Source: Deltaproteobacteria bacterium
GTDB lineage: Bacteria > Desulfobacterota > Binatia > UTPRO1
NCBI GenBank assembly: GCA_029262315.1
Contig: JAJCZP010000075.1
Span: 1 to 36,315 of the forward strand
Length of the DNA: 36,315 nt
Direction: 5' to 3'
Position numbers and translations under genes: made by a program. Position 1 is the first letter of the stretch. Each line of letters begins with the position of its first letter. Shown piece after piece: positions 1-36,315 of this stretch. Below the pieces are notes generated by a model. That model did not search any database. It was given only the letters and a program-made list of their open reading frames with translations, and had not been told where the DNA came from.

Positions 1-101
1 TACGGCTGCTCTCGTGTCGAAGGGGGGACAGATCCTGAGCCGGGACAACTTAGGCCACCCCGATCCTGAAACTAGGACACTGTGGGGCAAAGTCGGACAC
101 C
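1..101. mobile_element. Probable terminal remnant of an insertion sequence (IS21-like end repeats)
   Basis: The first hundred bases contain a short motif, GGACA or GGCCA preceded by AGT/CTA/TTA-type bases, at 26-30, 43-47, 53-57, 75-79 and 95-99. On the minus strand these read as TGTCC-GACTTT, TGTCC-TAGTTT and TGGCC-TAAGTT. Several near-repeats at about 20-base steps are typical of the multiple-terminal-repeat ends of IS21-type elements. No transposase lies inside the window, so the body of the element, if present, would be to the left. The family assignment is from pattern memory only. Confidence 0.35.
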
Positions 102-157
102 ACCTTCAGGTGTTTGCCGCGGTGCATCTAAGGACTTTTTCTTCTTGACTCTCAGGT

Positions 158-616
158 ATGAACCACGTACTTACCGCCGCGGTAGTGGACGGCGGAGCTG
201 GTGGTTGTGCCTGCATCGCGACCAGGGTATCCCGTCGGAATGTACGGGTTGGACTTTGGGCGCCTGGTAGTTCGAGGTCGAGAGAGTCTTTGCCGTCCGT
301 TCCGCACATCAATAATGGCGTCGCCCGCAATGACGAGACTGCCACTAATGGTCGCACCAACGGCAACGGACGGTCCTCGGAAATCCTCGAATTCTCCGGC
401 TCGTCGGATGACACCATCGGCGAAGCAGTACGACAGGCTCTGGCGTGCGCATCTCGCACGCTCCCGACACTGCATGGCGCTGGCGTTCGGGTGATTCCGC
501 AGATGGTGTTCGATCAGAGCGCTCCTCGCTTCCGCGTCACCCTCCGCGTCACCGCAGCACCTGCGACCCCCCCATCGCAAACCGATCAATCGCAAACGAC
601 GTCACACACGCCGTAG
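158..616 (+). CDS. Dodecin-like flavin-binding family protein with long N-terminal extension
   Basis: Residues about 74-131 of the 152-aa frame match the dodecin pattern: a beta strand (SEILEFSGSS), then DDTIGEAVRQALACASRTL as the helix, then two strands ending in FRVTLRV. Dodecins are about 65-70 aa, assemble as dodecamers and store or buffer flavins or CoA in the cytoplasm. The tryptophan that stacks on flavin in classical dodecins is not present at the expected position (LHGAGV instead of a W-containing strand), so flavin binding is uncertain. The first 70 residues are Gly/Asn/Arg-rich and look non-globular; the true start may be the GTG at 185 or the TTG further in, because the ATG at 158 has only a weak AGG upstream. 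It lies just right of a probable mobile-element end and may have lost its original 5' part. Confidence 0.55.
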   Translation: MNHVLTAAVVDGGAGGCACIATRVSRRNVRVGLWAPGSSRSRESLPSVPHINNGVARNDETATNGRTNGNGRSSEILEFSGSSDDTIGEAVRQALACASRTLPTLHGAGVRVIPQMVFDQSAPRFRVTLRVTAAPATPPSQTDQSQTTSHTP

Positions 617-699
617 GCCGATGCCGAGATCGCCCGCGACCGCCCACGAACCGCGAGTGTGGCGGGACGCAGCGGATGCGGCCGCGGTGTGTATTGGCA

Positions 700-764
700 C
701 GTGGATAACCGCCGTAAGTTCCGACCCTCACGAGGGAAAGCGGCTTATCCACAGCTGTCGACAA
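700..764. promoter_or_regulatory. Cluster of DnaA-box-like sites
   Basis: A perfect consensus box TTATCCACA lies at 745-753. An inverted TTATCCACG (read as CGTGGATAA) lies at 700-708, and an inverted degenerate box (TTGTCGACA on the minus strand, 7 of 9 matches) at 756-764. The stretch sits in the 173-base gap before the 88-aa gene at 790. Bases around it are not AT-rich and no origin-associated genes are near, so this is read as a DnaA-binding or titration site rather than an origin. In vivo binding is unproven. Confidence 0.4.
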
Positions 765-789
765 CTACCCCTGGAGGGCTGAGGACCGG

Positions 790-1056
790 ATGACAACGAC
801 AAACGGAAGAGATCCCTCTGAGGCGCTGCAATCGTTCTGCAACGACGCCGCACGCCAGGTCCACGGTCTGGAAACGCGACTACGCACCCTGCTTGCCGGC
901 GCCGAGCCGGAACCCAGTCTGGCCCTCTTCGAAGAGACCGTGCAGTCCTCGCTAGAACTCGCGAAGCTGTTGCTGGACGCTGGCAACCGCGGACAGCACG
1001 GCACCCTGTTGGCGCATCGACCCCTGCTCCGCGCCATTGCCGCTAGTCGGCGTTGA
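790..1056 (+). CDS. Hypothetical 88-aa helical protein
   Basis: I do not recognise this protein. The ATG at 790 is preceded by GAGG with a 5-base spacer, which is a good ribosome binding site and supports the start. The product is predicted to be soluble and mostly helical, with two amphipathic stretches (about residues 10-36 and 41-66), one cysteine and no signal peptide or membrane segment. It stands alone, downstream of the DnaA-box-like cluster and convergent with the DUF971 gene. Codon use is high in G or C at third positions like the neighbours. Confidence 0.6.
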   Translation: MTTTNGRDPSEALQSFCNDAARQVHGLETRLRTLLAGAEPEPSLALFEETVQSSLELAKLLLDAGNRGQHGTLLAHRPLLRAIAASRR

Positions 1057-1061
1057 GCGGC

Positions 1062-1131
1062 GCCCTCCCGACAGTCGGCATGGGGCAACCAACGCCCCTG
1101 ACGAAGCCCGGGAGGGCTAACGCCCCGACTG
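1062..1131. terminator. Structured convergent intergenic element, possible bidirectional terminator
   Basis: A 9-bp perfect inverted repeat (GCCCTCCCG at 1062-1070, CGGGAGGGC at 1109-1117) encloses a 5-bp hairpin (GGGGC 1082-1086, GCCCC 1094-1098). A second 7-bp pair, CAGTCGG at 1072-1078 with CCGACTG at 1125-1131, crosses the first stem and could form a pseudoknot or an alternative fold. No T tract follows on either strand. It lies between two convergent genes, which fits a factor-assisted bidirectional terminator. Confidence 0.4.
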
Positions 1132-1156
1132 AACTCGGCGTGAGGCGGCGCCCGGC

Positions 1157-1489
1157 TTACTGTCGCGTGATCGGGTAGTTCGGCTCGCCGGCGCAGTAGG
1201 CACAGCGGCACAGACCGCGTAGCTCGTCGGCGACGTACAGCGTCTCGTGCCCATCTCCCCAGCGCAGGAAGATGGTCTGCTCTCCGATTTGCTGCAGATC
1301 CGCCACTTCATGCCGCGCGCTCCCCGCCCCGGAGCCGTCGGATGAACCGCGGGACGCGGTACAGTCCTCGCACGGACAATGCGCGCGCAGTTCGCGCAGC
1401 GGCAGGATACTGTCGTGGGTATCCGAGAACAGGACGCCGAGCGCGTAGCGCCCGACGGGGTGGAGCTTTGTGACGAGGAGGGTCGCCAT
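1157..1489 (-). CDS. DUF971-type protein with two tandem half-domains and paired CxCxxC motifs
   Basis: The 110-aa product contains two copies of the motif seen in DUF971 (the N-terminal domain of gamma-butyrobetaine hydroxylase-like proteins): residues 12-43 (VGRYALGVLFSD.HDS.LRELRAHCPCEDC) and 66-99 (LQQIGEQTIFLRWGDGHET.ELRGLCRCAYC). Each copy ends in CxCxxC (Cys38/40/43 and Cys94/96/99), which suggests a shared metal site. DUF971 proteins are often near iron-sulfur or Mrp-type genes, but none is adjacent here. The start at 1489 is chosen because homology begins there; AGGA lies just upstream but close. A start seven codons upstream is also possible. The 5' end overlaps no gene, but the frame runs antisense into the next gene's leader. 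Confidence 0.65.
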   Translation of the reverse strand: MATLLVTKLHPVGRYALGVLFSDTHDSILPLRELRAHCPCEDCTASRGSSDGSGAGSARHEVADLQQIGEQTIFLRWGDGHETLYVADELRGLCRCAYCAGEPNYPITRQ

Positions 1490-1559
1490 GATCCTGCGAT
1501 CGTCTACCATGGGCGATCGTGGCTTGACAGCGCGCCGATCTGAACGCGAGGATGCCTGC

Positions 1560-2300
1560 ATGCGCGTCTGGGCTTCGTTGCTCGTCGTTGCGCTTGCCGC
1601 CGCCGTGCCAGGTAGCGGGAGGGCCGAGCCCGTCGACGCTCCGAGCCCGCCGGCGGAGGTAGCCGAACGCGGCGCCACGGCGGCACTGCCGACCATCACA
1701 CCCCGCCAGGCCCCGGACCATGCTGGCGAAGACGTCCTCGTCGAGGGCCGGGTACACGCCGTGCACGTCTCGCAACTCGCAACGGTGCTGGCATTCGCTC
1801 CGAACTTCGCCGGATTCACCGCAACGATTCACGTCGCGGATCTGGCTCGGTTTCCCAAGAATATCCACAAGACGACACTCGACCGCTCGGTGCGGATGCG
1901 CGGCCGCATTCGCACATACCGGGGCCGCACCGAGATGACGCTCAGCGATCCATCGCAGCTCGTCGTCCTCGACGCCCCTGAGGTACCGAAAGAGACGGCG
2001 CCCACAGTCTCGACTGCCCTGGCCGAAGAGCTCCGTGCCACCCTGGCACGGATCGAGACCCGCCTGGACGACTTCGAGCACCGCCTGGCAGCGATCGAGC
2101 AACACCCGGTCGCGCCAGCCGCGCGCGAACGAGCGGACGAACTCGTGGTCGGCATGCCCGCCAGCGCCGCCGAAGCCGCCCTCGGCGCGCCGTTGGAGGA
2201 ACTCGGCGATTCGAGCGGCAGACGCGTCTGGCTCTACGAGAACGGACGCAGCCTCACGTTCGATGCCTCCGCCCGGCTGGTTGCGTGGAGCGGGTTCTAA
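1560..2300 (+). CDS. Secreted OB-fold / coiled-coil / BamE-like composite protein
   Basis: The 246-aa product starts with a clear signal peptide (MRVWASLLVVALAAAVPG, cleavage near GRA-EP, residue 22). Residues about 55-140 look like an OB-fold of the periplasmic or nucleic-acid-binding type (EDVLVEGRVHAVH ... VRMRGRIRTYRGRTEMTL). Residues 155-185 form a short coiled coil, and 200-246 resemble the SmpA/BamE fold (ELVVGMPASAAEAALGAP followed by a VWLYENGRSLTFD strand pair). The ATG at 1560 is chosen over upstream in-frame ATGs because it sets the signal peptide and has GAGGA upstream. The protein should be periplasmic. Its 3' end overlaps the convergent hydrolase gene by four bases. No specific function is known to me. 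Confidence 0.65.
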   Translation: MRVWASLLVVALAAAVPGSGRAEPVDAPSPPAEVAERGATAALPTITPRQAPDHAGEDVLVEGRVHAVHVSQLATVLAFAPNFAGFTATIHVADLARFPKNIHKTTLDRSVRMRGRIRTYRGRTEMTLSDPSQLVVLDAPEVPKETAPTVSTALAEELRATLARIETRLDDFEHRLAAIEQHPVAPAARERADELVVGMPASAAEAALGAPLEELGDSSGRRVWLYENGRSLTFDASARLVAWSGF

Positions 2301-3163
2301 CTGAGGAAATCGACCAGGATGCGATTCACGACGTCCGGCTTCTCCTGGTGCACGAAGTGCCCGGCACCGGGAACGATCTCCATCCTGAGGCCCTTCGGGT
2401 AGACATCGCTCATGCCTTCGAGAAGCTGCGACCGCATCAGGGCATCATCGGCGCCGTGAATCATGAGGCCCGGGACTTCGATCGGTGCCCCGAACATCTT
2501 GGCCTGGAGCTCCACCAACGCGGGGTCCTGTTTGCCCGAGCCGAGCTGAGCCCGGTAGTACGCCAAGGCCGCATCGAGCACACCGGGCTTTCGGAACGTC
2601 GCCTTCACCAACTCCATCTCGTCGGCAGGCCAACGCCAACCGGGCGACCAGTCACTCCAGAGATGCTCGATGAAGGCGAAGTCATCGTGGGCAACGGCAA
2701 CCTCGGCGAACGGGTGCTGAAAGAAAAACATGTACCAAAAGCGCTTCTGCTGGTCGTAGCTCGTCATGAACGCTCCGGCCATTTGCGGGCCGTACGGTAC
2801 GGCGCTCGTGATCAACGCGCGAAGCCGCTCCGGCGCAGCGAGGGCCGCGCCGTACGCGGCCAGCGCACCCCAGTCGTGGCCGTAGACGACCGCGTCGTCG
2901 TAGCCGAGCGCCTCGATGATCGCGAGGATGTCCATCGCCTGCGTCGCCGTTTGGTAGCACCCGTCCGACGCGGGATCGGTCGGCGCATACCCGCGGGTAA
3001 ATGGCGCGACCACACGAAAACCCGCAGCGGCGAGGACGGGCATCTGGTAGCGAAAGGTCCGGGCGTGATCGGGAAAACCGTGAAGGCAGAGGACCAACGG
3101 GCCTTCGCCCTCTTCCAAGGTGTGAAAGGTCAGACCACGCGCCTGCACCGTGCCCGCCTTCAC
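2297..3163 (-). CDS. Alpha/beta hydrolase, epoxide hydrolase-like
   Basis: The 288-aa protein has the epoxide hydrolase signature: oxyanion-hole HGFPD at 28-32, nucleophile Asp97 in GHDWGA, and a C-terminal catalytic His in GAGHFVHQE, with an acidic residue in GADDALM. Aspartate as nucleophile separates it from esterases, which use Ser. The likely reaction is hydrolysis of an epoxide to a diol, or a related dehalogenase-type reaction. The cap region (about 125-215) is rich in Trp, Phe and Tyr, as expected for the lid that supplies the epoxide-activating tyrosines. It has no signal peptide and is cytoplasmic. It is divergent from the acyltransferase gene at 3304 and convergent with the OB-fold gene; no operon partner is seen. 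Substrate is unknown. Confidence 0.85.
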   Translation of the reverse strand: MKAGTVQARGLTFHTLEEGEGPLVLCLHGFPDHARTFRYQMPVLAAAGFRVVAPFTRGYAPTDPASDGCYQTATQAMDILAIIEALGYDDAVVYGHDWGALAAYGAALAAPERLRALITSAVPYGPQMAGAFMTSYDQQKRFWYMFFFQHPFAEVAVAHDDFAFIEHLWSDWSPGWRWPADEMELVKATFRKPGVLDAALAYYRAQLGSGKQDPALVELQAKMFGAPIEVPGLMIHGADDALMRSQLLEGMSDVYPKGLRMEIVPGAGHFVHQEKPDVVNRILVDFLS

Positions 3164-3303
3164 GATCCGCTCCTGCTAGCCGCCACCTGATCCATATCGC
3201 CGCGACTCTAGCGCGGCGCCCATCCACACGCGAGCACGACAGCGCCATGCCCTGCCAGGTTCGGTGGCCGACGTCCCACCGCTCCGTTAGAGTATCGGGG
3301 GCC

Positions 3304-4467
3304 GTGCCTTCTCCCACCAATACCGATCCCGCTTGGAGAGTGAACATCCTCCCCGGTCTCGCCGAGGTCGACCCTGTCGCCTGGGATGCCCTGGTCGGTG
3401 ACGCCGGTCCCTTTCTCGAATGGGGCTGGCTGGCGTCCCTTGAGGAAGCCGGCTGCGTCACGGCTGAGACCGGGTGGCTTCCGCAACACCTCGCGTTGTA
3501 CGAAGGCGACCGCCTCATCGGCGCCTGCCCGCTCTACGTGAAGGGACACAGTCAGGGCGAGTTCGTGTTCGACCACGGCTGGGCGGACGCGGCGCAGCGT
3601 GCCGGGCTCACCTACTACCCGAAGCTGCTAGTCGCGGCCCCATTCACACCGGCAAGCGGCGTGCGCTTGTTGTCCCTCCCCGGCGTCGATCGCTCGAGCG
3701 TCATGCGAGCGCTCGGCGCCACCTTGCGGCGCCTGTGTCAGGAAGGCCCCTTCTCCTCGGTCCACGTCAACTTCTGCGCGCCCGATGAGGTCGAAGAACT
3801 CGCCCACGTCGGCTTCGAACGGCGCACCGGACATCAGTTCCAGTGGATCAATCGAGACAGGGGGTCTTTCGACGACTATCTGAACGCGTTCCGGAGCAAA
3901 CGCCGCAACCAGATCAAGCGCGAACGACGGGAACTCACCGCCCAGGGCATAACGATCACGGCGTATCAGGGCACCGAGATCCCCGACGAACTCTTCGATC
4001 CGATGTTCGATCTCTACACGACCACGGTCGACAAGTTCCATTGGGGGCAGCGCTACCTGAATCGCCCGCTGTTCGATCTGCTCCGCCGTCGCTGGAAGCA
4101 CCGGCTGTGCTTCATCGTTGCCCGACGTGGCGAACAACTGGTCGCGGGCACCTTCAACGTCCGCAAAGGCCCTGTGCTCTACGGGCGCTATTGGGGGGCG
4201 TTCGAGGAGCTGCGGCACCTCCACTTCAATGTCTGCTACTACGCCGCGATTGAGCTTTGCCTCCGCGAAGGGATCACCCGCTTCGAGCCCGGCGCGGGCG
4301 GCGGGTTCAAATACCTCCGCGGCTTCGACGCCCAACCGACCGACAGCATGCACTACGTCGACGACCCTCGGTTGGGAGACGCCATCCGCCGCTACCTCGC
4401 CCACGAGCGCAGCGCGAACGCCGACGAGATCGCCTGGCTCGACGAGCGAAGCCCCCTCAAGCGTTAG
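3304..4467 (+). CDS. FemAB-like predicted N-acyltransferase (DUF482/COG3146 type)
   Basis: The 387-aa product matches the FemAB-like N-acyltransferase family (GNAT fold duplicated). Typical features are an N-terminal FLEWGWLASLEEAG segment, LYEGDRLIGACPLYVK, a basic stretch RSKRRNQIKRERREL, ARRGEQLVAGTFNV, and near the C-terminus EPGAGGGFKYLRGF. Family members are thought to transfer an acyl or aminoacyl group, but substrates are mostly unproven. The frame is open from 3001, but the upstream part is antisense to the hydrolase gene. GTG at 3304, with a GGGGG stretch just before it, is chosen because conserved sequence starts shortly after. GTG at 3340 is an alternative. It is convergent with clpA, 24 bases away. 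Confidence 0.8.
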   Translation: MPSPTNTDPAWRVNILPGLAEVDPVAWDALVGDAGPFLEWGWLASLEEAGCVTAETGWLPQHLALYEGDRLIGACPLYVKGHSQGEFVFDHGWADAAQRAGLTYYPKLLVAAPFTPASGVRLLSLPGVDRSSVMRALGATLRRLCQEGPFSSVHVNFCAPDEVEELAHVGFERRTGHQFQWINRDRGSFDDYLNAFRSKRRNQIKRERRELTAQGITITAYQGTEIPDELFDPMFDLYTTTVDKFHWGQRYLNRPLFDLLRRRWKHRLCFIVARRGEQLVAGTFNVRKGPVLYGRYWGAFEELRHLHFNVCYYAAIELCLREGITRFEPGAGGGFKYLRGFDAQPTDSMHYVDDPRLGDAIRRYLAHERSANADEIAWLDERSPLKR

Positions 4468-4491
4468 GGGGGATCGCGTGGCACGGCCTTC

Positions 4492-6822
4492 TCAGTCGGC
4501 CGTGTCGTCCCCGGAAGCCGCCGCCGCTGGAGCCGCGGGTGCCGCCTTGCCTCGCGGCCGACGCTCCGGCGGCGGACCGTAGGTGAACGTGAGCCCGTCA
4601 TCGGCAGCGTCGATCTCGACTTTTCCACCATCGCGGAGTCGACCGAACAGAATTTCGTCCGCCAGCACACGCTTGATCTCCGTCTGAATCAGCCGGGCCA
4701 TCGGACGGGCACCGAAGGTGACGTCGTAGCCGCGCTCGGCCAGATAGCGGCGCGCCGCGGCCGACGCCTGCAAGAACACCCGCTTCTCGTTCAGCTGGGC
4801 GTCCAACTCGAGGAGGAACTTGTCGACGACCTGCTCGACGACCTCGAGCGGCAGGGTCCCGAACTGAATCACGCCGTCCAGTCGATTCCTGAACTCCGGA
4901 CTGAACAGGCGCTCGATCGCCTTCTGCCCCTTGTCGGCGTTCGAGCGTCCGCCGAAACCAATCGGCGCGGCCGCCATCTCCTGGGCGCCGGCGTTCGTCG
5001 TCATGGTGAGGATCACGTTCCGGAAGTCGGCCTTGCGCCCGTTGTTGTCGGTGAGCGTGGCGTGATCCATGACCTGGAGCAGAACGTTGAAAAGATTCGG
5101 GTGCGCCTTCTCGATCTCGTCGAGTAACAGCACCATGTGTGGCGTCTTGCGAACCGCGTCGGTGAGCAGCCCGCCCTGATCGAAGCCAACGTACCCTGGG
5201 GGCGCGCCGATGAGACGTGAGACCGTGTGCGCCTCCATATACTCGCTCATGTCGAACCGTTCGAAACCGATCCCCAGGGCCGAGGCGAGCTGGCGCGCGA
5301 CCTCGGTCTTTCCGACACCGGTGGGTCCAGCGAACAGGAACGAGCCCACCGGCTTCTCAGGCTGCCCGAGTCCGGCTCGGGCGAGTTTGATGGCGGAGGC
5401 CAAGGTGGTGATTGCTTCGTCCTGACCGAAAACCGTCAGCTTCAAGTCGCGCTCGAGTACGCCGAGTCGCTCCCGATCAGACACCGACACGCTGCGCGGT
5501 GGGATCTGCGCAATGGTCGAGACGACGTACTCGATATCCTTCGTCCGCACCGTCTTCTTGCGCTGGGCGGCGGGGGCCATCTGCGCATTCGCACCGGCCT
5601 CGTCGATGACGTCGATCGCCTTGTCGGGCATGAACCGATCATTGATGTGCTTGGCCGAAAGCTCTGCCGCCACTCGAATCGCGTCGCGCGTATACGTCAC
5701 GCCATGATGGGCCTCGTAACGATCCTTGAGCCCCTTCAGAATTTCGTGACTCTCCTCGACCGACGGCTCTTTGACCTCGATCTTCTGAAAGCGACGCGCC
5801 AACGCGCGGTCGCGTTCGAAGTAGCTCTTGTAGTCGTGGTAGGTCGTCGCGCCGATGCAACGGATCTCTCCGGATGCCAGTGCGGGCTTCAGGATATTGG
5901 AGGCGTCCAGCGACCCGCCGCTGGTCGCACCGGCACCTACGACCGTATGGATCTCGTCGATGAACAGAATGCTGCCGGGTTCCTTCATCAACGCCGCCAG
6001 GACGGCCTTCAGGCGTTGCTCGAAATCCCCGCGAAAGCGCGTCCCGGCCAGAAGCGCGCCCATATCGAGCGCGTAGATCTTGGCGTCCTTGAGGGTCGGA
6101 GGCACGCGCCCCTCGTGCACCTGCAACGCCAGCCCCTCCGCGAGCGCCGTCTTACCGACGCCTGCCTCGCCGACGAAGATCGGATTGTTCTTTCGGCGGC
6201 GACACAGCACCCGTGCGGTCCGGGCGAGTTCCTCACTCCGGCCGATCAGCGGGTCGATCTTGCCGGCAACCGCCTTGGCAACGAGATCGACCGCGAACAA
6301 CGCCAGCGGATCCTTCTTCGATCCTGCAGTCTCGTCACCATCCTCGTCCTGGGTGTCCTCTTCGGCCAGATCCGACGGCTCCTCGGCGATTTTGGACACG
6401 CCGTGGGACACGAAACTCACCACGTCGAGCCGAGTCACGCCCTGCTGCTCCATGAGATAGGCCGCATGGCAATCCGGCTCGCGAAAGATCGCGACCAGAA
6501 CGTTTCGTCCGAGGATCTCGTCCTTCCCCGCCGACTGGACATGCGCCGCTGCCCGTTGAATGACACGCTGGAACGCCAGGGTCTGCTGAGGACCGACATC
6601 GGTCCCCTCGGGCAGTGTCTCGAGTTCGTCGTCGAAGAACGTCTCGAGGGCCACCTTCAGCGCATCGACGTCGCCGCCGCATTGCCGGATGATCTCCCGC
6701 GTATCGTCATCATGGAGCAACGCATAGAGGACGTGCTCGATGCACAGGAATTCGTGGCGGCGCGTCCGTGCTTCGCTGACGGCAAGCGCCAAACTCACTT
6801 CGAGCTCACGGCTGATTCTCAT
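4492..6822 (-). CDS. clpA: ATP-dependent Clp protease ATPase subunit ClpA
   Basis: The 776-aa AAA+ unfoldase feeds substrates to the ClpP peptidase. It has an N-terminal double Clp-N domain (about 1-145), an acidic linker, a first ATPase module with Walker A GEAGVGKT (218-225) and Walker B FIDE (287-290), and a second module with GPTGVGKT (499-506). The ClpB/ClpC-type middle coiled coil is absent, which with the adjacent clpS marks it as ClpA. The C-terminus ends in a Pro/Ala-rich tail. Its ATG overlaps the clpS stop by one base (TAATG), so translation is probably coupled. clpP is not in the window. Confidence 0.95.
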
Positions 6823-7148
6823 TAGGCCTCTTCCATGCTGCAGCGAAGCGGAAACTCGTGGGTCCGCGCCAGGCTCTCCACCTGAGCGATCCGACTCTCC
6901 GCGATCTCGCGTGTGTAGACGCCGGCCACACCGCTCCCACGGGTATGGATGTGCAGCATGATCTGCGTCGCTTCCCCCTCCGAATGATGAAAGACACCCT
7001 GCAGCACGTAGACGACGAACTCCATGGTGGTGTAATCATCATTGTGCAGCAACACCTTGTACTGTTTCGGCTTCTTGAGCTTGCGCTCGGTGCTCGTATC
7101 GAGGGCGACATCCCCCTCATCGGCCCTGCGTTTCGTCCGGTCGGCCAT
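6822..7148 (-). CDS. clpS: Clp protease adaptor protein ClpS
   Basis: The 108-aa protein is the N-degron adaptor that binds the ClpA N-domain and delivers proteins bearing bulky N-terminal residues. The core has the conserved YKVLLHNDDYTTMEFVV stretch (30-46), with the DD pair that holds the substrate amino group, and the IMLHIHTRGSGVAGVYTREIAE segment with the pocket histidines. The first 25 residues are charged and flexible, as usual. It is the first gene of the clpS-clpA unit; the upstream region to 7239 is shared with the divergent metF. No strong ribosome binding site is visible before the ATG. Confidence 0.95.
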   Translation of the reverse strand: MADRTKRRADEGDVALDTSTERKLKKPKQYKVLLHNDDYTTMEFVVYVLQGVFHHSEGEATQIMLHIHTRGSGVAGVYTREIAESRIAQVESLARTHEFPLRCSMEEA

Positions 7149-7239
7149 CAGGGCTCATCATAGCACTGGCGCACCGGGGAAAAAACGCACCCCGGTCATC
7201 GGCAGACGAACGCGGTTCCGTAGTATACAGTAGACCCCC
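7149..7239. promoter_or_regulatory. Divergent clpS / metF promoter region
   Basis: This 91-base gap separates divergent genes. On the minus strand a TATGAT hexamer (7162-7157) lies about 9 bases before the clpS start, and on the plus strand TATACA (7223-7228) lies 12 bases before the metF ATG. Neither gene has a clear Shine-Dalgarno sequence, so both messages could be leaderless or nearly so. No convincing -35 boxes were found. No S-box or other methionine riboswitch is visible. Confidence 0.3.
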
Positions 7240-8118
7240 ATGAGAATTCGCGATCTCTTCGACCGCGGCCAGCCGGTATTCTCCTTCGAGTTCTTCCCGC
7301 CAAAGACGGATGTCGGGGAGCAAAAGCTACTCGAGACCGTGCATCGCCTGAAAGAACTCGAGCCCAGCTATGTCTCGGTGACGAAGACCGGCGCCAAGCC
7401 CGCCGAGAAAACCGTCGAGCTCACCGCGCGGCTGAAACACGAGGTCGGGATCGAGGCGATGTCGCACATGACCTGCGCGACCGCGGGTCGCGAGGAGATG
7501 GGACGCATCTTCTCGCTCATTCGTGATGCGGGTATCGAGAACGTCCTCCCACTCCGCGGCGATCCACCCCAAGATCAACCCCATTTCGTCCGACCACCCG
7601 ATGGATTTCGCTACGCGACCGAGCTGATCCAGTTCATCCGCGAGCGGGACTTCGGATTTTGCCTCGCCGGTGCCGCCTATCCGGAAAAGCACCCCGAGGC
7701 GGCCTCCGATGAAGAAGATCGCCAGCACCTGAAGGAAAAAGTGGACGCCGGATCGGAGTTTCTCATCACCCAGATGTTCTACAGTAACGAGCACTATTTC
7801 CGATTCGTCGCGTCGACCCGGGCGCTGGGCATCGACGTGCCGATCGTGCCCGGCATCATGCCAATCACCAACGTGGCTCAGATCGAGCGCATCGCCGCCA
7901 TGTCGGGCGCGCTCATCCCGCAGGCGCTCCAGAACGATCTCAATGGGGTTCGCAACGACAACGACGCGGCCGAGGCCATCGGGGTCGAGTTCGCCGTTCG
8001 ACAGTGTCGTGAACTCCTCGATGGAGGCGCTCCAGGACTCCACTTCTACACGTTGAACAAATCACCAGCGACGTCGGCGATTCTCCGCCAGCTGCGCGCT
8101 GATCGCGACGCGAGCTAG
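7240..8118 (+). CDS. metF: Methylenetetrahydrofolate reductase
   Basis: The 292-aa flavoprotein reduces 5,10-methylene-THF to 5-methyl-THF, giving the methyl donor for methionine synthesis. The (beta/alpha)8 family motifs are present: FSFEFFPP with the catalytic Glu17, SVT with Thr48, HMTC (76-79) and NVLPLRGDPP with the flavin/folate Asp108, then FLITQMFY and PGIMPITN. Length is normal. An oddity is the loop after strand 2: the family usually has VTYGAGGS, while here it reads VTKTGAKP (47-54), with Lys49 at the Tyr position and the glycines missing. It is transcribed alone, divergent from clpS; a TetR gene converges on it 10 bases downstream. Confidence 0.92.
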   Translation: MRIRDLFDRGQPVFSFEFFPPKTDVGEQKLLETVHRLKELEPSYVSVTKTGAKPAEKTVELTARLKHEVGIEAMSHMTCATAGREEMGRIFSLIRDAGIENVLPLRGDPPQDQPHFVRPPDGFRYATELIQFIRERDFGFCLAGAAYPEKHPEAASDEEDRQHLKEKVDAGSEFLITQMFYSNEHYFRFVASTRALGIDVPIVPGIMPITNVAQIERIAAMSGALIPQALQNDLNGVRNDNDAAEAIGVEFAVRQCRELLDGGAPGLHFYTLNKSPATSAILRQLRADRDAS

Positions 8119-8128
8119 ATCGCCGCGG

Positions 8129-8764
8129 TCAGGTCAGCGCGTCGGCGACGGCGGTGGGGCCAATCGCCGCGCGAAGCAGCGTCAACAAGAAGCGGTGCAC
8201 CTGCTCCGGCGGCCGGTGCATGAACTTCATTTGCGCGATCAGGTGCCAGGCCCCGACGATGATGGCGGCGGTATCCTCGGTATCGATCTCCGCGCTGATC
8301 GAGCCCTCGCGCTGTCCACGTGCCAGCACGCTGGCGAAGTAGGCCACCTGCCCGTGCTGGAGCCGAACGAAAAGCGGCCACATTTCTTCGCGCACGGAGG
8401 CACTCCACTCGAGCAGGATGCGGGCGTAGTCGGGGTCGCTATCGATCGAGGAGACAAACGCGATCGCCGCGTCCAGAATAACGCGTGGGGCGGGAATCTC
8501 CGGGCGATCGTAGCGATTGGTGGTGGTCCGATAGAATCGTGCCACCTCGCCCAGCACCGCATGCATCAGGTCACTGCGGGTCTTGAAGTAGGCGAAAACC
8601 GTCGGGACCGCGACGCCGGCCGCCGCAGCCACGTGCGCGTGCCCTCCCCGACCAATGCCGCGCTCGGCGAATACGTGGACGGCACAGCGCAGGAGTTGTT
8701 GCCGGCGTGCCTCGGGATCCAGACGCTGCGCTCGTGGGCGCCCGTCGACCTTCTGCCGTCCCAT
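8129..8764 (-). CDS. TetR/AcrR family transcriptional regulator
   Basis: The 211-aa protein has an N-terminal TetR helix-turn-helix (about residues 18-66: RRQQLLRCAVHVFAERG ... VAVPTVFAYFKTRSDL) and a helical ligand-binding C-terminal domain of about 140 residues. It starts with a basic arm (GRQKVDGRPRAQR). It is divergent from the diiron-protein gene at 8941 and most likely controls that gene and itself, since palindromes lie over the diiron gene promoter. The ligand is unknown; given the target, a fatty acid, acyl-CoA or hydrophobic substrate is a reasonable inference. Confidence 0.88.
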   Translation of the reverse strand: MGRQKVDGRPRAQRLDPEARRQQLLRCAVHVFAERGIGRGGHAHVAAAAGVAVPTVFAYFKTRSDLMHAVLGEVARFYRTTTNRYDRPEIPAPRVILDAAIAFVSSIDSDPDYARILLEWSASVREEMWPLFVRLQHGQVAYFASVLARGQREGSISAEIDTEDTAAIIVGAWHLIAQMKFMHRPPEQVHRFLLTLLRAAIGPTAVADALT

Positions 8765-8857
8765 GACGCTCGATCCTGCCAGATAAAGTGCAGTCTGTCA
8801 GTAGCAGGAGTTGACGCAATGCGGCATTGAGAAACCTCGATTCCCCGGCTTGGAAAC

Positions 8858-8892
8858 TTGACAAGAAAACAAGCCTATTGATAGGTCTATCA
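8858..8892 (+). promoter_or_regulatory. Promoter and palindromic operator of the diiron-protein operon
   Basis: A perfect -35 hexamer TTGACA sits at 8858-8863. About 17 bases further are two overlapping palindromes: CCTAT-TG-ATAGG (8874-8885) and TGATAG-GT-CTATCA (8879-8892). They cover the expected -10 position, so a bound repressor would block RNA polymerase. The divergent TetR gene is the obvious candidate. The -10 itself is poor (ATAGGT). AAGGAG at about 8929-8934 serves as the ribosome binding site for the ATG at 8941. Confidence 0.5.
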
Positions 8893-8940
8893 CGATCTTG
8901 CGCGTGCCGATGGCAGTGCTCGCCGACCAAGGAGTTCGTC

Positions 8941-10002
8941 ATGAAGATGGATAGCTACGCCCTCCCCGTAGAGACCGACACCTGGGCCGTCGATACTGAT
9001 GCCGTCACTACCGTGTTCGACTGGGACTATGCGGACAGTCGCGAAAAAATGGCCCGGCTCTACCAGAAGGGAAAGGATCTCCAGTGGGACTCCGGCCGGC
9101 GCATAGATTGGTCGCGTGAGATCGAGCCCAGCAATCCGCTGGGCGTGCCCGACCAGTTCATCCCGATCTACGGATCGCGCGTCTGGGATCGGCTGACCGA
9201 CGAAGAGAAAGGCCATGTACGCCAACACATGGCGGCGTGGCAGTTCTCACAGTTTCTGCATGGCGAGCAGGGCGCGCTCATCTGCACCGCCAAGATCGTC
9301 CAGACCGTACCCGATCTCGACGCGAAGTACTATGCGGGAACCCAGGTCATGGACGAAGCCCGGCACGTCGAAACCTACTCACGCTACCTCCGCGAGAAGC
9401 TGGAGATGGCCTATCCGATCAATCCGCATCTCGGCACCCTGCTCGATCAGGTCATCCGCGAGTCGCGCTGGGATTTCACCTACCTCGGCATGCAGATCAT
9501 CATCGAAGGCCTGGCCTTGGCAGCGTTCGCGACCATTCGCGACAACGCCACCGAACCGACGGCGCGGGAGATCAACGCCTACGTCATGCAGGACGAGGCC
9601 CGCCACGTCGCCTTCGGCCGACTCGCCCTCCGCGACTATTACCCACAGTTGACCGATGCCGAGCGTCGCGAGCGCGAGGAGTTCGCCGTCGAGGCGTGCT
9701 ACCTCATGCGCGACCGCTTCTTGGCCGAGGAGGTGTGGCTCAACCTCGACTATGACGGCAAAGAGTGCGTCCGCTACATGCGCGAGTCGGCATTCATGCA
9801 AGGCTTCCGAAAGGGCCTGTTCAGTCGGATCGTCCCGACGCTCAAAGATATCGGGCTCTGGGGGAAGAAGGTCCAGGATGCGTTCGTCGACATGGGCGTC
9901 ATGGAGTACTCGACGATCGATCCCGACCAGGCCAACGCGGAAGATGAATCCGTGGCCTTGCAGCTGGAGCGGGAGTTGCACGGCGCGCAGCCCCGGCCAT
10001 AG
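8941..10002 (+). CDS. R2-like / ferritin-like diiron-carboxylate oxygenase-type protein
   Basis: The 353-aa protein has a full set of ligands for a carboxylate-bridged diiron centre in a four-helix bundle: Glu109 (HGEQGA), Glu139 and His142 (MDEARHVET), Glu189 (IIEGLAL), Glu219 and His222 (QDEARHVAF). This is the layout of ribonucleotide reductase R2, R2lox and related N- or C-oxygenases. The start at 8941 follows AAGGAG; the upstream part of the open frame is promoter. Class-specific features of true R2 are not obvious, so an oxygenase or oxidase acting on an acyl or aromatic substrate is inferred. It is the first gene of a run that continues with a ketosynthase, and it is probably controlled by the divergent TetR protein. 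Confidence 0.75.
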   Translation: MKMDSYALPVETDTWAVDTDAVTTVFDWDYADSREKMARLYQKGKDLQWDSGRRIDWSREIEPSNPLGVPDQFIPIYGSRVWDRLTDEEKGHVRQHMAAWQFSQFLHGEQGALICTAKIVQTVPDLDAKYYAGTQVMDEARHVETYSRYLREKLEMAYPINPHLGTLLDQVIRESRWDFTYLGMQIIIEGLALAAFATIRDNATEPTAREINAYVMQDEARHVAFGRLALRDYYPQLTDAERREREEFAVEACYLMRDRFLAEEVWLNLDYDGKECVRYMRESAFMQGFRKGLFSRIVPTLKDIGLWGKKVQDAFVDMGVMEYSTIDPDQANAEDESVALQLERELHGAQPRP

Positions 10003-10016
10003 CCCCCTGCGGGGGC
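10002..10016 (+). terminator. GC-rich hairpin after the diiron gene
   Basis: GCCCCC-TGC-GGGGGC forms a perfect 6-bp stem with a 3-base loop, beginning at the last base of the stop codon. There is no T run, so it is not a classic intrinsic terminator. It may reduce read-through into, or protect the message upstream of, the ketosynthase gene at 10055. Confidence 0.35.
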
Positions 10017-10054
10017 GGCCCGAGAGTTGACCGAGGCAGCCCCCGCATCTAGAC

Positions 10055-11308
10055 ATGGCGCGAATGGATAAACCACGCGTCGTCATCACCGGCATGGGTG
10101 GGGTCACACCGATTGGCATCGGTGTCGAGGCAATCTGGGAGAGCGCAACCGCCGGGCGATCGGGGATCGGACCGATCACGATTTGGGATGCGTCGAAGCA
10201 GCTCTGCCGGATCGCCGGCGAGGTACACGGCTTCGACCCAGCCCAGTACATGCGGGCCAAACACGTGCGCCGCATGGACGACTTCTCTCGCTACGCGGTC
10301 GCATCGGCCGTCATGGCGGTCGAGGATGCGAATCTCGTCATCGAACCCGACCGGGCGCGCCGGATCGGCGTGCTCCTGGGCAACAACTGCGGCGGAGCCC
10401 GCACGATCTTTAAGACCGTCTCCGACTTCCACAAGGAGGGTCCTGGATCGGTATCGCCTTTCTACATTACGGCCATCACCAGCAACATGGCCTCAGCACA
10501 GGTGGCCCTCAGACTGCAGGTGCGTGGCCCGAACTTCACCATCGGGAACGCGTGCGCCTCAGGCGTAAACGCGCTTGGCGAGGCCTGGCGCTACCTGCGG
10601 GACGGCACCTGCGACGTCATGTTGGCGGGCGGCACCGACGCTCTCATCGATCCGACCGAGATCGCGGGCTTCGCGAACTCGCGCGCGGTGACCTTGCAGA
10701 ACGACGAGCCCGAAAAAGCGAGTCGGCCCTTCGACAAACACCGGGACGGTTTCGTCCTCTCCGAGGGCGGGGTCGTCATGGTCGTCGAGTCGCTCGATCA
10801 CGCCCAGGCACGGGGTGCGAAGATCTACGCCGAGATCGTCGGCTACGCGACCGGCAGTGAGGCCTTTCACATCGCCGCGCCACTACCCGATGGGGTTGGC
10901 GTAGCGGCCTGCATGGTTGCCGCCATCGAGAGTGCTGGTGTCGCGCCCGAAGAAATCGACTACATCAACGCCCACGCCACCTCGACGCCGATCGGGGACC
11001 GCAACGAGACCATGGGTATCAAGCTCGTGTTCGGCGACCACGCATCCCGGATACCCATCAGTGGATCGAAATCGATGACCGGCCATATGATCGGGGCCTC
11101 TGGTGCGCTCGAGACGATGCTCACCGCCCTGACCCTACAAACGGGAACGATCACGCCCACCATCAACCTCGACCACCCCGATCCCGAATGCGATCTCGAC
11201 TACGTGCCCCACACCGCGCGCACGGCCGACCCGCAACTGGCGCTGACGAACTCATTCGGCTTTGGCGGCGCGAACGCCTCGATGGTACTACGCAGGTGGA
11301 ACGGCTGA
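10055..11308 (+). CDS. Beta-ketoacyl-ACP synthase II-type ketosynthase (FabF-like)
   Basis: The 417-aa condensing enzyme has the KASII triad: Cys167 in GNACASG, His307 in NAHATSTPIGD and His344 in KSMTGHMIGASG. It would join malonyl-ACP to an acyl primer in the cytoplasm. The nucleophile context is ACASG, not the more common ACATG. No acp, fabG or fabZ is next to it, so this is more likely a specialised synthase (fatty-acid, polyketide or polyunsaturated lipid) than the housekeeping FabF. ATG at 10055 has no clear ribosome binding site; ATG at 10064 (MDKPRVV) is an equally good start. The next gene overlaps its end by 13 bases, so the two are probably co-translated. Confidence 0.9.
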   Translation: MARMDKPRVVITGMGGVTPIGIGVEAIWESATAGRSGIGPITIWDASKQLCRIAGEVHGFDPAQYMRAKHVRRMDDFSRYAVASAVMAVEDANLVIEPDRARRIGVLLGNNCGGARTIFKTVSDFHKEGPGSVSPFYITAITSNMASAQVALRLQVRGPNFTIGNACASGVNALGEAWRYLRDGTCDVMLAGGTDALIDPTEIAGFANSRAVTLQNDEPEKASRPFDKHRDGFVLSEGGVVMVVESLDHAQARGAKIYAEIVGYATGSEAFHIAAPLPDGVGVAACMVAAIESAGVAPEEIDYINAHATSTPIGDRNETMGIKLVFGDHASRIPISGSKSMTGHMIGASGALETMLTALTLQTGTITPTINLDHPDPECDLDYVPHTARTADPQLALTNSFGFGGANASMVLRRWNG

Positions 11309-11988
11309 GCACGCGCGTCGCCGCGGTGCTGGTGCTGCTCCTTCTGGCACCGACGAGCGCACGCGCAGCGCCGCTGCTCGAAAACGGCGCGCTCCTCGAC
11401 GGCAGCGGATCGCAGCCCGCCGGTTGGCGCCCGGATGCCTGGAGCGCCGATGGGAGCCGCTTCGGCTGGCAGACCGACGACGACCGCGGCATGCTCGTCA
11501 TCGCGAACCCCGTCGCCAACGACGCGCGCTGGTGCCAGACCGTCGCCATCACACCGGGCAACACGTATCGAATATCGGCCGAGGTCCGAACCGAGGATGT
11601 CGGAACGGCAAGCGCGGGAGCCTTCATTTCGGTGGAGCCCCGTATCGGACACAGTAGGCTCCTCGACGGGACGAGCAACTGGCAACCGCTGGACGTCATC
11701 GTGCAGGCGACCGGCCCCGAACGGCAGTGGGACGTCTGCGTGCGACTCGGAAGCAATGGCAGCCTCAACACGGGGAGCGCCTGGTTCCGCAACATCGCTA
11801 TGCTCCTCGTCCGTGAGGGCAGTCCCGCGCCACGCGGACCGTCACTGCTTACGCTCGCGTCACAGTGGATCGGCCGGACTAGCTGGGCGAGCTTGACGCT
11901 TCCGCTCGTTGCCGGCTTCGTGCTCGCGTTCGGGCTCGGGCTCTTCAATCGCCGGCCCCGTCCACAGAGCCGTTCACTGAAGTCATGA
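11296..11988 (+). CDS. Membrane-anchored extracytoplasmic jelly-roll (CBM-like) protein
   Basis: The 230-aa product starts at a GTG inside the 3' end of the ketosynthase gene. It has a signal peptide (residues 1 to about 24, ending SARA), a beta-rich domain (about 25-185: LLENGALLDG ... PAGWRPDAWS ... TVAITPGNTYRISAEVRTED) of the type found in carbohydrate-binding modules, and a C-terminal membrane helix (199-217) followed by a basic tail (NRRPRPQSR). The topology is a periplasmic domain held by a tail anchor. The ligand is unknown. No sortase or exosortase recognition motif is clear. Its stop overlaps the next gene's ATG (ATGA), so it is part of the operon. Confidence 0.6.
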   Translation: MERLSTRVAAVLVLLLLAPTSARAAPLLENGALLDGSGSQPAGWRPDAWSADGSRFGWQTDDDRGMLVIANPVANDARWCQTVAITPGNTYRISAEVRTEDVGTASAGAFISVEPRIGHSRLLDGTSNWQPLDVIVQATGPERQWDVCVRLGSNGSLNTGSAWFRNIAMLLVREGSPAPRGPSLLTLASQWIGRTSWASLTLPLVAGFVLAFGLGLFNRRPRPQSRSLKS

Positions 11989-13103
11989 CGACCAAGGCGC
12001 GCGCCATCGTACAAGAGGCTCCGCGTCGGCTCGCGTTGCGCGAGTTCCCGATCCCCGACGTCACCGCCGACAGCGCCATCCTACGCATCGAGGCCTGTGG
12101 CATCTGCGGCAGCGACGTCGAACAGTTCACCGGCACACTCCCCGTCCCCTTCCCCGTCGTACCGGGACACGAGCCCCTCGGCATCATCGACAAGATCGGC
12201 GATCAAGCCGCCGCACGCTGGGGAGTCGACATCGGCGACAGAGTCGCCGTCGAGACGCTGATACCCTGTGGCTACTGCCGCGCCTGTATCGGCGGTCGAT
12301 ATCACGTGTGCCGCGCCCGCGGCGGCCTGTTCGCGCACGGATACGTGCCAACCACGAACGGCCCCGGGCTCTGGGGCGCGTACGCCGACTACATGTACCT
12401 CGATCCGCACTCGATCGTGCACCGGATGCGGAAAGATCTGCCCGCGAACTTGGCGGTCATGTTCAACCCGCTCGGAGCTGGCTTCCGCTGGGCGGTCGAG
12501 ATTCCGCGGACGGGCCCCGGGGACATCGTCCTCATCCTCGGGCCGGGTCAACGCGGCCTCGCGAGCGTGATCGCCGCTCGTGCCGCGGGTGCCGACCAGA
12601 TCATCGTCACCGGCCTCACGAGCGATGCCGCCAAGCTCGCGCTCGCGCTCGAGTTCGGCGCCGATCATGTCATCGATGTCGAAACTGAGAACGCACGCAC
12701 GCGCGTGAAGGAACTCACCAATGGCCAGGGCGCAGACGTGGTCGTCGAGGTATCGTCGTACGCGACGACACCCATCGCCGAGGCGCTGCACTACGTGGCG
12801 ACCGGCGGCCGCATCGTGCTGGCCGGGGTAAAGGGCTTCAAGCCCGTCCCGGATTTCATCAGTGATCTCATCGTGGTGAAGGAAGCCACCGTCCTCGGAG
12901 CCTTTGGCGTCACGACCCGTGCCTATGACGCCGCGATCCGTCTCATCGAGTCCGGCACCGTCCCACTCGCACGCATGCATACACACGACTTCGCCCTCGA
13001 AGAGGCCGAGCTCGCCATCGAGACGCTCGCGGGCAACGCGCCGGGCGCTGCCAGCATTCATTCGTGCCTCCTCCCAGAACGCCTCACGACTCCAGCGACT
13101 TGA
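11985..13103 (+). CDS. Zinc-dependent medium-chain alcohol dehydrogenase
   Basis: The 372-aa protein is an MDR-family NAD(P)-dependent dehydrogenase. Catalytic zinc ligands are Cys41 (GICGSD) and His62-Glu63 (GHE); the structural zinc site is Cys95, Cys98, Cys101 and Cys109. The Rossmann motif is GPGQRG (GxGxxG type) near residue 185. The family oxidises alcohols or polyols, or reduces aldehydes; here an intermediate made by the diiron enzyme or ketosynthase is a possible substrate, but that is inference from position. Its ATG overlaps the stop of the preceding gene by four bases. The C-terminal 15 residues (LLPERLTTPAT) are low complexity. Confidence 0.88.
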   Translation: MTTKARAIVQEAPRRLALREFPIPDVTADSAILRIEACGICGSDVEQFTGTLPVPFPVVPGHEPLGIIDKIGDQAAARWGVDIGDRVAVETLIPCGYCRACIGGRYHVCRARGGLFAHGYVPTTNGPGLWGAYADYMYLDPHSIVHRMRKDLPANLAVMFNPLGAGFRWAVEIPRTGPGDIVLILGPGQRGLASVIAARAAGADQIIVTGLTSDAAKLALALEFGADHVIDVETENARTRVKELTNGQGADVVVEVSSYATTPIAEALHYVATGGRIVLAGVKGFKPVPDFISDLIVVKEATVLGAFGVTTRAYDAAIRLIESGTVPLARMHTHDFALEEAELAIETLAGNAPGAASIHSCLLPERLTTPAT

Positions 13104-13134
13104 CTCATGGACGCAGCACGGACACCGTCCCACC

Positions 13135-16100
13135 ATGCAGTGCGTCCAATGCAGCGCTGAGCTGATCGCCGGAAAGCAGTTCTGCCACGTCTGTGGCACT
13201 CGTGCCGGCGAGACGTGCCCACAATGCAATAGCATCGTGCAAGCGGGGTTCCGGTTCTGCCCCGAATGCGGCACACCGATTGACGCCGCCCCACCCCCTC
13301 CTTCAGCGCCCACGCTCGAGCATCGGCTCGCGGATATGAGCCGCCACATCCCTGATCGACTAGCGGAAAAGATTCGGGCCACGCAGAGCTTGGTCACCGG
13401 AGAGCGCAAGTTGGTCACGGTCATGTTCTGTGACCTCGTCGGGTCGACGGCGATCGCCGAAGGGCTCGACCCCGAGGAGTACCGCGACCTCCTCGAAGGT
13501 TATCTCGAGATCGTGTTCCGCGAGGTCTACGCCGTCGAGGGAGTGGTCAACCAACTCGCCGGCGACGGCGTCATGGCATTGTTCGGCGCACCGATCGCAC
13601 ACGAGGACGCGCCCTACCGGGCAGTCTATGCGGCGCTCGCGATCCGCGACGCGCTTCACGACATGAAGCGGCGCAAGGATGCGAAGGACCAACTCGATCT
13701 GCAGGTACGCATCGGCGTGCATACAGGACCCGTGGTGCTCGGCGGTGTCGGCAACGATCTCAAGATGGACTACACGGCCATCGGCGACACCACCAACCTC
13801 GCATCGCGGCTCCAGACTGCCGCCGAGCCGCGTATGGTGCTGATCAGCGAGGCGACCCAACGACTCGTCCGTGGGTTCTTCCGGATGGCGCCCGGACGGC
13901 GCCTCCAGGTCAAGGGCAAGAGCGATCCGGTCACCGCATTCGAAGTATGCGGGCTGAGTGACACGACCACCCCGATGGCGATCGCCGAAGCCCGTGGTCT
14001 GACGCCGTTGGTGGGTCGCGAGAACGAGCTTGCGCAACTCGCGGCGTGCTACGATCGTATCAAGGCAAACTTCACTCAGATCGTCGCCATCGGCGCCGAG
14101 GCGGGCAGCGGCAAATCGCGACTGCTCTACGAGTTCAGGCAGCGATTGGCCGACGAGCCGACGGTCATCCTCGAAGCTCGATGCTGGGCCATGACCCAGA
14201 ACGTGCCGCATGCACCCTGGATCAGCATGCTCCGCGACTACTTCGAGCTCGCCCCCGGCGAAGACCCCACCATCGCGTGCGCGAAGATCGATCGGAAACT
14301 CACTCCGCTGGGTGCCGGCGCCGCTGAAACGAAGGAGACACTTTGCAGGATGCTCTCGCTCGAGGCGGAGGACGCCGTGCAACACGAGCTCCCCGAGGAC
14401 GAGCGCAAGCGTCAGACCTTCGAAGCCGTCGGATTGCTGCTCGCGCTCATTGCCGGGCAGAACCCCCTGATCATCATCATCGAGGATCTACATTGGATGG
14501 ACGCACCGTCACGCGAGATGCTCGATCTCGCGGTCGGCACGATGTGCGACGGCGCCGAAATGGTGGTCATTACGCATCGCCCGGATCACCAACCATTCTG
14601 GCGTACGCGCGCGGCGTTCACCCAGATCAATCTCCTTCCGCTATCCGATGCCGAGATGGTCCAGATCATCCGCACCATCGCCGGCGGGCAGTTGCCGGAC
14701 GAACTCGAACGGGGGATCCTCGCCAAAGCAGAGGGTAACCCATTCTTCACCGAAGAGATCACCCGCGCGCTCGTGGAAGAAGGCTATCTCCTCCGGAGCG
14801 ACGGCCAGATCCGCGTCACACGCCCGCCCTCCGAAATGCGCCTTCCGGGCACGGTCGAAGAGGTCGTCGGTGCCCGTCTCGATCGCCTCGACCCGCCGGC
14901 CAAACGCACCGTTCAGGTCGCGTCGGTCCTGGGGCGCCAATTCCAGCGCGCGCAGCTCGAGACGACGCTCGCCGGCGAGAACATCGACGTCGCCGCGGCA
15001 CTCTCCCTCCTCGAAGAGCGTGGGATCATCCACCGGAAGGCGGTACTCACCAGTGACGAGTATCGCTTCGGGGAGAGCCTGACGCAGGACATCGCGTACG
15101 AGAGCCTTCTCCTGCGCCAACGCCGGGAACTCCATACGCGAATCGGCACGATGCTCGAGAGCATGCCGGGCGACTCCGTCGCGTCGCGCTCCGCCCTGAT
15201 CGCACATCATTTCTCCCGCACCGACGACCGCGCCAGGGGTCTCGCCGCACTGCTTCAGGCCGGCGCCGATGCCGAGGCGATCCCCGCGTTTCCCACGGCC
15301 GCCGGATTCTACGAGCAGGCGTGGGATTTCGCGCGGGAGATGCTGGCGACGGACGATACCAGCGATGCCACCGCGCGCCAGGCACTCGAAGCCGCGCGCG
15401 GCCTCACGCGCATGCTGGTGCTGTACGGGTGGTCCAACGATGCGTACGACCTTTCCGAGATCGGCCAGGAAGCGCGCACCTTGGCCGAGCGGCTTGCCGA
15501 CGACAATGCGCTCGTCACCGTCCTCACGCTCTGGGGTATGGGACTCACAAGTTCCGGACGCGAGCGCTACGACGAGGGTGTCGCTCTGATTCGGGAAGCC
15601 GACGAGGCAGCCCACCGGCTGCCCGATCCACTGGCGGCGATCCGTACCGGACGGGCGATCGCCTGGGCCGCCATGTTCGACGGGCAGTTCGACGAGGCCC
15701 GTCGACGGCTCGCAGACGCGGTGCAGGCCCTCGAGCGCCTCGATACAGATCAGGGCGCGGATATCTATCTGAGCGCGCTCTTCATCCGTGACCGCATTCG
15801 TCTCCACCACGACGATCTCACAACGCCGGAATCGAGTCAGCGGACGCTCGAGTTGGCTCGCGAGAAGGGCAATCGCACGGTCCAGGCTGCCTCGGCAACC
15901 ACACTCGCCATGATCGCCTTCTTTCGTGCCGACTATGCGCGGGCGCGTGAGCTGGCGGAACGGTCCCTCGCGATCGTCGAGAGCACCGGCAGCCTGGCAC
16001 AGGTCCGTGCCGTCGTGGCCGTCGCCATCCTGGCGCGGCGCGAACTCGGCGAATCGATGCTCCCGCGCCACACGGAGTTGCTCGAACGGGGACCGGTCGT

Positions 16101-16524
16101 CGGCGCCGAACCACTCTGGGCGCCGCTCATCATCGAAGCGTTCGCCGCCCTCGACAAGGGCGCCGGCGCCAAACGCTTTGTGATCGCGGCCTACAAAACC
16201 TCAGGAGGACGCCTCCGGGACGCCGCGGTTCTAGTGGCGACGGCCGATGCCTTGCGTACGCTCGGCGCAGCCCACGGCGTCGAAGTCGAATCGCGGTACA
16301 CACGCGCCCACGCACTTGCCGAGCCCCTGCACGCGCGCTCCCTGCTCGCCGCGATCGCCCACGGACGCGGCGCCCTTGCTGCCAGCCGCGGCGAGCCGGC
16401 GGCCGCGCTCGTACATTTCCAGGACGCCCGCGCGCGCTACGCCGCGCTGGGCTTTCAGCGATACGTCGACCGTGCCGACATTCTGATCGCGGCCCTTCCC
16501 GACGCTGTGCAAGAAACCGCCTGA
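13135..16524 (+). CDS. Zinc ribbon / class III nucleotidyl cyclase / AAA ATPase / helical-repeat signalling protein
   Basis: The 1129-aa protein has two zinc ribbons at residues 3-48 (CVQC..FCHVCG and TCPQC..FCPECG), then a class III cyclase domain (about 90-270). Metal aspartates are Asp100 (FCDLVGST) and Asp144 (AGDGVMALFGAP); the transition-state pair is Asn221 and Arg225 (DTTNLASRL). Residue 140, normally the purine-recognising Lys, is Gln, and the partner position is Thr214, a class IIIb feature. A NACHT/AAA-type ATPase follows (Walker A GAEAGSGKS with Lys327, Walker B LIIIIEDLHWMD), then about 500 residues of helical TPR-like repeats. The layout recalls half of mammalian soluble adenylyl cyclase. 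It is probably a cytoplasmic signal-controlled cyclase. It starts 31 bases after the dehydrogenase; GC is even with neighbours. Confidence 0.88.
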   Translation: MQCVQCSAELIAGKQFCHVCGTRAGETCPQCNSIVQAGFRFCPECGTPIDAAPPPPSAPTLEHRLADMSRHIPDRLAEKIRATQSLVTGERKLVTVMFCDLVGSTAIAEGLDPEEYRDLLEGYLEIVFREVYAVEGVVNQLAGDGVMALFGAPIAHEDAPYRAVYAALAIRDALHDMKRRKDAKDQLDLQVRIGVHTGPVVLGGVGNDLKMDYTAIGDTTNLASRLQTAAEPRMVLISEATQRLVRGFFRMAPGRRLQVKGKSDPVTAFEVCGLSDTTTPMAIAEARGLTPLVGRENELAQLAACYDRIKANFTQIVAIGAEAGSGKSRLLYEFRQRLADEPTVILEARCWAMTQNVPHAPWISMLRDYFELAPGEDPTIACAKIDRKLTPLGAGAAETKETLCRMLSLEAEDAVQHELPEDERKRQTFEAVGLLLALIAGQNPLIIIIEDLHWMDAPSREMLDLAVGTMCDGAEMVVITHRPDHQPFWRTRAAFTQINLLPLSDAEMVQIIRTIAGGQLPDELERGILAKAEGNPFFTEEITRALVEEGYLLRSDGQIRVTRPPSEMRLPGTVEEVVGARLDRLDPPAKRTVQVASVLGRQFQRAQLETTLAGENIDVAAALSLLEERGIIHRKAVLTSDEYRFGESLTQDIAYESLLLRQRRELHTRIGTMLESMPGDSVASRSALIAHHFSRTDDRARGLAALLQAGADAEAIPAFPTAAGFYEQAWDFAREMLATDDTSDATARQALEAARGLTRMLVLYGWSNDAYDLSEIGQEARTLAERLADDNALVTVLTLWGMGLTSSGRERYDEGVALIREADEAAHRLPDPLAAIRTGRAIAWAAMFDGQFDEARRRLADAVQALERLDTDQGADIYLSALFIRDRIRLHHDDLTTPESSQRTLELAREKGNRTVQAASATTLAMIAFFRADYARARELAERSLAIVESTGSLAQVRAVVAVAILARRELGESMLPRHTELLERGPVVGAEPLWAPLIIEAFAALDKGAGAKRFVIAAYKTSGGRLRDAAVLVATADALRTLGAAHGVEVESRYTRAHALAEPLHARSLLAAIAHGRGALAASRGEPAAALVHFQDARARYAALGFQRYVDRADILIAALPDAVQETA

Positions 16525-16608
16525 AGCGCCCCGCACGACAACTCGGCTCACCGATCCTCACCATCGATCACCCGTTGCTCGACAGCGATCGCAAGGGTAT
16601 GAGCCGTA

Positions 16609-16632
16609 ACCGCGAGGCTGCGCCATCGCGGT
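16609..16632 (+). promoter_or_regulatory. Hairpin in the leader of the alpha/beta hydrolase gene
   Basis: ACCGCGA at 16609-16615 pairs perfectly with TCGCGGT at 16626-16632 around a 10-base loop, just before the GGAGG at 16636-16640 that serves the hydrolase ATG. It could be a terminator remnant or a translation-controlling hairpin. There is no T run. Confidence 0.3.
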
Positions 16633-16645
16633 CATGGAGGCGGTA

Positions 16646-17407
16646 ATGCCGTACGTCGAGTTGCCCGGAGTGTCACTCTACTACGAGGTTCATGGGAACT
16701 CTGGCCCCTGGATCGTGTTCGCGCACGGCGCCGGGGGGAACCATCTCTCCTGGTGGCAGCAGATCCCCACGTTCAGCCAGCACGCGCGCTGCGTCACGTA
16801 CGCGCAACGCGGCTGGGGACGCTCGATCGCGCCAGCGCCTACACCGAGCGCTTTCGCGACCGACCTGCTCGCGCTGCTCGATCACTTGTCGATCGACGAC
16901 GCGGTGCTCGTCGGACAGTCCATGGGCGGCTGGTCCGTCCTCGGAGCAGCGCTTGCCGCGCCTGATCGCGTCAACCATCTCGTGTTGACCGGAACCATCG
17001 CTGGCCTCTCGGACGATACGACCCTGACCGCGCTGGCGCGCCTGCACGATCCGAGCAAGCCATTCGACGGGCACCTCGCCCTCGCCGCCGACTATCCCGC
17101 GCGCCAACCCGAACTCACATTCCTCTACGACGCCATCGCAGCGCTGAATCCACCGCCGACACCACAGTTCATCGGCGCGCTAGTCCGGCTGCAGTACACC
17201 GACGACGCGGCCTCACTGCGCGTGCCAACGACCTTCATTGCCGGCGATCGCGACCAGCTGTTTCCACCGGCGCTCATCCAGCGCGCACACGCCATGGTTC
17301 CCACCGCCGCCCTGCACTTCGTGCCTGGCGCGGGCCATTCGGTCTACTTCGAGTCCCCAAACGAGTTCAACGCGCTGCTCGCTCCCTGCCTGGTTCGACC
17401 CACCTGA
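16646..17407 (+). CDS. Alpha/beta hydrolase (serine nucleophile)
   Basis: The 253-aa protein has oxyanion HGAGG (27-31), Ser92 in GQSMGG as nucleophile, Asp in AGDRDQLFP and His in GAGHSVYFE, a complete serine-hydrolase triad. The start at 16646 is chosen because GGAGG lies five bases upstream; an ATG four codons earlier would overlap that site. It has no signal peptide. Members of the family are esterases, lactonases or thioesterases and the sequence does not decide among them. It follows the cyclase-ATPase gene by 121 bases and converges on recD2, 30 bases away. Confidence 0.82.
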   Translation: MPYVELPGVSLYYEVHGNSGPWIVFAHGAGGNHLSWWQQIPTFSQHARCVTYAQRGWGRSIAPAPTPSAFATDLLALLDHLSIDDAVLVGQSMGGWSVLGAALAAPDRVNHLVLTGTIAGLSDDTTLTALARLHDPSKPFDGHLALAADYPARQPELTFLYDAIAALNPPPTPQFIGALVRLQYTDDAASLRVPTTFIAGDRDQLFPPALIQRAHAMVPTAALHFVPGAGHSVYFESPNEFNALLAPCLVRPT

Positions 17408-17437
17408 CGCGCACGCGGGCCTCTAGCAAGAACGCTG

Positions 17438-19657
17438 CTACAGTTCACCCAGCGCGCCTCGGAGGCGGGGGGCCAACCGCGTACAGCGCTCATCCGTACG
17501 CGTGTTCTTGATGGCAAGCGCCAAGGCGCGGCGACTCCCCACGACCACGACGAGACGTCGGCCCCGCGTGATGCCGGTGTACAGGAGATTCCGCTGCAAC
17601 ATGACGTAGTGCTGAGTGTGTAGCGGCATCACGACGCAGGGGTACTCGCTCCCCTGCGCTTTGTGGATCGAGCAGGCATATGCAAGCGCGATCTCGTGGA
17701 GCGCACGAAGCGCGTAGCGCACGTCGCGGCCGTCGAAACGCACGAGCACCTCCGCATCGACATCGTCGATACTCACGATCCGTCCAATGTCTCCGTTGTA
17801 GACGTCGTGATCATAGTTGTTGCGCAGCTGCATCACCTTGTCTCCCGTCCGAAAGCCGCGCCCTCCGACCTCGCGGCCGCCCGGATTGAGCAAAGCCTGG
17901 AGGTCCGCGTTCAAGCGCGCGGCTCCGAGCAATCCCTTGTGCATCGGACTGAGCACCTGAACATCATCGACCGGATCGAGACCGAAGCGCTGGGGGATAC
18001 GGTGGACCACGAGATCCTTCAATGTCGCGAGAATCGCCTCAGGTTCGGTACGCTCTATGAAGTAAAAGTCCGAGTCCGCGCCCTCCTCTTCCGCCAGAAG
18101 GGACTCGCCAGCGTTGACCCGGTGTGCGTTCAACACGATGCGGCTCTCCGCCGCCTGGCGGAAGATCTCGACCAGGCGCACGACCTCGACCCCGCCTGAC
18201 CGCACCAGATCTCGAAGCACGCTACCCGGCCCCACGGCAGGCAGCTGGTCGCCGTCGCCGACCAGCAACAGGCGGCAGGTATCGGGAAGCGCGTCGAGCA
18301 AATGCCGAAAGAGGACGATGTCCACCATCGAGAGCTCGTCGACCATGACGAAGTCGGCCTCGAGGGGTTGGCTGCGATCACGCGCGAAACCCCCGTCTCG
18401 TGGGCTGAACTCGAGGAGGCGGTGAATCGTCTTGGCCGGATGCCCCGTCGTCGCCGCCAACCTCCGCGCCGCCCTCCCGGTCGGCGCACACAGTTGCACC
18501 CGCGCCCCGCCTACGTCCAAAAGCCCGAGCGCCCCATTGAGCAGAGTCGTTTTCCCGGTGCCCGGGCCACCTGTCAGTACCATCACCTTGCAGGTGAGCG
18601 CGCGCCGAATGGCGTCGAGCTGGCGCGCGACGAGTGGGGGATCGTGCTTCTCGGCAAGCCGGGCCAGGCCGGTGTCGAGGTCGATCCCCAGTGTGATCGG
18701 CTCCGAGGCACACAGTGCCGCCACCCGCATTGCGGCACCGACCTCCGCGTCGTGCAATTCGCGCAGGTAGACGGCTTCGTCGTTCCCCTCCCAATCGGTT
18801 GCCCCGGTCTCCTCCGGCGACAGATCCTCGCAAACCACGAGCAGCTGCGTGCGGCATTCCTCGAGCGCGGCTTCGACCAGCGTGAAATCTATTTCAAGGA
18901 GCGCCGCCGCTTGCTGCACCAACCGCTGACGCGGTGCGAACGCGTGACCCCGATCCGCCCACTGTTCCAGAACATACAGGAGACCCGCCGCGGCTCGTCG
19001 CGGCGAGGTCGCCTCGATGCCAACCTCCGCGGCGATCTGGTCGGCGGTCTTGAAGCCGAGCCCTGGAATGTCAGCAACGAGGCGGTACGGGTCCTCGCGC
19101 ACGATGGCAACCGCCTTTTGCTGATACTTCCGGTAGATCCGCATCGCATGTCCGGTCGAGACTCCATGCGATTGAAGAAACACCATGACCTCTTTCAACG
19201 CGCGCTGCTCACTCCATGCGGCCTCGATCCGCGCCCGCCGCACCCGTCCGATCCCCTGAACCTCTGCCAGCCGCTTGGGATCCTCCTCGATGACCGTCAG
19301 GGTATCGAGACCGAAGTGGCCCACCAGGCGTTGCGCCATCACCGCGCCAAGGCCCGGGACCAACCCCGAGGCAAGATAGCGCTCGATGCCGAGCAGGGTC
19401 GCCGGGGCAACGGTCACGTATCCCTCGGCCGCGAACTGCTCACCGTACCGCCGATCGACCACCCAACGCCCGGTCAATCGTAGGTGCTCTCCGAGTTGGA
19501 CGCCCAGGAGCGGTCCGACCGTCGTCACGGAGCCCTCACGGTCCGCCACCGCCAACCTGAGTACGCACCAGGCCGTCTCCTGGTTGGCGTACACGATCCG
19601 CTCGACCGTCCCTTCTAGGCCGGTCGCGGGCTCGATGTTCCGCTGTTGGTCCCCCAT
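17438..19657 (-). CDS. recD2: ATP-dependent RecD2-like DNA helicase
   Basis: The 739-aa protein is a SF1B 5'-to-3' helicase of the RecD2/RecD-TraA type, which works without RecBC. It starts with an OB-like strand set (GLEGTVERIVYANQETAWCVLRL region), followed by helix-hairpin-helix motifs (VPGLGAVMAQRL, VQGIGRVRRARI, IPGLGFKTADQIA). The helicase core has Walker A GGPGTGKTT (Lys369), VDELSMVD as motif II, GDGDQLPAVGPG as motif III and a C-terminal HKAQGSEYP motif. Length is normal for RecD2. Start is placed at ATG 19657 with AAGGGG upstream; an ATG 14 codons earlier has no ribosome binding site. It follows the sensor kinase on the same strand with a 66-base gap. Confidence 0.93.
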   Translation of the reverse strand: MGDQQRNIEPATGLEGTVERIVYANQETAWCVLRLAVADREGSVTTVGPLLGVQLGEHLRLTGRWVVDRRYGEQFAAEGYVTVAPATLLGIERYLASGLVPGLGAVMAQRLVGHFGLDTLTVIEEDPKRLAEVQGIGRVRRARIEAAWSEQRALKEVMVFLQSHGVSTGHAMRIYRKYQQKAVAIVREDPYRLVADIPGLGFKTADQIAAEVGIEATSPRRAAAGLLYVLEQWADRGHAFAPRQRLVQQAAALLEIDFTLVEAALEECRTQLLVVCEDLSPEETGATDWEGNDEAVYLRELHDAEVGAAMRVAALCASEPITLGIDLDTGLARLAEKHDPPLVARQLDAIRRALTCKVMVLTGGPGTGKTTLLNGALGLLDVGGARVQLCAPTGRAARRLAATTGHPAKTIHRLLEFSPRDGGFARDRSQPLEADFVMVDELSMVDIVLFRHLLDALPDTCRLLLVGDGDQLPAVGPGSVLRDLVRSGGVEVVRLVEIFRQAAESRIVLNAHRVNAGESLLAEEEGADSDFYFIERTEPEAILATLKDLVVHRIPQRFGLDPVDDVQVLSPMHKGLLGAARLNADLQALLNPGGREVGGRGFRTGDKVMQLRNNYDHDVYNGDIGRIVSIDDVDAEVLVRFDGRDVRYALRALHEIALAYACSIHKAQGSEYPCVVMPLHTQHYVMLQRNLLYTGITRGRRLVVVVGSRRALALAIKNTRTDERCTRLAPRLRGALGEL

Positions 19658-19723
19658 GTGCCCGCGCCCCTTGTGCCGGGTTTCGCGAGCGGGCGCCATC
19701 GGCAGGTACCGGGATCGCAGAAA

Positions 19724-22267
19724 CTACGCGGTGAGCTGCTCCTCGCGCCCCGCACCTTCGGGCACCGGCGTCCGCGGGAGCCACACCGTGAAGCGCGTTC
19801 CGCGATCGAGTTCACTACTCACGTCGACATGACCGCCGAGCAGCGAACAGTACCGCTGCACGATGAAGAGGCCGATACCGCACCCGTTGCGCGTCTCGCC
19901 GTCGGCGGCTTGCCGATAGAGCTCGAAGATGTGCGGCAAGTCTTCGGGCGGAATCCCGCATCCCGTGTCGGTCACTGCGATCACCACGCGCCCGTCGCTG
20001 GCTGCTCGGGCTTCGACCGCGATCGACCCCGCGGTGGTGAATTTGCGCGCATTCCCCACCAGATTCGTGACGATCTGGCGAATCTTCAGCCGATCCGTCT
20101 CGATCGCGCCGAGCTCGGGCTCTACGCACCAGCGCTCCTCCACCTCCGACGTCGGATGCAAGGCCTGCTCGGTACTTTGCAGCTCCTCGAACAGCGTCGC
20201 CAGCACGACCGGCTCGCGATTCACGCGCACACCGGTACTCTCGAGACGTAGCACGCTGAGCGTATCCTCAACCAGGTTCGTCAACACCCCAGCGGCGTGC
20301 AGCATACGCTCGAGCACATCGCCATGCTCGCCGATCGGCCGATCGCCATCATCGCGCGCGGTATCGAGAAGGAGTTCTGTATAGCCGAGGAAGATGTTCA
20401 GCGGCGTGCGAAGCTCGTGCGACATCATCCCCATGAACATACTCTTGAGACGATCAGCTTCGGTCAGGTGCTCTTTCGCCGCCATCAGGGCGACGTTCTG
20501 CGCCGTGAGCTGCTGGACGAACGCTTCGCGCTCGCGCACATACTCTTCTTCGCCGATCACTCGCGCGAGTCGTTCCGCAAAGGTCGACAGGAGCTGCACG
20601 TCGTTCTCATCGAAGTTCCGCTCGCGGGAATCCATCACCGCGACCGCACCGACAACTTCGCCGTTCCGGCCGACGATCGGCACGCCCACGTATGAGCAGA
20701 GCCCGTGCTCTACGAGAAACGTGTCCTCCGGAAATTCGACCGCCACATTCGTCGTGAGGTACGCACGCCGATCTTCGTGCACGCGTCCGCAGGGCGTTCC
20801 CGCGAGCGCCATCTGCGTGCCACGTGTGACGATCCCGTTCTCGTACATTGCCAACATCACGAGATCACCGTCCACGTGTCGCTCGAGCAAGACGAGCGGT
20901 ACGTCGAGCAACGCCGCCAGCGTCCCCGCCACCCGCTCGGCAACCTGTTCCACCGTACCACCGAGCGTCACTGCGAGCTGATACAGCTCTTTCAGTCGAT
21001 CGAGCGAGATCCGTAGCTCCTGCTCGGCGCGCTCGCGCTGAGCGACGTCGTGCATGATCGCCTGCACGACCGTCCCCTCAGCAAGCGCCACGAAGCTCAC
21101 CGCGACGTCGACAGGACGCTCGGAACCATCTGCGCGCACGATCGTCGCGCTCGACGATCGCTCGGCAGCGCCCTCGCCGACGAGATTCGCCAGTCGCGTT
21201 CCCGGACGGAAGAGCCATTCGAAGCGGGTCGCCTTCAGGGCGCGCGCGCTCAAACCCGTCAGTTCGTGCGCTCGTCGATTCGCCTCGATGATTCCTCCCG
21301 TCGTCGGCTCGACGAGAAAGATGGCGTCCCCCGCCCCCTCGAACAGGGCACCATAGCGCGCGGCCGCATTCTGCTGCGATCGTTCGAGTTCGCTAGCTGC
21401 CACGTTGAACGCGCGCGCCATTTCCACGATCTGCCCGTCGATTGCGCCCGTAACAAAGCTCACGCGGCTCGTACCGGCGAGGCGACGCGCGGCCTCGCCG
21501 AGATCGATGGCCGCCTGCCGAATCATCCAGGCGTGCATCCACGCCAACGCGACGGTCAATGCCGTCGCCAAGAAAACAATGGCGCTGTGCGCGAGCCACG
21601 CATCTTCGAGGTTCGCTGTCAGACGAGGCGCAACCAGGAGCGCGAGCACCGTCGGCGCAGCCAAGATGGCAACGCGCAGGCGGGTATCGACCGTCTGTCC
21701 CAAATACGGATCGAGGTCGCGGCGGACCGCCGCCATCCGGAGCCGCTGGCAGGGCGCGGCGATGAGTGCCTCGCTCAGCGTGAACGTCGTCGCCCCGTAA
21801 AGCAGCGCCGCGACGATCCCGCCCACGAGCACTGGTCCGACATTCCGCGCGCTCCCCGCCACGATCCACTCCAGCGCCGCCATCCACAAGACGACCAGAC
21901 CCGAGAGCACGAGCACGAGCGCACCGGCGACCACCGGTGCGGACGGAAGCCAGGTCAGCGCGGACTCGAGCGTAGCTCGTGGGACTGCGTCGGGCCGCAC
22001 CCGGGGTCCGAAGATCTCGTTCACGGCGTTCACCCAGCGGACCGGCGACCGGAGGTAGGGACTCGCCATGCCTGCCAACAACAGATGGCAGAGCGTGGCC
22101 AAAGACAAACCCAGGAGAAACGGCCACCCGAAAATCCACAACGTTCCGGTACCTGCGAAGTCTGCGGTGGCGTAGATATAGAGGGCCCCGTAGATCGCAG
22201 CCACCCAGCCCGCGCCTACGGTACGCATCACGATGCCAGCGGCATATGGCACGCGGAGCTTCCCCAT
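19724..22267 (-). CDS. Membrane sensor histidine kinase with PAS and GAF domains
   Basis: The 847-aa kinase has an N-terminal membrane region with about six helices (residues 15-255), a HAMP-like linker, a PAS domain (about 303-410), a GAF domain (about 430-580), then HisKA with phospho-acceptor His617 in MSHELRTPLN and an HATPase_c domain with NLVGNARKF, DTGCGIPP and GCGIGLF boxes. It has no receiver domain. No response regulator lies near it in the window, so it is an orphan that must signal to a partner elsewhere. It lies within the replication and repair block, between the small hypothetical gene and recD2. There is no obvious ribosome binding site at 22267; Met14 is an alternative start. 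The GAF domain may sense a small molecule. Confidence 0.9.
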   Translation of the reverse strand: MGKLRVPYAAGIVMRTVGAGWVAAIYGALYIYATADFAGTGTLWIFGWPFLLGLSLATLCHLLLAGMASPYLRSPVRWVNAVNEIFGPRVRPDAVPRATLESALTWLPSAPVVAGALVLVLSGLVVLWMAALEWIVAGSARNVGPVLVGGIVAALLYGATTFTLSEALIAAPCQRLRMAAVRRDLDPYLGQTVDTRLRVAILAAPTVLALLVAPRLTANLEDAWLAHSAIVFLATALTVALAWMHAWMIRQAAIDLGEAARRLAGTSRVSFVTGAIDGQIVEMARAFNVAASELERSQQNAAARYGALFEGAGDAIFLVEPTTGGIIEANRRAHELTGLSARALKATRFEWLFRPGTRLANLVGEGAAERSSSATIVRADGSERPVDVAVSFVALAEGTVVQAIMHDVAQRERAEQELRISLDRLKELYQLAVTLGGTVEQVAERVAGTLAALLDVPLVLLERHVDGDLVMLAMYENGIVTRGTQMALAGTPCGRVHEDRRAYLTTNVAVEFPEDTFLVEHGLCSYVGVPIVGRNGEVVGAVAVMDSRERNFDENDVQLLSTFAERLARVIGEEEYVREREAFVQQLTAQNVALMAAKEHLTEADRLKSMFMGMMSHELRTPLNIFLGYTELLLDTARDDGDRPIGEHGDVLERMLHAAGVLTNLVEDTLSVLRLESTGVRVNREPVVLATLFEELQSTEQALHPTSEVEERWCVEPELGAIETDRLKIRQIVTNLVGNARKFTTAGSIAVEARAASDGRVVIAVTDTGCGIPPEDLPHIFELYRQAADGETRNGCGIGLFIVQRYCSLLGGHVDVSSELDRGTRFTVWLPRTPVPEGAGREEQLTA

Positions 22268-22297
22268 GAGGCAAGGTGGAGCAACTGCTATGCCAGT

Positions 22298-22332
22298 CGC
22301 GCCCCCCGTAGTATCAAACCCTTAGGGGCGCG
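22298..22332 (-). promoter_or_regulatory. Inverted repeat upstream of the sensor kinase gene
   Basis: CGCGCCCC at 22298-22305 and GGGGCGCG at 22325-22332 form a perfect 8-bp inverted repeat with a 19-base loop, 31 bases upstream of the kinase start. The loop contains, on the minus strand, a TTTGATACT stretch that could serve as a weak -10 region. A transcription factor site or leader hairpin are both possible. The remainder of the gap 22268-22443 shows nothing recognisable. Confidence 0.3.
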
Positions 22333-22443
22333 AGCGTCACAAAGATGCTCGAAGCGGCACGAACTGAGCGCTCCTGACACAGCGGCCTCGGAAGGTCCCC
22401 TGCTCCTGGCCGCCCCTCGCAAGCGCACAGGACGCGTCGCCCG

Positions 22444-22815
22444 CTAGGCGCGGGTGTCGATCAGACGCGCGTCGGGTGGCGGCTGCTGGGCGCGAGCGAA
22501 GCGCTCGGCAAGTGCAGCTCGCGCGCTCGGCGAGGTAGAGCGATTCGGACCGCTCCCCCCGGAGTCCGCGTCAATCTCCGCCTCGCCGCCGGCCACCGAT
22601 ACACTCGGCGGGACCCGAGCGGCCAGCGCTAGCGCTTCGTCCGAGATCCGGACAACCGTCGCCCCCTCGCCAGGCGGGCCCGGACTCGAGAGCTTCCCAC
22701 TGGCGCTATCGCTGACGCCATGTCGTCCGCCTGCGCCTTCGGGATGCGCCTTGGCGCCTCCCTCTATGGGTCGCAGTGCAGGACTCGCACGTACTCCTGG
22801 CGACAGCGCATCCAC
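22444..22815 (-). CDS. Hypothetical Gly/Pro/Ser-rich 123-aa protein
   Basis: I do not recognise this protein. It starts at a GTG at 22815, has no clear ribosome binding site, and reads as a low-complexity N-terminal half (Pro, Gly, Ser, Ala) followed by a stretch (about 54-75: VVRISDEALALAARV) and a helical segment (about 93-112, ALAERFARAQQ). Third-codon positions are GC-rich, as in neighbours, so it is probably coding. No signal peptide or membrane helix is present. It lies between recR and the kinase gene on the same strand. The long plus-strand frame over the same bases is taken as its shadow. Confidence 0.45.
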   Translation of the reverse strand: MDALSPGVRASPALRPIEGGAKAHPEGAGGRHGVSDSASGKLSSPGPPGEGATVVRISDEALALAARVPPSVSVAGGEAEIDADSGGSGPNRSTSPSARAALAERFARAQQPPPDARLIDTRA

Positions 22816-22935
22816 TGATGATGATACGAAGCAAGGATCGCGCCGAACCCACTCGACCGCCGCTTCGACACGGACGGCCTACCCCGCCCATGGCGCGGCG
22901 ACGATCGGTACTGCGGGGATGGTCGAACGCCGATG

Positions 22936-22953
22936 CGAGTGGGCTCCCACTCG
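22936..22953 (-). terminator. Perfect hairpin downstream of recR
   Basis: CGAGTGGG and CCCACTCG form an 8-bp palindrome separated by two bases, 15 bases after the recR stop. It has no T run after it on the minus strand. It could mark the 3' end of the dnaX-ybaB-recR message. Confidence 0.35.
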
Positions 22954-22967
22954 CCGTGTCGGCGTCT

Positions 22968-23564
22968 CTACATCTCCCGCCGACCATCGAGCGCGCGCCC
23001 GAGCGTCACCACGTCCGCGTACTCGACATCGCCACCCATCGGGATTCCGTGCGCAATGCGACTCACCGTCACCCCGAGCGGCTTGATCAGCTTCGCAAGG
23101 TAGAGCGCTGTGGCCTCCCCTTCGACCGTGGGATTGGTCGCGATGATCACCTCGCCCACCCGATCGCCGCGCAGGCGCTCGAGCAGACTGGCGATCTGCA
23201 GATCTTCGGGGCCGATACCGTCGAGGGGCGCCAGCGCGCCGTGCAAGACGTGGTAGCGACCGCGATGCCCCTTCGATCGCTCCACGGCGATCAAATCCGC
23301 CGGTCCTTCCACAACACAGATGCTGGTATCGAGCCGACGTGGGTCATCACAGATCGGACAGGGGTCCGTCTCGGTCAAACCGTTGCATACGGTACACAAG
23401 CGCGTCTGCTCTTTGAGCGCCTGCAGCGCGGCCGCCAACCCATCCGCCATCGCGCGGTCGGCACGCAGCACGTGAAAGGCGAGGCGTGCCGCCGTCTTCT
23501 CGCCAATACCTGGTAGTCGGGCGAACTCCTGGATCAAGTTGGTCATCGACGGTGTGTACGACAT
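22968..23564 (-). CDS. recR: Recombination mediator protein RecR
   Basis: The 198-aa protein works with RecO and RecF to load RecA on gapped DNA. An N-terminal helix-hairpin-helix (ARLPGIGEKTAARLAFH, 15-31) is followed by a C4 zinc finger (Cys57, Cys60, Cys69, Cys72) and a Toprim domain (ICVVEGPADLIAVE; ATNPTVEGEATALYL). The start at 23564 is supported by GGAGGTGAG immediately upstream. Length is standard. It is the third gene of dnaX-ybaB-recR, 15 bases after ybaB. Confidence 0.97.
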   Translation of the reverse strand: MSYTPSMTNLIQEFARLPGIGEKTAARLAFHVLRADRAMADGLAAALQALKEQTRLCTVCNGLTETDPCPICDDPRRLDTSICVVEGPADLIAVERSKGHRGRYHVLHGALAPLDGIGPEDLQIASLLERLRGDRVGEVIIATNPTVEGEATALYLAKLIKPLGVTVSRIAHGIPMGGDVEYADVVTLGRALDGRREM

Positions 23565-23579
23565 CTCACCTCCAGCCCC

Positions 23580-23888
23580 TCAACCGAGTCCGGGGATCTT
23601 GAGGCCCCCGGCGACCTTCGTCATCTCGTCAGCGACCATCTTCTGGGCGTTCCGGATGCCTTCGTTGACCGCCGCGAGGACGAGATCCTGCACGAGCTCG
23701 ACATCCTCCTGCAGGACCGCGGGCTCGATCGTGAGTGCGACGATTTCATGTTTGCCGTTGACGGTCACTTTGACCATGCCCCCACCAGCCGCGGCTTCCA
23801 CCGTACGCCGAGCGACACTTTCCTGTACCTGCGACAGGCGCTCCTGCAGCTCTTGCGCCTGCTTCATCAGGTTCCCAAGATCAGCCAT
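23580..23888 (-). CDS. ybaB: YbaB/EbfC family nucleoid-associated protein
   Basis: The 102-aa DNA-binding protein forms dimers on the nucleoid and often sits between dnaX and recR. It has the family's MADLGNLMKQAQELQERL start, GGGMVKVTVNGK centre and EGIRNAQKMVADEMTKV helix, ending GGLKIPGLG. The true start is at 23888, preceded by GGAGGG; the frame extends further upstream only into dnaX. It overlaps the 3' end of dnaX by eight bases, so translation is probably coupled. Confidence 0.96.
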   Translation of the reverse strand: MADLGNLMKQAQELQERLSQVQESVARRTVEAAAGGGMVKVTVNGKHEIVALTIEPAVLQEDVELVQDLVLAAVNEGIRNAQKMVADEMTKVAGGLKIPGLG

Positions 23889-25668
23889 TGGTCCCTCCTC
23901 GCGCGCGCGGCCGGACCGTGGTGACCTCGCCCCCCAGTATCTCGACAGCAGCGCGCACCGCCGGACTGGCCTCCGCCTGATCGGTGAGTGCGCGACGACG
24001 TGCGCTCTCCGACGCGGCGGCAGCGGCGATCTCATCCTCCGAACGGTGCAACAAGCTGACCTTCACGCGCGGCGTTCCGCCATAGCAACCCGCCGCGATC
24101 CCCTGCAGCGTCGCGAGATTGTCCGGATCGGCCAAGCCACGCACCGCAAATTCGTTCTCGACGCCGATGTGAAGCAGCGCCGCGCTTTCCTCGATCGGCC
24201 GGCTCCCGACCAGGTACACCCGCAAGCCGATGCGCTCGTGCGCCGCGCCGAGAAAGCCCTCCCAGGACCCCGAGGGGCCCGCCGCCACGGGAGTGATAAC
24301 CGGCGCGGCCGCCTGAGGCATAGTCGGGCCTGCCGGCGGGGTCGCGCTGGCGGGCGTCACGACCTCGGACGCGGCCGATCGCCCACGAGCCATTGGGGCG
24401 GCCGCGGGCTGGGGGGCGGCTGTGGGCTGGGGGGCGGCCGCGGGCTGGGGGGCGGCCGCGGGCTGCGCGCGCCCGACACTGCGGGTGGGTGTACCTCCCC
24501 CAGACCCGGCACTCCCGGCGCCGCGAAGCCGTCGCTCCATCTCTTCGAGCCGTGCGAGCAGATCACCGATCGGCGTCGCGTCGGGCATGGTCGCCATCTT
24601 GACGACGGCCATCTCGAGGACGAGCGTCGGCAGCTGTGACCGTCGCACCTCCTCGGCCGCTTCCTGCGCGAGCCGGAACAACCGCTGGAGATCGGGCGCC
24701 GGTCGGAGCTTGGCCTGACGTTGCGTCTCGTCGACCTCGTCGTCTGGCAGGTCGTTCAGGAGAGCCCGGTCGTCAAAGAGCGCAGCCACCGTGAGATTCC
24801 TGACCTGGCGTACCAGATCGCGGCAGAACTGCTGCACCTCATAGCCGTGGCGATGCAACTCATCGACGCCGCGGAGACACGCCGGGGCGTCACCATTGAG
24901 AATGGCTTCGGTCATCCGGTGCAGCAACGCCCGATCCGCAACACCGAGCGCGCTCCGGACATCGTCCTCCTTGATCTTCTTTCCCGCGAAGACAATCACC
25001 TGATCGAGAAGCGACTGCGCGTCCCGCATGCTGCCGTCGGCCTCGCGAGCAAGCGCGAAGAGCGCGGCATCGTCGACCTTCAGCTTCTCGTCCGTCGCGA
25101 TCGCGCGCAGACGCGTGATCGTCTCGGCGATCGGGATCCGCTTGAACTCGTAGCGCTGGCACCGCGACACGACGGTTGCGGGCAGCTTCTGCACTTCGGT
25201 CGTCGCGAAAATGAACTTGATGTGCTCGGGCGGCTCCTCGAGCGTCTTCAGGAGCGCGTTGAACGCCGCCGTCGACAACATGTGGACCTCGTCGATGATG
25301 TACACCTTGAACCGAGCCGCCGCCGGACGATAACGAATGTTCTCGTTGAGATCTCGCACGTTGTCGACGCCCGTATTCGACGCGCCATCGATCTCGATGA
25401 CGTCGAGCGCGCTGCCGCCGGTGATCTCCTCACAGCTTGCGCACGTGCCGCACGGCGTGCCGGTCGGCCCGGTGGCGCAGTTCAGGGCTTTCGAGAGCAG
25501 GCGGGCGACAGTGGTCTTCCCCACCCCGCGCGGCCCGGAGAACAAAAAGGCGTGCGCGATCCGCTTCTGCGCAATGGCGTTCCGCAACGTGTCAGTGACG
25601 TGCTCCTGCCCGACGACGTCGTCGAACTGCTGCGGCCGCCACTTCCGGGCCAGGACCAGATACCCCAT
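23881..25668 (-). CDS. dnaX: DNA polymerase III subunit gamma/tau
   Basis: The 595-aa clamp-loader ATPase has Walker A GPRGVGKTT (Lys51), a zinc-binding C4 set (Cys64, Cys73, Cys76, Cys79), Walker B VYIIDEVHML and sensor motif ATTEVQKLP. Domain III of the clamp loader follows (about 245-370), then a Pro/Ala/Gln-rich linker encoded by an 18-base minisatellite (24395-24465) and a C-terminal domain (about 480-560) of the tau type. I saw no A-rich slippery heptamer that would give a short gamma form. It lies 62 bases downstream of the SRP RNA gene, a common arrangement. Confidence 0.96.
   Translation of the reverse strand: MGYLVLARKWRPQQFDDVVGQEHVTDTLRNAIAQKRIAHAFLFSGPRGVGKTTVARLLSKALNCATGPTGTPCGTCASCEEITGGSALDVIEIDGASNTGVDNVRDLNENIRYRPAAARFKVYIIDEVHMLSTAAFNALLKTLEEPPEHIKFIFATTEVQKLPATVVSRCQRYEFKRIPIAETITRLRAIATDEKLKVDDAALFALAREADGSMRDAQSLLDQVIVFAGKKIKEDDVRSALGVADRALLHRMTEAILNGDAPACLRGVDELHRHGYEVQQFCRDLVRQVRNLTVAALFDDRALLNDLPDDEVDETQRQAKLRPAPDLQRLFRLAQEAAEEVRRSQLPTLVLEMAVVKMATMPDATPIGDLLARLEEMERRLRGAGSAGSGGGTPTRSVGRAQPAAAPQPAAAPQPTAAPQPAAAPMARGRSAASEVVTPASATPPAGPTMPQAAAPVITPVAAGPSGSWEGFLGAAHERIGLRVYLVGSRPIEESAALLHIGVENEFAVRGLADPDNLATLQGIAAGCYGGTPRVKVSLLHRSEDEIAAAAASESARRRALTDQAEASPAVRAAVEILGGEVTTVRPRARGGTNG
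24395..24465 (-). repeat. 18-base tandem repeat within dnaX (PQPAAA unit)
   Basis: On the plus strand the unit GGGGCGGCCGCGGGCTGG occurs at 24395-24412, 24413-24430 (two changes), 24431-24448 and 24449-24465 (partial). On the coding strand each unit adds six residues, PQPAAA-like, to the linker between the ATPase core and the C-terminal tau domain. The repeats keep the frame, so copy-number changes would alter linker length only. Confidence 0.85.
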
Positions 25669-25729
25669 TGCCTCGTGCTCTCCCTACGAGCTCATCCGGA
25701 CGCCTGCCCGGTAGCTGCGCTGCGTCGAA

Positions 25730-25867
25730 GGGGCATCCGCTCGAGGTGGCAGCTAGGTTTCCCCACGGCACAGTGAGACATTCGGTACCGCTGCTTCCTT
25801 TCGGACCTGACGGAGTTCGCGACGCTCGCTTGCGCGGGACCTAGCCACCACCTGGAACGGACGCCCC
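25730..25867 (-). ncRNA. ffs: Bacterial signal recognition particle RNA (4.5S type)
   Basis: The minus strand has the universal SRP RNA domain IV: GTCAGGTCC, a GAAA tetraloop, then GGAAGCAGC at about 25791-25812, the Ffh-binding loop. The flanks pair over a long stem: bases 25839-25867 (plus strand ACCTAGCC ... GCCCC) pair with 25730-25758 (GGGGC ... AGCTAGGT). The RNA would be about 138 bases, somewhat longer than the 114 of E. coli 4.5S. It binds Ffh for co-translational membrane targeting. It precedes dnaX on the same strand. Ends are taken from the limits of the pairing. Confidence 0.93.
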
Positions 25868-25938
25868 TGGATTGCAGGAACCTCTCAGTCCATAGCATGC
25901 TCGCTCGCGACCATGCCAGCAAGCCGAGACGGGAAAGC

Positions 25939-26559
25939 ATGAAAGGCAGCAACGACACCACGCACACGAGCGCGATCATCCTCACTGGGGGTCGCTCGCA
26001 ACGGATGGGGCGGCCGAAAGCCTGGCTGGACCTGGGCGGCGAGCCCGCCCTGCGGCGCCTGGCCGACATCGTGCGGCCGCTGACCAGCGAGATCGTCCTG
26101 GTTGCGGCGGCCGACCAGGATCTCCCCCCCATCGACGCCCGCGTCGTCCATGACCGCCACCCCGAGCTCGGCCCCCTGCCGGCGCTTGCGCTCGGACTCG
26201 AGTCCGTCCGCAGCTCGCACGCCTTGGTGCTGGCATGCGACATGCCACTCGTTCGTCCGGCCGTCCTCGTCTGGCTCGACCAAGAGTGCCGCCGGCGCAA
26301 GGCCACCGCCGTCATCCCCGTATGGAACGATGTGGCCCAGCCGCTGGTTGCCGTCTACGACCGTCAGATCGCCGACACCCTCATGGCGCTCGTTGCGGAC
26401 GGCGAGCGCCGCCTGCAATCCCTGCGGACCCTCGAGGGGGTGCATCTGGCGTCCTCCGAGGAGATGGCAGCGCTCGATCCCGAGGGGGTCAGCTTCCACA
26501 CCATGAACACCCCTGAAGAGTACGCCACGATCCGTAATCGGTGGTCCGGTACACCCTGA
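25939..26559 (+). CDS. mobA: Molybdenum cofactor guanylyltransferase (MobA-like)
   Basis: The 206-aa nucleotidyltransferase links GMP to molybdopterin to give the MGD cofactor used by DMSO reductase-family enzymes. The N-terminal signature LTGGRSQRMGRPKA (15-28) is present, as are the central ACDMPLV metal-binding motif and a Rossmann-like fold. The frame is open from 25897, but the ATG at 25939 with GGGA upstream is preferred because the family starts there. It leads a unit with fdhD and the molybdopterin oxidoreductase, which need this cofactor. The gene is divergent from the SRP RNA gene. Confidence 0.9.
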   Translation: MKGSNDTTHTSAIILTGGRSQRMGRPKAWLDLGGEPALRRLADIVRPLTSEIVLVAAADQDLPPIDARVVHDRHPELGPLPALALGLESVRSSHALVLACDMPLVRPAVLVWLDQECRRRKATAVIPVWNDVAQPLVAVYDRQIADTLMALVADGERRLQSLRTLEGVHLASSEEMAALDPEGVSFHTMNTPEEYATIRNRWSGTP

Positions 26560-26607
26560 CGGCGCTCGAGTGGCCGATCGTCGGGCGCGTTGGTATCATC
26601 CGTATCG

Positions 26608-27741
26608 ATGGGTGATCCGACGATCGTCCGCGAGCCGCACGGGGCCCCAGCGGCGTCCCTCGAACTCGTACGTGCACGGGCGGGCGGCGTCAGCCGGAGC
26701 ACGGACGACATCGCCGTCGAGGAGCCCCTCGAGATTCGGCTGAACGGTTGGCGCTGGCTCGTCACCATGCGCACCCCAGGAAACGATGCCGATCTGATCC
26801 TTGGCCTGCTCGCAAGCGAAACCGTCATCGCCAAGGCCGATGATGTCGAATCCATCCTCTTCCGCCGCCACCCGGACGAACCCGATCTCGCCAACGTCGC
26901 CGATGTACAACTGCGCCAGCCTCTCGGTGACCTGCAACAACGCCTCGCACGCAACCAGACGCTCGCCTCGTCGAGTTGCGGACTGTGTGGCGCAAGCGCG
27001 ATCGAGGCCATCCGCCACCGAACCGCGAGCATTCCGCCAGGGCCGGCCATCGCCGCAACGGCGATCGCCGCCCTTCCCGATCAGCTGCACCGCGCCCAAC
27101 CCGGCTTTCAGGCGACCGGTGGCCTCCACGCGGCCGCGCTCTTCGACACCTCTGGCGGCTTCCTGGTCGCCCGCGAGGACATCGGCCGCCACAACGCTAC
27201 CGACAAAGTGCTTGGATGGCGCCTGCGGAACGAACGAACCGGTGCGGCGGCTTCCATCCTTTTGGTCAGCGGCCGCGCGAGCTTCGAAATCGTACAAAAG
27301 GCGCTCGGCGCGAGCATACCGCTCGTCACTGCCGTCTCCGCCCCGTCGACGCTAGCCGTCGAACTGGCCCAGGCCAGCAACATGACGCTGGTGGGATTCC
27401 TACGCGGACGCAGCATGAACGTCTACGCGGGATCGGAGCGCGTCACGGATCTGGAGCAACTCGGCGCCAGCCTCGCCGAGCCGGATTCCGATGCCGCACT
27501 GGCGGCCGCCGCGGTCGAGTTGATCCCCCGGGCGATGCGCTCGATGCTCGATGCCGTCGCACTCAAGGTTTCGCTCACAGATTGGCAGGCGTTGACCGTC
27601 GGCGAGCGCACGCGGTTGCTGGCACTCGTCGCAGAGAACGGTCCGGAAGAATTCGCGCGCTACCTCCACGATCGCACGGTCGCCCGTACCGGACGTGCGC
27701 CGCGCCCCCTCCGCCCACGTCCGGAGACCCCGACCTCGTGA
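26608..27741 (+). CDS. fdhD: FdhD sulfurtransferase with extra C-terminal nitrate reductase-associated-like domain
   Basis: The 377-aa protein has a FdhD core (about 20-283) with VEEPLEIRLNG, the catalytic pair Cys124-x-x-Cys127 in SCGLCG, REDIGRHNATDKVLG and SGRASFEIVQK. FdhD moves sulfur from IscS to the Mo-cofactor of formate dehydrogenases. Family length is about 260-280 aa; here about 90 residues are added. Residues 307-352 (IPRAMRSMLD ... LKVSLTDWQALTVGERTRLL) resemble nitrate reductase-associated protein (TIGR02664 type), normally a separate small protein. The ATG at 26608 lacks a ribosome binding site; a TATCAT hexamer at 26594-26599 suggests a leaderless message. Its stop overlaps the next gene's GTG by four bases (GTGA). 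Confidence 0.9.
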   Translation: MGDPTIVREPHGAPAASLELVRARAGGVSRSTDDIAVEEPLEIRLNGWRWLVTMRTPGNDADLILGLLASETVIAKADDVESILFRRHPDEPDLANVADVQLRQPLGDLQQRLARNQTLASSSCGLCGASAIEAIRHRTASIPPGPAIAATAIAALPDQLHRAQPGFQATGGLHAAALFDTSGGFLVAREDIGRHNATDKVLGWRLRNERTGAAASILLVSGRASFEIVQKALGASIPLVTAVSAPSTLAVELAQASNMTLVGFLRGRSMNVYAGSERVTDLEQLGASLAEPDSDAALAAAAVELIPRAMRSMLDAVALKVSLTDWQALTVGERTRLLALVAENGPEEFARYLHDRTVARTGRAPRPLRPRPETPTS

Positions 27742-29939
27742 GCCGACGTCATTCCGCCATCCCCTTCGGTCTCGGATCCGCCAAGCCCCATCACTACCGC
27801 GACATGCTCCGCATCGCGTGGCAGAACCGCGATCAGCTGCCCTACGCATGGCGCATCCTCCGGGATGGGGTCTGCGACGGCTGTGCGCTCGGACCGCGAG
27901 GTCTTCGAGACGACGTCATCGACGGTGTCCACCTGTGCATGACCCGCCTCGAACTGCTCCGGCTGAACACCATGCCCGCGCTCGACCCGGCAGTCCTCGG
28001 CGACGTCGCACGCCTGCGCCGGATGACGAGCGCTGAACTGCGGGCGCTGGGCCGTCTCCCATTTCCGATGCTCCTGGAGCGTGGGGCCTCCGCGTTCCGC
28101 CGGCTCTCCTGGGAGGAGGCGGAAACGCTCGCCGCTGCGCGACTTGCGGACGCCCCGCCAGATCGACTGGCGTTCTTTACGACCTCACGCGGCCTCACCA
28201 ACGAGGTTTACTATGTGGCGCAGAAGTTGGCGCGGGCCCTCGATTCCAATCACATCGACAACGACGCCCGCCTCTGCCACGCCGCGAGCACGACGGCGAT
28301 GAAACGATCGCTCGGAGTTGGCGCGGCAACCTGCTCACTCCGCGACTGGATCGGCACGGACCTGCTCGTGATCTGGGGGAGCGATCTCGCCAACAATCAA
28401 CCAGTCAGCACCAAGTATCTGCACTACGCCCGTGAAGCGGGCACGCGCATCGTGGTGATCAATCCCTATCGCGAGCCTGGGCTCGAGCGCTACTGGGTCC
28501 CGTCGGTCGCCAAGAGCGCCGTCTTCGGCACGCCGCTGATGGACGAGTTCTTCCAGGTGGCCATCGGCGGTGACCGGGCATTTGCCAACGGCGTGCTGAA
28601 GGAGCTGATCGAGCGGGATGCGGTCGACCACGCGTTCATCGAACAGCACACCGCAGGCTTCGATGCGCTCAAGACCGCGGTCTCGACACAATCGTGGCCC
28701 GAGCTCGAAGCGGCGGCTGGCGTCCCCCGGAGCGAAATGGCCCGTTTCGCCACGCTCTACGCCGGTGCGCGCTCGGCGATCTTCGTCTGGAGCATGGGCC
28801 TCACCCAACACCGATTCGGCGTCGACAACGTCGCGTCAGCCGTGAATCTCGCCCTCGCCCGGGGCATGCTCGGAAAGCCCCATACGGGGCTGATGCCGAT
28901 TCGCGGCCACAGTGGGGTGCAGGGCGCCGCGGAGTGCGGCAGTGTCCCGACGGTTCTCCCAGGCGGCGACCCCATCGACGACCCGACGGCGCGCACACGA
29001 TGCGAGGAGGCCTGGGGATTCGCACCCCCGACCGCTGCCGGAATGATGACGAGCGCGATGCTCGACGCGGCCCATGCTGGACGTCTCGACGCATTCTACC
29101 TGATCGGCGGCAATTTCCTGGAAACCATGCCCGATCCAGATCATTGCCGTGAAGCGCTCGCGCGCGTCCCCTTCCGCGTGCATCAAGACATCATGCTGAA
29201 CACCTCGACGTTGGTGGAAACCGATGAGGTGCTCGTCCTCCCCGGAGCCACGCGCTACGAGCAAACGGGCGGCGGCACGACCACCACGACCGAGCGCCGC
29301 ATTCGATTCACGCCCGAGGTGCCGGGACCGCGGATCGCGGAGGCCCGTTCCGAGTGGGAGATCCTGGCCGCCATCGGTCAACGCGCGCTCCACGGCCGCC
29401 GCGCCGAGGGCTTCGCCTTTCGCGACGGCCAGGCCGTCCGGGACGAGATGGACCGCGTGATGCCACTCTATCGCGGCATCAAAGACCTCCGACGCGCCGG
29501 CGATTCCTTTCAGTACGGCGGACCGCTGTTGTGTCGAGACGGCGTCTGCCCCGATCTCCCTGGGGGCCGCGCACGCTTTACGGCCGTCGTGCCCGAAGCT
29601 CCCTCAGTCCGTCCTGACGAGTTCGTCGTGACCACCCGGCGCGGAAAGCAGTTCAACTCAATCACACTAGCGAGCGCAGACGCGCTCACCGGTACATCCA
29701 GCCGAGACGCGGTTTTCATCGCGGCGAGCGACGCCCGGAAACTCGGACTGTCCGAAGGATCCTCGATCACGCTCGAATCCCCCTACGGACGCTTCGACGG
29801 CCGCTGCCGGATCGTACCCGTGCGCGCCGGATCGCTGCAGGTGTACTGGCCCGAGGGCAATGTCCTGATCGGCCGGCAGCTCGACCCCGAAAGCGGGGAG
29901 CCGGACTACAATGCCGTGGTACGCATAAAAAAGAATTGA
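27738..29939 (+). CDS. Molybdopterin oxidoreductase, FdhF/YdeP-type alpha subunit
   Basis: The 733-aa protein belongs to the FDH-like family of DMSO reductase-type enzymes. It has an N-terminal CDGCALGPRGLRD segment (Cys46, Cys49, with Cys67) rather than the full four-Cys 4Fe-4S loop. Cys180-His181 (ARLCHAAST) occupies the place of Sec140-His141 in E. coli FdhF, so it uses cysteine as Mo ligand. Later motifs include GSDLANNQP, MGLTQHRFGVDNV, RGHSGVQGAAECG and a C-terminal molydopterin-binding domain. No electron-transfer subunit is adjacent. Start is the GTG at 27738, overlapping the fdhD stop; the frame is open far upstream only as a shadow of fdhD. Formate as substrate is plausible but unproven. 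Confidence 0.88.
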   Translation: MSRRHSAIPFGLGSAKPHHYRDMLRIAWQNRDQLPYAWRILRDGVCDGCALGPRGLRDDVIDGVHLCMTRLELLRLNTMPALDPAVLGDVARLRRMTSAELRALGRLPFPMLLERGASAFRRLSWEEAETLAAARLADAPPDRLAFFTTSRGLTNEVYYVAQKLARALDSNHIDNDARLCHAASTTAMKRSLGVGAATCSLRDWIGTDLLVIWGSDLANNQPVSTKYLHYAREAGTRIVVINPYREPGLERYWVPSVAKSAVFGTPLMDEFFQVAIGGDRAFANGVLKELIERDAVDHAFIEQHTAGFDALKTAVSTQSWPELEAAAGVPRSEMARFATLYAGARSAIFVWSMGLTQHRFGVDNVASAVNLALARGMLGKPHTGLMPIRGHSGVQGAAECGSVPTVLPGGDPIDDPTARTRCEEAWGFAPPTAAGMMTSAMLDAAHAGRLDAFYLIGGNFLETMPDPDHCREALARVPFRVHQDIMLNTSTLVETDEVLVLPGATRYEQTGGGTTTTTERRIRFTPEVPGPRIAEARSEWEILAAIGQRALHGRRAEGFAFRDGQAVRDEMDRVMPLYRGIKDLRRAGDSFQYGGPLLCRDGVCPDLPGGRARFTAVVPEAPSVRPDEFVVTTRRGKQFNSITLASADALTGTSSRDAVFIAASDARKLGLSEGSSITLESPYGRFDGRCRIVPVRAGSLQVYWPEGNVLIGRQLDPESGEPDYNAVVRIKKN

Positions 29940-29996
29940 ACCGCCCAGCCCCCTCCCGCGTATTACCGGTACAACACCTTGACGGGAGGAGATTTC

Positions 29997-30446
29997 ATGG
30001 ACGAGAGACGACGATGCCCCTACTGCGCCGAGACGATTCGGGCGGAAGCCACCCTGTGCCGGTACTGCCGCAGCAGACTTGGGGATTTCGATCCCGAGCG
30101 CTGGCATCGCGACCACCCAGAACGACGCGTCGCTGGCGTCACCGCCGCGCTCGCCCATGCTCTGGCCTTGCCCATGGGCGCCGTACGGCTGGCCTTCATC
30201 GTCCTGACCTTCTTCCACCTGCTAGGACCGTCCCTATACGCCGCCCTGTGGCTGCTGATCCCGTTCAGTCCCGGCGGTGAAGCGCCGTTCGGGAGGCTAC
30301 TGGCCCGTCTCCGCGGGATCGTTGGCGCGTTCGTAGGCCCGATGCACGTCCAGGCGACAGGCGGCGGAAGCCCCGGCGGACACGGCGAGGGACCAGTCGG
30401 TGGGTCACCGTTGGCACCAGACGTACCGCCAAGACCGCGCACATGA
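29997..30446 (+). CDS. Zinc ribbon-PspC domain membrane protein (first copy)
   Basis: The 149-aa protein has a C4 zinc ribbon (Cys7, Cys10, Cys21, Cys24: CPYCAETIRAEATLCRYC) and then a PspC domain (about 47-92: RRVAGVTAALAHALALPMGAVRLAFIVLT ... LYAALWLLIPF) with membrane helices. A Gly/Pro-rich tail (about 118-149) follows. PspC proteins act in envelope stress sensing. The ATG at 29997 follows GGAGGA at a good distance. The gene is followed by a sigma factor (gap 6 bases) and by a second gene of the same architecture. Confidence 0.8.
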   Translation: MDERRRCPYCAETIRAEATLCRYCRSRLGDFDPERWHRDHPERRVAGVTAALAHALALPMGAVRLAFIVLTFFHLLGPSLYAALWLLIPFSPGGEAPFGRLLARLRGIVGAFVGPMHVQATGGGSPGGHGEGPVGGSPLAPDVPPRPRT

Positions 30447-30452
30447 TAGACC

Positions 30453-30995
30453 ATGTCGCGGGCGCCAATGGCGACCGACGAAGACTTGATGCGAGCGGTC
30501 GCGGCGGGCAACGGCGATGCGCTCGAGAGACTCTGCCACCGCTACGAGCGGCCGCTCTACCAGTTTCTCGTCCGCCACATTGGAGACAGTGATGCGGAAG
30601 ATCTCCACCAGGAAACCTGGCTGCGCGTGGTGCGCCATGCTCCACGCTTCGATCCGAACCGCAGATTCTCGACGTGGCTGTTCCAGATCGCGGTCAATCT
30701 GTGCCGCGATTGGCATCGACGGCCGCCGCCCATGCCGATCGATCCAGAGATCGCCGATCGTGCGGAGCGAGACACGAGCGAGGCGGCGAGTGCGACCATC
30801 GATCTCGAGCGCCTACTACGCGCGCTACCGGAGCCGCAACGTGCGGTCGTCCTGCTGCGTCTCTACCATGACTTCAGCGAAGAGGACGCCGCGGAAATCC
30901 TCAATTGCGCACGCGGTACGGTCAAGAGTCGACTGCACTACGCCCTCGAGCGCCTGGCACGGACAGTGAAAACCGAGGATACCCACAGCCAATGA
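30453..30995 (+). CDS. ECF-family RNA polymerase sigma factor
   Basis: The 180-aa protein has sigma region 2 (about 22-90: LCHRYERPLYQFLVRH, DLHQETWLRVVRHAPRF, FSTWLFQIAVNLCRDW) and region 4 (about 120-170: LLRALPEPQRAVVLLRLYHDFSEEDAAEIL ... GTVKSRLHYALERL). Regions 1 and 3 are missing, as in ECF sigmas. Start is the ATG at 30453; an ATG at 30468 is also possible, and neither has a good ribosome binding site. The next gene overlaps it by four bases (ATGA) and looks like its anti-sigma factor. Confidence 0.92.
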   Translation: MSRAPMATDEDLMRAVAAGNGDALERLCHRYERPLYQFLVRHIGDSDAEDLHQETWLRVVRHAPRFDPNRRFSTWLFQIAVNLCRDWHRRPPPMPIDPEIADRAERDTSEAASATIDLERLLRALPEPQRAVVLLRLYHDFSEEDAAEILNCARGTVKSRLHYALERLARTVKTEDTHSQ

Positions 30996-31480
30996 CGCAC
31001 GACGCCGATCGCGCCTGCACCGCGCTGCGCCTGGCCACCCTCCGGGGAGGAGTTCTCGACGCTCGTGCCACCGAGCACCTCGCAGGGTGCCGCCGCTGCG
31101 CTCATGAGCACGAGGGATTGCATGCACTCGGCGGACGGTTGCGCATGCTTGCGCCGGAACCTCCCACCTCGCTGATGAGGCGGACCCTCGACACCGCGGC
31201 ACCCGCACTCGCGATCAATGCCGGCCATGTGGCCTGGCGGCCGCTCGTGCGCGCGATCGGCGCGGCACTCCTGCCGCTACCCGCGATCGTCATCACGAGC
31301 GCGTACGCGCTCCGCGCGCTGTATGGACTGCTGGCCACGGTGCTCCCCGAGACCCTGAGTCTCTATTTGGTGCTGAACTATGCCGGGCTGCTCGCCCTAT
31401 GCGCGGCCCTCACGTACGGGGCCGTTCCGCTACTGGCGGCGCGGCAGGCACGGCTGACACACGAGGTCGCCCATGGATGA
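30992..31480 (+). CDS. Zinc-binding anti-sigma-like membrane protein
   Basis: The 162-aa product has a ZAS-type anti-sigma finger at its N-terminus: Cys9, then His29-x3-Cys33-x2-Cys36 (TEHLAGCRRC). Two or more membrane helices follow (about 89-118 and 121-148), and the C-terminus is basic. It therefore fits a membrane-bound anti-sigma factor that holds the neighbouring ECF sigma factor. The overlap ATGA with the sigma gene supports co-translation. The 8-base overlap with the next gene (31473) ties it to the second PspC protein. Confidence 0.8.
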   Translation: MTHDADRACTALRLATLRGGVLDARATEHLAGCRRCAHEHEGLHALGGRLRMLAPEPPTSLMRRTLDTAAPALAINAGHVAWRPLVRAIGAALLPLPAIVITSAYALRALYGLLATVLPETLSLYLVLNYAGLLALCAALTYGAVPLLAARQARLTHEVAHG

Positions 31481-31829
31481 TCTGCTGACCGAACCATCAT
31501 CGAATCCGACACCAAAGCAGTGTCCGTACTGCGCCGAAGAGATCAAGGCCGAAGCCATCAAGTGCCGCTACTGCGGCAGTACGGTGGGGGCTCACACGGC
31601 CCTCACCCGCACGTGGCATCGCACGCGCGAGGGCCGGATGGTCGCTGGAGTCTGCGCGGGCCTGGCCGGCGAGTTCGGGGTCTCGGTGAGTGTCGTCCGC
31701 CTGGCCTTTCTCCTCGCGGTCCTGATCGGCTGGGGGATGGGGCTCGTGCTCTATCTCGCACTCTGGGTCATCATGCCGTACCGCGAGCCACCGCCCGGAA
31801 GCCCGGCCCCCCGCATCCCGGCCGATTAG
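31473..31829 (+). CDS. Zinc ribbon-PspC domain membrane protein (second copy)
   Basis: The 118-aa protein has the same layout as the gene at 29997: C4 zinc ribbon (Cys17, Cys20, Cys31, Cys34: CPYCAEEIKAEAIKCRYC), then a PspC domain (about 50-103: GRMVAGVCAGLAGEFGVSVSVVRLAFLLAV) with a hydrophobic helix and the family ending ALWVIMPY. It is shorter than the first copy and lacks the long tail. The first eight bases overlap the anti-sigma-like gene, so it is part of the same unit. Confidence 0.85.
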   Translation: MDDLLTEPSSNPTPKQCPYCAEEIKAEAIKCRYCGSTVGAHTALTRTWHRTREGRMVAGVCAGLAGEFGVSVSVVRLAFLLAVLIGWGMGLVLYLALWVIMPYREPPPGSPAPRIPAD

Positions 31830-31863
31830 GCACCCCGATCATTCGCTGATTCCAGGATTGGTG

Positions 31864-31898
31864 TTGACGCAGGTAAACGATTGTTTTAATCGATCGTT
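31864..31898 (+). promoter_or_regulatory. Promoter with palindromic autorepressor site before the CecR-like gene
   Basis: TTGACG at 31864-31869 and TTTAAT at 31885-31890 form a -35/-10 pair with a short 15-base spacer. The arms AACGATTG (31876-31883) and CGATCGTT (31891-31898) form an inverted repeat with one mismatch and a 7-base spacer that covers the -10. A TetR dimer bound there would stop transcription. The ATG at 31902 is only about five bases after the predicted start site, so the message would be leaderless. Confidence 0.6.
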
Positions 31899-31901
31899 CA
31901 C

Positions 31902-32582
31902 ATGGCAACCGCGTGCGCACCAGCTCCTGACGCCCCCACCCCCGACCGCTTGCTCGCCGCCGCAGCGACTCTCTTCGCCAGTCAGGGCTTTCAAGGCACG
32001 TCGATTCGCGACATCGCCGAACTCGCCAATGCCAACGTGGCATCCGGCCACTACCATTACGGCTCCAAGAAAGGCCTCTACGTCGAGGTCTTGCGATCCC
32101 ACTTCAAAGAGATTCGCGCGCGGCTGGCGGCGCCTGGTCTGCGCACCACGCCGCTCGCGCTGCGGCGATCTTCGCGGCGGAAGCTGACAGCATTGCTCGA
32201 GGCGCGCATCGCCGCGATCCTCGACGTACTCATCGGCCCACCGGCCTCACCGTACGGCGCACTGGTACAGCGCGAGATGGTCGACCCCACCGGGGCGCTT
32301 CCGATAATCGTCGATGAGTTCATTCGACCACAGCAAAAGGAAATGGAGCGGCTCCTCGCCGCGCTGGCGCCACACCTCGAGCGGGAGGCGCTGCAGCTGA
32401 CCACCTTCAGCGTGTTCGGTCAGGTCCTGTTCTATCGCTTCAACATGCCGGCGGTTCTGCTGCTCCTGAACCGCACCAGCTATCCGCGTGGGTTCAACCG
32501 CAAGATCGCTCGCCACATCGCGAGCCTGTCCCTTGCGGGGGTTCTGAACCAGCAGAAGGGACGAAAGGCCGCTGCCACGTAA
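31902..32582 (+). CDS. CecR-like TetR family regulator
   Basis: The 226-aa protein has an N-terminal TetR helix-turn-helix (about 16-62: RLLAAAATLFASQGFQGTSIRDIAELANAN ... HYHYGSKKGLY) and a C-terminal domain resembling that of E. coli CecR (YbiH), seen in GALVQREMVDPTGALPIIVDEF. CecR controls the ybhGFSR efflux operon in E. coli. Here the gene is followed by TolC-, YbhG- and YbhF-like genes, the same group, so it most likely represses them. Its own promoter carries a matching palindrome. Confidence 0.88.
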   Translation: MATACAPAPDAPTPDRLLAAAATLFASQGFQGTSIRDIAELANANVASGHYHYGSKKGLYVEVLRSHFKEIRARLAAPGLRTTPLALRRSSRRKLTALLEARIAAILDVLIGPPASPYGALVQREMVDPTGALPIIVDEFIRPQQKEMERLLAALAPHLEREALQLTTFSVFGQVLFYRFNMPAVLLLLNRTSYPRGFNRKIARHIASLSLAGVLNQQKGRKAAAT

Positions 32583-32601
32583 CCTCAGCACGGCGCTCCA
32601 G

Positions 32602-34032
32602 ATGACGTCACTGCTCCTGACGGTCGTCTCGTGCAGCCCACTGACGGCGCTCACTCATCCGGAGGGGACCGGGGGCTGGGATCCGAGCGAGCGTCAGCAC
32701 GCGCTCGCCGAGCACGCCAAGGCCGCTGGGGTCGACGTGACCCCAGACCTCGACCCGGCCGTCCCTCTCGATACCCCTCTCGACCTGGCACGCGCGTTGG
32801 AGCTGGCGACACACGGCAACCGACCCCTCGCCGAAGCACGCCAGCAGCTCGCCATCGCGCGCCAGCACGTATTCGACATCCGAGGCCGCTTGCTCCCGGC
32901 GACGACCGGAAGCGGTCGATTCACCTGGTACACCGACTCGCTCACCAACAGCATTCCGCAAATCGGCGACCTGGCGGAAACCGGGCGCGCCTTCGAGGTC
33001 CGGGACGGCGACGTTGGCTCGCTCCACGGCACTCTCACCCTGCCAATCGACCTCAGCGGGGAACTCGGCTACGCGCTCGCTGCCGCCCAAGCGGGTTATC
33101 GCGGCGAAGCCGCCCGGCTGTGGGGCACCAAGCTCGCACAGGACGTGGTCGTTATCGGCGCCTACTTCACGCTGCTGGAAGCCGAGCGCCTACGCGAGGT
33201 CACGCTCCAGACCATCGCCGTGCAACGCCAGCAGCACGCCAACGCCGAACGGCGGTTCGACCGCGGACGACTCACCAAGAACGAACTGCTCGTGGTGCAG
33301 GTGGGACTGAGCAACGCCGAGCAGGAGCTTCTGCAGCGCGAGCTCGCGATCGACCACGCGCGCTGGGCACTCAACGGCGCCATCGGGCAACCCATCGACG
33401 CCGCGACCGGCGTGGTCGACATCCGCACACGCCCACTCCTTCCCGACCTCCACGAAACGCTCGAGACCGCGTACGCGCACAACCCAGCCCTCGTGGCGCT
33501 CCTCGAAGAGCAACAGCGTTGGCGTGCCACGGCGACCGAACTGGCACGCGGACGCTTCCCGCGCGTCGCGGCCGGCGCCGCCATCGACTATTCGAGCGCC
33601 AACACCATCGACCCGACCACGGTCGGCTCCGGCTTCGTCGGGTTCGAGTGGGATCTCGGCACAGACGGGCGACGCGAGGCGCGGATCGCCGCGGCGCGGA
33701 TCGAGGTTGAACGCAACAGCACCCGGCTCGAGCGAGAGCTTCGGCAGATCGAGCGCGTCGTCCGCACCATCCATCGCCGTATCGAGGAGCGTCTCGCCGC
33801 ACTCGACACGGCCGAAATCGCCGTCGGCCAGGCCGAAGAGAATCTGCGCATTCGTCAGCAGCAATTCGATGTCGGGCGCGCGACCAGCGAAGACGTGCTC
33901 GACGCCGAAGCCCTCCTCGCTGGCCAGCGGGCCACGCTGGCCAGTGCCCTGTATCAGGCGCAAACACGCCGCGCCGAACTGCAACAACTCATGGGTCGGC
34001 CGCTCGATGCCCTAGTCGCCGACGGAAGGTAG
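32602..34032 (+). CDS. TolC-family outer membrane efflux lipoprotein
   Basis: The 476-aa protein belongs to the outer membrane factor family: long helical segments, PLDLARALELATHGNRPLAEA near residue 59, LARGRFPRVAAGAAIDYSS, and a C-terminal ATSEDVLDAEALLAGQ ... ALYQAQTRRAELQQLMG repeat. A short N-terminus MTSLLLTVVSC with a VVSC lipobox (Cys11) suggests a lipoprotein, but the n-region has no positive charge, so this is tentative. It would form the exit duct for the HlyD/ABC exporter. It starts 19 bases after the regulator gene; E. coli ybhGFSR has no TolC gene in the operon. Confidence 0.85.
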   Translation: MTSLLLTVVSCSPLTALTHPEGTGGWDPSERQHALAEHAKAAGVDVTPDLDPAVPLDTPLDLARALELATHGNRPLAEARQQLAIARQHVFDIRGRLLPATTGSGRFTWYTDSLTNSIPQIGDLAETGRAFEVRDGDVGSLHGTLTLPIDLSGELGYALAAAQAGYRGEAARLWGTKLAQDVVVIGAYFTLLEAERLREVTLQTIAVQRQQHANAERRFDRGRLTKNELLVVQVGLSNAEQELLQRELAIDHARWALNGAIGQPIDAATGVVDIRTRPLLPDLHETLETAYAHNPALVALLEEQQRWRATATELARGRFPRVAAGAAIDYSSANTIDPTTVGSGFVGFEWDLGTDGRREARIAAARIEVERNSTRLERELRQIERVVRTIHRRIEERLAALDTAEIAVGQAEENLRIRQQQFDVGRATSEDVLDAEALLAGQRATLASALYQAQTRRAELQQLMGRPLDALVADGR

Positions 34033-34042
34033 GCCCCTAGCG

Positions 34043-35089
34043 ATGCCACGCCGCGTTCTCATTGCCTGTCTCGTTCTGATTGGTGCCGCGCTTGCCATCT
34101 GGCTCGCCCTCGGCACTGACGCTCCCGTCCACTACACGGGTTTCGTCGAAGGCGAGGAACGCATCCTTCGAAGCGAGGTCACCGGTCGCGTCGTCAGCGT
34201 CAACTTTGGCGAAGGCGACCTTGTCCCAGCCGGCGCGGTGGTTGCGCAGCTTGCCGACGAAGACATCCGCAGCACCGTCGCGTCGAAAGAACAGCAGATC
34301 GCCGTCCAGAGTGCGCAAATCCGCCGCCAACAGGAGCAAGTACAGCTCCTCGAGAACACGCTGCGCGAGGCCGTCAGCGCGCGCAAGGCCGAGCTGGCAC
34401 AAGCTGAGTCGGCCGCCCGATTGGCGACCAGCAGCTTCGGCCGCGAGCAGTCACTGGTGACCAGCGGCGCTAGCACGGCTCAGCTTCTCGATGAGGCGCG
34501 TACGACCAGAGACCAGTCGCGCAGCGCCGTCGCCCGCGCGCAGAATCTTCTGACCGAGGCCACCGCACGCGAGGGCCAGGTCACTGTAGCGCGCCATCAG
34601 CTCGAGGTACTACGCGAGCAGGAGAAACTCACACGCGCTGAATTGGCTCAGCTCCACGTCACGCGCGCGAAATATGCCATCGTCGCGCCCGCCGTCGACA
34701 CGACGGTGCAAACGCAGTTCCTCTGGCCGGGCGAGCTGGCGCAGCCAGGCTCGGCCCTGCTGTCCGTCCTCGATCCGGAGGACAAACACGTCCAGATCTA
34801 TCTTCCCGTCGCCGACCTCGCGGAGGCGAAGGTGGGCCGACACGTCGAGATCGAGCTCGACAGTGCGCCGGGCCGACGTGTGCCCGGCGTGATCGCCTTC
34901 GTCGCCGACGAGGCGACCTTCACACCGGAGAAGATCGAGACGCGAAACGATCGACTCGGCCAGGTCTATCGCGCCAAAGTGCGCATCCTCGAAGACGTCG
35001 CGCAGTTCAAGCCCGGCACCGAGGGCAACGTCTACCTTGCGAGCGCACCGGACGATTCCGCCGAGCAGCACGCCCGTGAGGCTCGATGA
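34043..35089 (+). CDS. HlyD/YbhG-like periplasmic adaptor protein
   Basis: The 348-aa membrane fusion protein has an N-terminal membrane anchor (about 5-24), a first biotinyl-lipoyl half (YTGFVEGEERILRSEVTGRVVSVNFGEGDLVPAG region), a coiled-coil hairpin (about 70-200, many Gln, Glu and Arg residues), the second lipoyl half (YAIVAPAVDTTVQTQFLWPGEL) and a beta-barrel domain (KHVQIYLPVADLAEAKVG). It connects the inner-membrane ABC exporter to the TolC-like duct. It overlaps the next gene by four bases (ATGA). YbhG, its E. coli relative, also pairs with YbhF. Confidence 0.92.
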   Translation: MPRRVLIACLVLIGAALAIWLALGTDAPVHYTGFVEGEERILRSEVTGRVVSVNFGEGDLVPAGAVVAQLADEDIRSTVASKEQQIAVQSAQIRRQQEQVQLLENTLREAVSARKAELAQAESAARLATSSFGREQSLVTSGASTAQLLDEARTTRDQSRSAVARAQNLLTEATAREGQVTVARHQLEVLREQEKLTRAELAQLHVTRAKYAIVAPAVDTTVQTQFLWPGELAQPGSALLSVLDPEDKHVQIYLPVADLAEAKVGRHVEIELDSAPGRRVPGVIAFVADEATFTPEKIETRNDRLGQVYRAKVRILEDVAQFKPGTEGNVYLASAPDDSAEQHAREAR

Positions 35090-36036
35090 GCGGAGCGCAA
35101 GAGCGCACGGAGCCCGTCGTCCGCCTACGAGGCCTTCACAAGCGCTTTCACGAGTGCCTGGCACTCGCGGACCTCGATCTGGAGCTGCGAGGCGCACAGA
35201 TTGTCGGCGTCGTCGGCCCGGACGGAGCGGGCAAGACGACCCTCATCCGCACTCTTGCGGGCCTTCTCGAAATCGAGGCGACGGAGGCCGAGGTCCTCGG
35301 CCACGATCTTCGCGGCGATGTCCGCCCGCTCAAGCGCGAGCTCGGCTATGTCCCACAGGCGTTCAGCTTGCACCGCGAACTCTCGGTTGCGGAGAATCTC
35401 CGCTTCACCGCGCGCCTCCACCACATTCCGACCGCGACCTTCGCCGAGCGTGCCGGGCGGTTGCTCGAGCGCACAAGCCTCCGTCCGTTCGCCGATCGTC
35501 CCGCGGGAGCGCTGTCGGGGGGAATGAAACAGAAACTTGCGATCATCAACGCCCTCCTCCCCGAGCCGCGACTGCTGCTGCTCGACGAACCGACCGCGGG
35601 GGTCGACGTCGTCGCGCGCGCCGAGATCTGGAACATGCTCGCCGAGAGACGCAACGACATGATGATCGTGATCAGCACGAGCTACCTCGACGAGACAGCC
35701 GCCTGCGAGCGCCTGGTCTACCTCGATGGCGGCCGTCTCGTCGCGGATGGCACACCGGCGGAACTCCGCGCCAGTGTCGACCTCGAACTGTACCGTGCCT
35801 GGGGCCCCGATTGCCGCGGTATTGCGCGGCGCGCTCGGCGCCTGGAGTACGTTGCGTCGAGTCATGCGTCCGGCGTCTCCACTCGCATCGAGGTACGTCG
35901 CAGCCACTCGCCCGGACCAACTCACGTGCTGCGGGACCTCGCCGCCCTGCGAGGGGCCGGGGTCACGATGGTGGAGGAGCTACCGGTCGACATGGAGGCC
36001 ACGCTGCTCGCGCTCGCTCGACGATCGATACCATGA
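35086..36036 (+). CDS. ABC transporter ATPase, first half of a YbhF-like pair
   Basis: The 316-aa protein has Walker A GPDGAGKT (44-51), Q-loop Gln91, signature LSGGMKQ (143-149) and Walker B LLLLDEPT with Glu168. The H-loop His is replaced by Ser199 (STSYLDE), so this site may hydrolyse ATP poorly. The Walker A spelling GPDGAGKT resembles the N-terminal ATPase of E. coli YbhF. About 90 C-terminal residues follow the ATPase core. Its stop overlaps the ATG of the second ATPase (ATGA), so the two are co-translated and probably form a heterodimer. Confidence 0.92.
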   Translation: MSGAQERTEPVVRLRGLHKRFHECLALADLDLELRGAQIVGVVGPDGAGKTTLIRTLAGLLEIEATEAEVLGHDLRGDVRPLKRELGYVPQAFSLHRELSVAENLRFTARLHHIPTATFAERAGRLLERTSLRPFADRPAGALSGGMKQKLAIINALLPEPRLLLLDEPTAGVDVVARAEIWNMLAERRNDMMIVISTSYLDETAACERLVYLDGGRLVADGTPAELRASVDLELYRAWGPDCRGIARRARRLEYVASSHASGVSTRIEVRRSHSPGPTHVLRDLAALRGAGVTMVEELPVDMEATLLALARRSIP

Positions 36037-36315
36037 GCAGCGAGCCCATCATCGAGGTCTCCGGCCTTACCAAGACCTTCGGCGACTTCACCGCGGTCGA
36101 CCGACTCGACTTGCGCGTAGATCGGGGCTCGATCTGCGCGTTTCTGGGCGCCAACGGCTCGGGCAAGAGCACGACGATCCGGATGCTGATCGGGCTTCTC
36201 CGCCCCACAGCGGGGCAGGTGACCATCGACGGCATCGACGTGATGCGTTTTCCGCGACGAGTCCGCGACCACGTTGGCTACATGAGTCAGCGCGTCAGTC
36301 TCTACGCGACCCTGT
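36033..36315 (+). CDS. ABC transporter ATPase, second half of a YbhF-like pair (partial, runs off the window)
   Basis: The first 94 residues are present. They contain Walker A GANGSGKS (39-46), the preceding IIEVSGLTKTFGDFTAVDRLDL strand and a Q-loop Gln86 (YMSQ). The gene continues past the end of the window, so the signature, Walker B and H-loop cannot be checked. The ATG at 36033 overlaps the stop of the first ATPase. Permease genes are expected next. Confidence 0.88.
   Translation, partial: MSSEPIIEVSGLTKTFGDFTAVDRLDLRVDRGSICAFLGANGSGKSTTIRMLIGLLRPTAGQVTIDGIDVMRFPRRVRDHVGYMSQRVSLYATL

Follow-up and report, generated by a model that had tools for sequence, protein, structure and literature searches.

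An operon joining an ECF sigma factor, a putative anti-sigma factor and two zinc ribbon-PspC proteins in Binatia and Myxococcota

Genes and junctions of the locus

The window, i.e., the whole analyzed stretch of 36,315 nucleotides, carries at positions 29997-31829 four genes on one strand with coupled frames: pspC1, an ECF sigma factor gene, a gene for a ZAS-like putative anti-sigma factor with two transmembrane (TM) helices, and pspC2 (Table 1). Thus, the order of four overlapping or abutting genes described in an earlier note on this DNA was confirmed. Upstream on the same strand lie a MobA-like gene, fdhD and a gene for a formate dehydrogenase-like molybdopterin oxidoreductase (25897-29939). 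An efflux cluster (CecR-type TetR regulator, outer membrane efflux protein, HlyD-type protein and ABC ATPase; 31902-36033) follows directly downstream on this strand after an intergenic gap of its own. Elsewhere in the window, positions 12919-16521 encode a 1201-aa protein that combines a double zinc ribbon, an adenylate/guanylate cyclase, an AAA_16 ATPase and TPR segments.

Table 1. Predicted features of the operon (window positions).
Feature	Position	Strand	Remarks
ECF-type promoter motif TGAACC-N16-CGTATTAC (GAAC-N17-CGTA)	29937..29966	+	predicted from sequence motif and conservation
pspC1: zinc ribbon (CxxC-x10-CxxC) and PspC domain, predicted membrane protein	29997..30446	+	149 aa; PF04024 E=8.5e-13; 'CRSR' subtype
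ECF sigma factor	30468..30995	+	175 aa (180 aa with start 30453); Sigma70_r2, r4_2
Putative anti-sigma factor	30992..31480	+	162 aa; N-terminal, ZAS-like domain on the cytoplasmic side with H-x3-C-x2-C, two TM helices, without periplasmic domain
pspC2: zinc ribbon (CxxC-x10-CxxC, KCRYCGS subtype) and PspC domain, predicted membrane protein	31473..31829	+	118 aa; PF04024 E=1.3e-18

The second protein showed the Pfam domains Sigma70_r2 (PF04542, 4.6e-18) and r4_2 (PF08281, 3.6e-15) and scored 92.5 bits against TIGR02937 (cutoff 42.9), i.e., it has the sigma2 and sigma4 domains that define ECF (group IV) sigma factors. Depending on its start codon, the gap to pspC1 measures 6 nt (start 30453) or 21 nt (start 30468). 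Since the 21-nt spacing recurs in 8/9 operons of the families f1 and f8, start 30468 is most likely. The sigma factor and anti-sigma genes overlap by 4 nt, and the anti-sigma gene and pspC2 by 8 nt, a pattern that 10 of the 16 operons compared first show again; the junctions of the Myxococcota operons are mostly -1/-4/-4 nt. An overlap of 4-8 nt between the anti-sigma and pspC2 frames was present almost everywhere, which indicates that pspC2 is translationally coupled to the anti-sigma gene. Because the frames are coupled, the whole operon would be read as a single transcript.

Both PspC proteins of the window exceeded the threshold of the PspC superfamily (PF04024, >25 bits) with 48.3 and 67.0 bits, and both stayed below that of the canonical PspC equivalog TIGR02978 (>104 bits) with 21.3 and 47.4 bits. 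They are encoded by the sole PspC-domain genes of the source genome and share the ribbon spacing CxxC-x10-CxxC, as had been noticed before. This ribbon was invariant in all 87 compared PspC1 and PspC2 proteins. In the phylogenetic tree, PspC1 and PspC2 formed two separate clades (support 99/100), each with members from Binatia and Myxococcota. In the sigma factor tree, the four-gene form of Binatia, the four-gene form of Myxococcota and the three-gene form of Myxococcota, which lacks pspC1, fell apart. The simplest reading of these trees is one old duplication, with pspC1 lost in one branch. An AlphaFold2 (AF2) model of PspC2 (pLDDT 60) was set aside.

The third protein carries the N-terminal ZAS motif as H29-x3-C33-x2-C36 and, judged by hydrophobicity, two hydrophobic helices. 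Its AF2 model (pLDDT 81) is all-helical with two long C-terminal helices. Profiles from a structure database matched weakly, with ChrR first (E=0.018), followed by RskA (0.061) and RsiW (0.064). The curated Pfam search of this protein yielded no family, a Pfam scan of nine homologs gave one weak zf-HC2 match, and Foldseek with the AF2 model returned nothing significant, the best anti-sigma match being RseA (E=5.6). Among 52 homologs, H-x3-C-x2-C was present in 34 and absent in 18 as called, some of these perhaps being start-site miscalls. The motif is gone in family f11 and in many three-gene Myxococcota that retain the operon, and both TM helices were kept in the inspected homologs. In family f11 (loci L035, L039, L049, L164 and L165), the third gene has a TM region without HxxxCxxC, and operon and promoter are intact. 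Based on its position, frame coupling, motif, the weak profile matches and the all-helical model, the third gene very probably encodes an anti-sigma factor. Like ChrR, RsiW and RskA, it combines the HxxxCxxC motif with a gene adjoining that of the sigma factor; unlike them, it has neither a periplasmic nor a cupin sensor domain, its similarity to them is weak, and the motif is lost in some lineages.

Predicted promoter of the operon

The earlier note had proposed mapping a sigma-dependent promoter upstream of position 29997, and such a motif was found (Table 1), its TGA being at the same time the stop codon of the upstream oxidoreductase gene. GAAC-N16/17-CGTA precedes the first gene in 52/52 distinct operons (24 from Binatia, 28 from Myxococcota), with a spacer of 17 nearly always. 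As a control, shuffled 133-nt upstream regions carried the motif in 0.56%. By sequence motif, all 52 operons thus have the GAAC -35 element expected of an autoregulatory promoter of ECF (group IV) sigma factors. A CGTA -10 element is also carried by sigmaW promoters. The motif and its conservation suggest that it is the ECF-type autoregulatory promoter of the operon.

In Binatia, the motif has the extended form TGAACC-N16-CGTAYYAC, for which the 5.9-Mb source genome contains one perfect match, namely that of the operon itself. Across 50 Binatia genomes, the extended motif was perfect at the operon in 18 of the 24 operon genomes, one perfect match lay at a relic locus, and only 3 others lay off-locus. 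Since the extended promoter occurs nowhere else in the source genome, the PspC pair is probably the principal output of the circuit. The looser core GAACC-N16-CGTA gave 38 matches as compared to 20 for a reversed control; when 30 of these matches were examined, nearly all apart from the operon fell within coding sequence. Thus, a wide sigma regulon sharing the extended promoter found no support. A larger set of genes may be controlled through looser or weaker variants of the promoter, which the patterns used here would not distinguish from noise.

Distribution, PspA and natural deletions

Among 148 genomes of Binatia, the class of the source organism within a little-studied phylum, a sigma factor ortholog was present in 24 (224-310 bits; next paralogs at most 121 bits), and a tandem pair of PspC domains about 1.3-1.5 kb apart was present in exactly the same 24 genomes (24/24 versus 0/124; Fisher p ~4e-28, without phylogeny correction). 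These genomes represent nine families, with gene order and coupled junctions constant throughout. In a sample of 284 Myxococcota genomes, 27 possess a sigma factor ortholog, which was followed in 27/27 by the anti-sigma gene and pspC2; pspC1 precedes it in 11/27, and the three-gene form is common. The conserved gene order that had been suggested as a check was therefore recovered, and the pair of sigma and anti-sigma genes without PspC, named beforehand as the refuting case, occurred in 0 of the 51 genomes with an ortholog. In Acidobacteriota, the closest sigma factor relatives reached only 134-154 bits. The sigma factors scored best in 39 genomes, and in the 20 loci of these that were examined no PspC gene adjoined the sigma gene; on this basis, the unit was rejected for this phylum. 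Conserved extra operon genes were not found, and no flanking gene family recurs across the Binatia families. By these sequence comparisons, the four-gene arrangement looks like a real, conserved unit in two phyla.

The absence of PspA and PspB, noted at first for the locus, holds genome-wide: neither PspA (PF04012) nor PspB (PF06667) had a match in the source genome, which is 99.96% complete. The operon itself contains no pspF gene. Strong PspA was found in 0/24 operon genomes as compared to 27 genomes without the operon (Fisher p 0.008, without phylogeny correction), and the PspA-like matches seen in some of the operon genomes are weak, distant and located away from the operon. In the families f5 and f12, a single PspC of another type without ribbon adjoins strong PspA, and their loci L052-L057 represent a canonical-looking psp locus within Binatia. 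Since the absence of strong PspA follows family lines, it may reflect ancestry instead of replacement.

Close relatives with an internal deletion of the operon (relic loci L047, G004:C37:128000-136900; L048, G002; L050, G005) were also analyzed. G004 and G002, which belong to the family of the source organism, share the flanks of the operon (fdhD and oxidoreductase; tetR and outer-membrane efflux gene), the upstream oxidoreductase (frame from 27804) serving only as a synteny marker, and lack pspC1, the sigma factor gene and the N-terminal domain of the anti-sigma factor. G004 retains a two-TM anti-sigma remnant in frame, preceded by a perfect promoter; only scraps of the anti-sigma gene are left in G002 and G005. 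In all three genomes pspC2 was kept, and G035 possesses a lone pspC2. Where sigma was lost, the dN/dS of pspC2 amounted to 0.22-0.31, as compared to 0.23 between two operon-bearing genomes. These values indicate that pspC2 is under purifying selection in relatives without the sigma factor. Since pspC2 persists after sigma loss, it serves a purpose without sigma, which favors an effector role.

Circuit model and known systems

In the explanation that we favor, with a probability of roughly 60%, the four genes form a self-contained circuit in which the ECF sigma factor activates its own operon, and the zinc ribbon-PspC pair encoded there is the main product. In the resting state, the anti-sigma factor with its two TM helices would tether sigma at the inner membrane via its ZAS-like domain. 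Membrane stress would release sigma and, because the anti-sigma factor has no periplasmic sensor domain, would be perceived in or at the membrane. Freed sigma would then recognize GAAC-N17-CGTA before pspC1, where motif and conservation are observed and binding is assumed, and would transcribe the entire operon as one transcript. The result would be more sigma as positive feedback, co-made anti-sigma factor as a brake and a surge in PspC1 and PspC2; these two proteins may stabilize the inner membrane without PspA. In this way, the operon would stand in for the PspA-PspC system of other Binatia families. The self-contained circuit proposed in the earlier note survives in part: it stands as a conserved, PspA-free unit with its own promoter; however, pspC1 is dispensable, as the three-gene Myxococcota show, and pspC2 outlives sigma. 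The membrane PspC proteins had been proposed to report to or modulate the sigma/anti-sigma pair through their cytoplasmic zinc ribbons; a role as output agrees with the data no less well than this reporter role.

As a second, less probable reading, PspC may itself be a regulator, since the anti-sigma factor has no periplasmic part and is co-translated with pspC2. Co-translated PspC2, with PspC1 where present, might bind the TM bundle or the ZAS domain of the anti-sigma factor via the cytoplasmic ribbons and free sigma under membrane stress. The overlap of the anti-sigma and pspC2 frames is typical of partners, pspC2 stands beside every sigma ortholog checked, the ribbon is invariant, and PspC of E. 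coli has a regulatory role. However, the anti-sigma zinc motif is absent in several homologs, and pspC2 was maintained in the three relatives without sigma, pspC1 and the anti-sigma domain, as well as alone in G035. We regard PspC as sensor or co-regulator as rather unlikely. Equally tentative is the suggestion that the zinc ribbon-PspC proteins act as an integral regulator in addition to being the output, with PspC2 in complex with the sensorless two-TM anti-sigma factor acting as the ECF stress sensor. If PspC senses for sigma, Psp proteins would replace the proteolysis of anti-sigma factors with periplasmic sensors, and ECF sensing would gain a new class.

A cytoplasmic signal, i.e., zinc or redox sensed by the ZAS-like domain and the ribbons as in RsrA and ChrR, with the TM helices as mere anchors, would agree with ChrR as the top profile match and with the motif in 34/52 anti-sigma factors; it is improbable, as whole lineages that keep the operon have lost the motif and the inspected homologs retain the two TM helices. 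A coincidental neighborhood of PspC genes unrelated to the sigma pair would be in line with the persistence of pspC2 without sigma, and was rejected as having next to no probability because of the co-occurrence in 24/24 Binatia and 27/27 Myxococcota genomes, the coupled frames and the one promoter conserved in two phyla.

The preferred circuit, with PspC as output, resembles sigmaW/RsiW of B. subtilis, which likewise comprises an ECF sigma factor and a ZAS-type membrane anti-sigma factor, is autoregulated and targets a phage-shock protein; here, these features are deduced from sequence. The gene pspA belongs to the sigmaW regulon, which includes 89 strictly dependent genes (PMC3498285). Unlike B. 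subtilis pspA, which lies outside the sigW operon, the PspC target lies inside the operon described here, in a genome without PspA and without further targets detected by the extended motif. In common with the proteobacterial Psp system (PspF, PspA, PspB and PspC), in which it is made under membrane stress, the operon has a PspC-domain membrane protein. It differs by the lack of PspA and PspB, by an ECF sigma factor whose gene belongs to the operon and which takes the position of sigma54/PspF, and by a duplicated PspC with an N-terminal zinc ribbon.

The zinc ribbon-PspC fusion was named by Ravi et al. 2024 with ABC83427.1 as an example, and PspA-free contexts were also named there, including a sigma factor linked to Toastrack/DUF2089 (PMC11237479). 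The domain fusion is the same as here; the main text of that paper names no operon of sigma, anti-sigma and zinc ribbon-PspC genes (PMC11237479). Thus, PspA under control of an ECF sigma factor (PMC3498285) and zinc ribbon-PspC fusions (PMC11237479) are already known. No paper describing an operon that joins sigma factor, anti-sigma factor and zinc ribbon-PspC was found in the literature searched, which covered few subscription papers or supplements and did not include the ECF classification; within this scope, the operon appears to be new.

ECF sigma factors and Psp proteins, usually thought of as separate envelope-stress systems, appear linked here in one minimal operon, which has a readable promoter, occurs in two phyla and apparently takes the place of PspA. 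The operon may therefore serve as a small, testable model for the action of PspC without PspA and for the control of an anti-sigma factor without a periplasmic domain.
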